From Mariniblastus sp. (GTDB taxonomy: Bacteria; Planctomycetota; Planctomycetia; Pirellulales; Pirellulaceae): DNA of 64,000 nt. The stretch is taken from assembly GCA_029251085.1 (NCBI GenBank), contig JAQXDZ010000061.1, forward strand, positions 46,210 to 110,209, given 5' to 3'. Of this stretch, positions 1 through 64,000 are shown piece by piece. The notes beneath the pieces are model-generated. The model did no database searches. It had not been told where the DNA came from and saw nothing but the letters and a program-made list of their open reading frames with translations. How positions within the stretch are numbered: position 1 is the stretch's first letter; every line of letters begins with the position of its first letter. Both the position numbers and the translations under genes were made by a program.

Positions 1-262
1 CCGCTACCACCAGTTCTTCCAAGGCTGAGATAGCCTGTTGAGCATCCTCCCCAGTCGCTTCCAATTGAACCCTTGTTCCCTGGGTCGCGCCGAGTGTCAA
101 AATGTCCAACACGCTTTTGCCATCTACCCGGATATCATCTTTGACTACTTCAATCTTACAGTCATACTTCGAAGCGGTTGAAACAAACAAATACGCAGGG
201 CGCATATGCAAACCCTGAGGATTGCTAATTGTAACCATCGCTGATTGAAACTGTTCCGACAT
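1..262 (-). CDS. ptsH: Phosphocarrier protein HPr, C-terminus cut by window edge
   Basis: HPr is the small cytoplasmic phosphocarrier of the phosphotransferase system. The ORF track missed it because it runs off the window start. I translated it by hand: it opens MSEQFQSAMVTISNPQG and carries the phosphohistidine motif GLHMRPA around residue 20, followed by VDGKSVLDILTLG, where the serine matches the regulatory Ser46 region. The 87 visible codons are close to the usual 85-90 residues, so little is missing. It lies 48 bp downstream of the IIA gene on the same strand, as in hpf-ptsN-ptsH operons, which suggests a regulatory PTS more than sugar uptake (inference). Confidence 0.9.
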   Translation of the reverse strand, partial: MSEQFQSAMVTISNPQGLHMRPAYLFVSTASKYDCKIEVVKDDIRVDGKSVLDILTLGATQGTRVQLEATGEDAQQAISALEELVVA

Positions 263-310
263 CTGTAATTTGAGCCATCTAAGGTTGAATCAATAGTTTG
301 CCAAACAAGT

Positions 311-787
311 TTAGGAAGCGAACTGATTGTTATCAGCTTCTTCCAATATCTGCTGGATATCCTCAGAAGTCCGCGACTGCTTGAGGAATCGGCAAAAAGT
401 TTCATCCTGCAACTGCTTGGAAATATTTTCCAAAGCACGAAGATGGTCATTCGGCTGGTCAGGGGGAGAGATCAGCATAAAAAAGAGCTGAACCTGTTCT
501 CCATCGAGACTTTGAAAATCAACCCCGGTCGGGCTTACGCCAACCGTGCCGACCGGCTGACTAACACTCGGGTGTTTTGTGTGCGGAACGGCGATTCCTC
601 GACCGATCCCAGTGCTTCCTAGCTCTTCCCGTTTCAAGACTGCTTGGACGATCGCTTCTTGATCATCCCCACCAAGCTGTCCAGATTCGACCAAGCTGGC
701 GACTAACTCACGAACAACTCCTTCTTTGTCAGAAGAAGTTAACTCCGCTCTGATCGCTTCAGTTCTTACGAAATCAGAAAACTTCAT
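311..787 (-). CDS. ptsN: PTS IIA component, PtsN/fructose-type
   Basis: This 158-residue protein matches the IIA(Ntr)/fructose IIA domain over its whole length. The phosphorylated histidine lies in GIGRGIAVPHTKH near residue 70, preceded by the KREELGSTGIG segment typical of the family. No IIB or IIC domain is fused or adjacent. Its neighbours are hpf upstream and ptsH downstream, the arrangement found near rpoN in many bacteria. It probably relays phosphate from HPr to regulatory targets. The target here cannot be told from the sequence. A fructose-type role remains possible but less likely without a permease. Confidence 0.88.
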   Translation of the reverse strand: MKFSDFVRTEAIRAELTSSDKEGVVRELVASLVESGQLGGDDQEAIVQAVLKREELGSTGIGRGIAVPHTKHPSVSQPVGTVGVSPTGVDFQSLDGEQVQLFFMLISPPDQPNDHLRALENISKQLQDETFCRFLKQSRTSEDIQQILEEADNNQFAS

Positions 788-848
788 AAATGGTTCCTTT
801 TGTATGTTTGTTGTCTTGCAGACGATAAGTTCACTTCAAGCAAAAAAA

Positions 849-1193
849 TTACTCTGCTGATTCCTCTGGAATCTTGTGATCTCGCCCACGATGACTAATA
901 AGTTTTTCTTTATGTTTTTTTAACTGCTGTTCCATTTTGGAAACGGTACTGTCTAAAGCGACAAGCACGTTCGAGCCAGTGTCGGAAGCAAAGAAATCAT
1001 TGGTCTCTTCTGCCGAAACAATAATCTCAACTTTTGGAGTATCGGTATGCTCCAAATCCACCAACACCTGTATCGCTGTAGTACGATCAAAAAATTTAGG
1101 GAGTTTAGAAACTTTCGCTTTCATGGTTTCCTGAATCTCGTCACTCATGTTGCCATGTCTAGCAGTAACTTTGATTTCCACCCTGACCCCCAT
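849..1193 (-). CDS. hpf: Ribosome hibernation promoting factor, short form
   Basis: The family signature starts at MGVRVEIKVTARHGNMS and continues through KLPKFFDRTTAIQVLVDLEH to about residue 110. I therefore start at the ATG at 1193 and not at the ORF-track start at 1301, whose extra 36 residues do not look like HPF. The result is 114 residues, the short HPF/YfiA class without the C-terminal dimerisation domain of long HPF. It binds the 30S subunit and stabilises inactive ribosomes. It is first in a minus-strand group with ptsN and ptsH. No strong Shine-Dalgarno is visible, so the exact start is the main uncertainty. Confidence 0.85.
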   Translation of the reverse strand: MGVRVEIKVTARHGNMSDEIQETMKAKVSKLPKFFDRTTAIQVLVDLEHTDTPKVEIIVSAEETNDFFASDTGSNVLVALDSTVSKMEQQLKKHKEKLISHRGRDHKIPEESAE

Positions 1194-1651
1194 TTCGAAA
1201 ATTTTATTGATTGCACGAGAGGTTTCCTCTCGAGGTTGTGTTTCCCTCAATTGTAGAGCGATCGAGAATTTCGAACAAATCCAAATCACTTCTGAGCCCA
1301 AAATTCATCGAGAATAGATGGTGATTTATGGAAACGCGTTAGAATGCCCGCCGCTCCAATCTTTGCGCTAATCGGCTGGACTTCGCACCGCTGGCAGAGC
1401 ATCCGAGCGACAAAGCGTAAAGGAATTCCTGGAAACGTCCCAAATTCGCGAATTTCTTCGGCAATTCACGCATTTCCCCGATCCGAACTGAAAATTACTC
1501 AGAGATCACACGCCCAATACGTAGCGACTTTCCCAAAAGCGACGGGGCTCGGAAGGAGTCGATCAGCGGGCGGGAAAGGCCACCTTCGAACGTTCAGGCA
1601 CTAAAAAACAACCGGAAAAGTCGAGTCAAACGTCCTATCGTCGCAACCAAT
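1194..1651. other. Intergenic region, no gene recognised
   Basis: This 458-base stretch lies upstream of hpf and downstream of the minus-strand beta-propeller gene. The only ORF on the track (1344..1604, plus) has low-complexity, arginine/serine-rich composition and no recognisable domain. It probably holds the promoter of hpf-ptsN-ptsH near its left end. I see no tRNA or clear terminator. Confidence 0.4.
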
Positions 1652-4600
1652 TTATGGAACCTTGGTAAAAATTGCCGGGATGTCCGCCTTTCGCACAGCT
1701 TCGTTAAATTTCTTAATCCCCTTTTGCACGACGTTTTCTTGCTTAGTAAGCAGGCCATCGATCTCCTTAATCAACTCATTGCGCACGGCAATCGACTGCC
1801 GCGTCGGTCGATTGTCACCCGCACTCACGACACCGACGAGACCGCTTAGACGATTATTAAGCCGAATTGGATAGTTCAGTGGATCCTGAGGGCTTTCATT
1901 TTTCGTTTGGTAAAGCGCCTGCTCGACCTCTAAAAGCTCGCGATCCAACTTTTTAGCTTTCTCTACCAGCTCTTCATTACCACCCGCTTTTTCAAGTCTA
2001 TCTCGAAGACTCTTGAGCTGCGTGCGGATATCGCGGGTATTTTTAATTGCCAAATGAATTTCACTCAGTTTGTCACGCACTCCAATCAAGAACTTGAATT
2101 GGGCCTGAAAATCACTGAGCGTGGCGGAAGACCTTGGGTCTTTTTCAATTTTAAAATCAATGGTTTGACTGAAGATCATATTTTCAGTCGAGGTCGACAC
2201 TTCATCATCCGAAGCCCGCTCAGAGACGGTCAGCTTAGCCCGATAAGTCCCGGGGACAGCCACAGGGCCTCCCGTGCCTCCGCCCCAGAGCACCATTCCT
2301 TCAAATGTTTCCGCATTGGGGTACCTCATATCCCATCGCAGCTCATTGAACCCCGCTACCAAATTGAGCTTCTTTTCTTTGCGTGCAGAATCTGGTTGGG
2401 TACTAAAGGTTTGAATCAAGTCACCGGAAGGAGATAGCAGCTGCAATTCTGTTTTCATATTCTCTTTGGGTACTTCTTGGGCATAAAACCGAATCGGCAC
2501 CCCTGCAAGCACATTTTGACCGGCGGTTCTTCCGGGAGAGCGGCTACCACCGCCACGCATTCGAATCGTTGGCCGTGTCTCCAACAGCTGCATCTGGTTG
2601 TCTAGTAACTCCGGCGTCCACTGGTGAATCGGACTAAGATCGTCCATCAACCAAAACGATCTGCCCTGCGTCGCTACGATCAAATCTCCGTTTTTAACAG
2701 CGAGATCGGTAATTGGAACAATCGGCAAATTGCACTGAAACTGGCTCCAGTGATCACCGTCATCAAATGAAATGTAGAGCCCCGACTCGGTTCCTGCGTA
2801 CAACAATCCTTCCCGAGCCGGGTCGGCTCGGACCACACGGGTGAACGCCTGACGGTCAATCCCGTCACTAATTGCCGTCCAGGACTTGCCGTAATCTTCC
2901 GTCTTGAAAAGGTACGGTTTAAAATCATCGAGCTTATATCGAGTAGCGGCTAGATAAAGCCCTCCCGGAAGCGTGGGGTGCGGTTCAATCGAATTGATCT
3001 GAGCCCATTCCGGCAAATCGGGAGGCGTAACATTAGCCCATTTTTTTCCTCCATCACGCGTCACGTGTAATAGCCCGTCATCCGAACCTGCCCACAGCAC
3101 ATCTTTCTCTATCGCGGATTCACAGGCTGCAAAAATCGTGCAGTAATATTCGACGCTCGTATTGTCTTGCGTGATTGGACCTCCGGACGAACCTAATTTG
3201 GACGGGTCGTTTCGTGTCAGATCACCACTAATTCTTTTCCAGCTATCTCCTCCGTTGGTCGTTTTGAAAAGCACGTTCCCAGCGGTGTACAACACTTTCG
3301 GATCGTGCTTCGAAAAGAAGATAGGGAAGTTCCACTGAAACCGATACTTGCCGTCTCCCGCCCCATGCCCCATCGGGTTATCAGGCCAAACGTGAATATT
3401 ACGAGTCTCCTGCGTTCGATGATTGACTCGAGTCAAATAACCACCGTAGGAACCGCCGTACACAATCTCTGGATCTTCCGGATCAGGCGCAATGAATCCA
3501 CTCTCACCGCCGGCTGTCGGCATCCAATCTCGTTCACCAATACTTCGCCCTCCCGTTCGGCTCAACATCCGAACGGTAGAATTATCTTGTTGGGCACCAT
3601 AGATTCGATACGGGAAATGATTATCGGTCGTGACGCGATAAAACTGTGCAGTCGGCTGATTTTCGTAAGTCGACCAAGTCTTACCGCGGTTCAATGAAAT
3701 CTGAACCCCTCCGTCATCCGCGATTGCCATGCGTTGCGGATCATTCGGAGCGATCCATAAATCATGATGGTCACCATGGGGAGTGGAAATCGAATCAAAC
3801 GATTTCCCCGCGTCACCAGATCTCCAAAACCGCACGTTCAAGACATACACCTCGTCAACATTTTCCGGCCCGGCATAGACTCTCGTGTAATACCACGCTC
3901 GCTGCCGCAATTTCCGTTCGTCGTTAATTCGAACCCAGGATTCGCCGCCGTTATCGCTTCGGAAAAGACCACCCTCTTTGGCTTCCACCATGGCCCAAAC
4001 GCGATTGGAATCAACGGGCGAAACAGCGACACCACAGATCCCAATCGTCCCACCGGGTAGTCCGTCATTGCGAGTTATTTCTGTCCACGTATCGCCGCCG
4101 TCGTTACTCTTCCAAATACCCGAACCCTCACCTCCACTTTCAAGACTAAAAGGGGTTCGCTTGATTTTCCAAGTGGTCGCGAACAGGACGTTTGAACTCT
4201 GTGGATCAATCACTAAATCAACAGCGCCAACCTCTTCATTGACGAACAAAACTCGCTTCCATGTGGTGCCTCCATCGGTACTCTTAAAAACGCCACGTTC
4301 CTGATTAGCTCCGAACAAATGCCCTAAGACTGCTGCATAGACAATATTTGGATTAGTTGGATGGATGCGAATTCGAGGAATGCGTCGAGAATCTTCCAAC
4401 CCCATCTGCTTCCACGACTTCCCTCCATCAAGAGACTTCCACACACCATTACCGTGAGAAACGTTTCCGCGAATGGTTACCTCACCACCGCCCACGTAAA
4501 TTACATTCGGATTGGATGGGGAGACGGCGATGGAACCAATCGATCCTCCAAAAAATCCATCCGAGATATTCTCCCAACTCGACCCTGCGTCCTCGGTCTT

Positions 4601-4831
4601 CCAAACTCCGCCTCCTGCGGCTCCCATGTAATAAAGCATCGGATTGTCAGCAACACCCGAAGTTGCCGCTGACCGGCCCCCGCGATACGGGCCCAAGGAT
4701 CGAAAAGACAACGATTCAAAAAAAGATTGTTGAGCATCGTCTACGACAGTGGGTTGCGCCTGCACAAAATCACCGACACTAAAAACAAGCCCCAGCGCCG
4801 CGGCCATTACAAACATTAAATGTGGAAGCAT
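1652..4831 (-). CDS. Secreted BNR/Vps10-like beta-propeller protein (glycosidase-like)
   Basis: This 1059-residue protein starts with a signal peptide (MLPHLMFVMAAALGLVFSVGDFVQA). Residues ~40-720 contain many Asp-box/BNR repeats of the type GVWKTEDAGSSWENIS, GVFKSTDGGTTWKRV and LFRSDNGGESWVRI, which form sortilin/xyloglucanase-type beta-propellers. The C-terminal ~330 residues are a separate region with a FlgD-like segment (LNLVAGFNELRWDMRYP) and a helical, charged tail. Such proteins are common in planctomycetes and are often called glycosyl hydrolases, but no catalytic residues can be assigned with confidence. It is probably secreted. It stands alone; folA-thyA lie upstream on the same strand, separated by about 220 bp. 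Confidence 0.8.
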   Translation of the reverse strand: MLPHLMFVMAAALGLVFSVGDFVQAQPTVVDDAQQSFFESLSFRSLGPYRGGRSAATSGVADNPMLYYMGAAGGGVWKTEDAGSSWENISDGFFGGSIGSIAVSPSNPNVIYVGGGEVTIRGNVSHGNGVWKSLDGGKSWKQMGLEDSRRIPRIRIHPTNPNIVYAAVLGHLFGANQERGVFKSTDGGTTWKRVLFVNEEVGAVDLVIDPQSSNVLFATTWKIKRTPFSLESGGEGSGIWKSNDGGDTWTEITRNDGLPGGTIGICGVAVSPVDSNRVWAMVEAKEGGLFRSDNGGESWVRINDERKLRQRAWYYTRVYAGPENVDEVYVLNVRFWRSGDAGKSFDSISTPHGDHHDLWIAPNDPQRMAIADDGGVQISLNRGKTWSTYENQPTAQFYRVTTDNHFPYRIYGAQQDNSTVRMLSRTGGRSIGERDWMPTAGGESGFIAPDPEDPEIVYGGSYGGYLTRVNHRTQETRNIHVWPDNPMGHGAGDGKYRFQWNFPIFFSKHDPKVLYTAGNVLFKTTNGGDSWKRISGDLTRNDPSKLGSSGGPITQDNTSVEYYCTIFAACESAIEKDVLWAGSDDGLLHVTRDGGKKWANVTPPDLPEWAQINSIEPHPTLPGGLYLAATRYKLDDFKPYLFKTEDYGKSWTAISDGIDRQAFTRVVRADPAREGLLYAGTESGLYISFDDGDHWSQFQCNLPIVPITDLAVKNGDLIVATQGRSFWLMDDLSPIHQWTPELLDNQMQLLETRPTIRMRGGGSRSPGRTAGQNVLAGVPIRFYAQEVPKENMKTELQLLSPSGDLIQTFSTQPDSARKEKKLNLVAGFNELRWDMRYPNAETFEGMVLWGGGTGGPVAVPGTYRAKLTVSERASDDEVSTSTENMIFSQTIDFKIEKDPRSSATLSDFQAQFKFLIGVRDKLSEIHLAIKNTRDIRTQLKSLRDRLEKAGGNEELVEKAKKLDRELLEVEQALYQTKNESPQDPLNYPIRLNNRLSGLVGVVSAGDNRPTRQSIAVRNELIKEIDGLLTKQENVVQKGIKKFNEAVRKADIPAIFTKVP

Positions 4832-5051
4832 GATGAATTACCAAATTCAGTAAAATAATTTTCAGCAGCGAACAATCCTGAGAGTGGATCGTCGTCCATT
4901 GTAATCAAAGCGAATTCTCTCAGACTGTTTTACTTTAAAAACAGCGCAGCGCGAGTGATTCAATCGCGAAAGTGAATTCGCTCACCAATGGACCTGCCGA
5001 TCGACCTGAAAGATAGCGTCTCAATCAGGCACACCCGTTCAACCGCCAGAA

Positions 5052-5540
5052 TTATGATCTCGTGAAAGTCTGAAATGAATAATCGAAACTATTCTTTTCG
5101 TCCTTTTGAAAACTGGATTCCTCGACGAGAGTCCAATCATTCCATTCAATTTCAGGCAGTTTCGTATCACCGTCGATTTCGGTGTGCACTCGGGTGAGGT
5201 GAATTTCGTTAACAAACGGAATGGCGAGTCGGTAAATCTCCGCGCCTCCGGTAACAAACGGAAGATCGTCTTCGCCACACAAGGCAATCGCTTCTTCAAT
5301 TGAATTTGCGATCAATGCACCATCACACACAAAATCAGATTGACGGGTTACGATCACCGTGGTTCTCCCCGGCAACAGTCGACCAATGGAATCAAAGGTC
5401 TTTCGCCCCATGATAATGTGATGCCCCATCGTCAGACGTTTGAATCGCCGCAAATCGGCAGACAACTGCCACGGCAGATCTCCGTTGATTCCGATGACTT
5501 CGTTCTCAGCCGCAGCCACAATCATTGCTAATTTATTCAT
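5052..5540 (-). CDS. folA: Dihydrofolate reductase
   Basis: DHFR reduces dihydrofolate to tetrahydrofolate with NADPH. The protein shows GDLPWQLSADLRRFKRLT with the catalytic Asp, IIMGRKTFDSIG, and the late FVTGGAEIYRLAIP motif. I start at the ATG at 5540, giving MNKLAMIVAAAEN and 162 residues (E. coli 159), because AAGG lies five bases upstream. The ORF-track start at 5579 would add 13 unrelated residues. It follows thyA by about 40 bp on the same strand, and the two enzymes work together: ThyA makes dihydrofolate and FolA recycles it. Confidence 0.95.
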   Translation of the reverse strand: MNKLAMIVAAAENEVIGINGDLPWQLSADLRRFKRLTMGHHIIMGRKTFDSIGRLLPGRTTVIVTRQSDFVCDGALIANSIEEAIALCGEDDLPFVTGGAEIYRLAIPFVNEIHLTRVHTEIDGDTKLPEIEWNDWTLVEESSFQKDEKNSFDYSFQTFTRS

Positions 5541-5579
5541 CGACCTTATCCGTTTCGATCTTGCAATCACCGACCGCAA

Positions 5580-6374
5580 TTACACAGCAACCTTACCCTT
5601 GATGTGAGGATGAGCTTCATATTGTAAGAGCTCGAAATCCTCGAATTTGAAATCAAAGATTGATTTTACATTTTCATTGATCGACAGTTTCGGCAATTGC
5701 TTAGGCTCACGAGACAACTGCAAATCCACTTGCTCGAGATGATTCGAATAGAGATGGGCGTCGCCAAGCGTGTGGACAAAATCACCGGGTTTTAATCCAG
5801 TGACTTGCGCTACCATGCAAGTCAGTGCTGCGTACGAGCCTATGTTAAAGGGTACACCTAGAAAGACATCTGCACTGCGTTGGTAAAGCTGGCAGGACAA
5901 TTCGCCGTTGGCAACATAGAATTGGAAAAAAGCATGACACGGAGGTAATTTCATTTTTGGAATTTCAGCCACGTTCCAAGCGCTCACAATTAGACGCCGC
6001 GAGTCTGGATTGTGTTGAATCTCATGGATTACCTGTGAAATTTGATCAATCGTCGTGCCGTCCGCGCCTTGCCAACTTCGCCACTGCGATCCATAGACAG
6101 GGCCGAGCTCCCCATTTTCATCGGCCCACTCATTCCAGATTCGAACGCCGTTTTCTTGAAGATATCGAACATTCGTGTCACCGCTCAAAAACCAAAGGAG
6201 TTCGTGAATAATGCTTTTGAAATGCAGTTTTTTCGTAGTGATCATCGGAAACGAGTCACGAAGATCAAAACGCATCTGGTATCCGAATACGCTTTTCGTT
6301 CCGGTTCCGGTGCGATCGGTTTTCTCAACACCACGGTCGAGAATATGTCGAAGAAGGTCTAGATATTGTTGCAT
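5580..6374 (-). CDS. thyA: Thymidylate synthase
   Basis: ThyA methylates dUMP to dTMP using methylene-tetrahydrofolate. The active-site cysteine is in [12 protein letters not shown]. Other family blocks are [15 protein letters not shown] near the N-terminus, [11 protein letters not shown], and [11 protein letters not shown] near residue 205. Three ATG codons lie in a row at 6374-6380. I choose the last, giving [12 protein letters not shown] and 264 residues, the length of E. coli ThyA; the first would add two methionines. The 352-residue ORF has an unrelated 86-residue upstream extension that should be discarded. It is cotranscribed with folA (inference from spacing). Confidence 0.95.
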
Positions 6375-6647
6375 CATCATTTTGTATGGGTTGAAGTTGA
6401 AGGATTCAAGCCCGGCAATTCCCTCTAATCTGGTCCACTGCCAGAAAACACCTAATATTTGGCAATATTTGAGATCTCCCCGCCCGTTTTGCTCACCTCC
6501 TTCGAGGGATCCGACTGAGGCTCTATGATCATCCACCGTAGAACCGCCTCGGGTATTTGAAAAACACCGGCGACCACGCCAACGCAACCAGACCCTCCAC
6601 CGCGTCACCCTTTGAGATCTGTCATCGAAAACTCTCAACCATCTCCA

Positions 6648-7610
6648 ATGCCATCCAACCGACTAGCAGACGTCAGTTTGTTACTCGTCGCCTTTATTTG
6701 GGGCATCAATATGGCAGTTATGAAGATGGGGATCTCAATGATAGATCCCTTTGCGTTCAACTCGGTTCGGCTTTCCCTTTCTGCAATCACGCTCGGAGTC
6801 TGCGTATGGTTAGAAAATCGCAGTCGAAAAATTAATTCTGAGCAGAAACCAACTTCAAACTCGCTTCCCCCCTCCGTAAAAAAGTGGGGAGTCGTTATCG
6901 CATTTGGGCTTCTCTCTGGAGGCTTCTATCAAATTCTATTTGCGATCGGTATGGATCGCACAACCGCCGGTGACTCAGCATTAATCATGTCGTCGATTCC
7001 GATGTGGACCGCTCTGCTGGCCTTCATTTTTCTCCGAGAAAACTTGGAAAAAATTTGGATTGGGTTGGCTATCACTTTCGTCGGCACGCTCGTTATCACG
7101 CTCCAAAGCGGCGGCATCGACTTCTCCAATGAAAACTTGGTTGGCAATTCAATCATTCTCATCGCAGCACTTGCCTGGTCGACGGGAGTCATTATCAGTC
7201 GCCCGCTCATGAAAACGATAACGCCCATTCAATTAGCATTCTATGCGACCGTTGGGACGCTTCCAATTCACTATTTTATGGCATGGTTTGTCCAGACCGA
7301 CGGGTTGAACCATCTAAATCAGCCTTCGATTTTATTCTGCATTGGGTACTCAGGAATCTTTTCAACGGGCTTGGCCTATGCCATGTGGAATTATGGGGTT
7401 CATAAACTCGGAGCATCGCACGCCTCTGTTTATCAAAACCTTGTGCCTCTGGTTGCCTTAGCTGCCGCGTGGATCTCACCACTCAATGAAAAAATTACCT
7501 GGATCCAAATACTCGGAGGGTTTCTTATTATTTTTGGATTACTCGTCACGCAAAAATTGCGAACGAGTCCTGCCGAATCCCCAACCACTAAACTTCAGCG
7601 AAAACTTTAA
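6648..7610 (+). CDS. EamA/DMT-family transporter
   Basis: This is an integral inner-membrane protein of about 320 residues with ten predicted hydrophobic segments in two EamA repeats (first around [16 protein letters not shown], second around [16 protein letters not shown]). Members export or import small metabolites; the substrate is unknown. The ORF track starts at a TTG (6612). The ATG at 6648 ([14 protein letters not shown]) places the start just before the first membrane helix, so I prefer it, though neither has a strong ribosome site. It is divergent from thyA, so 6375-6647 should hold both promoters. Confidence 0.85.
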
Positions 7611-7774
7611 ATTTCGCAATAAAATCAGTGCTATCAATGCGGCAATCCGAATTTGGATATTTTTTTTCGATTTCCTCTGAGTGAGCACCCGATGACAGCA
7701 AGCAGACGCATGCTTCTCGTTTCCGACGCGATGTTCATTCGCAACTCTCCTAGGACCTGATTCAGGGCTAAAAA

Positions 7775-8731
7775 ATGCCACGGTTTTCTATCATCATCCC
7801 ACTGACGGGTGACGAACGTTTATTCGATCAGACGCTGGCTTCGATTTTACGAGATCGATCGCCCTCAAGCGAAATACTCGTCATTCACGATGGCACCTAC
7901 CAAGATCCTCACCAACTGAGCGACGAAGTCACCTTCGTATCCACCGAAAAAAGATCTGATTTAATTTCGATGTTCAATCGTGGTGTCAGTCTTTCGACCG
8001 GTGACTTTTTGGCATTTATCCGCCCGGGAATTGAACTGCCCTCGGATTGGCAATTAACGGTCGAAGACGCCTTTAGCCAACCCCACATTGCCAGCGTCTC
8101 CCCACTGATCACGACTCCGGCAGAACCTCATAAAATTGTCACCGCTGGCGTTGAGGCTGGGGTCGGTTTTCAAAGAAAAATGACGGGCGCGCGTTGGCGG
8201 ACGACGCCCGCAAAATTGAAGCGGGTTTCACCGCTTGGCCCAACCTCATGGGCGGCGTTCTACCGTCGCTCTGCAATCGAGCAAATTCATCCAATTTCTG
8301 AAAATCTCAGTTCAATTTTTCTTGATCAAGAAATTGCGATGAGCCTGCGAACGCTCGGAATGGGAACCCTCTTTAGCCCCGAAACGAACTTAGAAGTCGA
8401 ACGGCCAGGTCTCATAACAGGCGAACAGAAATTGCCGCACGGTCAGTCCGCCCAGCGAGCGTTTCGCCGACAGGCGATTAACGGACGTTCCGTTTTGCGG
8501 ACTGCCACGCTAGTCGCCTGGGATCTTCTAAATGCTCCACTGCAACCTTGGCGATTGCAACAAGCGGGCGGTCGAATTTCGGCGGTATTGCATCGGCGAG
8601 AAGACCGCGAACACGGTGCCTACCTGACGAAAATCGCTGCCGAGAATCAATCACTGATTCCGTTGGAATTACCGCTTCCATCTGTAAGAGGCAGTGCTCT
8701 AGAGTTGCCAACAACGCGTCGCGCCGCCTAG
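7775..8731 (+). CDS. GT-A fold glycosyltransferase family 2-like protein
   Basis: The N-terminal 110 residues look like a GT2 nucleotide-sugar domain: FSIIIPLTGDERLFDQTLASIL, then EILVIHDG, and LSTGDFLAFIRPGIELPSDW where a DxD motif would be. Here that position reads IRPGIE, so the metal-binding DxD is degenerate. The C-terminal third is basic and not recognised. It could be an active transferase with a divergent motif or a non-catalytic relative. It stands between a transporter gene and a radical SAM gene with gaps on both sides, so the context does not help. Confidence 0.65.
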   Translation: MPRFSIIIPLTGDERLFDQTLASILRDRSPSSEILVIHDGTYQDPHQLSDEVTFVSTEKRSDLISMFNRGVSLSTGDFLAFIRPGIELPSDWQLTVEDAFSQPHIASVSPLITTPAEPHKIVTAGVEAGVGFQRKMTGARWRTTPAKLKRVSPLGPTSWAAFYRRSAIEQIHPISENLSSIFLDQEIAMSLRTLGMGTLFSPETNLEVERPGLITGEQKLPHGQSAQRAFRRQAINGRSVLRTATLVAWDLLNAPLQPWRLQQAGGRISAVLHRREDREHGAYLTKIAAENQSLIPLELPLPSVRGSALELPTTRRAA

Positions 8732-9091
8732 TCGAATCACTGCCAACGACAGTAGACCCAAACAACTCCAGAACAAATCGGATTCGAACTCCCCATGGAT
8801 CCGTGAAATATCGCACCGTGATGCGGTTTTCTCTTTAGAGTCGTCCCTGCGCTGTCAGTGTGAAATTTTCCAGTGGCGGTTATACTTAGTTGATTCAAAA
8901 CGAGCTAAGCCGATCGAATCGCGAAGATCGTATGGCTCGATTTAGCTGGTTCCACTCGATACGGGCATGACCCCAATATCGAGACGAACGGCTGATTTGA
9001 ATCGAGTGGGCTCTTTGTCTTTAATTCTTCAATCTTGCTTTTCGGCAAACTCTGCCGGATGGCATAAAACTGGATTCTAACGGAACAGAAA
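8732..9091. other. Intergenic region, no gene recognised
   Basis: About 360 bases between the GT2-like gene and the radical SAM gene. A short inverted repeat (CGCA...TGCG followed by TTTTCTCTTT, near 8812-8836) could be a weak terminator for the upstream gene. ORFs on the minus strand here are shadows. A tRNA-like GGTTCGAA-type sequence near 8790 was considered and rejected. Confidence 0.35.
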
Positions 9092-10369
9092 ATGTATCTT
9101 CGATTGGCCAAACGAATGTTGCTCGAAACAGACAAACGTCTGCTTTGGAAACTGGCATGGAACATGGGATTCAAAGGTTGGCGAAGTGTTCAAAAACATA
9201 AAAAGCGTTTAAAGAACGGAAAGTTCTTCCCGCCCTATCTCTACATTTCAATTATTAACAGTTGCAATTTGCGTTGCACTGGTTGCTGGGTCGATGTCGC
9301 GTCAAAACAGAGCAAGATAGACGTCGAAGCGATGAACCGAATGATCGGTTCAGCCAAGAAGCAGGGGAACTCATTTTTTGGTTTGCTTGGCGGTGAGCCG
9401 TTCATGCACAAAGAATTATTTGAGATTCTGGAAGCACACCCAGACGTTTATTTCCAGGTGTTTACCAACGGACATTTCATCACCGATGAAGTCGCGAAAC
9501 GGCTGCGTCGTTGTGGAAATGTGACGCCCTTGATCAGCGTCGAAGGGACAGAGATCATCAGCGATCAGCGTCGAGGAAAATCAGGAGTGTTGTCAGCAAC
9601 AATGGCTGGTCTTCAGAATTGCTTAAACAACAAAGTGATGACCGGAGTTTGCACTAGCCTATGTCAAACCAACTTTGAAGAACTCCTTCGTGAAGAATGG
9701 ATTGACCGGCTGATTGAAATGGGCGTCCTTTACACCTGGTACCATGTGTACCGCCCTATGGGACCTGACCCTGCTCCCGAACTTGCATTGACCCCCGAAC
9801 AGCAACGGACAGCAAGGCAATTTGTGGTCGACATGCGATGCAAAAAACCAATCATCGTCATCGATGCTTACTACGACGCGGACGGCAAGGCACTCTGTCC
9901 CGCTGCCACCGGGTTCACCCACCACATCAACCCCTGGGGCGACATCGAGCCTTGCCCGATCATTCAGTTCGCCAAGGAATCAATTCATGACGAACGACCG
10001 CTGGATCAGGTGTTCAATGAGTCGGAGTTCTTAACTGACTTCCGCAAAACTGCCGCGCAAAATACCCGTGGCTGCATCGTTCTCGAACGGCCTGATTTAA
10101 TTGAATCCCTCGCAGAAAAACACGGGGCAAAAGATTCGACAGCAAGGAAGACAGCCATCGCTGAATTGCGTGCAACCCAACCCCATCCGTCTCAGTATTC
10201 CCCGGATTTAGAACCGATTCCCGAAAGAAGCTGGGCCTATCGCCTTGCGAAAAAAATTGCCTATCATGACTACGGAGTCTATGATCAACACTTCGAGAAA
10301 GACAATTGGCAAGATCCGCTCGAAGCCAATCCGCCCCAGCCAGATTCTGAGCTGGTACAACTCAAATAA
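9092..10369 (+). CDS. Radical SAM protein with SPASM-like C-terminal region
   Basis: The protein (425 residues) has the radical SAM cluster motif CNLRCTGC (CxxxCxxC) about 55 residues in, followed by GLLGGEPFMHKELFEIL, which matches the GGEP SAM-binding motif. A later cysteine set (LCPAATG, PWGDIEPCPIIQF, TRGCIVLE) resembles an auxiliary-cluster SPASM or twitch region. These enzymes act on peptides, lipids or cofactors; the substrate is not evident. A 50-residue basic N-terminal segment precedes the core. No peptide precursor or partner is next to it. The next gene (42 bp downstream) is a small membrane protein of unknown function. Confidence 0.85.
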   Translation: MYLRLAKRMLLETDKRLLWKLAWNMGFKGWRSVQKHKKRLKNGKFFPPYLYISIINSCNLRCTGCWVDVASKQSKIDVEAMNRMIGSAKKQGNSFFGLLGGEPFMHKELFEILEAHPDVYFQVFTNGHFITDEVAKRLRRCGNVTPLISVEGTEIISDQRRGKSGVLSATMAGLQNCLNNKVMTGVCTSLCQTNFEELLREEWIDRLIEMGVLYTWYHVYRPMGPDPAPELALTPEQQRTARQFVVDMRCKKPIIVIDAYYDADGKALCPAATGFTHHINPWGDIEPCPIIQFAKESIHDERPLDQVFNESEFLTDFRKTAAQNTRGCIVLERPDLIESLAEKHGAKDSTARKTAIAELRATQPHPSQYSPDLEPIPERSWAYRLAKKIAYHDYGVYDQHFEKDNWQDPLEANPPQPDSELVQLK

Positions 10370-10410
10370 GAATCAAAACTAAATCGCAATTTTTCAAACG
10401 GCTAGAATTC

Positions 10411-11076
10411 TTGAATACATTTCTTATCGTACTTTTAGTAATTGCAATTATTTCTTTAATTATAGGCGGCATCAGTCTTGCGATCCTCTACGAAAAGAAA
10501 CGGACGCAAAAGCTAAAAGAAATTGCCGAAGACATGGGGCTGTCATTCGTCCCCGCTGGTGATCCCCATCTACTCACTCGTTTCTCAGATTTCAAACTTT
10601 TCAACATTGGCCGCTCCCGGAAAATGACGAATCTGATTCAGGGGGACAGCGGTGAAGTCAAACTCGCAATCTTTGAATACAGGTACACCACCGGAAGCGG
10701 GAAAAACTCGAAATCCTACCTGCAGTCGGTCGTTTCACTTCATTCGACTGACTTAGTTTGTCCAGATTTCACCATCCGCCCCGAAAACTTTCTTGACAGA
10801 ATCGGCAGCGCCCTCGGATTTCAAGATATTGATTTCGACGATCACGCGGAGTTTTCAAGTAAATTCGTTTTGCAAGGGTCCAACGAACAACAACTCAGGC
10901 AGTATTTCAATCGCGAAACATTGGACTTCTTTGCAGAAAGACCGGACATATGCGTGGAAGCTCAGTCCGGCACCCTGTTTTACTATCGCGTGAATAAACG
11001 AATCAATCCCGACCAAATCAAAGACAGCCTCGGCGAGGCCTACGAAGTTTTTGGCATGATGATAGACCACGAGTAA
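10411..11076 (+). CDS. Membrane-anchored protein of unknown function
   Basis: I do not recognise this 221-residue protein. It starts with a TTG codon and a single N-terminal membrane helix (FLIVLLVIAIISLIIGGISLAILYE), followed by a basic stretch and a soluble domain of about 190 residues. The soluble part has alternating hydrophobic strands (VKLAIFEYRYTTG, TLFYYRVNKRI), so it is probably alpha/beta. It follows the radical SAM gene by 42 bp and may be cotranscribed with it. It faces the convergent 4Fe-4S gene 34 bp away. Confidence 0.6.
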   Translation: MNTFLIVLLVIAIISLIIGGISLAILYEKKRTQKLKEIAEDMGLSFVPAGDPHLLTRFSDFKLFNIGRSRKMTNLIQGDSGEVKLAIFEYRYTTGSGKNSKSYLQSVVSLHSTDLVCPDFTIRPENFLDRIGSALGFQDIDFDDHAEFSSKFVLQGSNEQQLRQYFNRETLDFFAERPDICVEAQSGTLFYYRVNKRINPDQIKDSLGEAYEVFGMMIDHE

Positions 11077-11110
11077 GCACACCATGAGCGACGCTGCTCA
11101 AACCGTGGGC

Positions 11111-12172
11111 TCAAATATCAAGATCATTTAGTTGATCAACAAGATCGTCCAAGTCATCTTTGCTTTGCTCAGACTTGCCCTCATGCCGTCGAGGCACTCC
11201 GACCGTCATCCCGACTGCGTCGCGACCGACGGCAATCAATTGCTCATCTCGTTCAAGGGCCGCGAGTTCTTCTGCCGATTTACCATCGGCGGGCGCCCCA
11301 AACAACTGAGATAAATCAATCTTCATGCTCGCCACACCGTCACTTGAACCAGCAATGGCAGGAGTCTTGTGCTGCGGAAACATAATCGCATTTTCTGGAC
11401 AGACACGGCTACATGCCGGACATCCTTTGCGGCAATTATCGGGTTGCTCCACGAGAATCGTATCTACGGCGTCGACGCCGTAAACACCGAACAAGCAAAA
11501 ATCGATGCACTCCATACAGTTCGTGCACCTGCTGTAATCAATCACAGGGTACCAACGCCGACCACCGGATTCTTCCACTCGATTTACGATCGATGGCTGA
11601 TCAAGCCCGCCACCCGCTGGTGATGAAACAGATTCGCCGATCGAAGTTAACATCGGCTCTGCAGCAGGCTTCGAAATCCCGCCGTTGATAATGTCACCAA
11701 GTCCAACGATCTGAACCGCATTCTCCTGATGAATTCTCTTGACCTCATCGATGAAATCCTCAGCACGATTGCTGATTTTCAAATCCAAACAGTAGATTTT
11801 TCGGTTTTTCAATGACCTCGAATCGATCACTCTATCCTTGTCGTCTTCGTCACCTTCCTCTTCCGCATCGGCCTCATCTTCATCCTCGTTTTTCAATAAC
11901 ACTTCGCCAACGTGCCCAGTAATCGCATTTCGATCGAGAATCCAATGGGCGGCTCGCTCGAACAACCACGAAACAACAACTACGTTCCCGGCAATTTGCC
12001 GCAACGCCAACATCCCCGTACTTTCGGGTTTAATGTCATAGAGGTTCGGCACGATTGTGACATCGATTCCATTTTCAAATAACAATCCGGCAACAATATC
12101 CTCTTCCAACTTTCGTTTGGCTGGATTCTTACTCGGACTCTGGGAGACGACGACAGAAATTCGTTTGGCCAT
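11111..12172 (-). CDS. 4Fe-4S dicluster ferredoxin-like protein with acidic insert
   Basis: The C-terminal half carries two cysteine sets: CTNCMECIDFC (CxxCxxCxxxC) near residue 220 and CRKGCPACSRVCP (CxxxCxxCxxxCP) about 30 residues later, so two 4Fe-4S clusters are expected. The first ~95 residues form an alpha/beta domain starting MAKRISVVVSQSPSK. Between them lies a very acidic linker (NEDEDEADAEEEGDEDDKDR). The final ~70 residues are a charged tail. It is probably an electron-transfer protein of the cytoplasm. No redox partner gene is adjacent, so its donor and acceptor are unknown. Confidence 0.75.
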   Translation of the reverse strand: MAKRISVVVSQSPSKNPAKRKLEEDIVAGLLFENGIDVTIVPNLYDIKPESTGMLALRQIAGNVVVVSWLFERAAHWILDRNAITGHVGEVLLKNEDEDEADAEEEGDEDDKDRVIDSRSLKNRKIYCLDLKISNRAEDFIDEVKRIHQENAVQIVGLGDIINGGISKPAAEPMLTSIGESVSSPAGGGLDQPSIVNRVEESGGRRWYPVIDYSRCTNCMECIDFCLFGVYGVDAVDTILVEQPDNCRKGCPACSRVCPENAIMFPQHKTPAIAGSSDGVASMKIDLSQLFGAPADGKSAEELAALERDEQLIAVGRDAVGMTVGVPRRHEGKSEQSKDDLDDLVDQLNDLDI

Positions 12173-12304
12173 GAATTCAAATGATTAAATATTTCGATAC
12201 GGGTGGATTGCCCAATCTCTAATTGGGCTGGTTTACGCCACTCCAATGTTATCAGAAATGGAATAAAAATGGACGTCTCAGTGCGGAAATGTCTCAGACC
12301 TCAC

Positions 12305-12336
12305 AAGACAAAACGGCCAACACCCCATGCTGGCCG
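12305..12336 (-). terminator. Rho-independent terminator after the FHA gene
   Basis: On the minus strand the sequence reads CGGCCA, a short loop region, TGGCCG, then TTTTGTCTTGT. The six-base stem, which can extend with imperfect pairs, plus the T-rich tail is a plausible intrinsic terminator just downstream of the FHA-domain gene. Confidence 0.6.
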
Positions 12337-12381
12337 CGTTATCTTAAGATCTTGAAAGACAAACCGCCAAGACCAGCGACA

Positions 12382-12771
12382 TTAACGCAAATCGTTCTTG
12401 GTTACCAAACGCATCGGCTGAGTGGTGGTAACACTTGGTTTTCCCATCGTTTGCTTCTGAGTCAACTCTTCATCAGTCCACTCGAGTTTTAAACTAATCG
12501 ACCCCACGCGGACGACGTCTCCCGGTTTGAGCACGGCTCGCTTTTTAATCCGCTGGTCATCGACGTAGGTTCCATTCATCGAATTAAAGTCATGGACGGA
12601 CAATGCGCCGCTTGCATTAAGAAAAAACTGGCAATGCCGCCGACTGATGGAGTCATCACCAATGGAAACATCGGCATCGGGCGATCTTCCGACGGTCGCT
12701 GGCAAATGAAGAATCCACTCTCGCTCTACCGCCGCTGTCGCGGAATTGTAAACCTGCAGTTTGTAACGCAT
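12382..12771 (-). CDS. FHA-domain protein
   Basis: This 129-residue protein is essentially one forkhead-associated domain. It shows GRSPDADVSIGDDSISRRHC (the GR...S..H signature, residues ~28-46) and NSMNGTYVDDQRI, then LKPGDVVRVGSISLKLEW. FHA domains bind phosphothreonine peptides, so it is likely a reader in Ser/Thr kinase signalling, which is abundant in planctomycetes. No kinase gene is in this window. The last 30 residues are low-complexity and probably disordered. Confidence 0.9.
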   Translation of the reverse strand: MRYKLQVYNSATAAVEREWILHLPATVGRSPDADVSIGDDSISRRHCQFFLNASGALSVHDFNSMNGTYVDDQRIKKRAVLKPGDVVRVGSISLKLEWTDEELTQKQTMGKPSVTTTQPMRLVTKNDLR

Positions 12772-12895
12772 ACCAGCCTCGCTTTGGCCTTGGAACTGCG
12801 GTCATCATACCCCTCTGACAATCGAAAATCCAATTTTTCTCACAGCGAGGTTTCCCTACCATGGCCTTGCCTGCCAGGGATTAGAGAAAAACGCA

Positions 12896-13378
12896 CTATT
12901 CGTTGACCTGACCTTTAATAGTGCGCTGAGTTTTCGCCCAAACAGAATCTAATAAATCGACATATTGATCGACATTTAGAAAAATGGCGTCCGATTTTTG
13001 CATCTCAAACAGCCAACCTTCACCATATTTGTCGACATTAATGGAAGACGGATCCTCCATCAGGGCAGCGTTAAACCTTACTAGCTCGCCGTCACAGGGA
13101 GCAAAGAGGGCACTCTCCGCCTTTTTACTTTCGATGCTTCCGATTTCCTGACCCTCCAAAATTTTGGAGGGCGCGTCGAGAAGCCAATCTAAAAAATAGA
13201 CATCCTGCAGCAGACGGACGGCGTACGCGGCAAATCCAAATCGAATCAGCGTTGGATCCTCTGGCGAAACAATTGCCCACATGTGATTTTTTACGTACTG
13301 GAAATCGATGGGAAACTCTGCCTCAAATTCTCCCATCATAAATTTCTGATTGGCATCGCTGCCGAAAGATTCAATCAT
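12896..13378 (-). CDS. Glycine cleavage H-like lipoyl-carrier protein
   Basis: The middle of this 160-residue protein matches the H-protein hammerhead fold: GQEIGSIESKKAESALFAPCDGELV aligns with the lipoyl site of GcvH, with a lysine at the expected place (ESKKAES). It has an N-terminal extension of about 25 residues. No gcvT or gcvP gene is nearby. Its start codon overlaps the end of the radical SAM gene upstream by four bases, so the two are translationally coupled and probably work together. It may be a free-standing lipoyl carrier unlinked to glycine cleavage. Lipoylation is inferred from one lysine only. Confidence 0.75.
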   Translation of the reverse strand: MIESFGSDANQKFMMGEFEAEFPIDFQYVKNHMWAIVSPEDPTLIRFGFAAYAVRLLQDVYFLDWLLDAPSKILEGQEIGSIESKKAESALFAPCDGELVRFNAALMEDPSSINVDKYGEGWLFEMQKSDAIFLNVDQYVDLLDSVWAKTQRTIKGQVNE

Positions 13379-14685
13379 GTGTAGCGAATTCCCTGATGCT
13401 CTTCTTCAAAGAAAACTGGAAGCAATGCATCCGCATTCAAGAACCCTTTTCTCGTCAACTCGATGCGACCGCCTTCGACGGTTAACATTCCGTTTTCCGA
13501 GTGCTGTCGGAACTGGCTATTCCATTGCTGCGTGATATCAACGCCAAACTTGTCCTGGAAATAGCCGACATCCAGATAGCCTCTTTTCAAAAGCAAGATC
13601 ATCTCACGAACCAAAAGCTGATGCTGAGTCGGTTTAAAACCCCTCCCCAAAGGCAACTTTCCGTGTTCCGTCAGATCCGATTGATACTCTTTCATATCAG
13701 CTTTGTTTTGGTAGTGCACTCCCGAAACATGGCCAAAACTTGCGATCCCCGTGGCGATTAAGTCTGACCCCTGCCACAGATTATCTCGGTAGCTAAAGTT
13801 CACTTTACTATTGTCCTTCACCACCGTGTAAGCACTGCTGATTTTGTAGCCTGCTTGCAGGAATTCATCGTAGGCATAATTTAGCCAGGCACGCTTCGTT
13901 TCCCAATCAGCAACCGGTGTCTCAATTTTTTCTCCCAAAATATCTTTCGAATAGACCGTGTTAAAAGGGAGTTCCATCTGGTAAATCGTGATCGATTCAG
14001 GAGACAATTTAATCGCTTCCGAAATGTTGTATTTCCAATTATCCCACGTTTCGCCCACCATCCCGGAAATCAGATCGATATTCACATTGTCAAAATCTGC
14101 CGCAGCAATCCAATCCCATGCACGGTAGACCTCTTTCGAAAGATGAGCTCGTCCATTCTCTTCCAGCACCGCATCCGAAAAGTTCTCGATACCCAGACTG
14201 AGACGCGTGACACCAAGTTCTTTAAGCGTCTTGATTTTATTTTCCTGCAACGTCCCCGGTTCGCACTCGAACGTGACCTCTTCAGCCAGATCCCAGTTGA
14301 TGTTTTTTCGCAGTCGATCCACCAGTGAAACTAACTGACGCGAACTGAGAAATGAGGGTGTGCCACCCCCAAAATAGACAAATCGAAATGGACGCCCCCC
14401 CAGCACAGGCAATTGACTCACCAGTTCAATTTCCCGGCAAAGTGCAGAAACGTACTTCTCAATTTCTTTTGCGTTTTGGTCGGTAAAAACTTTGAAATAA
14501 CAAAACTTGCAGCGCTTGCGGCAAAACGGAATGTGGATGTACAACCCTAACGGTGTTTCCGCTATTGGCGGAGAATGGAGTGCGCTAGAAACCTCGTCAA
14601 GCTGGTCATTCTTCCATTGAGAGAAGGGGGGATAGTTGGAGATAAAGTAACTACCGACTTCTGTTTTTGTTGATTCAGATGACAT
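13375..14685 (-). CDS. HemW/HemN-like radical SAM protein
   Basis: This 436-residue protein has LYIHIPFCRKRCKFCYFKVF, where CxxxCxxC binds the 4Fe-4S cluster, followed by FVYFGGGTPSFLS and a long TIM-barrel region with RLSLGIENFSDAVL. This is the layout of the coproporphyrinogen oxidase-like (HemN/HemW) family. The C-terminus has the winged-helix-like tail of that family. Real heme synthesis cannot be claimed: HemW-type proteins include heme chaperones and other radical enzymes. It overlaps the GcvH-like gene by four bases. The next gene on the same strand is a PQQ propeller about 50 bp upstream. Confidence 0.8.
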   Translation of the reverse strand: MSSESTKTEVGSYFISNYPPFSQWKNDQLDEVSSALHSPPIAETPLGLYIHIPFCRKRCKFCYFKVFTDQNAKEIEKYVSALCREIELVSQLPVLGGRPFRFVYFGGGTPSFLSSRQLVSLVDRLRKNINWDLAEEVTFECEPGTLQENKIKTLKELGVTRLSLGIENFSDAVLEENGRAHLSKEVYRAWDWIAAADFDNVNIDLISGMVGETWDNWKYNISEAIKLSPESITIYQMELPFNTVYSKDILGEKIETPVADWETKRAWLNYAYDEFLQAGYKISSAYTVVKDNSKVNFSYRDNLWQGSDLIATGIASFGHVSGVHYQNKADMKEYQSDLTEHGKLPLGRGFKPTQHQLLVREMILLLKRGYLDVGYFQDKFGVDITQQWNSQFRQHSENGMLTVEGGRIELTRKGFLNADALLPVFFEEEHQGIRYT

Positions 14686-14732
14686 ATGTGAAGAGGGGTT
14701 AAACGAACTAAAAAATCAAACGACCGAATCGA

Positions 14733-15986
14733 TCATTTACTACCTAGACAATAGACAACACCGCGATCAGTCGCAATAACGAGCCTACCAAAAGCGGCGG
14801 CTGGGGAACTCAGAAAACCGCCATTGAACTGTTTTTCCCAAGTAACCTCACCCTTTTCAAGCTCTATTTCGTAGAACCGACCATCGGTCGACCCGACAAA
14901 TACGCGGCTTCCTACGATCACTGGACTCGACTCTACTTTAGCTTTCAAGGTGACCGACCAATTACGCTTTCCCGTTTTTCTGTCGAGGGAATAGACCGCC
15001 CGATTACGCGCTCCGAAGACGACGTGTTTCGAAGTGACTGCCGCACTGCCGCGAACCGAAGCCTGACCTTGTTCACTGACAAACGACCAATCGATTTTTG
15101 GGTTCCTCCAATTAACGGCGACAAATTCGGCCTGCTCGGTTCCGAAAAAAACTTGATCACCAAAAGTCGCAGGCGTCGACTGGGTAGGTGAAAAAATATC
15201 AGCACTACCGACTTCCTTCCCCTGGTCGAGATCAATCACATGCAAAAACCCATCACAGCCCGCAACAAAGGCTCGGTTTTGAGCCACCGTCGCTGAGCAT
15301 TGAATTTGGTCGGGGGTCTCCAATTCCCAAATCGCCTTCCCATCTGAAACGTTTAGAAGGTAGAGTTTTCCGTCTTGAGATCCAAACAACACGTGGCCTT
15401 TAAAAAAGTTGGCACTCGAATTGATCTCACCTCCCGTTTCAATTTTCCAAACGAGTTTACCGTCCGTGTCGACGCAGTGAAAAAAACCATCTATGTCGCC
15501 TACGAATATTTTCCCGTCTTGATAGGCAGGTGAAGCAGAAATCCCAATCCCGAGTTTGATCTCCCAATTTTTTTCGCCGGTTGCAAAGTCAATCGAAAAC
15601 AATTTGCCGTCCATATCGGCGGCGTAAACTGTTTTCTTCCCATTAGGCAGTTCTACGATTAGCGGCGTTCCCTCAAACCCTCCTTGAGGAACCTTGAATT
15701 CCCAGACGACATCAAGCTTGGCGGGGAGGGTGGTCGTAGCGACGCCACTCGATTGAGCATTACCTCGAAAAACAGGCCAGCCTGCACTTACTTTTTTCTT
15801 TGGATCGTCGTCAGCACGAACTTGAACTACGGGAGAGATGTGCCCCAGACTGAACACAACACAGCAAAATATTAATACGAATCGCAACCGAAACTCTGAA
15901 GACAAACTATTCTCCAGAGCACCCATGATGTTTCCACACTGTTTGTTCATTCTGATACTCACACCAAAAGAAAATCGAGTCGCCAT
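14733..15986 (-). CDS. Exported PQQ-type beta-propeller protein
   Basis: The 417-residue protein has an N-terminal signal-like segment (RLRFVLIFCCVVFSLGHISPVVQVRA) after a 30-residue lead, then a seven- to eight-bladed propeller built from repeats such as KTVYAADMDGKLFSIDFATGEKNW and KIFVGDIDGFFHCVDTDGKLVW. This is the PQQ/quinoprotein-like repeat family. No PQQ-binding residues or dehydrogenase motif are seen, so it is probably a scaffold or binding protein of the periplasm. The ATG at 15986 is used; in-frame ATGs at 15950 and 15926 would shorten the lead and are equally possible. Confidence 0.8.
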   Translation of the reverse strand: MATRFSFGVSIRMNKQCGNIMGALENSLSSEFRLRFVLIFCCVVFSLGHISPVVQVRADDDPKKKVSAGWPVFRGNAQSSGVATTTLPAKLDVVWEFKVPQGGFEGTPLIVELPNGKKTVYAADMDGKLFSIDFATGEKNWEIKLGIGISASPAYQDGKIFVGDIDGFFHCVDTDGKLVWKIETGGEINSSANFFKGHVLFGSQDGKLYLLNVSDGKAIWELETPDQIQCSATVAQNRAFVAGCDGFLHVIDLDQGKEVGSADIFSPTQSTPATFGDQVFFGTEQAEFVAVNWRNPKIDWSFVSEQGQASVRGSAAVTSKHVVFGARNRAVYSLDRKTGKRNWSVTLKAKVESSPVIVGSRVFVGSTDGRFYEIELEKGEVTWEKQFNGGFLSSPAAAFGRLVIATDRGVVYCLGSK

Positions 15987-16088
15987 CGCATGCCTCCCGT
16001 CATCTAAAAATGTCGAGAAAAGACTGCTTCCCCAATGAGGCTAACCAACATCATATGAAAAAAACCGGAAGACTCAAAACACACCATT

Positions 16089-17240
16089 CTAAAACGCGTT
16101 TTGGTAAATCCCCAGTAGCGACTCCTGATTGACATCTCGCGGGTTGAAGGTTCCTGTCCATTGAACCGCCGCTGCTGCGGCAAGTTCCGGCATTTGATCG
16201 GCCTCAACACCACATTGGTCGAGTTTTACGCTTAGCCCCGCGGCTTCGATCAAGCCGGTCAAGAACTCGGCAAGCCCCTCAGCTCCAGAAGACGGGGAGG
16301 GCAGGCCGGGCAAGGATTCAGTCGTTCCTAATAATTCCTGGTACCAAGCGTTGAACTGAATCCCGTTGTACCGGACGACGTGCGGCAGCATCAATCCAAC
16401 CGCTTGGCCGTGGGCAGTTCCATAAGATGCCGTCAATGGATTCGCCAAAGCATGGCTTGCGCCTAACATTGAATTCTCAATCGCTACGCCAGCGTAGGCA
16501 GCTCCCAATTGCATCGCGGATCTTGCCTCAAGGTTACCGGGATCCTTCAGGACCGTTTTGAAATTTCCGGCAAGCAATCTCCACGCCTCCCGCGAGTACA
16601 TGATCGAAACAGGGTTACGACGTTTTGTCACAAAGGTCTCTACGGCATGGGAAACAGCATCTATCCCAGTCAGTGCCGTCACCAACTCGGGCTGTGTGAG
16701 CGTTAGCTCTGGATCAAGAATTGCAATCTGACAGCTCGCCTTTTTGTCACCACAAGCCATTTTCACGTGCGTCTTCGCGTCTGAAATCAGTGCGAATGAC
16801 TGCATTTCGCTTCCCGTGCCCGACGTGGTCGGCACGGCAATCATGGGCAGCATCGGTTGGCTTGCTTTCCCAACACCATGGTAATCGTGCATCGTCCCAC
16901 CATTGGTGTAAACGAAATTGATTCCCTTTGCACAATCCATCGAACTACCACCCCCGAGACCAATCAGCAGTTCCGGTTCGCAGTCTTTGGCAAACTCAAG
17001 CCCTCGGTCAATATCCTCGGTCGTAGGGTTCTCGTGCGCTCCGTCAAAACAATGTGGAGTGATACCCGACGCAGTCAACGACTGAATAGCCCGCTCTACA
17101 TGCCCCGCGGCAATGATTCCGGGATCAGTTACAATCAGCACCCGTTTCACATTGAAACCAGCGGCTAATTCACCTATCCGATCAAGCGCTCCTTGTCCGC
17201 AAATAACGCGGGTGCGAAGGTTGAAATCAAATTCCTGCAT
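16089..17240 (-). CDS. Iron-containing alcohol dehydrogenase
   Basis: This is a type III Fe-dependent alcohol dehydrogenase of 383 residues. It shows the nucleotide-binding GLGGGSSMDCAKGINF block, the PTTSGTGSEM motif, and the metal-binding histidines in GASHALANPLTASYGTAHGQAVG. It interconverts alcohol and aldehyde with NAD(P)H. It is third in a same-strand series after an acyl-ligase-like gene and an aldehyde-dehydrogenase-like gene, with short gaps (73 and 128 bp). This suggests reduction of an acid to an alcohol through an activated acyl group, or the reverse. The substrate is unknown. Confidence 0.88.
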   Translation of the reverse strand: MQEFDFNLRTRVICGQGALDRIGELAAGFNVKRVLIVTDPGIIAAGHVERAIQSLTASGITPHCFDGAHENPTTEDIDRGLEFAKDCEPELLIGLGGGSSMDCAKGINFVYTNGGTMHDYHGVGKASQPMLPMIAVPTTSGTGSEMQSFALISDAKTHVKMACGDKKASCQIAILDPELTLTQPELVTALTGIDAVSHAVETFVTKRRNPVSIMYSREAWRLLAGNFKTVLKDPGNLEARSAMQLGAAYAGVAIENSMLGASHALANPLTASYGTAHGQAVGLMLPHVVRYNGIQFNAWYQELLGTTESLPGLPSPSSGAEGLAEFLTGLIEAAGLSVKLDQCGVEADQMPELAAAAAVQWTGTFNPRDVNQESLLGIYQNAF

Positions 17241-17313
17241 GCTATTTCGAACTGGTTAGTGAAACGGACGTGGACTGCCAGGGTCGGTAACAGACTCAGA
17301 TAAAAACGGAATC

Positions 17314-18759
17314 TTAGCCAGCTACCAACGCCGCAACTTTTTCTTCGGGCATCTGGTAAGCTCTGGAACGGAATAAGAAATCAATCAGGTTCCCTTCATG
17401 CGGCTGCAACCAATTCAAACGATTCGTAGGAATCGGGCCAATGTTCAGACGGTCGATGTTTGTCGCATCGGTTAACTGATCAATCCAGTCCATGTCTTCG
17501 GTAATAGCGGTTCCAACCAACGTAGACCCGGCAGCCTTAATCATTTGATTCTGTGGACATTTCACAACGCTAACAAACGGGAACATGAATTCCTTGCTGG
17601 CGATTTCACACTGAGGACTATTCGCATGAGCAACAATTGGTCGAATGTACGAACAACGTTCCTGTTCAACCAAGCGATCTCCGTAAGGCTCGGTCGCGTC
17701 CCTCACCCCGTCTGCCTCCAAATCCTGTTGCACCATCGCAAGAATGGCCTTGCCAACTCCGTCTGTCGTGAACGCCGCGAGACCCGAATCAGGATGCTCC
17801 GGCGGCAGGGGCTCAATTGGACCTAAACGCTGCGCAATTGCATCGGCAATTTCTTCCGTATGACGAGACGCAAAAATCCCAGAACAGTTGATGCAACTCC
17901 GGCCGCCGTTCACGTAAACGGACTCTACCATCACGTCGAGATATTTTTCCCAGTCATCCACGCAGTCATCACCGAGGAATATTTTTGAGAATCCCGGGCC
18001 ATGAACCTGAACCTTAGGATTTCCAGCGTATTGATCAATCGTCTTTTGAGAACCAAAAATCATACTTCTGGAGCAGGACGTTAACAGTGCTCCACCAACG
18101 TCGTGTCCGCCGGGGTAAAGTGATATGACTTCCTTCGGTATGCCGGCTTTCTCGAACGCTGAAGCGACTCGGTAAGCCGTCCAAGGTTCCGACGATCCTG
18201 GCTTAAGAACCAACCCCATCTGAAGGGGCACGACGGGCAGCCACAATGTGTGAACACCCGGTGAGTTTGAAGGCAAAACAGCTCCCAGAACAGGGGTCTG
18301 CGCCTGCAAACTAACCACAACTCCTCGTGACTCCATCCCGTATCCGCGACTAAGAATATTAAGATCCAGACCGCGAGTCAGGCACTGCAAAATCTCCGTC
18401 ATGTTCCGCATCACGAAACAGTTCTTTTGCATGTTCGAACGGCACATGTGCTCTGGCAACCCAGTCGACGCAGACTGGTGAACGACAAACTCATCCGCTG
18501 TCTGAGTTCCCGAACCAAGCGGCAGTGTCTCGTTCTCAAACAGATCGGCAGCCTGCGCCACTTTGGCAATTAGATCTTCGATCGAAAATTGCTTCAGAAT
18601 TTTGCGAGCTTCACCGGCTTTCCGCATGTCGCGACTAACCAGACCACCGTTGGCCGAACTGACTCTCGCGATCGCTTCACCAGTATTAAAATGAACAACT
18701 TCGGTTGTTTCGAGGGACTCATAAGGTTTGCCCCAACGAATGGCGGGTATCTCAAGCAC
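17314..18759 (-). CDS. Aldehyde dehydrogenase/acyl reductase-like protein
   Basis: The protein has the ALDH-superfamily fold: VLPSNSPGVHTLWLPVVPL and VLKPGSSEPWTAYRVASAF form the cofactor and substrate sites, and NGGRSCINCSGIF holds the likely catalytic cysteine. It is 481 residues, the size of LuxC-type acyl reductases, and it lies directly after a LuxE-sized ligase. Its start is a GTG at 18759. A reductase acting on an activated acyl group is my inference; an ordinary NAD-dependent aldehyde dehydrogenase cannot be excluded. The two flanking genes fit a three-enzyme conversion. Confidence 0.75.
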   Translation of the reverse strand: MLEIPAIRWGKPYESLETTEVVHFNTGEAIARVSSANGGLVSRDMRKAGEARKILKQFSIEDLIAKVAQAADLFENETLPLGSGTQTADEFVVHQSASTGLPEHMCRSNMQKNCFVMRNMTEILQCLTRGLDLNILSRGYGMESRGVVVSLQAQTPVLGAVLPSNSPGVHTLWLPVVPLQMGLVLKPGSSEPWTAYRVASAFEKAGIPKEVISLYPGGHDVGGALLTSCSRSMIFGSQKTIDQYAGNPKVQVHGPGFSKIFLGDDCVDDWEKYLDVMVESVYVNGGRSCINCSGIFASRHTEEIADAIAQRLGPIEPLPPEHPDSGLAAFTTDGVGKAILAMVQQDLEADGVRDATEPYGDRLVEQERCSYIRPIVAHANSPQCEIASKEFMFPFVSVVKCPQNQMIKAAGSTLVGTAITEDMDWIDQLTDATNIDRLNIGPIPTNRLNWLQPHEGNLIDFLFRSRAYQMPEEKVAALVAG

Positions 18760-18887
18760 TTGTCAAAACTCCAATTGATTTACGAATCTAGCAATGGCGA
18801 CAAAGCTCAGAAGCAGAGATGCTCGATCCCCAGCAATCTTAACTGTCGCAAGAATAGTCTAACGCGAGCTAACCCACGTTGAATTAG

Positions 18888-20009
18888 TTAATAAACACCG
18901 ACCGTTGTCGCTGCAGCGATTTCATGAAACGGCCTTACACCGCTAACACCATCCCAAGGGAAGGTCTCAAACGGCATCTCCCGCTCCCCTTCGTCCCGCT
19001 CTAAAAACCCTGGAACGAAGAACTCAGCGGTCAACGTTGTCAACTTCACGCGTCCAGTTTCGCCGAACCCAACAACTGAGTTGTGATCGTCAAAACTTAC
19101 GACCTCGGTAACCGCCCGCGGTTGGGGGGCGTAGTAAGAAATTTTGTACTTCTCTTCGGCCGTCACTGGCTTGCTACACGCTAAACCCATCAACGTATTT
19201 CCATAGGTCGGTGTCATGTAGATTCCACTCTCCTCGGGCGGACCGCCGAACAATTCCTCCACACAATACCGTGTCCACTGTGGTGTGAACTCCGTTCCAC
19301 CAGAGAAGATCCCAGTGATCCCGGTTTCGGCAAGCGTCGTTCCTCGCTCCTCAAGACCAAGACAAAGTGACTCGATCAGTTTCGGCGTTCCGAACATGCA
19401 CTTGATGTTGTGGTTCGCCGTCAAAATGGTCACGGCTTGGTCGATACAATGTTTCTTGTATTCCTCCAAATGTTCCATCCACCCTTTTTTGATCAACTTG
19501 ACAACCCAACGAGGATCGAGATCGATGCAAAAGCTAATGCCGCCCCGAACCTGAGCCAAATGTTCTACCGCCAACCGGAGCCGGCGCGGGCCCGACGGGC
19601 CCAACATCAACCAGTTCCCGCCTTTGGGAAAATACTCATCAGGTAGTGTTTCGCTGAACACTTCGTAATCAATTCGGAAGTCGTCAACGACTACGCGGCT
19701 TTTAGGAACACCGGTCGTGCCGCCGGTCTCAAACACGTAAGTCGGTCGATCTGCATGGTCTTTCATCCGCCATCGTTCAACCGGACCTCCCCGCAGCCAA
19801 TCGTCTTCAAAAAGTGGGAACTTCTTGAGGTCGTCGTAGACTTTGACTTCGGTTAGCGGATCGAAGTTCAACTCTGATTTTTTAGAAAGCCAAAATGGAC
19901 ACCCAGTCGAATCGTGAAAGTGACGTTGGACTGTGTTGTAGGTGTGCTCGTCAAGCCGATCTTTGGCTTGTTTTACAGCTGTTTCAAGATCAATTTGGGT
20001 CGTTGACAT
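18888..20009 (-). CDS. Acyl-adenylate-forming ligase, LuxE/phenylacetate-CoA ligase-like
   Basis: The ANL-superfamily phosphate loop appears as FETGGTTGVPKSRVVVD near residue 95, and a second conserved region as GITGIFSGGTEFTPQW. The protein is 373 residues, shorter than CoA ligases (about 430) and close to LuxE acyl-protein synthetases. It likely activates a carboxylic acid as an acyl-adenylate. It is the first gene of a minus-strand cluster with the aldehyde-dehydrogenase-like and Fe-alcohol dehydrogenase genes. The acid is unknown; fatty and aromatic acids are both possible. Confidence 0.7.
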   Translation of the reverse strand: MSTTQIDLETAVKQAKDRLDEHTYNTVQRHFHDSTGCPFWLSKKSELNFDPLTEVKVYDDLKKFPLFEDDWLRGGPVERWRMKDHADRPTYVFETGGTTGVPKSRVVVDDFRIDYEVFSETLPDEYFPKGGNWLMLGPSGPRRLRLAVEHLAQVRGGISFCIDLDPRWVVKLIKKGWMEHLEEYKKHCIDQAVTILTANHNIKCMFGTPKLIESLCLGLEERGTTLAETGITGIFSGGTEFTPQWTRYCVEELFGGPPEESGIYMTPTYGNTLMGLACSKPVTAEEKYKISYYAPQPRAVTEVVSFDDHNSVVGFGETGRVKLTTLTAEFFVPGFLERDEGEREMPFETFPWDGVSGVRPFHEIAAATTVGVY

Positions 20010-20356
20010 GGTACTCGCGCAATCAGGTTAGTGCCAAAAAAGTGAATTTTGTGGAGTTACTATAACCGACGATCGACAAACGTCGTAACGCTCATTCGAC
20101 CATCGAAAATCGTTAAAACGCACAGTCTCCCCATCAGATACGCCGACTCAGTAAATTATCGGCGTAAAAACGGCTTTTGGAAACTATCCACTACCTCCAA
20201 GGGATCGGCTGAAACAGAGCAGATCTTCACGATCCCGAGCGAATCCAAATTACAACATCGCCCAGATTTGGATTTTCCGGCAAGATACACGGGGAATTCT
20301 ACCTATCCGCCCACGCACCTTCTCGCTAAATGAACGTCGATGTTCATCCGGCTTGC
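20010..20356. other. Intergenic region before the acyl-ligase cluster
   Basis: About 350 bases between the acyl-ligase gene start and the end of mcsB, both on the minus strand. It should hold the promoter of the ligase cluster. No terminator with a long stem, no RNA gene and no plausible coding ORF was seen; the track ORF at 20049..20333 has no recognisable features. Confidence 0.35.
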
Positions 20357-21433
20357 TTAATTATTGGACGCTTCAGCCCCGCCGTCCAGTTTGAGCTGGC
20401 TGTGAAGGTAATTGGCTCGTTCGACATTCCGCTCGTCTGTGTCCAGCTCCGAATGGCGAAGTTTTTGCAAATGAGCCGGTTGGGTTCTAATAAACAATTG
20501 GTTGACTTCGGGTATTTCCAAATCGCCAATCAGTCCAAGATTAATTCCCATGCGAACGCGGGATAGCAAAAACATAGTTTCCTCAGAGCTGATCTGCTGG
20601 GCATTTTGAAGCGTGCCGTACGCGCGACTCACTTGCTCAAACAAATCATTCTGTTTTTCATTAATCAAGAAATCTCTCGCCTTGCGTTCGTAATCAATCA
20701 CAACAGGGATGACATCGCCCACCTGATCAATCAAATCATTTTCAGATTTGCCGAGAGTAATCTGATTACTTACCTGGTAGAAATCTCCCATCGCCTGGGT
20801 GCCTTCGCCGTACAAACCACGTACGACAAGATTAATTTTTTGAAGACTCCGAAAGACCTTTTCAATTTGCTGCGTGATCACCAAAGCCGGGAGGTGCACC
20901 AGCACACTCACTCTCATCCCCGTTCCGACGTTGGTCGGACAGGCTGTCAGATAACCCAGTTTTGGATGGAAGGCGTACGTCAACTGACTTTCAATTCGGT
21001 CGTCCAAGTCGTTTATTTGATCCCACGCTCCAACCAAATCTAAGCCACTTTTCATGACCTGAATCCGCAGGTGGTCTTCTTCGTTGACCATCAGACTCAA
21101 TCGCTCCTGCTGATCGATTGCCACCGCACGAGCGCCGTCAGAGTTTGCGTGCTCCCGGCTAATTAGCTGACGTTCCACTAAAAATTGCCGGTCCAAAGTT
21201 TGCAGATCAGCGACGTCAATAAAAGTTAAGTCTTTCAACTCGGCTTTATTCGTTAATCGTTCTCGAACCGTCGATTCGATATTCGCGCGATCAATGTCAG
21301 TACACCGTCGTATGAAAGGGTAATCGGCGAGGTTACGAGCCAAGCGGATCCTACTACTCATGACAATGTCTGATTCAGGACCGCAGCCCTTCAACCATTC
21401 TCCGCACCGATTCGCCATGTCATCAAGAATCAT
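20357..21433 (-). CDS. mcsB: Protein arginine kinase McsB
   Basis: McsB phosphorylates arginines on proteins and marks them for ClpCP degradation. This 358-residue copy keeps the guanido-kinase features: GPESDIVMSSRIRLARN, the catalytic NEEDHLRIQ, LTACPTNVGTG with the essential cysteine, and the second catalytic loop VVRGLYGEGTQAMGDF. The C-terminal phosphoarginine pocket RDxxRA reads RNVERA here, a D-to-N change. It overlaps the upstream McsB-like gene by four bases (ATGA). I take this as the catalytically competent copy. Confidence 0.9.
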   Translation of the reverse strand: MILDDMANRCGEWLKGCGPESDIVMSSRIRLARNLADYPFIRRCTDIDRANIESTVRERLTNKAELKDLTFIDVADLQTLDRQFLVERQLISREHANSDGARAVAIDQQERLSLMVNEEDHLRIQVMKSGLDLVGAWDQINDLDDRIESQLTYAFHPKLGYLTACPTNVGTGMRVSVLVHLPALVITQQIEKVFRSLQKINLVVRGLYGEGTQAMGDFYQVSNQITLGKSENDLIDQVGDVIPVVIDYERKARDFLINEKQNDLFEQVSRAYGTLQNAQQISSEETMFLLSRVRMGINLGLIGDLEIPEVNQLFIRTQPAHLQKLRHSELDTDERNVERANYLHSQLKLDGGAEASNN

Positions 21434-22575
21434 TGCGAACCTCCCTCTTCCAGCGGTTCATCACGAGTCATCTCCGAATCAGTTGAATCTCGTCGCCACC
21501 CCCCTTTTTCAAGAGTTGCAATCCGATCTCTTAACTCGGAAGCTTCACGGTAATCCTCGCGAGCGATCGCAACGACGAGCTGATCGCGTAATTGAACCAA
21601 TGCGAACAGACGATTCACACGATCGGCATCCGCTTGTTCCAGCAACCCCATTCCAACGCCCATGCGTATTTTGGAAAGACACTGCATAATGTGCTCGTGG
21701 CTCTCACTGTCCTCATCCTCAAGATCGAGGCGACAGAGTTTTTCCAGCGAATCAGCAACGTCTCTCCGCAAACCTTCTCGATTTTGCTCAACCAAAAAAC
21801 GCCGGGCTTCCTGTTCGTACTTGATCAATCTGGGAACGATCGCCGTCACCTGCTCAATTAGTGAATCTTCATCCATTCCGAGTGTCGCCTGATTGCTCAC
21901 CCGAAAAAAATCACCAACTGCCGAATCGCCAAATTCACCTCGTGCGACCACATTGAGCCGCTGCAGGCTCCGCATTACCTTTTCGACCTGACCAGTCATG
22001 ACCAACGCGGGCAGATGCATCAACACGCTCACTCGCATCCCCGTCCCGACGTTCGCGGGACAAGCTGTCAGATACCCTAGCTGCTGACTGAATGCATACG
22101 TCAACTGACTTTCAACCCGATCGTCGATTGCACTTATTTGCCGCCATGCTGCCTGAAGATTCAGATCACTTCGGTTCACCGTAATTCGCAGATGATCTTC
22201 TTCGTTGATTGAATAACTTGCCAATTCCTCCCAAGGTAGCTCGCGGGAGACCGCAGGCACGTCGGACTCCGAGGAGACAATATCGCCTACTTCACTTGCC
22301 CCCGACACTCGCTCAGTCGTTTCCTGCAACGGAGAACTAACAAGCTGCAGATCCATCAAAAACTGCCGCTCAAGCGCATTGAGCTCAAAGGAATCCAATA
22401 ACGTCAGATCACTTAAAACCTGATCGTTCGCAATGCCCTTCAGAACGACGGACTCAATCTCCAATCGCTGATCATCAGAGCAAGTGCTAATGAATGGGAA
22501 ATCCGCAATATTTCTTGCAAGTCGGATTCGACTACTGATGACAATATCATTTGGTTCTATTGGAACGTCATTCAC
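21430..22575 (-). CDS. McsB-like guanido kinase paralogue with C-terminal UVR motif
   Basis: This 381-residue protein is an McsB homologue, with DIVISSRIRLARN, INEEDHLRITV and LTACPANVGTG. It differs at the second catalytic loop: ARGEFGDSAVGDF replaces RGLYGEGTQAMGDF, with two residues lost and the glutamate position changed. It also has a ~30-residue insert before NEEDH (about residues 85-115). Its C-terminus ends in LRDQLVVAIAREDYREASELRDRI, a UvrB/C (UVR) motif like that of McsA, in place of the RDxxRA pocket. It may be a weak or dead kinase with a regulatory role. It overlaps mcsA by eight bases. Confidence 0.85.
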   Translation of the reverse strand: MNDVPIEPNDIVISSRIRLARNIADFPFISTCSDDQRLEIESVVLKGIANDQVLSDLTLLDSFELNALERQFLMDLQLVSSPLQETTERVSGASEVGDIVSSESDVPAVSRELPWEELASYSINEEDHLRITVNRSDLNLQAAWRQISAIDDRVESQLTYAFSQQLGYLTACPANVGTGMRVSVLMHLPALVMTGQVEKVMRSLQRLNVVARGEFGDSAVGDFFRVSNQATLGMDEDSLIEQVTAIVPRLIKYEQEARRFLVEQNREGLRRDVADSLEKLCRLDLEDEDSESHEHIMQCLSKIRMGVGMGLLEQADADRVNRLFALVQLRDQLVVAIAREDYREASELRDRIATLEKGGWRRDSTDSEMTRDEPLEEGGSQ

Positions 22576-23083
22576 TGGCAGACCCTTCGCCTTCGATCTG
22601 ACGAATCTGATCGCGGATCTGAGACGCTTTCTCGTAATCCTCTTGCTCCACCACTTCCTTCATCTGGCGGCGCAAACGGATTAACTCGGTTTGAGATTCC
22701 GTATCCGTAATGCCTCGCTTGGGCTGTTTCCCAACATGCTGGTTATCACCATGCACATTAATCAACAGTGGTTCGAGATCTTCTCCAAAAAAGACATAGT
22801 CGTGCGGACATCCTAGACGCCCCCCCTGACGAAATTCATAAAATGAAATTCCGCAGATTGGACATTCTTTCGCATCTAACTCCCGTAAGTCATCCGCAGT
22901 CTGCTCAAGCGGTTTCAGCTGTTTCGACATTACGTCGGAGATAACTGGAGCATCGTCGGACGAATCACCTGTCTCAAGGTAGCCCTTGGCGCAATCGGGA
23001 CAAAGGTGCAACGCAAGCAAGTCATCACCGGTTAGATCCGTGATGTGAAACGTTGCCTGCTTTTGGCATTTTTGGCATTTCAT
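22568..23083 (-). CDS. mcsA: McsA, zinc-binding activator of McsB
   Basis: McsA activates McsB arginine kinase. The protein has CxxC pairs CQKCQK, LCPDCAK and ECPICG plus RLGCPHDY, which should bind zinc, and a C-terminal UVR motif LRRQMKEVVEQEDYEKASQI. I start at the ATG at 23083 (MKCQKCQKQATFHI), which matches the usual McsA N-terminus; the track start at 23119 adds twelve residues and cannot be excluded. It is the first gene of mcsA-mcsB'-mcsB, all overlapping. No ctsR or clpC is adjacent, so regulation may differ from the Bacillus operon. Confidence 0.85.
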   Translation of the reverse strand: MKCQKCQKQATFHITDLTGDDLLALHLCPDCAKGYLETGDSSDDAPVISDVMSKQLKPLEQTADDLRELDAKECPICGISFYEFRQGGRLGCPHDYVFFGEDLEPLLINVHGDNQHVGKQPKRGITDTESQTELIRLRRQMKEVVEQEDYEKASQIRDQIRQIEGEGSASE

Positions 23084-23464
23084 ATTTTTATTTGATCGGC
23101 CGCAATCCTCAGCCGACATTTCTAGTTTGGGTCTGCTTTATCGATCCATCGGTAAAAGCTGTCTCCAAATTTTATCCCTCCAACGAATAAGGTACAAGGT
23201 TTATTGGAAACGCTGGCATTCTCAATATTATTTTTCGAACTCCGAAATTTTAACAAAACGTTCTTCTGCTCAATATAACGCGGACATTGCCGGTGTTTGC
23301 TGCCACCGTTAAGCTATTTAGGTCGAACAATCGCTCTGAGTTCAGCGTTTCTCATTATTTTGCAGTTTCGAGACACAGACTGGATTTCGCAGATCTCTCG
23401 CGTCAGCAGGCCAACTCAACCTCACCAAGCCCGATCCTCAAGCAAGTTAAAAGCACCCGTCACA

Positions 23465-24964
23465 ATGGCATCTTTTCCCGACCAAAAAACATTTACAGAG
23501 ATGGCGGGCGATTACGACGCGATTCCCATTTCACGTCGCCTGCTCTCGGATTCACTCACGCCGGTGTCTGCCTTTCGAAGAATTGACAATGGCAGCACTG
23601 CCTGCCTTTTTGAGTCCGTGATCGGTGGCGAAAACGTCGGACGTTACAGTTTTCTCGCCATCGACCCGCAAGTTCAGGTTGCTTCGTTTGGCAAGCGAGT
23701 CACTCTTACCGAAGCCGGAAGCTCAAATTCCTACGAGTGCGAAAATCCACTCGAAGAAATTCGCCGACGAATTAACTTATACAAAGTCGCCCAGTTCCCC
23801 GACATGCCGCCCTTTACCGGCGGGGCTGTCGGCTATGCCGGATACGATGTCGTCCGCTACGTCGAAGACCTCCCCAATGCGCCGGCAGATGATCGCGACC
23901 TTCCCGACATGTCATTTGCGTTTTACGATCGCATGCTGGTATTTGACCATATCACCAAGACCATCACGGTCGTCGCTTTGGCCTGGACAAAAAAGCATGA
24001 AAATCTCGATGCAGCATTTGAGGATGCCAACCGCCGCATTGACGAGATACTCGACTGTCTGAACCGCCCTGAAACAGATCTCCTTTGTCTCGATGCCGAT
24101 CTGCCCACAGGAGAACCACCTGAATTTTCTTCAAATTTTACACAGGAACAATTTGAACAGGCTGTTCTTGATTGCATCGAATATATTCGCGCTGGTGATA
24201 TTTTCCAGGTCGTTCTCAGCCAAAGGCTTCAAATAGAAATCAATTGTGATCCCTTTGAAATTTACCGCAGCCTGCGGGTGATGAACCCGAGTCCGTTTAT
24301 GTTTTTCCTTCGCACCGACGAAACCACACTCGTCGGCAGTTCCCCCGAAATCATGTGCCGCGTTGTGGACAATGAAATGACGGTCCGCCCATTGGCAGGT
24401 ACGCGCAAACGAGGAAGCACCCCTCAGGAAGATCTGGAACTGGAACAAGAACTACTGGCCGATGAAAAAGAACTGGCTGAACACGTGATGCTGGTGGATT
24501 TGGGACGCAATGACGTTGGCCGCGTCGCGCAGTATGGGTCGATTGAAATCCCTGATCGAATGGTCGTGGAACGCTACAGTCACGTCATGCACATCTCGTC
24601 AACTGTGACTGGACAACTGCAAGAATCTGCCGACGCGTTCGATGCGTTAATGGCAAGTCTGCCCGCAGGAACCGTCTCCGGCGCACCCAAAGTGCGGGCG
24701 ATGGAAATCATTGACCAATTCGAACCCCATCGACGTGGGCCTTATGCCGGAGCGGTTGGCTACATCGACTACTCCGACAATATGGATACCTGCATTGCTC
24801 TGAGGACAATGGTCATTAAAGACAACGTCGCTTACGTTCAAGCCGGTGCAGGAATCGTTGCCGATTCCAACCCAACGAGCGAATACGAAGAGACATTAAA
24901 CAAAGCCCGCGGGCTGCTCCGGGCAATCCAAATGACACACGAAAGAGTTCAGACCTCTTCGTAA
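23465..24964 (+). CDS. trpE: Anthranilate synthase component I
   Basis: TrpE converts chorismate to anthranilate with ammonia from TrpG, the first step of tryptophan synthesis. The 499-residue protein shows GGAVGYAGYDVVRYVEDLP, RPLAGTRKRGSTPQEDLELE, LVDLGRNDVGRVAQYG and GAGIVADSNPTSEYEETLNK. The N-terminal feedback-site region reads CLFESVIGGENVGRYSF. I start at the ATG at 23465; the track ORF begins 56 codons earlier with unrelated sequence. No trpG or trpD follows; the next gene, 35 bp downstream, is an aldehyde dehydrogenase. Confidence 0.93.
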   Translation: MASFPDQKTFTEMAGDYDAIPISRRLLSDSLTPVSAFRRIDNGSTACLFESVIGGENVGRYSFLAIDPQVQVASFGKRVTLTEAGSSNSYECENPLEEIRRRINLYKVAQFPDMPPFTGGAVGYAGYDVVRYVEDLPNAPADDRDLPDMSFAFYDRMLVFDHITKTITVVALAWTKKHENLDAAFEDANRRIDEILDCLNRPETDLLCLDADLPTGEPPEFSSNFTQEQFEQAVLDCIEYIRAGDIFQVVLSQRLQIEINCDPFEIYRSLRVMNPSPFMFFLRTDETTLVGSSPEIMCRVVDNEMTVRPLAGTRKRGSTPQEDLELEQELLADEKELAEHVMLVDLGRNDVGRVAQYGSIEIPDRMVVERYSHVMHISSTVTGQLQESADAFDALMASLPAGTVSGAPKVRAMEIIDQFEPHRRGPYAGAVGYIDYSDNMDTCIALRTMVIKDNVAYVQAGAGIVADSNPTSEYEETLNKARGLLRAIQMTHERVQTSS

Positions 24965-24999
24965 ATCTCGCAATTCACACCGATTCAAGGGACCAAGGG

Positions 25000-26409
25000 A
25001 TGCAAACATTTTTTGATCGTTGCTGGCATTCAAGCGATGAAACATTTGACGTAACCAATCCATTCGACCAGCAAATCATTGACACCGTCCCGTCCTGCAC
25101 CGTGGAGGACATTGATCGCGCCGTCACTGGATTGACCGGTGGTGCAAAAACGATGCGGGCAACACCGGCATGGCGGCGGGCCGAAATCCTCGACAAAGCT
25201 GCAGTTTTATTGAAAGAGAACCGCAGTCGTCTGGCCGAGCAGCTATCGCGTGAGGAAGGAAAACCGCTGCGAGAATCCCTCGCTGAAGTCGACCGCTCCG
25301 CAACAACACTTCAACTTTCAGCCGACTTAGCAAAACAAATCCACGGCGAAGTGATACCTCTCGATGCCACGCGGGGTGGAGAGAATAAACTTGGATTTAC
25401 GATTCGAATTCCCTGCGGCATTGTCGCCGCAATCACTCCATTTAATTTCCCGCTTAACCTGGTTTGCCACAAAGTCGGTCCGGCCATCGCTGCGGGAAAT
25501 GCGGTGCTGATCAAACCCGCGAGCGAAACTCCGCTGTCAGCACTTAGCCTGACCGAGATCCTTTTGGAAGCAGGGCTCCCCGAAGATTCGATCGCCTGCC
25601 TAACGGGAAGCGGCTCGAAACTGGGAGAAGCGATTTGTCGAGATCAACGGATTCGAAAAATAAGTTTTACCGGTAGTCCCGAAGTCGGAAAAAAAATCTG
25701 CGCGTCAGCAGGACTGAAACGAATCACGATGGAACTCGGTTCCAACAGCCCAATCATCATTCTCCCTGACGCTGACATGAATAAAGCGATCAACTCCGTG
25801 GCCACCAACGGATTTGCGAACGCTGGACAAGTTTGTATTTCAACACAACGATTAATCACGCTTCCCGAGACACACGAAGAGATTGTCTTTCGCGTCGCCG
25901 AAGACATTAAAAAAATCACCGTTGGCGACCCACTCGCCAAAGGAACACGCATGGGACCCATGGTGCGAATCGAGGACGCAAAACGCGTTGAGCAATGGAT
26001 TGGCGAAGCTAAATCATCGGGCGCCAAGATCGTCTGTGGAGGCGAACGAGATTCAGCAATTTATACCCCCACGCTAATTGATCACGCCACCGCTGAGATG
26101 AAAGTCGTTCAGGAAGAACTGTTCGGGCCTGCGGTTTCTGTCATTGAAGCCGCCGATATTGACGAAGCAATTCGCATGGCGAATGATTCTCGTTTTGGAT
26201 TAAGCGCAGGAGTGTTCACCGAAAATATCAACCTTGCCATGCGTTTTGCCAACGAAATTGAATCAGGCAACATCCATATCAACTGGGGTTCGCAGTGGCG
26301 AGCTGACGGGATGCCCTACGGTGGCCTCAAAGAAAGTGGCCTCGGTAAAGAAGGTCCCCGATACGCGATCGAAGAAATGACAGAATCCAAAATGATTGTC
26401 ATCCATTGA
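25000..26409 (+). CDS. NAD(P)-dependent aldehyde dehydrogenase
   Basis: A 469-residue member of the ALDH superfamily. It has the cofactor region IVAAITPFNFPLNLVCHKVGPA, the catalytic glutamate in TMELGSNSP, and the catalytic cysteine in NAGQVCISTQRL. The lead sequence places it among broad-range, lactaldehyde- or glyceraldehyde-3-phosphate-type enzymes, so the substrate is uncertain. It lies 35 bp after trpE and probably shares its transcript, but no link between the two reactions is evident. Confidence 0.88.
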   Translation: MQTFFDRCWHSSDETFDVTNPFDQQIIDTVPSCTVEDIDRAVTGLTGGAKTMRATPAWRRAEILDKAAVLLKENRSRLAEQLSREEGKPLRESLAEVDRSATTLQLSADLAKQIHGEVIPLDATRGGENKLGFTIRIPCGIVAAITPFNFPLNLVCHKVGPAIAAGNAVLIKPASETPLSALSLTEILLEAGLPEDSIACLTGSGSKLGEAICRDQRIRKISFTGSPEVGKKICASAGLKRITMELGSNSPIIILPDADMNKAINSVATNGFANAGQVCISTQRLITLPETHEEIVFRVAEDIKKITVGDPLAKGTRMGPMVRIEDAKRVEQWIGEAKSSGAKIVCGGERDSAIYTPTLIDHATAEMKVVQEELFGPAVSVIEAADIDEAIRMANDSRFGLSAGVFTENINLAMRFANEIESGNIHINWGSQWRADGMPYGGLKESGLGKEGPRYAIEEMTESKMIVIH

Positions 26410-26491
26410 TCGGCACCGATCGCATATCGACGGCATGCACCCGCGGCGGTTAGACTAGTGCATCACCAAACATCCAAGGACTGAACTATCA

Positions 26492-27019
26492 GTGAAAATA
26501 CTACTAAATCAAGATGAACTGGACGCCGGCGTCGAACGACTCGCTCGTGAAATCAATGAGACTTACGGAAACCGCCCCCTTACCATTGTGGGGGTTTTGA
26601 CCGGCAGCTTTATTCTCATGGCCGATTTAATTCGAAAACTGGAAATGCCCTTGCGCGTCGGTGTCGTCCAAACCAGCAGCTACGAGGGAACGGAGCGAGG
26701 CGCCCTAAGCATCAACTCGGAAATGATGCTCGACATTGCGGGACGGGACGTTGTCTTGATCGACGATATTTTTGACACTGGCAACACCCTCCAGGAAGTA
26801 ACCCAGTTGATGAAAAGTCTCGGCCCCAACAGTTTGAAATCAGCTGTTTTGCTTTTGAAAACTGGACGACAAGAAGTCGACTGGGTGCCAGAATTTGTAG
26901 CCTTTGATATTCCTGACGAATTCGTGGTCGGATACGGACTTGACTTCAATGATGAATATCGAAACCTACCTTACTTGGCCTGCCTCGAGCCCGCCGATCT
27001 TCCCAACACCGAGAGCTAA
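26492..27019 (+). CDS. hpt: Hypoxanthine phosphoribosyltransferase
   Basis: Hpt salvages hypoxanthine and guanine using PRPP. This 175-residue protein has the PRPP-binding motif VVLIDDIFDTGNTL, the N-terminal VGVLTGSFILMADLIRKL, and FVVGYGLDFNDEYRNLPYL near the C-terminus. It begins with a GTG codon at 26492. It lies 82 bp after the aldehyde dehydrogenase and 45 bp before a glycosyltransferase gene. The function is well supported by these motifs. Confidence 0.92.
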   Translation: MKILLNQDELDAGVERLAREINETYGNRPLTIVGVLTGSFILMADLIRKLEMPLRVGVVQTSSYEGTERGALSINSEMMLDIAGRDVVLIDDIFDTGNTLQEVTQLMKSLGPNSLKSAVLLLKTGRQEVDWVPEFVAFDIPDEFVVGYGLDFNDEYRNLPYLACLEPADLPNTES

Positions 27020-27064
27020 ATATTTGGGTGTTTCGCTGGGAAGCAAGCAACAGGATTTTCTGCA

Positions 27065-28318
27065 ATGAATAGAACACTTGGCGATCAAAAGGAAACGTCG
27101 CCAGTGTTGCCAGAGGATCCTTTGCCGCTGCGGGTTGCGATTGTCAGCCGCCGCTTTTGGCCTTATTCAGGAACCACGGAATTCGCGGTTGCGGATCTCG
27201 CCTCTCAAATCAAGCGACGAGGGCACTCGGTTGAGATTTTGACAGTACGCTGGGAGAAAAACTGGCCGCTGTATTTTGATTACGATGAAATTCCAATTCG
27301 CCGAATCAATCGATCGCAATCGCATCCGTGGCGATCGTTTCGTTACTTGCGATCTCTGACTCGGGAATTGAAGCAACTGGACCTGGACGGCATTATTGTT
27401 TTTGGACTCGACGAAGAGGCATGGGCGGTGAGCCGCGCATTTTCAGGAAAAATTCCGTTCGTTATCCGCATCGACAATCACTTCCCCGGCGCAAAAAAAG
27501 GAGGCCCAGAACTAACCCCTCGGCAACTCTCCGCAGTCAATTCTGCCCAGTCCCTTCTAACCGATTCTTGCGAAACTCAAAAGAAGATTTTGGAACAACC
27601 AGGCGTAACCAATTCGCAGGTCAAACTGGCTCCCGAGGGAATTTTACTCGACAAAATAAAACAACGTCAGCAATCGCTCCAAAGTGATGCCCGAGTCGCC
27701 ATCTCAGACGCTCACCCCGTCCTCTTGATTGGCTCCAACCAACCACTAGTCGTTTGCGGAGCACCTCACGAAGGGGATCCTGGCATGCTCAGCCTTCTCG
27801 ATGCGTGGCCCAAAGTGATCGCTCAATTCCCAAAAGCAAAGCTCTGGATTCTTGGCGATGGGTCAAAGGGAAGAGATATTTGGACAAACATTCTTGAAAA
27901 ACATCTCGTCCAATCCGTTGTGATGCCCGGCAGTTTTGATGATACACACGAAATATTCCAAGCCGCTGATCTTTACGTTCACCCCTTAAAATCCGATGAA
28001 AGCTGCGGGTTCCTTGCCAGAGCGCTGGCTGCCGGAGTGGGGACCGTGGTAACCTCAACCGAATTCACGCAAACGGTGATTGAAAACAATGTCAGCGGAT
28101 TGGTGGTTCATGCCGACGATCCGCGAGCCCTCGGGGACGCAATCTGTCTTGCACTAGGCAACCCTGACCTAAGAGAACGCCTAGGAGAAGAAGGTCGAAT
28201 GTCAGCAATCAAACAGTTTGATATTCAAAACTCCGTCGACGACTTCCTTCAACCATTCAAAAAACAAGCGACACTCCGAGCACTAGATTCTAATTCAACT
28301 AATGAGGGCAACCAGTGA
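27065..28318 (+). CDS. Glycosyltransferase family 4-like protein (first of pair)
   Basis: The 417-residue protein has a GT-B fold. The N-terminus reads VAIVSRRFWPYSGTTEFAVADLA, a GT4 hallmark, and the C-terminal donor domain includes AKLWILGDGSKGRD, ADLYVHPLKSDESCGFLARALAAG (the EX7E region with a diverged first glutamate) and VTSTEFTQTVIENNVSGLVV. It probably transfers a sugar in cell-envelope or exopolysaccharide synthesis. Its stop overlaps the next GTG start by four bases, so the two glycosyltransferases are translated together. The sugar and acceptor are unknown. Confidence 0.85.
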   Translation: MNRTLGDQKETSPVLPEDPLPLRVAIVSRRFWPYSGTTEFAVADLASQIKRRGHSVEILTVRWEKNWPLYFDYDEIPIRRINRSQSHPWRSFRYLRSLTRELKQLDLDGIIVFGLDEEAWAVSRAFSGKIPFVIRIDNHFPGAKKGGPELTPRQLSAVNSAQSLLTDSCETQKKILEQPGVTNSQVKLAPEGILLDKIKQRQQSLQSDARVAISDAHPVLLIGSNQPLVVCGAPHEGDPGMLSLLDAWPKVIAQFPKAKLWILGDGSKGRDIWTNILEKHLVQSVVMPGSFDDTHEIFQAADLYVHPLKSDESCGFLARALAAGVGTVVTSTEFTQTVIENNVSGLVVHADDPRALGDAICLALGNPDLRERLGEEGRMSAIKQFDIQNSVDDFLQPFKKQATLRALDSNSTNEGNQ

Positions 28319-29463
28319 ATTATCGGATCTTGTTTACAATCGAGAGCCTGTTTGAGCTAGGACATGTCGAAGAATTGAAGATTCTCACGGAAGCTCTCTC
28401 GACGCGTGGATGCGATGTTCATATTGCCGTCCTCGGCGAGCACCGAAGCGACGCAAATCAATGGATTAAATCCGGGATTAAGGTACACGTACTTAACAAG
28501 GATGACCGAACTCCACTTCACTCATTTCGCGACTGCTTTTCGATCGTGCCTGAACTAAGAAAACTGATCCACTCCCTTTCACCTGATTTAGTACACGCCT
28601 GGTGCGGGCAAGCCGAATTGCTAACCCTGATTGCGACAAGGAATTTACCCCTGACGCAACCGCTACCCTTTAAACATCTAATCAGTACACGGCTTGCCAT
28701 CCCCCGCGAACTGGGGTTCAGACAGCAGATTTTCGAAAACTATCTCGGAGACAATCAGAACTTTACCACTGTGGTTCCCCATGCCTCAATCAAAACAAAA
28801 TTAATCGAACGCGGAAAACTAGAGTCGCAGATCGAAATCATTCCCAACTCAGCCACGTCTCAACCGGTCGCCAAAAAAACATCGGTGCGGGAAACCCTGA
28901 GAAAACAACTGGGACTTCCACCGAATTCGTATCTTGCAGGAACGGTCGCCCCGTTGGTTCATCGCAGTCGATTAAAAGACCTGATTTGGGCCACTGACCT
29001 CTTAACCTGCATTCGTAACGACTTCCATTTTTTGATTGTTGGAAACGGGCCTCAGTTGAGTCGCCTACAACGATTTGCAAGCCTGACCGAAGCTGCCAGC
29101 CATGTCCATTTTATTCGCCATCCAGAACCTTCACTCATTCAAGGTCTCGATTTCTACTGGCACCCTCATTTCCAAGAACCAATCTCAGCAAATTTATTGG
29201 CGGCAATGGCTGCAGAAATCCCTGCCATCGCTGTCTATGGGGAAGGAACCGACGAGATCATTCGCCACCAGGAAACCGGATTCGCCGTTAACTTTGGTGC
29301 TCGTGATGAGTTTGCGCGTTGGACTAAGTTCCTAATTGAAAAACCGAACGAGTCAAAAATCATGGCGAGACAGGGACGTGAATTGGTAGAACGGATGTTT
29401 CCCAGCAAATCGATGGTGGACGACTACATCGCCTTTTACAAAAGAAAAATCACATCCATTTAA
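28315..29463 (+). CDS. Glycosyltransferase family 4-like protein (second of pair)
   Basis: This is a 382-residue GT-B protein starting with GTG in a GTGA overlap with the previous gene. It has the N-terminal ILFTIESLFELGHVEELKIL, the donor-site region FLIVGNGPQLSRLQRF, and LDFYWHPHFQEPISANLLAAMAAEIPAIAVYGEGTDEI, matching the GT4 C-terminal signature. It likely acts directly after or together with the first transferase on the same polymer or lipid. No Wzx/Wzy, sugar-nucleotide or lpx genes are adjacent to define the pathway. Confidence 0.83.
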   Translation: MNYRILFTIESLFELGHVEELKILTEALSTRGCDVHIAVLGEHRSDANQWIKSGIKVHVLNKDDRTPLHSFRDCFSIVPELRKLIHSLSPDLVHAWCGQAELLTLIATRNLPLTQPLPFKHLISTRLAIPRELGFRQQIFENYLGDNQNFTTVVPHASIKTKLIERGKLESQIEIIPNSATSQPVAKKTSVRETLRKQLGLPPNSYLAGTVAPLVHRSRLKDLIWATDLLTCIRNDFHFLIVGNGPQLSRLQRFASLTEAASHVHFIRHPEPSLIQGLDFYWHPHFQEPISANLLAAMAAEIPAIAVYGEGTDEIIRHQETGFAVNFGARDEFARWTKFLIEKPNESKIMARQGRELVERMFPSKSMVDDYIAFYKRKITSI

Positions 29464-29553
29464 ACCGGGGTCTGTCAGGAAAACGGGGAGCTTATCACGA
29501 CGAGCCGTCGTTGCTGTTGTCGGGCGCCTTCCATCAAGCCTCCTTGAACATGC

Positions 29554-30477
29554 CTAACCAGCCTTCGTCGGTTCGCTTTCCCGCTTTGCTGTTTTGCCAA
29601 GGTATCTCAAAAGCAAACCCGTCAGAATTAATCCGCCCCCCACAATCGTCGTCAAAGCTGGAGGGGTGTATTCAGGCGACTGATGCCACGCAACAAATAC
29701 CCAAACCGGAACCAGTAATGGCTCCAGCAGCGTCAATCCGGATGCCTCGTGGCTAGAAACAGCACTCACACCTCTGGCAAAGAGCAGATAAGGGATTCCG
29801 ATTTGCAACATCCCAAATCCAGCCAAGTAAATCCATTGATTTCCGGTCGGATAGATATTTGTCTGAATTAACACAGGTGCCAAAACCACCGCGGTGACCG
29901 CATGATTCAGGAAAACTAACCAAGCCGCATCGTAATCTTTTAACCACCGCAGCATGACGACGACGCCGGCAAAAAACACGCCTGAGGCCAATCCGTAACG
30001 AACACCAATTAACGAGGCACCAAATAGTTCCGCGCGTAAAATAATCAAAACGCCAACCGACGCAAAAACCAACAAGACCCAATCTCGACGCACCGGACGT
30101 TCGCCAAACCAAAACCAACTTATTAAAAACACCCATGCTGGTGCGGTGTACTGAAGCCAAATGGCCAGGGTCGACTCGCAATAAACCATTCCTGTCAGAT
30201 AGGTCCAATTCATCAAAGCAAAAGTGGATACCATGGGTATCAATTTCCACGTCCACTGGACTTTGCGAACCATCACAACGAGGATCAATGCCGCAAAAAA
30301 CGCACGCCAAAACGCGAGTAACAACCCTCTCGATTCTGCCGGCCACTGGTCAAAAATGGGTGCCTTTGCAAAAAAGCCACTCGTGCTCCACATCAACGCT
30401 GCAGCAATGATTAGCAGTCTGCCTCGCCATAACGGTGATAAGTACGTCGAATCCGTGGCGCTATCTGCGGAAAGCAT
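29554..30477 (-). CDS. EamA/DMT-family permease
   Basis: An inner-membrane protein with about ten hydrophobic segments in two EamA repeats, for example RLLIIAAALMWSTSGFFAKAP and SLIGVRYGLASGVFFAGVVVML. I start at the ATG at 30477 (MLSADSATDSTYLSP), giving 307 residues; the ORF track adds 43 residues with no helix. It is unrelated in detail to the DMT gene at 6.6 kb. Its substrate is unknown. Confidence 0.83.
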   Translation of the reverse strand: MLSADSATDSTYLSPLWRGRLLIIAAALMWSTSGFFAKAPIFDQWPAESRGLLLAFWRAFFAALILVVMVRKVQWTWKLIPMVSTFALMNWTYLTGMVYCESTLAIWLQYTAPAWVFLISWFWFGERPVRRDWVLLVFASVGVLIILRAELFGASLIGVRYGLASGVFFAGVVVMLRWLKDYDAAWLVFLNHAVTAVVLAPVLIQTNIYPTGNQWIYLAGFGMLQIGIPYLLFARGVSAVSSHEASGLTLLEPLLVPVWVFVAWHQSPEYTPPALTTIVGGGLILTGLLLRYLGKTAKRESEPTKAG

Positions 30478-30762
30478 AATAGAAGAGGACCTACGAAAAA
30501 GCAGAATGACGTATGGAAATGATTCACGGATAAACTGGGCCGCCGTTTTCGCAACCCAAACAGAAAACGTACCGTTACAGTTGATGAGCCGCTGGGCCCG
30601 ATTCAATCCGGTACCCGATTCTATCAGATCGCGATGCTACCAGATCGCGGGAGGCGTTTAACTACGCAACCGCGCAGCAACGAACAAACGTGAAGCAGAT
30701 AAAAAAAGAAAGCAGCGGATCGTCTCTAACGAAGGCTGCAACGCCAAATCGATTGCGATCGA

Positions 30763-30852
30763 TTACTTCTTGCGATGTCGAATTTTGGCTCGCATACGTC
30801 GTTTTTTGCGGCCTAACTTGCGACGACCCTTACCGGTCTTTTTGGTTCCCAC
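30763..30852 (-). CDS. 29-residue arginine/lysine-rich small protein
   Basis: This gene is too short for the ORF track. On the minus strand a GTG start is preceded by AGGGG nine bases upstream, and the frame reads GTKKTGKGRRKLGRKKRR followed by MRAKIRHRKK and a TAA stop. Nineteen of 29 residues are K, R or H. The sequence resembles tiny ribosome-associated proteins such as the AURKAIP1/COX24-like peptides (recalled resemblance, not searched). It could be a small ribosomal protein or RNA-binding peptide. The ribosome-binding site and the clean, strongly basic frame argue against chance. Confidence 0.7.
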   Translation of the reverse strand: MGTKKTGKGRRKLGRKKRRMRAKIRHRKK

Positions 30853-31082
30853 TCGAATGAACCCCTGTTTTGATGATGTATCGGATTAAATTTTGAACGT
30901 CTATCGTAACGACAGAACCTCTTAATGGCAAGACGATATGTCGCCTGCTTTGAATCTTGTTGCAGGAAAATCGACTCGCGATCATGTGAAACAACTGCAG
31001 GGATTAAACGGCTTTTATTCCTTTTTAGTCGCATTTGGCCAAATTATTCGGATTCCCCGCAGCCTTTTGCGGGCTGTCATTT

Positions 31083-32531
31083 TTACTGCTTCAGCGATTG
31101 CTGAGCTTCATTTCTAAGCAGAAAACTCAAGATTAAACCAACCAGTACCCACCCTCCAATGATGGCAGTCGCCAACCACAACTCCTGATCCATCATGTAG
31201 GTCCAACTTCGGTAGACCATAAACAAACAAGCGCCGACAAATAAGACGGGAAGAACGGGATAAAACGGAACCCGATATCCCTCAAACTGCCCTTTGAAAC
31301 GGACGCGGTTAATCATCAAAGTAACGACGGTCAAACCGAGAAAAGACCAAAAATAGGGAGCATTAGATGCCGTCAAATTTTCCACACCGTTTTTGTCGTC
31401 CCCGAATGTTAAAATGTAGGCGATCGTGACCACCCCCTGCAGCAAAATCCCCCGCCAGCAACCTTTGCCCGATACGTCACCAGCTACGAGACGGAGACTT
31501 GGATAATCAACCGCCGTCGCCCAGTAAATTCTTGGACTGGTAAAGATCATTGCGTTGATCGCCCCAAGGCAGGAAACGCACACCAAAATCGAAAGTAGGT
31601 CTTTCCCCAAAGGCCCCATGTTCTGCTCGACCAACACGGAAGTCGCATTCTCCCACCGACTACCCAATGAAGCCATCTGCTCAAACCCTAACCCGGCAAC
31701 CAGCGCCAGATTGACAAGCAGATAGACCAATAGAACCACACCTGTACCCACAACCAACGCACGTAAGAGATTTCGTTTGGGGTTGCGTGTTTCACTTGCA
31801 ACAAAGGCGATATCGTTCCAGCCTCCAAATGTAAACATCACAAAAACCATGGAAAGCCAGAACCACTCCCAGGTCGATTCGCCAGAGTCCTCGGACGCAG
31901 ATGCCGAATCAACCGCGTTGCTTATTTGTGCGGGAACCTCCGCGAGCACGTCCTGATCGAGGCCTTCAGCACTCGGCCATACAAGGAATGCTGCCGCAAC
32001 AACGACTAAGATCCCAGCAACCTTGGCAACCGTCAGTAAATTTTGCGATGCTTTTCCAAAACGCACTCCAATCAAATTGGTAAGACTTAAACCAATGACG
32101 CTCAGCCCGGCAAAAGCATAAAGAGGCAGGGAATTGGGGAAAACTGAAACGGCAAACTCACCAAATATCATTGCCATCAAAGCGATACTCGTCGGGCGAA
32201 TTACCCAAAACGCCGCCCAGGAAAACGCAAACCCCACCCGGCAGTGATAACCTCGCTTGAGATAACCGTAATCGCCGCCGCGATCCGGATAGGTTGTCGT
32301 CAGTTCAGCGAAACAGAGTGCTCCCATGAGAGCAACCAATCCACCGGCGACCCAAACCGCTACTAGCCAAGTCACATTCGGAACATTGGAAGCAACGATC
32401 GCCGGCATCTTGAAAATCCCAGCTCCAATAATCGTGCCGACAATGATGCAAACACAATCAAAAAGCGTCAGCACGCGGGAAGTTGCTGAATTCGAGTCAC
32501 TCGACTCCATGGGTTCCTGTGATGAATTCAA
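31083..32531 (-). CDS. APC-family amino acid permease
   Basis: The 482-residue inner-membrane protein has about twelve hydrophobic helices. The first, TLFDCVCIIVGTIIGAGIFKMPAIV, carries the GxGxx turn typical of APC/LAT transporters, and the PFYPVLPVLFVGACLFMVYR segment near the C-terminus is like LAT-type exchangers. A soluble insert near residues 205-225 (DSASASEDSGESTW) is acidic. A Shine-Dalgarno AAGGAA lies nine bases before the ATG. It probably moves an amino acid or polyamine; the exact substrate cannot be said. Confidence 0.85.
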   Translation of the reverse strand: MNSSQEPMESSDSNSATSRVLTLFDCVCIIVGTIIGAGIFKMPAIVASNVPNVTWLVAVWVAGGLVALMGALCFAELTTTYPDRGGDYGYLKRGYHCRVGFAFSWAAFWVIRPTSIALMAMIFGEFAVSVFPNSLPLYAFAGLSVIGLSLTNLIGVRFGKASQNLLTVAKVAGILVVVAAAFLVWPSAEGLDQDVLAEVPAQISNAVDSASASEDSGESTWEWFWLSMVFVMFTFGGWNDIAFVASETRNPKRNLLRALVVGTGVVLLVYLLVNLALVAGLGFEQMASLGSRWENATSVLVEQNMGPLGKDLLSILVCVSCLGAINAMIFTSPRIYWATAVDYPSLRLVAGDVSGKGCWRGILLQGVVTIAYILTFGDDKNGVENLTASNAPYFWSFLGLTVVTLMINRVRFKGQFEGYRVPFYPVLPVLFVGACLFMVYRSWTYMMDQELWLATAIIGGWVLVGLILSFLLRNEAQQSLKQ

Positions 32532-32806
32532 TTCATTTCCTTAAAAAAGGCATCTTGAGATGTCGACGCATCCACTTCCTATGAATATCACAATCCTAGC
32601 ACGCTCACTCTCAACGATGCACTCCCAGATCGCAAACCGCCCCAAACCCCTTCAAAACCAAGCGAATGTCCAAAAATCACCCTTCAAATCCCCTACGTTG
32701 CTATAGACTAGCTCCACTCTCGGAGTAAAATAGTCCGAATTGAACGTCACCGCGATTTCGAACCTTCTTCGAAGATCGTTTTTTTTGAGAATTCCGAAGG
32801 GAATAC

Positions 32807-33025
32807 ATGGCCAAAGAAGAAGCCTTTGAAGTAGACGGCACTGTTACACAGGCGCTTGCTAACACACGTTTTCGCGTTGAACTTGAGACTGGCGATGAAG
32901 TCCTCGCTCATGTCGCCGGTAGAATGCGCAAGCACTTTATTCGAATTGTTCCCGGCGATAAGGTCCGAGTTGAACTTTCTCCATACGACTTAACCAAAGG
33001 TCGTATCGTTTACCGAGAACGATAA
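32807..33025 (+). CDS. infA: Translation initiation factor IF-1
   Basis: IF-1 binds the ribosomal A site during initiation. The 72-residue protein is a single OB fold, [26 protein letters not shown] and [22 protein letters not shown], of the normal length. An AAGGGA ribosome site lies six bases before the ATG. It stands alone here, without the ribosomal protein genes that often accompany it. The 275 bp upstream should hold its promoter. Confidence 0.97.
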
Positions 33026-33533
33026 GAGCTTGCATTTCGGTCATTTCAGACCAAATCACCAACGAACGATTGGATCTCTTGGTGGTTGCAGGGCAATTTG
33101 CCGGGAAATCGAGAACTGACCGCTCGTTCTCCCTACATGCGCCGCTTCAACATTGACCGACAAATCGTGGATCGATCGCCCAAACGTTCAAATCATGGGC
33201 AAATCGATCCACTCTTTGCTTAGTTCTCTCGACAATCTAAAACAAAGAGCCTGATTCCAAGGTAATGACTAAGGAAGGTGGTTCTTTGCTAAGTATCACT
33301 TCGTAACCGAACCGTTCCTACTTTTGCGAAACATTCTTACATTGCTTTGCTAGTTATTGCATCGAAAGCCCGTTGATGGACAATAAACCGAACGCATGAG
33401 CGTTTGATCGTTGTCCGCAAACGCATTTAAGAGATTAAAACAATCAATCGCCAAGATCTATTTCAGATGGATCCAAGTCGATTTTGTAAACCGTACCTAA
33501 TAATAAGCACCAACCAGAGTTTGGAGACCAAAC
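33026..33533. other. Intergenic region with several inverted repeats
   Basis: This 508-base gap between infA and the Met-rich secreted protein gene contains no plausible gene but several structured parts: the 42-base hairpin at 33169-33210, a CTCTTTG...CAAAGAG pair at 33212-33249, a GCGTTTG...CAAACGC pair at 33400-33424, and three copies of TTTGCT(T/A)AGT-like sequence at 33215, 33285 and 33346. It could hold the leader of the downstream gene or an unannotated small RNA. Promoter boxes were not convincingly located. Confidence 0.4.
33169..33210. repeat. 42-base two-stem inverted repeat
   Basis: GGATCGAT pairs with ATCGATCC (8 bp), and inside it GCCCA pairs with TGGGC (5 bp), separated by a one-base and a two-base bulge. 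The loop is 13 bases. No T-run follows, so it is not a normal terminator. It lies 144 bases after infA and could be part of an RNA or a protein-binding site. Confidence 0.5.
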
Positions 33534-35189
33534 GTGAAGTCTTTATGTAAACCATTCGTTCTAAGTTTGCTGATAACCGCAATGACGCTGTTGCCAATGA
33601 GCAAAGCGTTCTGCCAAAGCACTCCGGAGCCCGCTGTTGTGGTCTCCATCAAACAAATTGACGAGCAAATATCAGATGTAAAATATCTGATGGACGCCGC
33701 CGGTTTCGGGCAAATGATGTTCTTCGTTGACGCGATGATCAAGCCATACACCAGCGGAATCGACGGAAAAAAAGACGCTGGCCTGATGCTTTACTTCACC
33801 GACGATTCTCCCATGCCTGAAATGGTTGGCTTTCTGCCAGTCACCAACATGGACGCTATTCTCGACACCGTCTCGCAGATGGCCGAAATCGATGAAGGTG
33901 ACGACATGACAACTATCATCATGGATTCCGGCGAGGAAATGTCCGTCAAAATGGACGGGGATTACGCTTTCTTTTCCATGAATGCTGGAATGCTGGAGTC
34001 GACCCCAAGCGTCCCTAAAGACGTCATGAAAGAACTCACAGAAAATTACAATATTGCTGCGAAAATTTTTGCAGAAAACATTCCCGCTGCGATGAAAGAC
34101 CAAGCGATGGGCTTGATTCGTTCAAGCGCCGAAATGACTCAGTCCCAACTTGGCGACGAGACCGATCTCGATCTCCAGATGGAACAACTCGAGATGCTTA
34201 TGACCCAGTCTGAGAGCATCACGGTCGGAATCGGCATCGACGAAGATAACAAGAAAATGATGATGGACTTTGGCTTTAAAGGAACGCCAAACTCCGATCT
34301 TGCTGCAAAGCTTGCAGACTCTGCCCCTAAGAAGCCTTCGAACTTCACTGGTTTCGTCATGGACGGAGCGGCAATGACTTTGAACCAGTCAGGGTCAATT
34401 TCGGGTGAAGACGCTGCAAATTACACCACAATGCTAGGTGATCTCGTTCCATCGATGATGGAAGAACTAGGTTACGAAATGGACTTGTCAGACGACAAGC
34501 TCGACACCATCGAAAAAGCAATGAATACCATTGTCGAGGTGGCAGAAGAGACGCTCCAAAACGGTGTCGTCGACATGGGTGCTGTAATCATGATGGATAA
34601 AGAGGACGTTAATTTCGCCATGGGCATGCAATTAACTAACCCTAAAAAACTTGAATCGGCCGTAAAGGCACTCTCCAAGATGGCGGAAGAACAGGCTCCG
34701 GGAGAACTGGATGTCAATTTGAATTCTGGCAGCCACAAGGATGTTACTTTCCATACTATTAATGTCGATACTTCAACCGCCCCTGACGAATTTCAAGAAG
34801 TTGTTGGCTCGTCGCTTTCGATGGTCGTTGGTATTGGAAAGGACACTGCCTACATCGGCCTCGGCACCAATCCCGAAAGCATCATCAAAAAAGCGATGGA
34901 TGCGAGTGCCAAGAATGATGGCAAAGGCAAGCCGCAATCACCAGCAATGGCAATGAGCTTCAACCTAATTCCGATGCTTGAAATGGCTGCTCGTGTTAAC
35001 GATGAGCCTATGATGAACGAGTTGATTGACACTCTCAAGGAATCGGGAAGCAGTGAGATCAACATGACTTACGTCATCGACGATGGTATTAACTTCCGAG
35101 TTGAAATCCAGGAAGGCGTCTTCGCTCTTCTGGGATCCGCTGGTACTCAATTGCAAGCCCAGGGCCTCGGTGGCAACGAAGATTTTTAA
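33534..35189 (+). CDS. Exported methionine-rich protein of unknown function
   Basis: I do not recognise this 551-residue protein. It has a signal peptide (SLLITAMTLLPMSKAFC) and then a long acidic, methionine-rich region (for example MMFFVDAMI, MDKEDVNFAMGMQL) with no cysteine after the signal. Repeated motifs of the type MGxVIMMDKEDVNFAM and VGIGKDTAYIGLGTNPESI suggest two or more similar alpha/beta domains, as in large exported planctomycete proteins. A strong terminator follows it, so it is transcribed alone. Its start is a GTG with a GGAG site (GGAGACCAAAC) seven bases upstream. Confidence 0.75.
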   Translation: MKSLCKPFVLSLLITAMTLLPMSKAFCQSTPEPAVVVSIKQIDEQISDVKYLMDAAGFGQMMFFVDAMIKPYTSGIDGKKDAGLMLYFTDDSPMPEMVGFLPVTNMDAILDTVSQMAEIDEGDDMTTIIMDSGEEMSVKMDGDYAFFSMNAGMLESTPSVPKDVMKELTENYNIAAKIFAENIPAAMKDQAMGLIRSSAEMTQSQLGDETDLDLQMEQLEMLMTQSESITVGIGIDEDNKKMMMDFGFKGTPNSDLAAKLADSAPKKPSNFTGFVMDGAAMTLNQSGSISGEDAANYTTMLGDLVPSMMEELGYEMDLSDDKLDTIEKAMNTIVEVAEETLQNGVVDMGAVIMMDKEDVNFAMGMQLTNPKKLESAVKALSKMAEEQAPGELDVNLNSGSHKDVTFHTINVDTSTAPDEFQEVVGSSLSMVVGIGKDTAYIGLGTNPESIIKKAMDASAKNDGKGKPQSPAMAMSFNLIPMLEMAARVNDEPMMNELIDTLKESGSSEINMTYVIDDGINFRVEIQEGVFALLGSAGTQLQAQGLGGNEDF

Positions 35190-35245
35190 TTAGTTCGAAT
35201 GTAGTCACAGCCGTGACGAAAGCGATTCGAAACAGAAATCCCAAA

Positions 35246-35277
35246 GGGCAGTCTCCTCAGAGGCTGCCCTTTTTTTT
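35246..35277 (+). terminator. Rho-independent terminator of the Met-rich protein gene
   Basis: GGGCAG pairs with CTGCCC, with an inner CTC/GAG pair around a CTCA loop, and eight Ts follow. It is a clear intrinsic terminator for the plus-strand gene ending at 35189. Confidence 0.9.
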
Positions 35278-35282
35278 GTTAC

Positions 35283-35317
35283 AAAAAAAAAGGCCGAATC
35301 CAATTGGATCCGACCTT
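35283..35317 (-). terminator. Rho-independent terminator for the convergent gene
   Basis: On the minus strand AGGTCGGATCC and GGATTCGGCCT form an 11-bp stem around AATT, followed by nine Ts. It ends the minus-strand gene at 35367. Together with the neighbouring plus-strand terminator it separates two convergent genes. Confidence 0.9.
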
Positions 35318-35366
35318 CGAAAACAAATACTAGCTTGGCGATTCAAACCGCCATTTTGTACTTTAA

Positions 35367-36767
35367 TTAATTCTGCGGTGCAGGAGTGGGTGTTGGCTGA
35401 TTCAAATCAAACCCCTCAAGACTCTCGTTGGGGAAAAATGCTTTTTCAAATCTTGCATCGTTCTTTTTTACATTCTTCCGTTGCTGTGCAGCCCAGGCAG
35501 CAAGAATCGATCCGTCGCCGTATTTCTGAGCTTCTGCCTCACAACCCCATTGAGACCATTGCTCAAATGTAATGTTTCGGGATTTGCAACTCTCTGCAAA
35601 ACTAGCATCGCACTGGCTGCAACCACCCGGTTGGCCACCGCAACCCGGGCAAGCAGCCGGGTCCTGCTTCGCGACTTCTGGGCGTGGCGCCAAGAGAGCA
35701 CGGCGATATGCAAATTCACCGGCGAAGTTGTTCAACCAACCGGTCGTCTCCGCTGAGGTCATCGTAAAATCAATAACCTTAGGGCTGACATTGTTTACTG
35801 GTGATTGCTCACTCGAGACATCAATTCCGATCAGACCTGCACCGTCGACACCGACTGCAGCTAATCCATACGAACCGTCTGGGACATCATTAAAAGCAAA
35901 AGTACCGTAGTTATCCGTCGTGGTTGAAGCAACAACGATGTCACCTTGAAAGAGCATTACTTTCGTCGACCGAACATCAACCGGCCTTCCGTTAAGAGAG
36001 TTCATTTGGTGAACTCGGCCAACCAATCGGCCGTCGGCAAGCCGCGATACCGAGCGGCTCGAAAGCGAGGTCGCAGCAACTGATGTGGGAAGATTTCTTG
36101 CAAGTCCCTCAAATCCAAACAGAGCGGCGGGAGCATCTGGCCCCTGTCCCGTCCGATAGGCTCCAAAGACACGGAAATTGACTTGAGGTGAGTAGTACTT
36201 GATCCAATCGGTGTTGATTGTCGTGCGATTCTGAAATGCAGTGGCACTAATTCGGTTTCCGATTTCACCTTTGTTGTTGGGATTGTTTTGAAGGATATTC
36301 AAACCGAAGGCAAAGAAACCGTTGTTACCCCAACCAATAATCGAATAAGCCCCATGGGTGACGTTATTAAATTCAAAGCGTCCCCCGGCGTTTAGAGTCG
36401 TTTGCTTGACCAGTCGCCCACGATTCAACAAAAAGATTTGCATTCCCGAGACGTCTGCGCCTGCTGCCGCGGTGACTGAACCATCAAATCGACCATTCGA
36501 ATCGACCATGATCCAGTTCCCTCGAAGGGTATCGCTGACGCGATCACCACTGGCAATGTGGGTGACTTCCTGCCAACCGGCAAACCGCGGATTGACGAGG
36601 TTCCGCGTCTCTTCCATAAAATCCGCGTTTGCTGACACTTCAGAACCAAGGTCTAAGCCTTCGGGTCCGTCAGGAGCATTCAAATCTTGTGCAGCGACCT
36701 GACTCGAAATGAATGGCAGACAGATCAAGGTGGTCAGAATTGAGCTGAAAACGATTTTTAGATTCAT
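35367..36767 (-). CDS. Exported protein with carboxypeptidase-regulatory-like repeats
   Basis: The 466-residue protein has a signal peptide (SSILTTLICLPFISSQVAAQ). The middle holds two Ig-like CarboxypepD_reg-type segments: SGMQIFLLNRGRLVKQTTLNAGGRFEFNNVTHGAYSIIGWG and KVMLFQGDIVVASTTTDNYGTFAFNDVPDGSYGLAAVG. Near the C-terminus is a Cys-rich motif CPGCGGQPGGCSQC and a proline/threonine-rich end. It may be a cell-surface or periplasmic scaffold. No enzyme domain is seen. It ends at a strong terminator. Confidence 0.72.
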   Translation of the reverse strand: MNLKIVFSSILTTLICLPFISSQVAAQDLNAPDGPEGLDLGSEVSANADFMEETRNLVNPRFAGWQEVTHIASGDRVSDTLRGNWIMVDSNGRFDGSVTAAAGADVSGMQIFLLNRGRLVKQTTLNAGGRFEFNNVTHGAYSIIGWGNNGFFAFGLNILQNNPNNKGEIGNRISATAFQNRTTINTDWIKYYSPQVNFRVFGAYRTGQGPDAPAALFGFEGLARNLPTSVAATSLSSRSVSRLADGRLVGRVHQMNSLNGRPVDVRSTKVMLFQGDIVVASTTTDNYGTFAFNDVPDGSYGLAAVGVDGAGLIGIDVSSEQSPVNNVSPKVIDFTMTSAETTGWLNNFAGEFAYRRALLAPRPEVAKQDPAACPGCGGQPGGCSQCDASFAESCKSRNITFEQWSQWGCEAEAQKYGDGSILAAWAAQQRKNVKKNDARFEKAFFPNESLEGFDLNQPTPTPAPQN

Positions 36768-37217
36768 GGTACGTTCTTTTCTAGCTAACAGCGATTATCA
36801 CTCTTCATGGAAGCGAACCTGCACTCACAGATTGATCAGTCACCAAAGGACCCAACTCTGCCAGTAACTTAGCCAAACTTCATCAAACGATTTGCACGAT
36901 GTTATCGAATGGTTTGGACAGTCCACTTAACAATCGAATCGACTTTCCTTATCGATCAAGCAAGCCGGAAACAGACGATTAACAGGTTTGCAACGAAACC
37001 ACTGACGCCTGTATCAACCCGGCGCGCATTTTCGATTTCAACCTTTGCGCGCGTCTTGGCGAATACTCGGCTGAAACGCGTCGAATGGTTTCAGCAAGCA
37101 AATCACCTGAGGTAGACCTTGAGTGCAATTCCGGTTGTGATGCCGGAGATCGGTCAGAAAACCAAACGATCCCAACAACCCGTAAACTTTGACTTCGACG
37201 TGATGAATTACCGCTCG
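36768..37217. other. Intergenic region, no gene recognised
   Basis: About 450 bases upstream of the exported protein gene and downstream of the YceH-family gene, both on the minus strand. It contains the promoter of the exported protein gene. The plus-strand ORFs listed here (36909..37115, 37119..37340) lack recognisable features and the second overlaps yceH in another frame. Confidence 0.35.
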
Positions 37218-37958
37218 CTAACGCTGAAGATCCGCGACCGTTTTTTTCAGTTCGTCCACGTCCAATCGCAACTGAGCCAATTCCTGCTGAATTGCAGCCC
37301 AGTCAATTTGAGGCACACTCGCGATCGACTCTGTTGGTGAGGCAGCCTTCGACGGTCGCTCCAAATCACCCGTATCCAAGGTCGAGTATCGAGATCTCAA
37401 ACCCTCCAGTTCGCCAGGTTCATAGAGCCCGTGGGTCACGATTTGACCACGCCCCGAAGGAGTTAGGGGGATCACCAAACGCTGCTCAATGAGAGAAGCA
37501 ATGATTGGCCGCAGCTCTCCTAAATCGGAAATCTTGGTCATTCGAGAAGCTCTTCCTCGTAACTCACCAAGCGTTTGTTCGCCGCGAAGCAATAATTCCG
37601 CCATCACAGCAAGGGCCGCCGTATCCACTCCCATCCACTCGTAAAGTTGGTGCTTAAACTTTGGAACGCGTCCGCCCGAATGCACCTCGACAACAGCTCC
37701 CAGTTGCCTCAGATCATAAAGTGCCTGCTCAACCTGATCCTCTCGAAGATCGAGTTGCGGACTTCGATTACTTTTCTGGTTCGATGCGGTTTTGATACCG
37801 TTTAATGTCATTGGGTAGACATCCGGAGTCGTTTTTGATTTCTCAACCAAAACCCCAGCAACTCGCCGCTGAATATGACTCAACGCACACCAGCGTGCCG
37901 AGCCATTAATTGCTTCCTCCGCTTCGTGAGCATTGGATGCATCGTCATTAGAATTCAT
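37218..37958 (-). CDS. yceH: YceH/DUF480 family protein
   Basis: The 246-residue protein has the DUF480 signature RRVAGVLVEKSKTTPDVYPMTLNGIKTASNQKSNRSPQLDL in its first 70 residues, followed by two winged-helix-like domains (ALAVMAELLLRGEQTLGELRGR). The C-terminal ~25 residues (LAQLRLDVDELKKTVADLQR) form a coiled coil. The family's cellular role is not firmly known. The gene stands alone, divergent from lpxK. Confidence 0.85.
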   Translation of the reverse strand: MNSNDDASNAHEAEEAINGSARWCALSHIQRRVAGVLVEKSKTTPDVYPMTLNGIKTASNQKSNRSPQLDLREDQVEQALYDLRQLGAVVEVHSGGRVPKFKHQLYEWMGVDTAALAVMAELLLRGEQTLGELRGRASRMTKISDLGELRPIIASLIEQRLVIPLTPSGRGQIVTHGLYEPGELEGLRSRYSTLDTGDLERPSKAASPTESIASVPQIDWAAIQQELAQLRLDVDELKKTVADLQR

Positions 37959-38200
37959 GTCGAACTACCCAGTCGAAATGTTTTTGAATTAACCGCATCT
38001 GCTGGACGAGTCGCTTTTCAACGGGATTACGGATTTCCAGAAGGCAGATGTCCTAAATTATAACCAGATGATTCTTCCGGAGAGAATACATCATCCATGG
38101 AAAAACAAAGACCGCTACGATTTCCAGAAAATTGCCGGCCCTCCCGAGATTCCTTACGGACGGCTTGATTTCAACCACCCCACACTGGCATACTGACGCC

Positions 38201-39286
38201 ATGTTCGATCGCAATCAACTTCTCGAAATCGTTAATGGCAACCGAAAGGGCATGGTCGCTGCCATAATCCGCGTTGGTCTAGGGTGTTTCACGCCGGTCT
38301 ATCGGGCAGCAATTTATCTACGCAATCGAAAATTCAATATCGCCTTGAAACAGAGTAACGATCAGATCATTCGGAACGCTGGTATTCCTGTAATCTCCGT
38401 TGGCAACCTGACCACCGGGGGAACCGGAAAAACACCAATGGTTATTTGGATAGCCAAACAACTTCGTTGCAGTGGATTGCGGGTGGCACTTGTCAGCAGA
38501 GGCTATGGCTCTGAAAATCGCGACGGAGTCGATGGCCCCAACGACGAAGCCCTCGAGATGGAGCACCGACTCCCCGATGTACCACATCTGCAAGATCCGG
38601 ATCGCTACCGAATGACTCAAATTGCGTGCCATGAACTTGATTCAGAAATCATTGTTCTCGACGACGCATTCCAACACCGCCAACTGGCTCGCAATCTCGA
38701 CATTGTCTTAATTGACGCCACCGCGCCTTTTGGGTTTAACCGATTATTGCCTCGTGGCCTGTTGCGAGAACCACTTGATGGCCTGTCGCGAGCTGACCTC
38801 ATTGTACTAACCCGCATCCATTTGATTTCGATTCCTAACCGCAACACGATCGTCCAAAAGATCAAACGCTACGCGCCCAATACCGCGATTGCGGAAACCC
38901 GAACCCGCGCCAGTCATCTTCTACAATTCGATGGACAAACAGAGGAGATCTCTAAACTAGAAGGCCAGCCAATTTTCTTTTTTTGCGGCATCGGCAACCC
39001 GGAAAACTTCAAGCTCTCATTGGAAAGGCTTGATTGCAAGATCGTCGGATCTGTAAGTTATGCCGATCATTATCACTATCAACGGAGCGATTTGGAACAC
39101 ATTGGTGATTCTGCAAAATCCAATGGAGCCACGCTGATTATCTGCACCCATAAAGATCTGGTAAAACTCGGCACCAATCGACTTGGCGGGATTCCCGTTT
39201 ATGCGATGGTCGTTGATGTGGAATTTGTGAGCGGTGAAAAAGAAGTGAAAGAACACTTAGAACGACTGATCAAACCGGCTAGCTAA
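38201..39286 (+). CDS. lpxK: Tetraacyldisaccharide 4'-kinase
   Basis: LpxK phosphorylates the 4' position of the lipid A precursor at the inner membrane. The P-loop appears as VGNLTTGGTGKTPMVIWIAKQL, followed by VALVSRGYGSENRDGVD and IIVLDDAFQHRQLARNLDIVLIDA, all typical. I start at the ATG at 38201 (MFDRNQLLEIVNGNRKG), giving 361 residues; the track's 23 extra residues are unrelated. An N-terminal membrane-associated segment precedes the P-loop. It implies that this organism makes lipid A and has a Gram-negative-type outer membrane. Confidence 0.92.
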   Translation: MFDRNQLLEIVNGNRKGMVAAIIRVGLGCFTPVYRAAIYLRNRKFNIALKQSNDQIIRNAGIPVISVGNLTTGGTGKTPMVIWIAKQLRCSGLRVALVSRGYGSENRDGVDGPNDEALEMEHRLPDVPHLQDPDRYRMTQIACHELDSEIIVLDDAFQHRQLARNLDIVLIDATAPFGFNRLLPRGLLREPLDGLSRADLIVLTRIHLISIPNRNTIVQKIKRYAPNTAIAETRTRASHLLQFDGQTEEISKLEGQPIFFFCGIGNPENFKLSLERLDCKIVGSVSYADHYHYQRSDLEHIGDSAKSNGATLIICTHKDLVKLGTNRLGGIPVYAMVVDVEFVSGEKEVKEHLERLIKPAS

Positions 39287-39300
39287 TCGAGACCGGTGAC

Positions 39301-42300
39301 CTATTTCGCAGAAGATTTCCGCTGAGGAACCAGGTTCCTAATTCGGCGAAACATCGGAACTTTCGGCTCCTCAATTTCTTGAATTTCATTAGTCTCGTCC
39401 TGTATTGCGTCAGTGCCTAATGGACTGGCTCCGACAGGCTTCACGATTTCACCGACGCTTTGGACTCCCGATCTGACAGGAACATCTTTCAACGCAATAA
39501 ATTGATCGAGGAACTTAGGCCAATAGCTAGTCAGCAACTGCCGACACCGCTCGTAACCAATTGGATCGGAAAGCAACGGTGTTGTACTCGCCAGCATTTG
39601 CGTCATGGCTTTGACATCATTTTCGTCAAACCAACGATCAAAGACTTCCACATTATCGATACTCACTTGCCCGGGCCCCATCAAATCAAACCCAATGCGA
39701 ACATCCGTCAGCCCTTCAGATGGAAGATCGTCAAAGTGAACCGCGAATCGTTTCCACCGCGCTTCGATTTGATTCGCTTCTGAATCTGGTGAAAGGCTTC
39801 CAACTGAGCCAAATCGGTAATAATTTAGGCCTTCGGCTCGCCCTTCGAGAGCTAACCGCAAGGGTGGCTGTTGATCAGGTTTTTCAGTTTTAAGCCAAAC
39901 CGAAATGGACACCCTTCCTGTTTCAGTGACTTCGAATTTATTACTCCGAACCCAGACCACTTTGCTTTCGTCACCGGTCAGTCGCAGCGAAGCAGATCCT
40001 TGAATCACATTAGGATCAGAACCTGCAGGGTGGTTGATCAGTTCCACAAACCCCTTTGGCTGTGGGATGGTGGTCCAACCGATAAAATTCGATTGCCCAT
40101 CGAACTCAAAACCACTGTTTTCGAGAACGCCGAGCGGCTGGGGACTCGCCGATTTTGTTAATTTTGACTTGAGGGTAAGCACTTGTCTCTGCAGCGCATT
40201 GTCTGCCGCGTCCGGAAGCGCAAAATCGAAATCAGTGACCGCTGCTCCCGATTTCATTTTCCCACCCAGCAACCCGTAAGCCGGAATCTCAAAAGTAACT
40301 TGACTACTGAGACCCTCGGGGTTTGCTTCGGTCTCGTCAGTTGGTTTATCCGTTGCAACCTGGGCTGTTCGAATAACTTCGAAACGAGAATCGGAAAATG
40401 ACTCAATCGTCTCGACCGGTGAATCTTTACCACTCAATGACAGGCGAACACGATTCGGCCACGGTGACGAATTGGCGACGTAAAAGTAGGTTTCGTTTTC
40501 GAATTCTAATTGCCTCACCGCCAAATGTCCTAACTCTGGTTTTGGAAACCGCTCCGACGAGACATCGGCAAACGGCTCATCAGGCAATCTCGCAAACACT
40601 TCCATCAACTCCTGCAGTTCCGAACCCTGGCCAAACGAGAGCGTCACACCGCCATCGATAAACATTCGAGAATCACGAGTCTTAATACTCTGAAGAAATC
40701 GTTGACGGCTAAGACCATTGCCCTGAATCATTGGCTGCAAACGCATCAATGGCGACTGCTGCTCTCCAAATGGCACCTGCTCTTCAAGTTGTGCGAAATG
40801 AGCCCACGTCGAACGATGCGAGAAGATATCAGCGGGGTAATTCAAATTTGAAAAAAACTGTTTTGCCTGATCAGAATTTTCAACATTAGAATCTACCCGT
40901 CGAGACGCCAGCGATTGGCCCGGGGCAATGCGATGAGGTTGAAGAAGAATCAGCTCGCCTTGATTTTCTTTCGCCGAAGCAACCCGACTCAGTTGATTGT
41001 CAAATCCCATGTGAAGCATGATTTTTTTGAAATCAGGGTTGGCGTGCAAACTGGGAGAAAACGCCGAAGCTGTTTCATCATTTCGATAGAGATCCACCGG
41101 AGCTAAGTACAACTTGCCCGCTGGCTTCGCCCGCATCACCTCATTAGCCAAATCTTGATACCAATGTCGCATCTGTGCTGCCCGCCACTGAGCCCATTGC
41201 TCTGCATGGGTGCCCAGCAAAATCTCTTGAATCCCAAGCCATTCCTTAGGAACGCCCTTCAAATCCGACTGCGATTGAATGAATCTCTGAATGGTCAGCG
41301 AATCGTATCCCCAATGTCGACCGGGCAATAAGGCATACGTGTCAGGGCGGCAGATGATGCTGACCCCTTCGAATGCCTCAAAGGATTGATAGCGATTCGA
41401 CAGCTCTGAAACAATCCGCCGGACTGAACGTTGCACCAAAGGATTGAGCGGATTGTAGATTGGAAGGCGATTATTGGATTTCGCAAACTCCCGCCTTTGG
41501 CCATTCAGATCGTACATGTCAAAATCAGAATCTGTGCCATCTCGGCGGCGTTCCGCCTCCACTTCCGGTAACGGCCCCGACAACGCCAGTGTAGGCACCA
41601 GATCTAAACCCTCGCGCTCAAACATCCGAAACAACATTTCCAGAACATCTTTTCGGATGGGGTCCTGGCCATTGGTAAAAAAGATACCCGTGTCGTGTTT
41701 AGGGGAGGGCAGTAGCAGGTTGCTCGGATAAATCGAACTTCCGTCAGAAGCAACGGTGACAAACGCACCACCGTAGCCATTCGCTTTTAAATGCTGGACA
41801 AACCTCGTGGCACCCTCGTAAAAAAACTGCCAATCATCGAGGGGTTCACTTACCAGCGGATCGATCTTCTCCAACACTCCAAAATTCTCTGAAAACAGCG
41901 GCATCTCATAAAAAGCCATTAACTTGCGATTGTCCGTACTCACCACGTCTTTCGACGGCAAACGATCGGGGCCAGCTTTGATTTTGACCGAACCAACAGT
42001 TGCCTTTTCCGTTTGATGACGATTCGCGATCAAAAGATAGGGCGAGTTCGTTTCGGGCCACACGGTCAAACTCAAACGTCGAGTTTGAATTCCTTTTTTT
42101 GAACGAGGCAGCAACGATTTTTCAATTTGCACTCCAGAGTCGAACCCATAATTGGGAACTTGGCCGTTAGCATCTGGCTGTAAAAAACTAACACCAATCG
42201 CAGTTCCCTCAGCTGCCAAATACTCAATTTCAATAATATGAGGTTGCCCAAGTTCACCGACAGTTAACGGAATCGCCTGCCAACCGCCCGGAGCAAGTTC

Positions 42301-43443
42301 ACCCATCTCTCGGGCGGCTACCCGCACCGGCACATACCGATTGTTGCCATAGACTTTGGGAGACTTTAAATTTGCGAACTGCGCCAGTTGGCTCCACGGC
42401 GAACTAGTCTCAGCTTCTCCTGAGAGATTAGTCGAGTAAACTAACGCCCAATCTTTACCATTCGACTTCGCAGATTCACTGGACAAAACCAACACCTGCA
42501 TGGAGCGACTTACCGGAGGCTTTCTCGAACTGAAAGACGCCTGATAACGCTGTTGTTCTAATTCCAACTCAATATTATAGACACCCTCTTTCAAGGGCAT
42601 TCTAAATTTCACCGATTGAGGGGAAGCCGAACCATTGGAGTCCGTTTGAAACGAAATTGATTTTGAAATTAACGATCGTCCCCCCACAAGCCCAGCCGGA
42701 TTTGCTGATACCATTTTTATTCTGCAAGCTACCGCTCGCCCCAAGAAGGGCGTCCGATTTGGAGCAATCGAAAATTCAAATTCCTCACCAGATTTAAAAA
42801 CCAAATGCGGGCGGGAAAAAGACACGCCAAGCTCGTCTCCTGGAACTCTCGAAATCGAACAACGGTTACCAATCGAATCAATTTCTCCAGCAATCACACC
42901 ACTCAAAAGCTGCTTTAATGAGAGCGTCTGCTCGTAGCGGGATGCCGGCTGTTCAATCGAACTCAAATCCAAAACGACCCGGGTATCACTATCACCCGAC
43001 AATGAAAAATCAAATCCGCCATAAGTTGTTTTGGACCACTGCTGGACGTTTAAGACATTTCCAGTTTTTTCAATCGTCGCGTTTGCTTCGGCCTCAAGAC
43101 CTAATGGCGATGGGTTGAAAAGCTCTCCATTGACCACCGTCACTGTGCCAGCCCACGTTTGAGGCAAACCGCCGCCCCACGAAACCCTAAACCGCAGGTC
43201 TTGTTTCTCAGCCGAGCGGGATCCAGCTTCTGAATCAAACCGAAAAATGCTGGCGGTTGGAAGAAGCTTGGTGGGAGATTTCAACGCCAAGGTTGACGGT
43301 TGAACTGAGTCACGATCCTGGACAATTCCCAAAGTTACACTTGGTACCAGGATCCAGAAGAGCGCAGCATACAAAGCCATCACAAGCACGTATTTTGCTG
43401 TGAGTATCGAAAAAACGAATTTCGGACTTCCTTGTCCGGTCAT
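39301..43443 (-). CDS. Large membrane-anchored glycosidase-like protein
   Basis: This 1380-residue protein begins with a membrane helix (YVLVMALYAALFWILVPSVTLGIV). Residues ~120-520 are beta-rich; residues ~550-900 look like a TIM-barrel domain of the glycosidase family-10 type, with FVQHLKANGYGGAFVTVA, EREGLDLVPTLALSG and HMGFDNQLSR. Residues ~1120-1280 resemble a carbohydrate-binding jellyroll (VLENSGFEFDGQSNFIGWTTIP, then RVSISVWLKT). It ends with a basic tail. It probably acts on a surface polysaccharide. Catalytic residues cannot be assigned confidently, and the enzyme call is an inference. Confidence 0.6.
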   Translation of the reverse strand: MTGQGSPKFVFSILTAKYVLVMALYAALFWILVPSVTLGIVQDRDSVQPSTLALKSPTKLLPTASIFRFDSEAGSRSAEKQDLRFRVSWGGGLPQTWAGTVTVVNGELFNPSPLGLEAEANATIEKTGNVLNVQQWSKTTYGGFDFSLSGDSDTRVVLDLSSIEQPASRYEQTLSLKQLLSGVIAGEIDSIGNRCSISRVPGDELGVSFSRPHLVFKSGEEFEFSIAPNRTPFLGRAVACRIKMVSANPAGLVGGRSLISKSISFQTDSNGSASPQSVKFRMPLKEGVYNIELELEQQRYQASFSSRKPPVSRSMQVLVLSSESAKSNGKDWALVYSTNLSGEAETSSPWSQLAQFANLKSPKVYGNNRYVPVRVAAREMGELAPGGWQAIPLTVGELGQPHIIEIEYLAAEGTAIGVSFLQPDANGQVPNYGFDSGVQIEKSLLPRSKKGIQTRRLSLTVWPETNSPYLLIANRHQTEKATVGSVKIKAGPDRLPSKDVVSTDNRKLMAFYEMPLFSENFGVLEKIDPLVSEPLDDWQFFYEGATRFVQHLKANGYGGAFVTVASDGSSIYPSNLLLPSPKHDTGIFFTNGQDPIRKDVLEMLFRMFEREGLDLVPTLALSGPLPEVEAERRRDGTDSDFDMYDLNGQRREFAKSNNRLPIYNPLNPLVQRSVRRIVSELSNRYQSFEAFEGVSIICRPDTYALLPGRHWGYDSLTIQRFIQSQSDLKGVPKEWLGIQEILLGTHAEQWAQWRAAQMRHWYQDLANEVMRAKPAGKLYLAPVDLYRNDETASAFSPSLHANPDFKKIMLHMGFDNQLSRVASAKENQGELILLQPHRIAPGQSLASRRVDSNVENSDQAKQFFSNLNYPADIFSHRSTWAHFAQLEEQVPFGEQQSPLMRLQPMIQGNGLSRQRFLQSIKTRDSRMFIDGGVTLSFGQGSELQELMEVFARLPDEPFADVSSERFPKPELGHLAVRQLEFENETYFYVANSSPWPNRVRLSLSGKDSPVETIESFSDSRFEVIRTAQVATDKPTDETEANPEGLSSQVTFEIPAYGLLGGKMKSGAAVTDFDFALPDAADNALQRQVLTLKSKLTKSASPQPLGVLENSGFEFDGQSNFIGWTTIPQPKGFVELINHPAGSDPNVIQGSASLRLTGDESKVVWVRSNKFEVTETGRVSISVWLKTEKPDQQPPLRLALEGRAEGLNYYRFGSVGSLSPDSEANQIEARWKRFAVHFDDLPSEGLTDVRIGFDLMGPGQVSIDNVEVFDRWFDENDVKAMTQMLASTTPLLSDPIGYERCRQLLTSYWPKFLDQFIALKDVPVRSGVQSVGEIVKPVGASPLGTDAIQDETNEIQEIEEPKVPMFRRIRNLVPQRKSSAK

Positions 43444-43696
43444 TCGATTGACCTAAGCTAAAAAACAACTGTAAGCGTTTCAAAAAGTCACCGACTTTTT
43501 AGTCTTGTCTATGCCTGCGAACCTTACCAATCCACTTGATGGTCATCTAGCCCAACCCATTGTCTTAATGCTAGCACGCACTCGAATCAGTCAGGTTTAC
43601 TTGGATGGCACAACCTTTTGCCTTAAACACCGCGAACCAAGGCGACAAATCCATTGGATCAAAGATTCACCTGACCGGATTTAGCAAGCATCGAGG

Positions 43697-44911
43697 CTAT
43701 TCCTGACGATCGGCGAGTTCAGCGCTAAGCTTGTATCCCTCTGGCCAGAGGACAACTCCCGACGCGGTCAGGTCATTTATCACATTTTCCATTGATTCAA
43801 CAATCGAGGGACAGCGACGACTAACGTCATTTACTTCCCACCGATCATCCGGTTTCACATACAGAGAAGTACGATCGCCTTCAACAATCAACTTCCATGC
43901 GTGTGTTTGCAAGGCGTTTACGTCACCCGATTTTGTCCACGCAACTTCTTTGTTCTTCTCTGGAAATTGAAACGCGAAATGCCGAAGCGCTTCCTGCATT
44001 GGTTCGTCTCCGGAAAACCAATCTTGCAACAATTGCGTGACCAAACTTGGTTGAACAAGCGCGCCTGAACGCAGACTTCGAAAACTGGCATAGCCTTCCC
44101 GATCGGGTGTCCGAATCATCATGGGAACATGGAGCGATTCTCCATGACACTGTTCAAAATCATGCGTGGGATCACTTCCCACTATTCCGTGTTCACCCAA
44201 CGGGTAACCTCGTGGCGACAAAAGGCACAACACCGTTGACTTACCCAAGCCCGTCTCCATCAGGTCCAAGACGACTCCCAGAAAATCATCGATCAGGGTA
44301 ACTTGCGCCGCGCAGACCTGCTGGTAGCTTAACAACTGATCGGGATCATCATGATTTGGATCAAACCAACCCGACGGTGGTTCACACCAATGAGGCGGCT
44401 CTGGGTCTTCTGAATTAGCTAATTGATTTCGCAACTCAAGTGGCGCATCCCAGGCACCCGAAAGCCCGCTTGAGTGGAGCCATAGACAAGAACCGTTTTC
44501 AAGGGAAGCAATCGCTTGAGCAGCCTGTGCAAAAAAATGAGCGAGCTCTGTTTGCTCCATTCCACCAGCGGGGCGGTCATTATTTAATTTTTCAAATGGT
44601 AAAATTCGGTCGAAATATTTTGACGAATCGTGCAACAATAATTCCGAAGCATCACTCAACAAGACTGGCGAATATCCAGACTCGCCAATCGTCTCCAGCC
44701 AGTTTTTCTCTTCTGAGTTACCCCAAAATTGATCGTAGGCTTGTACCAGATTCGGGGATGCGGCAATGGCCTGATCAAACAGCAAACTTTCAGCAGCAAG
44801 ACGATTAAAATTGGGAGTCTCAAACAAAGTACTCCCGTAAGCGCCAAGGAAATTAGCTCCCAACTGGTCAATCACCAGGACAACGGCATTTCGAATTTCA
44901 GTTCCGCTCAT
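43697..44911 (-). CDS. Sulfatase-superfamily protein lacking the formylglycine cysteine
   Basis: The 404-residue protein has the sulfatase fold: VVLVIDQLGANFLGAYGSTLFETPNFNRLA, and later YPLGEHGIVGSDPTHDF and HVPMMIRTPDREG. The signature C/S-x-P-S-R site reads AIAASPNLVQAYDQF, so the cysteine that becomes formylglycine is replaced by alanine. It is therefore probably not a normal sulfatase, although other residues of the metal site remain. I start at the ATG at 44911; the track used a TTG two codons earlier. No signal peptide is visible, also unusual for sulfatases. Confidence 0.75.
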   Translation of the reverse strand: MSGTEIRNAVVLVIDQLGANFLGAYGSTLFETPNFNRLAAESLLFDQAIAASPNLVQAYDQFWGNSEEKNWLETIGESGYSPVLLSDASELLLHDSSKYFDRILPFEKLNNDRPAGGMEQTELAHFFAQAAQAIASLENGSCLWLHSSGLSGAWDAPLELRNQLANSEDPEPPHWCEPPSGWFDPNHDDPDQLLSYQQVCAAQVTLIDDFLGVVLDLMETGLGKSTVLCLLSPRGYPLGEHGIVGSDPTHDFEQCHGESLHVPMMIRTPDREGYASFRSLRSGALVQPSLVTQLLQDWFSGDEPMQEALRHFAFQFPEKNKEVAWTKSGDVNALQTHAWKLIVEGDRTSLYVKPDDRWEVNDVSRRCPSIVESMENVINDLTASGVVLWPEGYKLSAELADRQE

Positions 44912-45082
44912 GGACAATTTTGGGTTCTAAGGGTGACCGCAAGAAAAAACAGCCGTGGTAAAAAAGAATTAAGCCCGTTAAATCACAGACAATAAACAGG
45001 CCTGCTCATTGACGAACTTGGTAAAACCATCATATTGTCACCAGCGTTTTAATCAAACAGCAAGACATCCGGTGAGAATACT

Positions 45083-45622
45083 GTGTACGATCAACAACGG
45101 CTTATTGAATTAGTAAAACAGCACGCGCTGCGTTTTGGCGATTTTACTTTAGCTTCTGGAAAAAAAGCCAGTTATTACTTGGACTGTCGCAAATTGACCC
45201 TCGATAGTGAAGGCGCGAATGTTATTGCACAGGGCATTCTCGAGACCATGGGCGACAACCTTCCTGACGCGGTTGGGGGGATGGCAATCGGTGCCGATCC
45301 AATTACTGCGGCAGTCATCACTTGCGGATGGCAGGCGGGCAAACCGCTGAAGGGCTTTATCGTCCGAAAAGAAGCTAAATCCCATGGCACGGGTCAACAA
45401 GTCGAAGGCCCCATCGAATCGGGGCAGACCGCCGTCATGATGGAAGATGTGGTCACGACCGGGGGAAGCTCGCTAAAAGCGATCGAACACGCCAGAGCAT
45501 TTGGGTTAAAAGTCGATCGTATCATTGCAATCGTCGACCGCGGTGAAAACTCAGCTGAAATCTTTGATGCCGTGGGAGTCAAATTTACTTCACTATTGCA
45601 CGTCAAAGATTTAGGGGTTTAA
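45083..45622 (+). CDS. pyrE: Orotate phosphoribosyltransferase
   Basis: PyrE makes OMP from orotate and PRPP in pyrimidine synthesis. The 179-residue protein shows the PRPP motif VMMEDVVTTGGSSLKAI and the orotate-site region FTLASGKKASYYLDCRKLTL. It begins with GTG at 45083, with GGTGAG eight bases upstream. It stands alone on the plus strand, divergent from the sulfatase-like gene. Confidence 0.95.
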   Translation: MYDQQRLIELVKQHALRFGDFTLASGKKASYYLDCRKLTLDSEGANVIAQGILETMGDNLPDAVGGMAIGADPITAAVITCGWQAGKPLKGFIVRKEAKSHGTGQQVEGPIESGQTAVMMEDVVTTGGSSLKAIEHARAFGLKVDRIIAIVDRGENSAEIFDAVGVKFTSLLHVKDLGV

Positions 45623-46052
45623 ACGCCTCTTTGATTCCGATCGCCAACTCGGACACCATTGCCAACCGAGATGCTGCGTTGACGATTTCAAAAAGTCAAT
45701 CAATGGCTTGAATCCCTTATTTCTGTCGGGTTTCAACGAGAATTCGACCCCGATGTTAAACTGTGCGGGTCAGCCTGACTTTCACAACTGCCTGAACCTC
45801 AACGGTGCCACAGGAGTTACCGATCTGGCAAAGACCTCCGATGATCAGGATTGCTCCGCCTAGTTTTCCGATTTTTGCAAATTTACCGATAAGTCGGGTC
45901 GGCATAGTTCCAACGGTTAGACGATGTCAAAACGGGGAGTCTGCTCCCTGGAATCCGGTTTGGATATTTTTGGATGAACTTCAAAAGTGACTTCCCTTAA
46001 GGATGTCACACAGGCACGGATTCTAGTGAGTAGAAAAACACTAGGAGAATCG
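45623..46052. other. Intergenic region before the barrel protein gene
   Basis: About 430 bases between pyrE and the barrel protein gene. It should hold the latter's promoter. The track ORF at 45805..45990 shows nothing recognisable. No RNA gene or clear terminator was found. Confidence 0.35.
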
Positions 46053-47441
46053 ATGAGATATTTTTTGCAAATCTGTTTTACATTGGCTTTGCTCACGTTC
46101 TCGAGTCAAACCAACGCACAGTTGAATGAGGATGGTGTGATTGGTTCTTATCAATCAATCCTATCGCGTGCGGGCTATGGCAATGAAGAGCTGGAAGCAG
46201 CGGGCATCCAACCCAAACTGGCTCGAAAACAATCGAGTGAAGATTTCACTATCGAAGCCCCTGAAAAACCAAGCAAGCCAGTTGAGGATCGCACTGGTAA
46301 GTACGGCATTAAAGGGCCCCTCTTTGGTACACAGGATTCTATCGTTGATTATGGCGGCTCCTATAGTTCGCCAACTTGGGGCAACACGGTGCTCCCCAAT
46401 CGCGTTGGAAGCAGTCCAATTCAATTATCGAGTTTAGACCCACAAAACGACTTTGTTGCCTCGACCGACTGTGATACCGGGGCGTGTGAACCGTTCGAAA
46501 GAGCGAGAAATCGGCAGCGAACCGCCACACTTGTCGGGGGAGTCTTCGGCCTTAATCTTCGCCGCAACTATGAGGACGACCTTTGTTTTGGCTACAATCT
46601 TAACGGGGATACAATTGACTCAACCGACGCTGATTTTGGATCAATGAATGGACTCGGGGCCTCACTGGCCCGCCGAAATGAATGTGGCAAAGGCTGGGAA
46701 TCTATTTTTTGGTATCTCGATGACGAGGTAACGGCAGCTCTCGACGGCACCACTTTCACCCACCTGACGGGCCTCGATTCGATTTCCCACGCTCCTTCCG
46801 GCGACACCATCGAAGATATCTACAACGCTGGTTGCTGCTCCGAAATCTATCGGGATACTGAAATTCTAAACTTTGAATTTAATCTGCTTCGCAACGGAGG
46901 CATTTACGAAATGCGTGGATGCCGAGAGGCGAGCTTTGAGTTTTATGGCGGTTTTCGTCTATTTAGCTTTGATGAAAGTATTCGCTACGGAAGTCATTCC
47001 TCGGATGCGAACCATCCCTATTGGACTGAATACGAAATCGACGCCAACAATCTGCTCACCGGATTTCAAATTGGTTGTCGGAATGAATTTTCAGTAACGA
47101 ATCGACTTCGACTCGTCCTCAGCGGCAGTAGCGGTGGATATAACAACTTCATCGAGACGCAGCAGATAATCTCAGATGACAACGGTTATGTTGCGATGAA
47201 CCAATCATCCTCTGATAATCAAATTTCACTGCTTGGCCAATTCGATGCAGGATTGTCGATGCAAATTACCCGTCGCCTTCGCGCCCAAGCTGGCTATCGA
47301 CTGATGGGCATTTCCGGCGTAAGTCTCGCCGGAGACCAGGTGCCTTACAATTTCGGTCACGCTTACGATCTTGAAAACAGCGATGTGAATGGCAGCCTAC
47401 TGCTTCACGGCATGTACTATGGTGGTGAGTTCTGTTTCTAA
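46053..47441 (+). CDS. BBP7-like outer-membrane beta-barrel protein
   Basis: The protein starts at the ATG at 46053 with a GGAG site upstream, giving a signal peptide (FLQICFTLALLTFSSQTNA); the track ORF adds 22 unrelated residues. The mature part has alternating beta strands with aromatic ends (ASFEFYGGFRLFSFDES, RLRLVLSGSSGGYNNF, LRAQAGYRLMGISG) and ends in GGEFCF, whose terminal phenylalanine fits outer-membrane assembly. It resembles planctomycete BBP7 family barrels. It is 462 residues long. A terminator follows. Confidence 0.75.
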   Translation: MRYFLQICFTLALLTFSSQTNAQLNEDGVIGSYQSILSRAGYGNEELEAAGIQPKLARKQSSEDFTIEAPEKPSKPVEDRTGKYGIKGPLFGTQDSIVDYGGSYSSPTWGNTVLPNRVGSSPIQLSSLDPQNDFVASTDCDTGACEPFERARNRQRTATLVGGVFGLNLRRNYEDDLCFGYNLNGDTIDSTDADFGSMNGLGASLARRNECGKGWESIFWYLDDEVTAALDGTTFTHLTGLDSISHAPSGDTIEDIYNAGCCSEIYRDTEILNFEFNLLRNGGIYEMRGCREASFEFYGGFRLFSFDESIRYGSHSSDANHPYWTEYEIDANNLLTGFQIGCRNEFSVTNRLRLVLSGSSGGYNNFIETQQIISDDNGYVAMNQSSSDNQISLLGQFDAGLSMQITRRLRAQAGYRLMGISGVSLAGDQVPYNFGHAYDLENSDVNGSLLLHGMYYGGEFCF

Positions 47442-47453
47442 ATCAACCACCCA

Positions 47454-47493
47454 AAAACAAACACGCCGCAGACCTTCAGGCCTCGGCGTGTTT
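47454..47493. terminator. Bidirectional terminator between barrel gene and infC
   Basis: ACACGCCG pairs with CGGCGTGT, with an inner AG-CC/GG-CT stem around TTCA. The minus-strand side is followed by TTTGTTTTTGGG and the plus-strand side by TTTC. It can stop the barrel gene (plus) and infC (minus). Confidence 0.75.
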
Positions 47494-47502
47494 CATGTGG
47501 TG

Positions 47503-47556
47503 TCGAGTTGCAAACTAGTATCGGATTGCAAACTAGTATCGGATTGCAAACTAATA
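47503..47556. repeat. Three 18-base tandem repeats
   Basis: The unit TCGGATTGCAAACTAGTA occurs three times in a row, with the first and last copies slightly altered. It lies between the terminator and the end of infC and is not coding. Confidence 0.85.
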
Positions 47557-47574
47557 ACTTGCCGCAATTCGTCG

Positions 47575-48093
47575 CTATGACTTATTGGGCGCGATTGTGC
47601 AAACCATTCTTCTTGGTTGTTGAGACGGATTGCTTTCAACTTTGCCGTGCTCGGATAACAACTCAATGATGTAGTCCATCACTTTTCGGCCTTCGTCGAT
47701 GTGTGCATTCTCTCGACCGCGGAAAAGTACTGTGACCTGAACCTTGTCATTGTGCTCCAAAAAGCCAATTGCTTTTTTGACTTTAAACCCGATGTCGTGC
47801 TCGCCAGTTTTGGGGCGGACGCGGATTTCTTTGAGCTTTGTCTGGTGAGACTTGTTCTTAGTCTGCCGTTTCTTTTTGTCGTAGTTGAATTTACCGAAAT
47901 CCATGATTCGGCACACAGGCGGTTTCGCATCGCCTGCAACTTCTACTAGATCAAAGCCCGCTTCTTTTGCTTTGCTGAGTGCTTCCTCAGTCGGTATCAC
48001 TCCAAGTTGATTACCGTCTTGATCGATAACACGAATAGGTGAGATTCTGATTTGTTCGTTGATGCGGGTCTGTTTTTTGTCGCTCGGAGGAAT
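47575..48093 (-). CDS. infC: Translation initiation factor IF-3 starting at ATT
   Basis: IF-3 selects the correct start codon and initiator tRNA. The ORF track gives only residues 32-172 (start 48000, GTG). I extended the frame by hand to an ATT at 48093: [18 protein letters not shown] matches the normal IF-3 N-terminus, and an in-frame TAG lies five codons upstream. AAAGGG lies six bases before the ATT. No ATG, GTG or TTG exists between the stop and residue 32, so the ATT is the natural start, as in E. coli infC. The protein is 172 residues. It follows thrS by 252 bp; no rpmI or rplT follows. Confidence 0.9.
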
Positions 48094-48099
48094 TGTTTT

Positions 48100-48105
48100 C
48101 CCTTT
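48100..48105 (-). promoter_or_regulatory. Shine-Dalgarno of infC that decides the ATT start
   Basis: AAAGGG lies on the minus strand six bases before ATT at 48093. It is the only good ribosome site in the region, and it supports ATT initiation. Confidence 0.75.
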
Positions 48106-48345
48106 CTAAAAAAATCAATGGCGTAGGCAGACTGGCCATGGCCTTACGTTCGGTTTCACTTACCGAAAATGGCCTATTTACAGTCGGCAGGTTGCTGAAG
48201 ATCAAAAACAATCGTCAGCGGTTATCTTCGTTTTATTGTACCCACTCGGGGCTTTCAAGGCGAATTACACCCTTGAGGATACCATAAATCGGATTCAACG
48301 TCCGGTCGGGGTTCCTCAGGAACTGGGCGGCTTCGCTGAATTTAT

Positions 48346-50367
48346 TTACGAGCTCTTTCGGCGGACGGTTTTATCAGCCACTTCAGACTGAAATTTAGCG
48401 ATCGCTTCCTCAACTGGAATCGCCCCTAAATCGCCGTCTATTCGGTCTCGGATCGATACAGTTCCGTTTTCAGCGTCCCTTGGCCCAACGATCATCATAT
48501 AGGGAATCATCTCCAGTTGACCATCGCGGATCTTGGCGCCAAGCTTTTCGCTTCGGTAATCACCTTTGACACGAATTCCCGCGTTTCGCATCTGAGATTC
48601 AACACGTTTTCCATATTCCTCTGATTTATCGCTGACGGTCAAAATCCGGCCCTGTTCGGGGGCGAGCCACAATGGAAAACTACCGGCAAAGTGCTCGATC
48701 AACACGCCAATGAACCGCTCCATGCTGCCAAAAGGCGCCCGGTGAATCATGATCGGTCGATGAGGTTTGTTATCGGAGCCAATGTATTCGAGCCCAAATC
48801 GTTCCGGCAAGTTGTAGTCCACCTGGACCGTTCCGAGTTGCCATTTCCGGCCGATGCAATCCTTAACCACAAAGTCAATCTTGGGTCCATAAAACGCTGC
48901 CTCACCAGGATCTTCACTAAAATCCTTGCCGAGCGTTTGAGCTGCCTCGCGACAGGCTTGCTCCGCCAAGTCCCAATTCGCGGGATCGCCAACGTACTTG
49001 GAACTGTCTGGATCTCGCAAACCGACGCGGACCGTGTAATCCTCCATCCCCATCGCACCAAAGATAATTTTCACCAGTTCGATACATCCGATTAACTCTT
49101 GACCAAGCTGTTCCTGAGTCACGAACAAATGCGCATCGTCTTGAGTAAATCCGCGGACGCGTGTCAATCCACCAATCTCTCCCGACTGTTCCCAGCGATA
49201 AACCGTTCCAAATTCAGACAATCGAACGGGAAGGTCACGATAACTTCTCTGCTCAGAGGCAAACAATCGAATATGATGGGGGCAATTCATCGGTTTCAAC
49301 AAATAGCCTTCGATTTCTCCCTCATTCATCAAATTCGATAACTCACCGCAAGTGCAACCTTCCTCCGCTAATTGACTTAGATACTCGCGATCTACCAATG
49401 GCGTGTACTGACTGTCTTGATAATAAGGAAAGTGACCTGAAGTTTTATAGAGATCGAGTTTTCCGATGTGCGGAGTGAAAACTTGATCGTACCCCTGACG
49501 CTGTAAATGTTCCGAAATAAAGTCTTGAAGTTTCTGGCGAACAAAACTCCCCTTAGGCGTCCACAACACTAACCCCTGACCGACCATTTCATCGATGTGG
49601 AACAGCCCAAGACGCTTACCTAAAACTCGGTGATCTCGTTTTTTTGCTTCCTCAAGTAACTCCAGGTGCGCATCCAACTCCGCCTGAGTAAAAAACGCAG
49701 TGGCATACAGTCGTTGGAGTTGCTCTCGTGACTGATCACCCTTCCAGTAGGCACCGGCGATGGAAAGCAGTTTGAATGCACCAATTCGACGAGGGGAGGG
49801 GATGTGAGGTCCGCGACACAAATCGAGAAACTCCCCCTGTTGATAAAACGAAAGAGAGTCATCATCCGCCAAACCGGTTTCGATATGCTCGACTTTAAAA
49901 TCCTGCTTGAGATCCTTGCACACCTGAATGGCATCTGCCCGCGGACGATCCAGCCGCTCAAATGGCTCATCGAGGGCAATGATCTTTGCCATCTCTTTTT
50001 CGATCGCCGGAAAATCTTCTTCGGTTAAAGGTTCATCGCATTCGACGTCGTAGTAAAACCCGCCATCGATTGTGGGGCCAAACGCCAACTGGACTCCCGG
50101 CTTAATCCGCATCACCGCTCGCGCCATCACGTGTGCACAGCTATGACGCATGGTTTCCAGCGCGTTTGGATCTTTCTTGGTAATGATTTTTAAATTGACG
50201 GGCTCACCCTGCGGAATTTCGTAGTCCAGCTCGACCGGTTGCAGGTCGATCTCGCCCCACAGGGCGTCTTTGGCCAAACGAGATCCGATGCTTTTGGCGA
50301 CATCTTTTACAGAGACTGCGGAATCAAACTCTTTTAAGCTTCCGTCGGGTAATTTTACAGTTGTCAT
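48346..50367 (-). CDS. thrS: Threonyl-tRNA synthetase
   Basis: ThrRS charges tRNA-Thr. This 673-residue protein has the TGS domain at the N-terminus (residues ~1-60), the editing-domain histidines in RHSCAHVMARAVM, the catalytic core with the zinc-binding cysteine in MNCPHHIRLFASEQRSY, the motif VYRWEQSGEIGGLTRVRGF, and the C-terminal anticodon-binding domain. Length and order match the family. It sits upstream of infC on the same strand. No leader resembling a tRNA-binding operator was verified in the upstream 400 bases. Confidence 0.96.
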   Translation of the reverse strand: MTTVKLPDGSLKEFDSAVSVKDVAKSIGSRLAKDALWGEIDLQPVELDYEIPQGEPVNLKIITKKDPNALETMRHSCAHVMARAVMRIKPGVQLAFGPTIDGGFYYDVECDEPLTEEDFPAIEKEMAKIIALDEPFERLDRPRADAIQVCKDLKQDFKVEHIETGLADDDSLSFYQQGEFLDLCRGPHIPSPRRIGAFKLLSIAGAYWKGDQSREQLQRLYATAFFTQAELDAHLELLEEAKKRDHRVLGKRLGLFHIDEMVGQGLVLWTPKGSFVRQKLQDFISEHLQRQGYDQVFTPHIGKLDLYKTSGHFPYYQDSQYTPLVDREYLSQLAEEGCTCGELSNLMNEGEIEGYLLKPMNCPHHIRLFASEQRSYRDLPVRLSEFGTVYRWEQSGEIGGLTRVRGFTQDDAHLFVTQEQLGQELIGCIELVKIIFGAMGMEDYTVRVGLRDPDSSKYVGDPANWDLAEQACREAAQTLGKDFSEDPGEAAFYGPKIDFVVKDCIGRKWQLGTVQVDYNLPERFGLEYIGSDNKPHRPIMIHRAPFGSMERFIGVLIEHFAGSFPLWLAPEQGRILTVSDKSEEYGKRVESQMRNAGIRVKGDYRSEKLGAKIRDGQLEMIPYMMIVGPRDAENGTVSIRDRIDGDLGAIPVEEAIAKFQSEVADKTVRRKSS

Positions 50368-50773
50368 TTTCTTGCGTACTACTCAAAACAAAATTCTTGC
50401 ACCCCCGCGTTCACAAATCGCGGTCCTTGGCGAATGGGGAAGTATAGATAGTCTTAGACTTCACCGAAACATCGGTTCCCGCTCTCCGGCAAATCGTCGG
50501 CAAACAGAGTTCAAACCCTTGGAACAAGCCTTTTATCCTCCCATCGCCTAATGGGGACTTCCTGAAAAGAACATCCCGCTTAGCTAGAAATCGCCATAAA
50601 ATCCAGTTATTTCAAGGTTTGACGGACCTCGGGCAGCACCACCGTTACTCTCTGGCAAACATTCGATAACTTGAAGCGAGATAAACTGCCGTTTCCCTTC
50701 ACATTGCCGCAAGTCGCGGTAGAATGTGACGGCGTTGAAGACAATGCTCAGATAATTTACCCAGAGGAATAAC
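50368..50773. other. Intergenic region upstream of the Sec thioredoxin gene
   Basis: About 400 bases between the divergent thrS and redox-lipoprotein genes. Both promoters are expected here. The minus-strand ORF at 50584..51147 is a shadow of the lipoprotein gene's repeat region. No RNA gene was recognised. Confidence 0.35.
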
Positions 50774-52126
50774 ATGCAAATGAGATGGCTATTAGTTCTC
50801 GGCTGCCTCCTGATCACTGCTTGCAGTAATCCGGGCGACGAGACATCCCAAACCAAGAATTCTACGCCGGCCCAAGTCGCGTCGAAAACAGAATCTCCGG
50901 AAGCAACACCTGCTTCGGAAGAAAAGAAACCGGAACCACCCAAGGAAGAAGCTAAGCCTGAACCAAAGCAGGAAGAAGCCAAGCCTGAACCAAAACAGGA
51001 AGAAGCTAAGCCTGAACCAAAACAGGAAGAAACTAAGCCTGACGTTACCGACGCAACACCGGCTGAGCAAATTAAGACAATCATCGCCGAATATTCTAAG
51101 GCCCAAGGTAGCCTGATGACCGAGGCAAGAAAAATGCCGGGGAACAAGGGCCGCGATTTCTACTACGCGAAACTTCCCGAACTACAGCAGAAATGCGGAA
51201 CTGATCTAAACGCAGTTGTCGCTGCCAACGCAGATAATCCCGCTAACTTCGACGCGATCATGTGGATTACCATGAACATGGCCGGGTCGGAAGCTGGGAC
51301 CAAAGCAATGGACACATTGTTTGAAAAGTACATTGACAACGAAAAAATGGTCAACCTTTGCGGCGTCCTCGCACAAGGCAGAATGCCCGTTAAAAATGTT
51401 GATGAAAAGCTCGAGCAATTGATCGAGGAGTCCCCGCACGAGGCTGTGAAGGCTTCGGCAACGATGGCTCTAGCCAAAACCGTCAAAGACGAAACTCGTG
51501 CAGAAGAACTGTACGAATCTCTGATCGCCAACTACGGAGATTTGACAAGTCCGATGACTCGCGGCAAAACTTTTAAAGAAGCTGCCGACAATGCTCTCTT
51601 CCAACTGAAGTATCTAAGCATTGGCAAAGTCGCTCCCGATATCGAAGGGGAAGACCTTGATGGAGTCGCCTTTAAGCTGAGCGACTACCGCGGCAAAGTT
51701 GTCGTACTCGACTTCTGGGGCGATTGGTGACCACCGTGCCGGGCTATGTACCCACACGAGCGGTCGCTCGTAAAAACACTTGCTGACAAACCATTCGCAA
51801 TTATTGGTGTCAACAGTGATCGTGACCTGGAAAAAATCCGGGAAACAACCAAGCAGAAAAACATCTCATGGCGTAGTTTCTGGAACGGTCCTCAAGGAAC
51901 CGGCGGTCCCATTTCGACTCGCTGGGGTGTTACCGGATGGCCAACCATTTACATCATCGACGCTGAAGGAAAAATTCGGTACAAAAACGCGCGAGGTCCA
52001 AAAATGGACGAAGCACTTACTGAATTGTTAGCGGAAATGGGCCATGAAGTGGATCTCACGAATCATGAAGATCCCGGTGAAGCGCCAAAAGATGACGCAA
52101 AGGAAGACGCTAAACCTAATCCGTAA
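50774..52126 (+). CDS. TlpA/thioredoxin-like lipoprotein with in-frame TGA (predicted selenoprotein)
   Basis: The ORF track splits this gene in two (50774..51730 and 51746..52126), but both halves are in the same frame and form one 450-residue protein. It starts with a lipoprotein signal (LLVLGCLLITAC, Cys17), then a charged, repeat-containing linker to residue ~95, a helical domain, and a thioredoxin-like domain: KVVVLDFWGDW, TGA, PPCRAMYPHERSL, then IIGVNSDRDLEKI and VTGWPTIYIIDAEGKI with the cis-proline. The TGA (51728-51730, residue 319) replaces the first cysteine of WCPPC, giving W-U-P-P-C. Selenocysteine is my reading; a nonsense mutation is the alternative. Confidence 0.85.
50951..51031 (+). 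repeat. Three 27-base repeats coding AKPEPKQEE
   Basis: Three nearly identical 27-base units encode a nine-residue repeat, AKPEPKQEE, in the linker of the redox lipoprotein. They likely form an extended charged spacer between the membrane anchor and the redox domain. Confidence 0.9.
51756..51771 (+). promoter_or_regulatory. Candidate bacterial SECIS hairpin for the thioredoxin-like gene
   Basis: ACGAGC pairs perfectly with GCTCGT around a GGTC loop. The loop starts 32 bases after the TGA. Bacterial SECIS elements lie just downstream of the UGA, with a G early in the apical loop; the E. coli fdhF loop also contains GGUC. The lower stem is not obvious and no bulged U is seen, so function is unproven. 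Confidence 0.6.
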
Positions 52127-52190
52127 CCTGAACTCTTAAGTTCATTTCATAGAGTTTTGCGTTAGCATAATTCTAACGAACGATACCACC

Positions 52191-52224
52191 ATGCGGCCTG
52201 AGTCTTCTCGGGCCGCATTTTTTT
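52191..52224 (+). terminator. Rho-independent terminator after the thioredoxin-like gene
   Basis: ATGCGGCC pairs with GGCCGCAT around a 12-base loop, followed by seven Ts. This marks the end of the plus-strand transcript just before the convergent AhpD-like gene, and supports the view that the gene ends at 52126 and not at the TGA. Confidence 0.9.
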
Positions 52225-52245
52225 ATCGCTCCACTCCCTCCAAGC

Positions 52246-52833
52246 TCACGACCGCCAATTCGGTTTCTCCGACTTCCACGACTCTTCCGACGTCGTCATC
52301 CAGTCTTCCAAATCAACCCCGAGACCATCCGCGATCCGGTTGATGTAATTAAAATAAGAAATCACCTGAGTCGCGACCGTAATTTGATCATCCGCCAAAC
52401 CGACTTTTCGCAATCGATCAATGTTAGCCTGCGACATCTCTGCCGGCCGGCATGTCAACTCGACTGCATATTCGCAAAGCGCCGTATCTATCTCACTGAA
52501 ATTACAATTGCGATAATCGAAAACCAACAATTCTGCTAACTCTGTATTCCCAGACTCCAGACCGAAGTCTCTGGCATGGAACAGCGTTCAGTAAAAACAA
52601 TCATTGGCGTTACTGACAACCGTCGCCAACATCTCACGTTGCGCCCCGGAAAGGTGATTGTCAGTCTTCATGATGGAAACGTAGAGATTCATCGAAGCGT
52701 TCGCACTCGCGCCATCCTGACTCATCACCCGGATAATATTGGCAACGTCGCCTGCCCGCTCAACCGCCGACTGGTATAGCCGCGCAGTTTTTCCAGTCGC
52801 GTTCTCAATTGAAACTTGTTCGATATAGGCCAT
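52246..52833 (-). CDS. AhpD/carboxymuconolactone-decarboxylase-like protein with in-frame TGA (predicted selenoprotein)
   Basis: The ORF track splits this gene (52588..52833 and 52246..52530), but the frame is continuous. Joined, it encodes 195 residues: MAYIEQVSIENATGKTARLY, then LATVVSNANDCFY, TGA (52588-52590, residue 82), TLFHARDFGLESGNTELAEL, and the C-terminal VISYFNYINRIADGLGVDLE typical of peroxidase-related AhpD-fold proteins. The family motif is CxxCxxxH; here it is C-F-Y-U-T-L-F-H, so the TGA stands exactly at the second redox cysteine. It probably reduces peroxides or acts as a thiol oxidoreductase in the cytoplasm. The half-gene lengths and the conserved histidine argue against a pseudogene. 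Confidence 0.85.
52547..52581 (-). promoter_or_regulatory. Candidate bacterial SECIS hairpin for the AhpD-like gene
   Basis: On the minus strand CCAGA pairs with TCTGG around GACTTCGG, with an outer TTCC/GGAA pair. The apical loop begins 19 bases after the TGA and starts with G, within the range described for bacterial SECIS elements. The fit is better than for the neighbouring gene, but SelB binding is untested. Confidence 0.6.
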
Positions 52834-52964
52834 CGGTCACTCTTATCTCTGAAACTCAAAATACTTAGATTTCAAAAACGATTGATTACAATTACATTTA
52901 AATCCATTAGCAACTCCAAAGCCAGTGGCAAGCAAATCCAACCTAACTTAATTCGGCAGGCAAG

Positions 52965-53351
52965 ATGACTCGAAAAACATTTTCAACAGATTCTGATTTC
53001 GAAAAAAAAGCTGGATACTCTCGCGCAGTTGTGCAGGACAATTGGTGCTTTGTTTCGGGAACCACTGGCTACGATTACACGACCATGTTTATGCCTCCGG
53101 ACATTCAGACACAAACACAAAACTGCATCGAGACGATTCGACAAACACTTGAGAATGCAGGATTTTCACTCTCAGACATCGTAAGAGCTAATTACTACGT
53201 GACAAATCAGTCCGACGCCGAGCTTGCGTTCCCTGTCCTTGGAACGGCATTCGCGTCCATCCGCCCTGCCGCCACAATGATTGTGTGTGGATTGATTCGC
53301 CCCGAAATGCTCATCGAAGTCGAAGTCACGGCCTTGAAATCGAAAACTTAA
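52965..53351 (+). CDS. RidA/YjgF-family protein
   Basis: A 128-residue protein of the RidA fold with DNWCFVSGTTGYDY, LENAGFSLSDIVRANYYVTN and the C-terminal ATMIVCGLIRPEMLIEVEVTAL. Family members hydrolyse reactive enamines or imines, or have other roles; the arginine typical of active RidA (R105) is not at the usual place, where the sequence reads MIVCGL, so deaminase activity is uncertain. It is divergent from the AhpD-like gene, 131 bp away, and convergent with thrC. Confidence 0.82.
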   Translation: MTRKTFSTDSDFEKKAGYSRAVVQDNWCFVSGTTGYDYTTMFMPPDIQTQTQNCIETIRQTLENAGFSLSDIVRANYYVTNQSDAELAFPVLGTAFASIRPAATMIVCGLIRPEMLIEVEVTALKSKT

Positions 53352-53376
53352 ATCGACCGAAGCAAGGGGTTAAGCA

Positions 53377-54741
53377 TTAGAGGCCTAGACGTTTTTTAAT
53401 TTCGTCCTTCACGACTTGAGTATTGGCTTTTAGGTATACCGGAGGATTGGCACACTCACTTGCGATTCCCTCAAGCGTCGACTCGTGATAGCCCACTTTA
53501 AAATCGGTAAACTTCAGCCCATGGGCCGTACTGATGACGACGGTTCGATCATGCGGTTTAATCACCCCGCGATTCACAAGTTTTTCGAGAACTGCAAGCG
53601 CGACGCCCGTGTGAGGACAAGTAAACATCCCAGTCAAATCTGCCCGCGCTGATGCCGCAGCAAGTTCCTGCTCAGTCGCCTGCTCAACAATGCCATCCGT
53701 TTCCTCGACCGCTTTCACCGCTTTCTCATAGCTAACTGGGTCACCAATTCGAATCGCGTTCGCCAGTGTTTCCCCCGCAGTTACAGATGTCTTGTCCGCG
53801 AAGCCGGTTTTGAAGGACTGGTAGAACGGATCTGCCCTTTCAGCCTGGGCAGCAACCAATCGTGGCATCCGATTGATTAAACCAAGGTCCAGCATCAAAC
53901 GAAACCCTTTGTGAAGGGCACTGATATTTCCAAGATTTCCGACAGGAATAATAATCCAATCAGGAACTTCCCAATCGAACTGACGACAAATTTCAATGCC
54001 CACCGTTTTCTGACCTTCAATCCGAAGACTATTCATTGAGTTCGCAAGATAAATACTTTGATCTTCAGTGACCTCCTGAACAATCTTCATACACCCGTCA
54101 AAATCGGTATCGAGTGCTAATACATGCGCTCCATTAGCAACGGGCTGAATCAATTGCGCAGTACTTACTTTTCCAGCCGGCAAGAATATGATTGCCGGAA
54201 TTCCAGCATAGGCAGCATAGGCAGCCAAAGCTGCACTTGTATCTCCAGTGCTCGCACAGGCCACTGCCTGCACTGGATTGTTGGGCATCGTCATCATCTG
54301 CTTCACAACACTGACGAGGACGGTCATCCCCAGGTCTTTAAAACTGCCAGTATGACTGTTTCCACAAAGCTTGATCCAAAGCTCCGACAAACCAAGTTGT
54401 TGACCTAACCGGTCAGCCCAAAAGAGGTTTGTATTCCCTTCACACATGCTGACAACATTTTCGTCACGCAAATCTGGAATCACCCATTCCCTCATTCCCC
54501 AGACACCACTGCCGAAAGGCCAATTCGTGGTGCTCGCCCGAGAATCAAATAACTGCTGCCACTTGTAAGCGTTGCGATCCTGCAACGGCGGGCGATCGTG
54601 ATAGACCTCTAACAGCGAATTGCACTTAGGGCACCGATAAAGAACGTCGTAAATTGAATGCTTACCTTCGCAACCCGCGAAGCAGCGAAAATAAACCTTT
54701 TGATCAGTCAATTCAGGAGAAAACGTTGCAGCAGAGGACAT
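53377..54741 (-). CDS. thrC: Threonine synthase
   Basis: ThrC converts O-phosphohomoserine to threonine using PLP. The 454-residue protein has the PLP lysine in [18 protein letters not shown], an N-terminal zinc-like CPKCNSLLE, and [28 protein letters not shown], which lines the substrate site. The length is normal for the type with an N-terminal CxxC region. It faces the RidA gene; no hom or thrB is next to it. Confidence 0.92.
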
Positions 54742-54909
54742 AGATGTTCCTAGATCAATTTCAAATTAGCGATGGCCCGATGATAGAGCAATCGGCACCC
54801 TCACGGCAAACGCAATCTAACAGAGAGCCACTTTGCTGAGAATCAAGATCAAGAAAAACTTGGAATAACAGCCAAACTGCGGTCGAAACTCTCAGAACCA
54901 ATCGATTAA

Positions 54910-56637
54910 TTACGATATCGCATTAATGATGTCCACCAATGCCTTCCGGTCGATCGGCTTGGGGAGGAAACCGTCTGCACCTGCATTGTACGAATTGCTA
55001 ACATCCTGAGGCTGGACATTGGCGGAGATAACGATGATTCGCGGCTGATCAATTGCCACATTGGAGCGAATTTTCCGCATCGCTTCGTAACCATCCATCA
55101 CAGGCATCTGAAGATCCATAAAGATCAAATCGTAAGGCGACTTATTTACAAATTCGACAGCCTCTAAACCGTCCACAGCCACATCGGCCGTAAATCCAAC
55201 CTGACCTAAAATCTTCACGGCCAGCAAGCGGTTTACAGGATTGTCCTCCACAATCAAGATCTTGAGCTTTTTGCTTGTCTCAACTTCGATTCGGTCACTC
55301 GGCTCTTCTCGTTGAGGTGAGACAACCCTCAGCGGAAGCGACAATACAAACTCAGTCCCAACTCCAACGGTGCTGTTAACGGTCAAATCACCTGACATCA
55401 AACGGCTCAAACGCCTTGCAATGCTCAAGCCCAAACCAGTTCCTTCGTATTCCCTGGAGTGTGAGGAATCCACCTGTTGAAACGGGCTAAATATTTTTTC
55501 CATATCCGAAGTTGGAATTCCAACTCCTGTGTCAGAAATTGCAAATAATAAATTTTCAGCCTGAGTCCTCACACTAACGGTAATCTGACCTTCCGACGTA
55601 AACTTGATAGCATTGCCAATCAGATTTACCAAGATCTGCCTCACTCGTGGCTCGTCTCCAAGAATGCACTCCGGCACCGACGGATCGTATTTGATGAGAA
55701 CCGGCACTTGACTCTCAGCATTGGCAGATGTGCAAACCCGAACCGATGCTTCTACCAACGACTTTAAGTCGATTGTGTTTTCTGAAATCCTCAACTCGTT
55801 TGCTTCGATTTTTGAAAAATCAAGGATATCTGTAATCAAATTAAGCAAGTGGTTACTTGAATCCCAGATGATATTTGCGAACTCAAACTGCTCAGCGTTT
55901 AATGATGTGTCTCGCATCAAATCCGACATGCCGATAATGGCATTGAGTGGCGTTCGAATCTCATGACTCATGGTTGCCAAAAAAGTACTTTTCGCGCGAT
56001 TCGAGGAATCCGCCATTTCCTTGGCGCTCATTAATTCGTCCGCCTGCGCTGCCAGCATGTCTTGAACAATTTTTAATTGTCGCACAGTCGACTGAAGTTC
56101 TTCTTCACGCATCGCATCGGAAATCTTTGTGGCGGCCATGGAGGCGATCGTCACAAGAATCTCTTCATGCTTTTCAGTGTAAAAATTGACTTTGGAATTT
56201 TCGGAATCAATGACACCAATGCACTCGCCGTGCAACACAATCGGAACCGCAAGTTCGGAAAGTCGAAATTCATCATCGAGAATGTAACGCGAATCAAGCC
56301 GAGTATCTTGAATACGCTCAGGCTTCAAATTTGCAGCGACTGAACCGACGATACCGTCACCAATTGGAATCGTGATCGGGTCAACAATCACTCGTCCCTC
56401 GGGACTTTTAGGACCGTAGGCAGCAGCTTGAACCAGCTCGCCGGTCGTTCGGTCGATCAAATAGATTACACAATCATCGAATCCAATCCCGGCAATAGCG
56501 CGATCAGCGATGAGCCAAAAAATTTCATCGAGGGAAGATTTTTGCAGCAGATCAAGCGCAAAGGTGCTAAGCAGTTTAAGATAATCTTCAGAATTTAAAT
56601 CTTCCGACCTGCTCATTCTCAATCCCAGCCCAGTCAT
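54910..56637 (-). CDS. Hybrid sensor histidine kinase with GAF and receiver domains
   Basis: The protein has a GAF domain (residues ~15-170: DLLQKSSLDEIFWLIADRA to ILVTIASMAATKISD), a coiled linker, the H-box FLATMSHEIRTPLNAIIG, the N-box LVNLIGNAIKF, the G-boxes SDTGVGIP and GTGLGLSIARRL, and a C-terminal receiver domain (ILIVEDNPVNRLLAVKIL, FMDLQMPVMDGYEAM, PKPIDRK). No membrane helix is seen, so it is soluble. I start at the ATG at 56637; the track's TTG at 56682 and an ATG at 56616 are alternatives. The signal is unknown. No output regulator is adjacent. Confidence 0.92.
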   Translation of the reverse strand: MTGLGLRMSRSEDLNSEDYLKLLSTFALDLLQKSSLDEIFWLIADRAIAGIGFDDCVIYLIDRTTGELVQAAAYGPKSPEGRVIVDPITIPIGDGIVGSVAANLKPERIQDTRLDSRYILDDEFRLSELAVPIVLHGECIGVIDSENSKVNFYTEKHEEILVTIASMAATKISDAMREEELQSTVRQLKIVQDMLAAQADELMSAKEMADSSNRAKSTFLATMSHEIRTPLNAIIGMSDLMRDTSLNAEQFEFANIIWDSSNHLLNLITDILDFSKIEANELRISENTIDLKSLVEASVRVCTSANAESQVPVLIKYDPSVPECILGDEPRVRQILVNLIGNAIKFTSEGQITVSVRTQAENLLFAISDTGVGIPTSDMEKIFSPFQQVDSSHSREYEGTGLGLSIARRLSRLMSGDLTVNSTVGVGTEFVLSLPLRVVSPQREEPSDRIEVETSKKLKILIVEDNPVNRLLAVKILGQVGFTADVAVDGLEAVEFVNKSPYDLIFMDLQMPVMDGYEAMRKIRSNVAIDQPRIIVISANVQPQDVSNSYNAGADGFLPKPIDRKALVDIINAIS

Positions 56638-57079
56638 TTCTTTTGAATTCGACGCGTCCGACGTTATTGAGACATTCCGCAAATGCCTGATGTCACTAGC
56701 GAATAACCTCGTCGTCTAAACGGAAGTACGCACCGACACTGCTTCCGTTCGTATTTACCGCTATTGTACTCTTGCACCTCATCATGTTCCAAATTCGCTT
56801 TTTGGCCTAGTTTTAATGAAAATCACAGCTTTATTACCCACGAAGTACAACCGAAGCGCTGTAACCCTTAGAACATATCAACAATTAACCAAACAACAGG
56901 CAAACCAGCAGGCTCCTAGAACCAGGGAAAAGCAATTTTAACGCCACATTTACCATTTCGTTCCCTATCTGTTTCATGCCGCCCAAGGGCTAACTGAAAA
57001 CGGACAACCTTGAACTTATCCTGTGAGTTCAACAAAAACCTGACTTACTCAAAATCAATAAATCCAAAAGACTAGTTGC
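56638..57079. other. Intergenic region between histidine kinase and aminotransferase
   Basis: About 440 bases between divergent genes. It should contain both promoters. No RNA gene, operator or coding frame was recognised. Confidence 0.35.
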
Positions 57080-58225
57080 ATGAAGATCGCCCGCTTTGAG
57101 ACCGAACATTTTTTTGCTCGATATGAATTCAACACCCCCTATCAACTTTGCAACTCTGATTGTGAAACCATGTCGATCGAAACATTGCTCGAACTGGCTG
57201 ATGTTTCAATCACTGACTTTACTCAACAAACTCTCGGCTACACGGAATCGCAAGGCAATCCGGAACTCAGGCAAAACATCGCGAACACTTACCAGTCGTG
57301 CTCACCAGAAAACGTCATCGTCTTGGCGACTCCCGTCGAAGGAATCTACCTGACAGCGCGTGCGCTACTGAACCCCGGAGATGAAGTGATCGTGCTTTCG
57401 CCGGCCTATGATGCCTTGATTAACATGTTTGAACACGTAGTAGGAAACGAAAATGTAAAGAAATGGAATTTCCATTCGAGCGATGGTGGTTGGGAATTGA
57501 GGATTGAAGAGCTAACTCAACTATTGTCCCCCAAGACAAAAATGATCGTCGTCAATTTTCCACACAATCCCACTGGCTACATTCCGAGCCCACAGATGCA
57601 GCAGAAAATAATCGCCATTGCGGAACAAAATGATGTCTGGCTTTTTTCGGACGAAATGTATTTTGGACTGACTCATGAAGGGACCAGTCAAATTCCATCC
57701 ATGGCCGACCTTTCGCCAAAAGCAATTGTGCTTTCCGGGCTTTCCAAAACCTACGGGCTCCCCGGTTTACGGACTGGCTGGCTCGTTGTCCCCGATGATC
57801 AACTCATTGACGATTACGTGAACTGGAAATTTTACACGAGTATTTGCTCGCCGGGGCCGTCTGAATTCCTCGCCACCGCCGCCCTCAAAATCTGGAAAGA
57901 ATTACGGCAACGCAGCCTAACCCAAATCAGCTCAAACCTAAAGATCGCGGACGAGTTCTTTCATCGATGGCCAAACCATTTTACTTGGAACCGACCTTTG
58001 GCTGGATCTACCGCGCTAGTGCGATTTCATGTCAACTCCGTAAGCCAAATTACTGAACGACTCGCGGCAGAAGCCGGTGTGTTAATTCAATCTGGCAAAA
58101 CTCTCGGCAGCGACGATCAACACATGCGCATCGGATTCGGACGGGCAGCATTCTCCACCGCGCTTGGTAAATTTGACGACTGGCTGACTGACAATCCGAA
58201 AATCGTTGAAAATCAAAAACAATAA
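57080..58225 (+). CDS. PLP-dependent aminotransferase, class I/II
   Basis: A fold-type I PLP enzyme of 381 residues. The PLP lysine is in VLSGLSKTYGLPGLRTGWLV, the NPTG-type motif in VVNFPHNPTGYIPSP, and the aspartate of the cofactor site in VWLFSDEMYFGL. It resembles aspartate/histidinol-phosphate-type aminotransferases, but the substrate is not certain. It stands alone, 174 bp before a membrane enzyme. Confidence 0.87.
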   Translation: MKIARFETEHFFARYEFNTPYQLCNSDCETMSIETLLELADVSITDFTQQTLGYTESQGNPELRQNIANTYQSCSPENVIVLATPVEGIYLTARALLNPGDEVIVLSPAYDALINMFEHVVGNENVKKWNFHSSDGGWELRIEELTQLLSPKTKMIVVNFPHNPTGYIPSPQMQQKIIAIAEQNDVWLFSDEMYFGLTHEGTSQIPSMADLSPKAIVLSGLSKTYGLPGLRTGWLVVPDDQLIDDYVNWKFYTSICSPGPSEFLATAALKIWKELRQRSLTQISSNLKIADEFFHRWPNHFTWNRPLAGSTALVRFHVNSVSQITERLAAEAGVLIQSGKTLGSDDQHMRIGFGRAAFSTALGKFDDWLTDNPKIVENQKQ

Positions 58226-58404
58226 TTGTTGACTATCGGTTAAATTTCATGAGCAGTGCTGTTTTAAAGAATGACTCCCATCGCAATCCTGAACGAACTT
58301 GCATTCAACCGTGCCCCGTCAACTCAACATCCTTTCCACTGAAGCTCTCCGCCGACCTTATCCAAGACAATCAAAGAGACCCCACCTAACAGAAAGCATT
58401 GATT

Positions 58405-59616
58405 GTGAAATCTTTATTCAATGAACTTGATTCCACCGATCGCAAATTTGGTTCCGGGTGGATCAGTGGCACTTTAGGAATTCTGCTTTCGGGCATGGGC
58501 TTAGCCGCCGTCATCGGATTCCTATATCCAGACCTTCTTACCGTCCAAGAACTTCGGTACGGATTTTACAGAGAGAATTTATTTTGGATTAGACCACTTT
58601 TGTTTGCCGTTCTGACCGTAGCGTATCTGCTTGGCATTACCAACTTAGCACTCCGCAAAAACAAAACGTTAGGATTCACTACCCTTGGTCTGGCACTAAC
58701 AGCAAGCCTCTTAGGTGGCGCCTCTGCCGAATCCGCTCAAGACATCAAGGGAGACGTTTCACTAGGTCTCGATTTCTTTTTCCTAAACTTAATAATGCTT
58801 GGTGCACTGTTTATTCCGCTCGAACGGATTTTCAAAAAGGTTGATCAACGGGTATTGCGATACGAATGGCGTGAAGATTTATTATATTTCTTTATCAGTA
58901 AACTGTTCATTCAGTTCTTAACCCTTCTTTCGCTCGCACCAGCGCTCACATTACTGGCGAACACACAGTGGGCCAGCGGTCTCCGGGAAGCAATCGCCAG
59001 CCAAAATATCGGACTCCAAATCTTGGAGATCATGTTCTTTACAGATTTGGCTCAATATTGGTTCCATCGCTGTTTTCATCGATTCCCACTACTCTGGAAT
59101 TTCCATGCCGTGCATCATTCAGCACAGGCAATGGACTGGATGGCTGGCTCGAGAATGCACATCCTCGAAGTCATTCTCCTGCGTAGCTTTACGACCCTGC
59201 CGATGTATCTAATTGGATATGCTGAACCGGCACTTTACGGATATATTCTGTTGGTCTATCTCTCATCCGTATTCATCCACTCCAATATCGGTATCCGATT
59301 CCACTGGCTCGAGTACGTCATTGCCACACCGCGATTTCATCACTGGCACCACGGCATTGAAAAAGAAGCAATCAACAAAAACTATGCGGTTCACTTTCCG
59401 GCTCTCGATATGATTTTCGGCACCTACTACTTTCCCAAAGACGAATGGCCCAAAGGCTATGGGATCGAAGGCAATCCCGTCCCCCGACATTATTGGAATC
59501 AGTTCTTGTACCCGTTCTTCAAAAAACGAATGGAAAACAAAACTCCAACCCCCAATCTCGTGGAACGTTTGAACGATTCCCCTACATCCAAGGACACACC
59601 CACTCCAAATGACTAA
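58405..59616 (+). CDS. Sterol-desaturase/fatty-acid-hydroxylase-like membrane protein
   Basis: The protein has several hydrophobic segments and the diiron histidine clusters of the fatty acid hydroxylase superfamily: HRCFHRFPLLWNFHAVHHSAQAMDWM and HHWHHGIEKEAINKNYAVHF. It probably oxygenates a lipid in the membrane. I prefer GTG at 58405, because the AGAAAG site is eight bases upstream; the track uses TTG six bases earlier. The N-terminal third (about 130 residues) contains several helices and no His cluster. Length is 403 residues. The substrate (sterol, fatty acid or carotenoid) is unknown. Confidence 0.82.
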   Translation: MKSLFNELDSTDRKFGSGWISGTLGILLSGMGLAAVIGFLYPDLLTVQELRYGFYRENLFWIRPLLFAVLTVAYLLGITNLALRKNKTLGFTTLGLALTASLLGGASAESAQDIKGDVSLGLDFFFLNLIMLGALFIPLERIFKKVDQRVLRYEWREDLLYFFISKLFIQFLTLLSLAPALTLLANTQWASGLREAIASQNIGLQILEIMFFTDLAQYWFHRCFHRFPLLWNFHAVHHSAQAMDWMAGSRMHILEVILLRSFTTLPMYLIGYAEPALYGYILLVYLSSVFIHSNIGIRFHWLEYVIATPRFHHWHHGIEKEAINKNYAVHFPALDMIFGTYYFPKDEWPKGYGIEGNPVPRHYWNQFLYPFFKKRMENKTPTPNLVERLNDSPTSKDTPTPND

Positions 59617-59780
59617 AATTGAATCGCGTGATAACAATCACCATTTGTTTGAATTGCAGGCGATTCAAGTCGAGGACACCTCGTGTTGAATTCAAAAGAC
59701 AATTGTTGATAATCAGACCAATCAATTACCAACCAACGCCTCACCAATAGATGCCGAGAGCATCACACCCGGAGAACCAA

Positions 59781-60284
59781 ATGCTCAGCGACACAATGCA
59801 ACAGGCACTCAACCAACAAATTAATGAAGAGTTTTGTTCCGCCTTTATTTATCTCGGGATGTCGGCCGAAGCGGATCGCATCGGACTGCCAGGATTCAGC
59901 AACTGGTTCAAAATGCAATATCAAGAAGAACTCGGACACGCCGAGCGATTCTTTAATTATATTTTGGAGAGAAACGGTTCGGTCGATTTGCTACCTATCG
60001 GAAAACCTGAGTTAACCGAAGAAACGCCGCTCAGCTTATTCGAAAAATCCCTCAAACACGAACGGCATATCACCGTTTGCGTTTCACGATTAAAAGATCT
60101 CGCCCGCGGTGAATCGGATCATGCAACAGACGTTTTTCTAGAATGGTTCGTCCGTGAACAAGTCGAAGAAGAGTCCAATGCTCAAAACGTAATTGATCAA
60201 TTAAGACTTGTCGGCGATAACGCCAACGGCCTATTTTTAATTGACCGGGAATTGGCAACGCGCACCGCCACTCCAGCTGAATGA
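59781..60284 (+). CDS. Non-heme ferritin
   Basis: A 167-residue ferritin starting at the ATG at 59781, with GGAG nine bases upstream; the track ORF adds ten unrelated residues. Iron-site residues appear in INEEFCSAFIYLGMSAEA, QYQEELGHAERFFNYIL and VREQVEEESNAQNVID. It stores iron in a 24-mer cage in the cytoplasm. It lies 164 bp after the hydroxylase-like gene. Confidence 0.93.
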   Translation: MLSDTMQQALNQQINEEFCSAFIYLGMSAEADRIGLPGFSNWFKMQYQEELGHAERFFNYILERNGSVDLLPIGKPELTEETPLSLFEKSLKHERHITVCVSRLKDLARGESDHATDVFLEWFVREQVEEESNAQNVIDQLRLVGDNANGLFLIDRELATRTATPAE

Positions 60285-60502
60285 TTTTGACCCAGAAACG
60301 CGATCTCGAGTTCTAAATTCTGACTCCCGAGATCTCACAATCAAAAAATCAGCGGGAAGATTGGGCGGCTAGGTGATTTAACGCAATCTTCGAAAATCTC
60401 GAAACCGGCTCACACCATTCTGTCGCCAGAGCCACCCCTGAATCGACCTTTAAATATCTTGCCAGGATTCACAACAAGGAATGGGTGCGAGGCAACGCAA
60501 AC

Positions 60503-61177
60503 ATGAGTGAAAACATATTTTCCCCGGGCCCGTCCAAAAACACGGTGATGGATGCCAGTAAAAAAATTCGACAAGTACCTCAAAACTGGATCCTGCTTCC
60601 CCCGGGTGACGCGGCGCTAACGCGACGAACCAAGGCGGCTGGCGACCACTGGATTGTCAAAGAGAAAAAAGGGAGAAGAAATTATTCCAAGGGCGTATGG
60701 GCACCCAAAACTACGATCGAACAAATCCGCAAAGACTTGGCTGCCGAACGTTCCACCGAGGGCTTTGCAAAACGAAAGAAAGCAGCCGCCAAACGCCGCA
60801 TTAAAATCCAAGCTGAATATGTCGATGATTTCCATGGTGCCGTTGTCACCTTCCTCGATTTCCATCCGAATCACACACAGTTGGCGCGTCAGATGGCGTC
60901 TGCCGTCACCCAACACGCAACTCCCGTCGGCAGCGGCACGGTTGCCCGCACAAAAAGAATTCCCATTGAACACAGAGCTGAAGCCGCAGTTATCGCCTGG
61001 ATGCGTCACCAAACCACAGGCTATGACAACATGGTGGTACAGCGGGTTAAAGGTAAACGGCGTGAGATAAGACGAAAATTGGCGAAACGATCTAAAAAGC
61101 TCCTAAGCCAATATCGAGTAGGGGAACCCGTTTCGCAGGATTGCCCGCTTCAAATTGCACTGACAAAAACAGCTTGA
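60503..61177 (+). CDS. DUF2293-family protein
   Basis: The C-terminal half (RIPIEHRAEAAVIAWMRHQTTGYDNM to RREIRRKLAKRSKKLL) resembles DUF2293, a conserved region of unknown function. The N-terminal part has QNWILLPPGDAALTRRTKAAG and a basic middle. It is 224 residues from the ATG at 60503 (GAGG ten bases upstream); the track uses a GTG six codons earlier. The protein is strongly basic and could bind nucleic acid (inference). No partner gene is evident. Confidence 0.75.
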   Translation: MSENIFSPGPSKNTVMDASKKIRQVPQNWILLPPGDAALTRRTKAAGDHWIVKEKKGRRNYSKGVWAPKTTIEQIRKDLAAERSTEGFAKRKKAAAKRRIKIQAEYVDDFHGAVVTFLDFHPNHTQLARQMASAVTQHATPVGSGTVARTKRIPIEHRAEAAVIAWMRHQTTGYDNMVVQRVKGKRREIRRKLAKRSKKLLSQYRVGEPVSQDCPLQIALTKTA

Positions 61178-61299
61178 CCATGCCAGACGAAAATCGTTGC
61201 TGAAATAGATGAAAACGGATCACCACTTTCGTTAGCTGGCTCAAAAACAAATACTTCCAAACCGTCAAATTAGACCACTCAAACTGAAACGATTGAACC

Positions 61300-61806
61300 A
61301 TGAAAAACTTGTTACTAATTCTCCTAGTTGGCATTCTAATTGGCTGCGATACACCGCCGGCAAGCACCACTTCTCAAATAACCACTCCCCCTGTTGAGGA
61401 CAGGATTTTCTCGGCTAAAGATTTCAACGGAAGCTGGCATGGAATCGCAAAGGTCATTAACAAGGCCGGAAGATTTGACTGCAATCAACACCTGACAATC
61501 GAAGTCGATAACGATGGCGGGGTCACTGGAAAAATTGGGTGGAGCATATTGCCAAAGAAATCAGAAACTGACGACAACCAGAAATTTGGAAACAACTCAT
61601 CTGGAGAAAAAGTAGATAAGCACACCGAAGATATAATTGGCTTGCTAAACACCGAAGATGGCACACTGACGATGGTCGAACAATTTGAATCGGGAACTCT
61701 GAAAGGCAAAATGCGAAGCGATGGTACGCTTGAATTACTGAGAACACAGCCCGGAGAATTTCACGTTGTCACGCATGCCATTCTTAAACATGAACAAAAA
61801 GATTAG
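61300..61806 (+). CDS. Small lipoprotein of unknown function
   Basis: The 168-residue protein has a lipoprotein signal (LLLILLVGILIGC, Cys16). The mature part has FNGSWHGIAKVINKAGRFDCNQHLTIEVDNDGGVTGKIGW, a strand-rich pattern that looks like a small beta-barrel, then MVEQFESGTLKGKMRSDG. The family is not recognised. It is likely anchored at a membrane surface. Confidence 0.7.
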   Translation: MKNLLLILLVGILIGCDTPPASTTSQITTPPVEDRIFSAKDFNGSWHGIAKVINKAGRFDCNQHLTIEVDNDGGVTGKIGWSILPKKSETDDNQKFGNNSSGEKVDKHTEDIIGLLNTEDGTLTMVEQFESGTLKGKMRSDGTLELLRTQPGEFHVVTHAILKHEQKD

Positions 61807-62012
61807 TACGGCTCAATCAAAACAGCAACATCGCCCGAAAGAGGGCACTTGAAAGATACTCTAAATTTTCAAAGAGGTTATCTAGCGCGCCGCATCACCC
61901 GGTTTTAGCTTTCAAAGCTATCCGTCCTAATTTTTCGTGGATGTTGTTGTGACCGCCGCCTATATTAAACATCGGGCTTGATGCCGTGAAATCCAGAGAA
62001 AAGGTGTAACCC

Positions 62013-62258
62013 ATGAGCCGCCCGCTATCTCCAGAAGAGCATAGAATTCTTAAGATAATTCAAACTCACTACGGATCGCATAATTCAGAGCACTCAATTA
62101 CCTGGCTCGAAGGCAACGAAGCTTCTCTATGGATTAAAGACTGCACTGGGACGCCTCTATTAGTTGCACAACTAACGAATCTAGCTAATTGGCGGACTGA
62201 TGTTACGATCGCCGACGATTCAGTGCTACGCGACTGGTTACAAATCGAATCTAAATAA
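62013..62258 (+). CDS. Small hypothetical protein, 81 residues
   Basis: I do not recognise this protein. An AAAAGGTG site lies before the ATG, and the sequence has ordinary composition (SITWLEGNEASLWIKDCTG, LLVAQLTNLANWRTDVTI), which suggests a small folded protein. It could be a real gene of unknown role. The next gene starts 63 bp later on the same strand, so the two may be cotranscribed. Confidence 0.6.
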   Translation: MSRPLSPEEHRILKIIQTHYGSHNSEHSITWLEGNEASLWIKDCTGTPLLVAQLTNLANWRTDVTIADDSVLRDWLQIESK

Positions 62259-62321
62259 CCAAAATACTGAAGCCAGGCTGCGATATTAAAATTACCATTA
62301 AAACAATTCTGGAGATTGCCA

Positions 62322-62696
62322 ATGTTGAACGTAAGCTTAGATAGCTCAGTCGGAATTGCAACTCTCGAGCCCGAGGGTGAGTTGACGGCAAGTGATTTCA
62401 GCGCTGCCGCGGACGTGATCGACCCCTACTTAGAGAAGATGGGTGAGCTCAAAGGCATCATCATCTACACCAAGTCGTTTCCCAGTTGGCATTCTTTTTC
62501 ATCGTTAGTCGCTCATTTGAAATTTATCAGAGAACATCATAAGAAAGTAACTCGCGTTGCTTTTGTCACAGATTCACCAATTGGAAATATCGCGGAACAT
62601 GTCACCAGTCACTTTGTTAGTGCGGAAATAAAAAGCTTTGAATTCTGCGATCTCGCCAGCGGCAGAAAGTGGATACTCGGCGAAACCAATCAGTGA
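62322..62696 (+). CDS. SpoIIAA/STAS-like small protein
   Basis: The 124-residue protein has a STAS-like alpha/beta pattern: VGIATLEPEGELTASDF, LKGIIIYTKSFPSWHSFSSLVAHLKFI and KVTRVAFVTDSPIGNIAEHVTSHF, which resembles the SpoIIAA-like family. Start is the ATG at 62322, with GGAG seven bases upstream; the track uses a TTG two codons earlier. No anti-sigma or kinase partner is near. Confidence 0.7.
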   Translation: MLNVSLDSSVGIATLEPEGELTASDFSAAADVIDPYLEKMGELKGIIIYTKSFPSWHSFSSLVAHLKFIREHHKKVTRVAFVTDSPIGNIAEHVTSHFVSAEIKSFEFCDLASGRKWILGETNQ

Positions 62697-62844
62697 TTAA
62701 GACAATTACCAAACCACAACCATCACCGGCAATCAGATTAATTATCGCGCTTCGAAAACTAGAAAAGCGTTATGATGCTGCAGATGCTTAATTCATTTCA
62801 CCAATTTTAATACACCGTGACTTGCGAGTTGCGGTTCAAAAATC

Positions 62845-63099
62845 ATGAAGAAACACGAATGGCGTGAAAAAAACGAAGACGGAGAAGTCCGCTTAGTTAC
62901 TGCCTCGCGGCACGCCGGCAAATGGCAACTCCAATCCCGACTTAAAACGGAAACGGAATGGACGAAGTTTCCAAAAATATCACTGGAAGATCTTGAGTCT
63001 CTTCGCGAGATCATCTGGAATAAATATCAGAGAAGTCGCGTGCCTCATGGTCACGTTCTAGAAATTGACAAATTGATTGCAGACACAAAAAACAGATAA
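62845..63099 (+). CDS. Small hypothetical protein, 84 residues
   Basis: I do not recognise this protein. It is charged (KKHEWREKNEDGEVRL, ETEWTKFPKISLEDLESLREIIWNKYQRSR) and has a plausible single helix-containing fold. There is no strong ribosome site in the 20 bases before the ATG. The composition is like coding sequence, so I keep it with modest confidence. Confidence 0.5.
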   Translation: MKKHEWREKNEDGEVRLVTASRHAGKWQLQSRLKTETEWTKFPKISLEDLESLREIIWNKYQRSRVPHGHVLEIDKLIADTKNR

Positions 63100-63529
63100 C
63101 TGGAAACACGTACTACACATTTAGTTTGAGTGCCGGCATCGCGTTAACTGTTCGACTTGGATTGACTCTCCCTGAGCTCTATTTTGCCTGCCTAGCCAGA
63201 CCACGGTCGTCCCCAAAAGTTGAGTGTCGAATTTGTCTTGGCAGACTCTAATCCGAGTCAAAAGCATAGGTAAAACTCGACGCTCTCCAAGTGGCAACAT
63301 CCAGTTTCAGTCGATAATTTCCTGCTACAAATTCAGGCCGAACTCCCTATTGGCTATCCGTTCTCTTTTTCACTGAAAATCCACCGTTTGAAGCCAATAT
63401 CTTTTAGGGGCTGACGAATAGTCGATGTGAACTGACTTTTGAAAGCAGCTTGCAAATGGCGGAAATCCCAAACCGCAACTGATAACGCATTAACAATCTC
63501 AAGTCCCCAACTATTCGATTGCTACCAAC
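63100..63529. other. Intergenic region, no gene recognised
   Basis: About 430 bases between two small genes. No ORF, RNA gene, repeat or terminator stood out. The minus-strand ORF at 63404..63601 is probably noise. Confidence 0.3.
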
Positions 63530-63991
63530 ATGCATGAAAACGCAACTTTGATTACAAATGAAAGCACTAGCCGACCCGTTCTCGATGGAATCGCGCTCCA
63601 AACCAAACCGTTACCTTTATACACGACCGATCCTAACCAAAATGGCTCCATTTTTACGTTTGCAATACTGCTCACTTGCTTCAACTTGAAAAAACTATTT
63701 GCCAAAAAGAACAACCCGGCCGAAATTCTGCTCGGACACGCTGGCTCAATTTTTTGCGCGAGAACAGAGACTGACCTAGTCTTCATCGCATGTAATGAAC
63801 ACGATACGACACGCGACCTTACAGATGAGCTGACCCGATTTCCATTGTCTGATCTGGCCTCCTGTGACTTTGATAATTATCCGCGCTCAAGTGAAGTGAG
63901 GTTTCAATTCAAATCAGGTCAGCAATTCTCGCTCCACTTCGTGGGTCAACAAAGTGACGTCGTTAAATTCATCGCTACCTTGACCGATTAG
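63530..63991 (+). CDS. Hypothetical protein, 153 residues
   Basis: I do not recognise this protein. It has a short N-terminal lead, a hydrophobic strand or helix (IFTFAILLTCFNLKKLFA), then alternating strands (EILLGHAGSIFCARTE, LVFIACNEHDTTRDL), and a C-terminal RFQFKSGQQFSLHFVGQQSD. It ends nine bases before the window end, so the gene is complete here. The family is unknown. Confidence 0.55.
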   Translation: MHENATLITNESTSRPVLDGIALQTKPLPLYTTDPNQNGSIFTFAILLTCFNLKKLFAKKNNPAEILLGHAGSIFCARTETDLVFIACNEHDTTRDLTDELTRFPLSDLASCDFDNYPRSSEVRFQFKSGQQFSLHFVGQQSDVVKFIATLTD

Positions 63992-64000
63992 TTTTGCGGA

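Follow-up and report, generated by a model that had tools for sequence, protein, structure and literature searches.

A conserved 29-residue basic peptide of Planctomycetota as a candidate bS22-like ribosomal protein

A 29-codon gene and its surroundings

The window, that is, the whole stretch of 64,000 nucleotides analysed here, carries a very short gene for a strongly basic peptide on its minus strand, flanked by two transporter genes of the same orientation. The features relevant to the discussion are as follows.

30763..30852, minus strand: coding sequence of a 29-aa very basic protein, with the GTG start at 30852-30850 and the TAA stop at 30765-30763
30862..30866, minus strand: AGGGG ribosome-binding motif nine bases before the GTG (sequence acaggggttcattcgaGTG)
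30903..30931, minus strand: candidate sigma-70-type promoter, weak, TTGCCA-17-TACGAT, ~50 bp upstream of the start
29554-30606, same strand as the 29-aa gene: EamA transporter, downstream of it
31083-32531, same strand as the 29-aa gene: amino-acid permease
32807-33025, plus strand: IF-1 (infA), with the permease gene between it and the basic ORF

The reverse complement of 30763-30852 reads GTG GGA ACC ... AAG AAG TAA, and the minus-strand frame (30852-30763) specifies MGTKKTGKGRRKLGRKKRRMRAKIRHRKK, 29 residues followed by a stop; translating the plus strand of the same interval gave nothing of interest. The initial annotation had described a GTG-initiated, K/R-rich frame of this length with a stop, without stating its strand, and an AGGGG nine bases 5' of the GTG. 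The sequence bears out both. Lysine and arginine account for 17 of the 29 residues (59% K+R), the computed pI is 12 and the net charge about +16.6. No other first-start ORF of 20-60 aa in the 64-kb window reaches 45% K+R, and 20 order-2 Markov sequences with the window's statistics and length contained none at all.

The promoter-like site can also be made out in the nearest relatives within the genus, yet one such site was found against 0.7 expected by chance. The gene probably has a promoter of its own, which would make it monocistronic. Its surroundings are variable: clustering of the ORFs around 187 copies of the gene revealed common neighbours only inside genus- or order-level groups. Therefore, conservation of the peptide is not a matter of hitchhiking on a neighbour. 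The same observation bears on the idea of a regulatory leader peptide or attenuator, which the position of a short ORF upstream of the same-strand EamA transporter gene might suggest. However, the peptide stays unchanged while its neighbours do not, no Rfam element was matched, and no terminator-like site is present on the minus strand within 30560-31120. We consider a leader peptide very improbable and rejected it along with an operon partner; infA is nearby and divergent in some genus relatives only (L008, L014). In the window, infA is followed by a gene for a 551-aa protein (33534-35189, plus strand) with a signal-peptide-like N-terminus and no Pfam match.

Distribution of homologues and selection on the peptide

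Of 60 close relatives examined by whole-genome searches, 58 have a homologue, as do 241 of the 249 genomes sampled from the class; more than one copy per genome is exceptional. Close copies also turned up in named records, including Planctomycetaceae, Pirellulales, Mariniblastus, Blastopirellula and similar assemblies. Using stepwise profiles (A1, A2 and A3), we could reach homologues outside the class as well. These include MGKPRRRRKIGSKKRHMRWKIRHKIS, MAKPRRRRKIGSKKRRARWKVRHKIS, MPKPRRRRKIGSKKRRERRNRRKKK, MAFKPRRRRKIGSKKRRMRKLMRKKK, MRKKHRGRRKIGQKKRRARKKRRLKK, MASGKKTGRGRRKIGSKKRRARRRRRKKRGK and others, and are mostly complete frames of 24-31 aa, each with its own ribosome-binding motif. The core that remains constant across the Planctomycetota homologues is RRK-[ILV]-G-[SRQ]-KKR. 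Thus, the near-identical planctomycete peptides that the initial annotation mentioned do exist, together with shorter homologues in other classes. Many other Planctomycetota genomes gave no match to the family, and we do not claim its presence throughout the phylum. Viral contigs contained no relative of the peptide, and a phage origin was rejected on these grounds.

The eight class genomes lacking a match remain negative under a broader profile; some are fragmentary and others are not, with G424, G450, G483, G518, G558 and G043 being largely complete. In these six, loss of the gene, divergence or an assembly gap may account for the missing copy. At the other extreme, two matches each were found in G378 and in the L026/G029 genome (L026 1501-1587; G029:C63:5052-5138). 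Both G029 matches have the same score, and may represent either a duplication or a duplicated contig.

The length of 29 residues depends on the choice of the GTG start. This choice is supported by the homologues, which start at the same codon behind a ribosome-binding motif: among 163 distinct coding sequences, 114 begin with ATG, 44 with GTG and 5 with TTG. A GGA/AGG/GAGG/AAGG-type motif lies no more than 20 nt upstream in 159. Substitution patterns point to strong purifying selection on the peptide. The pN/pS ratio is 0.13 (0.134), with synonymous sites saturated. When 93 sequences from the class, each 28-29 aa long, are compared, the three codon positions show entropies of 0.38, 0.24 and 1.45 bits, respectively, whereas the flanks are near random (about 1.9-2.0 bits). 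Because of the near-universal copies, the pattern of starts and ribosome-binding motifs and the codon-position statistics, we regard the ORF as a genuine gene for a translated, constrained peptide. A short ORF with a GTG start could in principle be a chance open frame; however, its uniqueness in the window compared with random sequence already speaks against this reading, and the homologues and codon statistics refute it, leaving it a negligible probability. A structured RNA or tRNA was likewise rejected, since the locus matches no Rfam family or tRNA and variation is concentrated at third codon positions.

Searches of Pfam, NCBIfam and PDB (phmmer, hmmsearch, hmmscan) returned no match to the protein, and the gene is unannotated in the libraries searched. 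Together with the conservation of the peptide at free third positions, this supports the earlier suggestion that annotation had missed a gene here. With fewer than 30 codons and often a GTG start, such a gene would be easily overlooked.

Comparison with bS22, mS38 and eL41

In size, composition and motif register, the protein that resembles the peptide most is bS22. In Mycobacterium, Cutibacterium, Flavobacterium and Borrelia, bS22 occupies a pocket formed by 16S h27, h44 and h45 and contacts 23S H67/H68, at the site taken by mS38 in mitochondria and by eL41 in eukaryotes (PMC10085706, PMC10618245, PMC6582356). Whether this group has a common or a convergent origin is debated (PMC6582356, PMC10618245). 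The Borrelia gene, like the one in the window, was unannotated and has a GUG start; it consists of about 30 codons, and the authors who described it anticipated further examples of this kind (PMC10618245).

The window protein (29 aa, 59% K+R) falls within the bS22 range for both stand-alone size and composition (~28-34 aa, 55-65% K+R). The bS22 proteins of Bacteroidota and Spirochaetes (7jil chain 5, 9i5v, 8fmw chain V) are similar to it in having 28-30 aa and about 60% K+R. Two structurally confirmed representatives, Borrelia 8fmw_V (MPCGRKRKLKKISTHKRKKKRRKNRHKK) and F. johnsoniae 7jil_5, match it in size and composition. The bS22 proteins of Bacteroidota and Spirochaetes have K-[IMV]-[AS]-T-H-K-R at positions 11-17, where the window protein has K-L-G-R-K-K-R at 12-18 and the homologues from other classes have the counterpart K-I-G-S-K-K-R; an RH[KR]K-type end is also common to both. 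On the other hand, the planctomycete family differs by a conserved glycine after the hydrophobic residue and is apparently one residue shorter between the motif and the C-terminal RH, and there is no significant BLAST or HMM match between the two groups.

Canonical COX24_C bS22 (Actinobacteria, 5o61 and 8crx; some Planctomycetota) is likewise a stand-alone basic peptide, of 29-34 aa, with an RRKKM[NR]KHK core. In one planctomycete representative, KKLRSRMRHK stands at the same place as RRMRAKIRHR of the window protein. However, the window family lacks the canonical N-terminal M[GS]SVIKKRR and is missed by the COX24_C profile PF08213, which did detect the Corynebacterium glutamicum control. In mS38 (AURKAIP1/COX24), RRRKMNHHKYR is in register with RRRKIGSKKRR of homologues from other classes, but, unlike the window protein, it is a segment of a longer imported protein, and its shuffle score is at chance. 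As to eL41/eS32 of archaea and eukaryotes, a basic helix of 24-25 aa residing in the same pocket as bS22 (PMC10618245, PMC10085706), it has no [ILVM]-[small] motif, and its similarity to the window family is mostly compositional (p 0.03 to 0.67).

The resemblance to bS22 can be condensed into a motif, [KR]-[ILVM]-[GASN]-x-[KRH]-K-[RKHY], picked post hoc after inspection of both families, which begins at residues 8-12 in five bS22 proteins, in mS38 and in the basic-peptide family and is absent from all five other basic proteins tested. In profile shuffle tests, with composition held fixed, bS22 groups rank highest: p is 0.014 for planctomycete canonical bS22 with the class profile and 0.015 for Bacteroidota/Spirochaete bS22 with the broad profile, and 0.014-0.075 for these better groups overall. 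Actinobacterial bS22 scored at chance, and on occasion eL41 (p 0.03 when class sequences were used, 0.67 when all were) or the C-terminus of bS21 equalled bS22. Under a second scheme, in which K/R content is discounted, bS22 gave no signal. The controls were bTHX, bL34, bL35, bL36, bL37, bL32, bL20, bS21 and eL39; the comparison with bTHX (GKGDxRTRRGKI...YGxxRP) yielded p 0.23-0.64 and hence no similarity. Comparison by hhalign gave a 27% probability, with bS22 and the basic-peptide family aligned in the expected motif register, while phmmer and hmmsearch against PDB chains found neither bS22 nor eL41. Conversely, a search of 30 planctomycete genomes with F. johnsoniae bS22 did not find the gene, returning weak matches mostly inside long frames. 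The fold expected of a bS22 protein is a bent alpha-helix; an AF2 model of a 31-aa homologue is a single helix (residues 9-30) with a mean pLDDT of 74, i.e. of moderate confidence. Collectively, these comparisons are suggestive of homology to bS22. Since the similarity goes no further than that and PF08213 has no match, the family should be named 'bS22-like' rather than bS22.

A possible place on the ribosome

The gene is single-copy and near-universal in the class, and its product combines very small size and very high basicity with strong constraint. For these reasons, a ribosomal protein is most likely the best fit among known kinds of bacterial proteins. The likeness to very small ribosomal proteins proposed in the initial annotation is thus a plausible inference and our best explanation. 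Composition alone would suit a nucleic-acid-binding peptide acting outside the ribosome, such as an RNA chaperone or a nucleoid peptide of the histone-H1-like kind. Low-complexity nucleoid tails vary in length and order, however, whereas members of this family hardly differ in length, have invariant core residues (a glycine among them) and are encoded by a single copy in nearly all class genomes, making such a role improbable. That the peptide binds the ribosome appears quite likely.

Where it would bind is less certain. Size, charge, the motif register and class-wide single-copy occurrence point to the small-subunit pocket of bS22/mS38/eL41, as does the presence of canonical bS22 elsewhere in the phylum without co-occurrence. 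COX24_C scores above the cut-off in 10-11 of 294 sampled genomes, all from other Planctomycetota lineages (an example is MSSVIKKRRKKMNKHKHKKLRSRMRHKSKRKK), and none of the 11 canonical bS22 carriers is among the 38 carriers of the basic-peptide family, although zero overlap has a chance probability of about 0.21 and is not significant. Some of the canonical-bS22 genomes are incomplete assemblies, in which misbinned contigs are possible. Many other Planctomycetota genomes show neither family. Our literature search found no description of a planctomycete bS22 and no structure of a planctomycete ribosome.

On balance, we lean towards the bS22/mS38/eL41 pocket as the binding site. We favour to the same modest degree the complete proposal, namely that the locus is a core gene for an ultra-small R/K-rich ribosomal protein residing there. 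The peptide would fold as a helix on rRNA, occupying the small-subunit pocket between 16S h27, h44 and h45 and facing 23S H67/H68. From there it might support the upper end of h44, close to the decoding centre, and provide one more contact between the subunits.

Lineage-specific small basic proteins are known from other ribosomal sites, bTHX, bL37 and bL38 being examples, and the planctomycete peptide could be one more, unrelated to bS22. The same conservation and composition fit this alternative, and the sequence tests do not establish bS22 homology. However, bTHX, bL37, bL34 and most other controls scored at chance in the shuffle tests, below bS22, and the motif register is common to bS22 and mS38 only. 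We consider another rRNA site rather unlikely. A related scenario is a ribosomal protein specific to Planctomycetota, non-homologous to bS22, that arose inside the phylum and binds either the site of bS22 or a new one on the rRNA. With canonical bS22 retained in some deep lineages, the phylum would then display a series of natural replacements at the bridge by the decoding centre; we regard this possibility as doubtful.

If the bS22-like assignment is correct, a whole bacterial class of unusual cell biology carries a protein that has been neither described nor annotated and that is probably ribosomal and located close to the decoding centre. The bS22/mS38/eL41 group would gain a divergent bacterial member, and genome annotation would be seen still to miss core ribosomal genes below 30 codons. 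The list of homologue sequences can be used against existing transposon-insertion, proteomic and cryo-EM data.

Canonical COX24_C bS22 genes were located at ten planctomycete loci (L221-L230, in genomes G060, G063, G067, G079, G092, G105, G126, G194, G225 and G314). Their products, such as MGSVIKKRRKKMRKHKKKKLLKRARHKRKR, are 29-34 aa long; in G063 the frame ends after 22 residues.

Follow-up and report, generated by a model that had tools for sequence, protein, structure and literature searches.

Two adjacent open reading frames on the forward strand of a Mariniblastus sp. contig raise the question of whether the TGA codon between them ends a gene or is read as selenocysteine (Sec) at the redox cysteine of a single thioredoxin-like lipoprotein. 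The two frames (50774..51730 and 51746..52126 of the 64,000-nucleotide stretch analyzed, hereafter the window) were in the same register with the TGA at 51728-51730 as their sole separator, as a first-pass annotation made from the sequence alone had stated. The joined translation placed U319 within DFWGDW-U-PPC and gave a predicted complete selenoprotein gene (50774..52126) of 450 amino acids, ending in a TAA stop codon at 52124-52126. On the sequence evidence set out below, we regard it as almost certain that the gene encodes one selenoprotein in which UGA codon 319 is read as Sec.

The predicted protein begins with a putative signal peptide (50774..50824) carrying the lipobox I-T-A-C, a motif kept in orthologues that points to Cys17 as the lipidated residue. 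This is followed by a disordered linker (50825..51055) with PEPKQEEAK repeats (50930-51043), the copy number of which differed between orthologues, and by an all-helical domain of residues about 96-280 (51059..51613) that had no Pfam match and was delimited in an AlphaFold model. The model (7 sequences) had a mean pLDDT of 70, with a confident helical domain and low confidence in the active-site loop and at residues 1-91 (pLDDT < 50). The C-terminal part consists of a thioredoxin-fold (TlpA/ResA, AhpC-TSA) domain (residues 283-421; 51620..52036) recognized by Pfam and by structure comparison. On the joined protein the AhpC-TSA, Redoxin and Thioredoxin_8 families spanned the TGA unbroken (residues 283-403; E = 3e-20), with PF00578 scoring 72.7 bits against a cut-off of 26. 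The in-frame TGA (51728..51730) occupies the position of the first cysteine of WCPPC in TlpA/ResA-type thioredoxin domains, and Sec319 would be the first residue of a UPPC redox motif, of the UxxC type, with Cys322 as its partner. The rest of the fold lies downstream, including the cis-proline motif TGWPTIY (residues 387-393; 51932..51952), and the gene is followed by an intrinsic-terminator-like hairpin and T run (52191..52222; hairpin proper about 52193-52214). The placement of the TGA at the redox cysteine, the downstream remainder of the fold and the terminator had all been proposed in the first-pass annotation and were borne out.

The source assembly (5.49 Mb, 171 contigs, estimated 92.7% complete) encodes the machinery for Sec insertion. 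All four genes for which the first-pass annotation had proposed a search were found: a tRNA-Sec (selC) with anticodon TCA (67 bits), SelA (593 bits), SelD (256 bits) and a SelB (367 bits) with a C-terminal SECIS-binding winged helix (SelB-wing_3). SelD (L017:1387-3603, minus strand) carried a pyridine-nucleotide-disulphide oxidoreductase domain fused to its N-terminus. Across 392 genomes of the phylum, selA was present in 80 of the 84 with a TGA homologue compared to 162 of the 308 others, a comparison uncorrected for phylogeny. It was undetected in the remaining 4 of these 84 genomes and in 5 of 26 relatives carrying a TGA homologue; the selA-less TGA genomes were mostly, not all, incomplete assemblies (G003, 92% complete; G322, 91%). 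Among 60 close relatives selA was common in both groups and its co-occurrence with a TGA homologue was not significant (P = 0.25).

Homologues were taken from the 60 related genomes and the 392 genomes of Planctomycetota, with identical contexts removed, and most best matches in both sets contained exactly one TGA. Column 319 was TGA in 99 and TGC or TGT in 19 of 118 distinct Planctomycetota contexts, and the partner position (+3) was Cys in 99/99 TGA genes. The exchange between TGA and Cys thus fell exactly at the column of residue 319, where the first-pass annotation had suggested looking for it. One further distant homologue had TTC at this column and neither cysteine. The Mariniblastus genome itself had no fewer than four Sec genes of this family (the window gene and those on C23, C50 and C124) and one Cys paralogue (L063), whose clade adjoined Sec genes of the same genus in the tree (support 94). 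The minimum number of Sec/Cys changes was 7 on this unrooted tree. Tandem pairs of Sec family members were observed in several relatives (L066, L070, L037, L102 and L099).

A candidate bacterial SECIS (bSECIS) core hairpin was located at 51756..51771, with arms ACGAGC and GCUCGU around the loop GGUC (51762-51765) and a folding energy of -7.9 kcal/mol when folded alone. The first-pass annotation had described a GGTC-loop hairpin 32 bases past the TGA, and the loop indeed starts at the 32nd base. A published bSECIS model has an apical loop of 3-9 nt with a G in the first two loop positions, an upper stem of 4-16 bp, a UGA-to-loop distance of 16-37 nt and an MFE of at most -7.5 (PMC13188914). The hairpin agreed with every number of this model (4-nt loop, 6 bp, 31 nt, -7.9 kcal/mol). 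However, 53 of the 2579 TGA triplets of the window (about 2%) have a similar hairpin within the permitted spacing, and the hairpin by itself is therefore weak evidence. We take its conservation across the aligned genes, not its mere presence, as the strong evidence.

The 16-mer ACGAGCGGTCGCTCGT, which forms the 6-bp hairpin with its GGUC loop, was found in 84/99 Sec genes and in 0/19 Cys genes, and in those 84 its start was fixed at exactly 28 nt after the first TGA base. Codons +11 to +13 were CGG in 91/92 (Arg), TCG in 90/90 (Ser) and CTC in 96/97 (Leu) cases, against shares of 18, 24 and 35% for these codons in the rest of the genes, and the codons neighboring these near-fixed positions drifted freely. 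Codons 9-14 had a dS of zero among close orthologues, compared to 0.11-0.42 for the other post-TGA segments. L142 carried a compensated C-G to U-A stem change at the cost of a Val to Met replacement, L157 and L037 had G-U pairs in the stem, and about eight sequences (e.g., L135, L143, L153) had a differing hairpin region. Used as a blind probe, the exact 16-mer was present in 68 of the 392 genomes, compared to 4 for a reversed control, and of 30 sites that could be read, 28 had the in-frame TGA of the family 28 nt upstream. It serves as a 16-base probe that recovers family genes almost error-free. The hairpin was not matched by any Rfam family. One point against the SECIS reading is that a segment of 66-69 nt from near the UGA, folded in isolation, preferred another structure that paired the UGA region; a ribosome sitting on the UGA would presumably melt this competitor. 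The idea of one shared cassette for all selenoproteins of the genome was dropped: when the Mariniblastus genome was searched for the hairpin with one mismatch allowed, the four Sec family members were the only matches correctly spaced from a TGA.

The arms of the hairpin also encode H-E-R and S-L-V (conserved HERSLV), and the pairing register sets the third bases of the His, Glu, Leu and Ser codons against the first bases of the Val, Leu, Glu and Arg codons. Because wobble bases pair with first codon bases, nearly all compensated changes alter an amino acid, and the near-freezing of the SECIS is probably due to this double duty of the arms in pairing and coding. The double duty accounts for the fixation without the need for a sequence-specific SelB. 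The degree of fixation is unusual, since bSECIS elements are mostly dissimilar to one another (PMC13188914). A compensated change that would be silent throughout, pairing Arg AGG with Ser TCT, was absent, and this absence leaves SelB some scope for reading the sequence. It is conceivable, though in our judgment rather doubtful, that recognition of the base sequence by the SelB of these bacteria also helps to keep the 16-mer unchanged, which would make the 16-mer a fixed, portable Sec-insertion signal, in contrast to most bacteria, whose SECIS elements do not resemble one another. The family provides a natural set of genes in which to examine how strongly the demands of coding and of Sec insertion together fix a sequence.

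Standard annotation would read the TGA as a true stop and the downstream frame has an ATG at 51746, so that the locus could be a recent pseudogene, two genes, or an error for TGC or TGT. However, the same TGA recurs across many families of the phylum in separate, independently made assemblies, which excludes the sequencing error that the first-pass annotation had proposed to check for. The sequence 3' of the TGA had a median dN/dS of 0.09 in close orthologues, indicating purifying selection and excluding a dead downstream tail, and it holds half of the redox motif (Cys322) together with the remaining fold; we give a true stop practically no credence. A genome-wide reassignment of TGA to one of the standard amino acids (Trp, Gly or Cys) would equally have the TGA of the window gene read through, but 33 of the 99 TGA-containing homologues terminate in TGA, which excludes such a code change. 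Other long frames of the window do so too (8 of the 32 frames of at least 250 codons end in TGA, the first of the two frames studied here included), in keeping with the normal code assumed in the first-pass annotation. Moreover, the hairpin follows TGA and not Cys, and the genome has a true tRNA-Sec; a reassignment is just as extremely improbable as a true stop.

Sec decoding in general competes with termination, and it could be argued that insertion is inefficient by design, with a functional 318-residue lipid-anchored helical protein and with selenium supply setting its ratio to the redox form. The helical domain (96-280), modelled as a complete and confident fold upstream of the TGA, is consistent with this; the truncated form would, however, be without the entire catalytic motif, and no sequence mark of selection for a 318-residue form was seen, making the proposal very unlikely. 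Reading UGA 319 as Sec, as the first-pass annotation proposed, is favored by the Sec machinery, by the TGA/Cys exchange and by the independent assemblies. SelB and Sec-tRNA-Sec would translate the codon, recruited by the hairpin with its loop 31 nt downstream. The product would be exported as a lipoprotein anchored through Cys17, followed by the flexible linker, the helical domain and the C-terminal TlpA/ResA-like thioredoxin domain.

Three further frames of the genome contained an in-frame TGA. A 554-amino-acid frame with EF-hand-like repeats on the minus strand of L211 (G000:C113; TGA at 1355 of the reverse complement) has a deiodinase-like motif, GCLTU-PPF, and is a second kind of selenoprotein candidate. 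Two AhpC/TSA-domain frames (L201:1624, plus strand, G000:C41; L209, minus strand, 1201, C25) have the motifs TGGU-TLQC and ASWU-AGC, respectively, and hairpins that differ from the family 16-mer.

The function of the thioredoxin domain is less firmly indicated than Sec insertion. The closest solved structures were TlpA, ResA and DsbE-type oxidoreductases (2lrn, 1jfu, 1st9, 4nmu), and the thioredoxin fold, UxxC and cis-proline are all present as in a TlpA/ResA-like oxidoreductase, with the active-site loop modelled poorly. The U319/C322 pair may carry out thiol-disulfide exchange outside the cytoplasm, with Sec as the attacking nucleophile, and from its sequence the domain is somewhat more likely than otherwise to act as a disulfide reductase. 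A peroxidase or oxidase, which is compatible with Sec insertion, is suggested by AhpC-TSA as the top Pfam score and by another, Prx-like Sec candidate of the genome. This role is unlikely given the UxxC motif with cis-proline WPT and nearest structures (ResA, TlpA, DsbE) that are thiol-disulfide oxidoreductases; Prx selenoproteins carry TxxU instead (PMC1088965).

Selenoproteins with an AhpC/TSA domain and a UxxC motif (Prx-like thiol:disulfide oxidoreductases, PF00578) have been published (PMC1088965, PMC13188914). Sec use in planctomycetes has also been described, the selenoproteomes P1 and P2 comprising a number of predicted selenoproteins alongside the Sec machinery (PMC4807772); the main-text passages on these selenoproteomes do not describe the present planctomycete family or its frozen SECIS, and a search of one literature collection found no published description of the lipoprotein family. 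No NCBIfam model, selenoprotein models included, reached its cut-off on the joined protein, so that annotation would split family genes into two truncated parts. The ResA-like WAxxUGC selenoprotein model NF041054 also describes a thioredoxin-fold Sec protein, but its motif is UGC rather than UPPC and the joined protein scored 30.5 bits against a cut-off of 300, which places it outside that family. With domain class and Sec use already published, the novelty lies in the planctomycete family together with its architecture as a lipoprotein, the number of its copies and the freezing of its SECIS. This adds to Planctomycetota a family of redox selenoproteins that occurs phylum-wide in multiple copies and is apparently exported. 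Like TlpA, ResA and DsbE, the protein has a thioredoxin fold in an apparently membrane-attached, exported redox domain with the CxxC position, but it has Sec for the first Cys and a long N-terminal linker and helical region. By domain and motif the gene falls in the published Prx-like/redoxin UxxC class, with which it shares the AhpC/TSA domain, UxxC in place of CxxC and a bacterial SECIS downstream, whereas the planctomycete subfamily adds a predicted lipoprotein signal, the linker, the helical domain and, as its notable part, a phylum-wide and nearly invariant SECIS.
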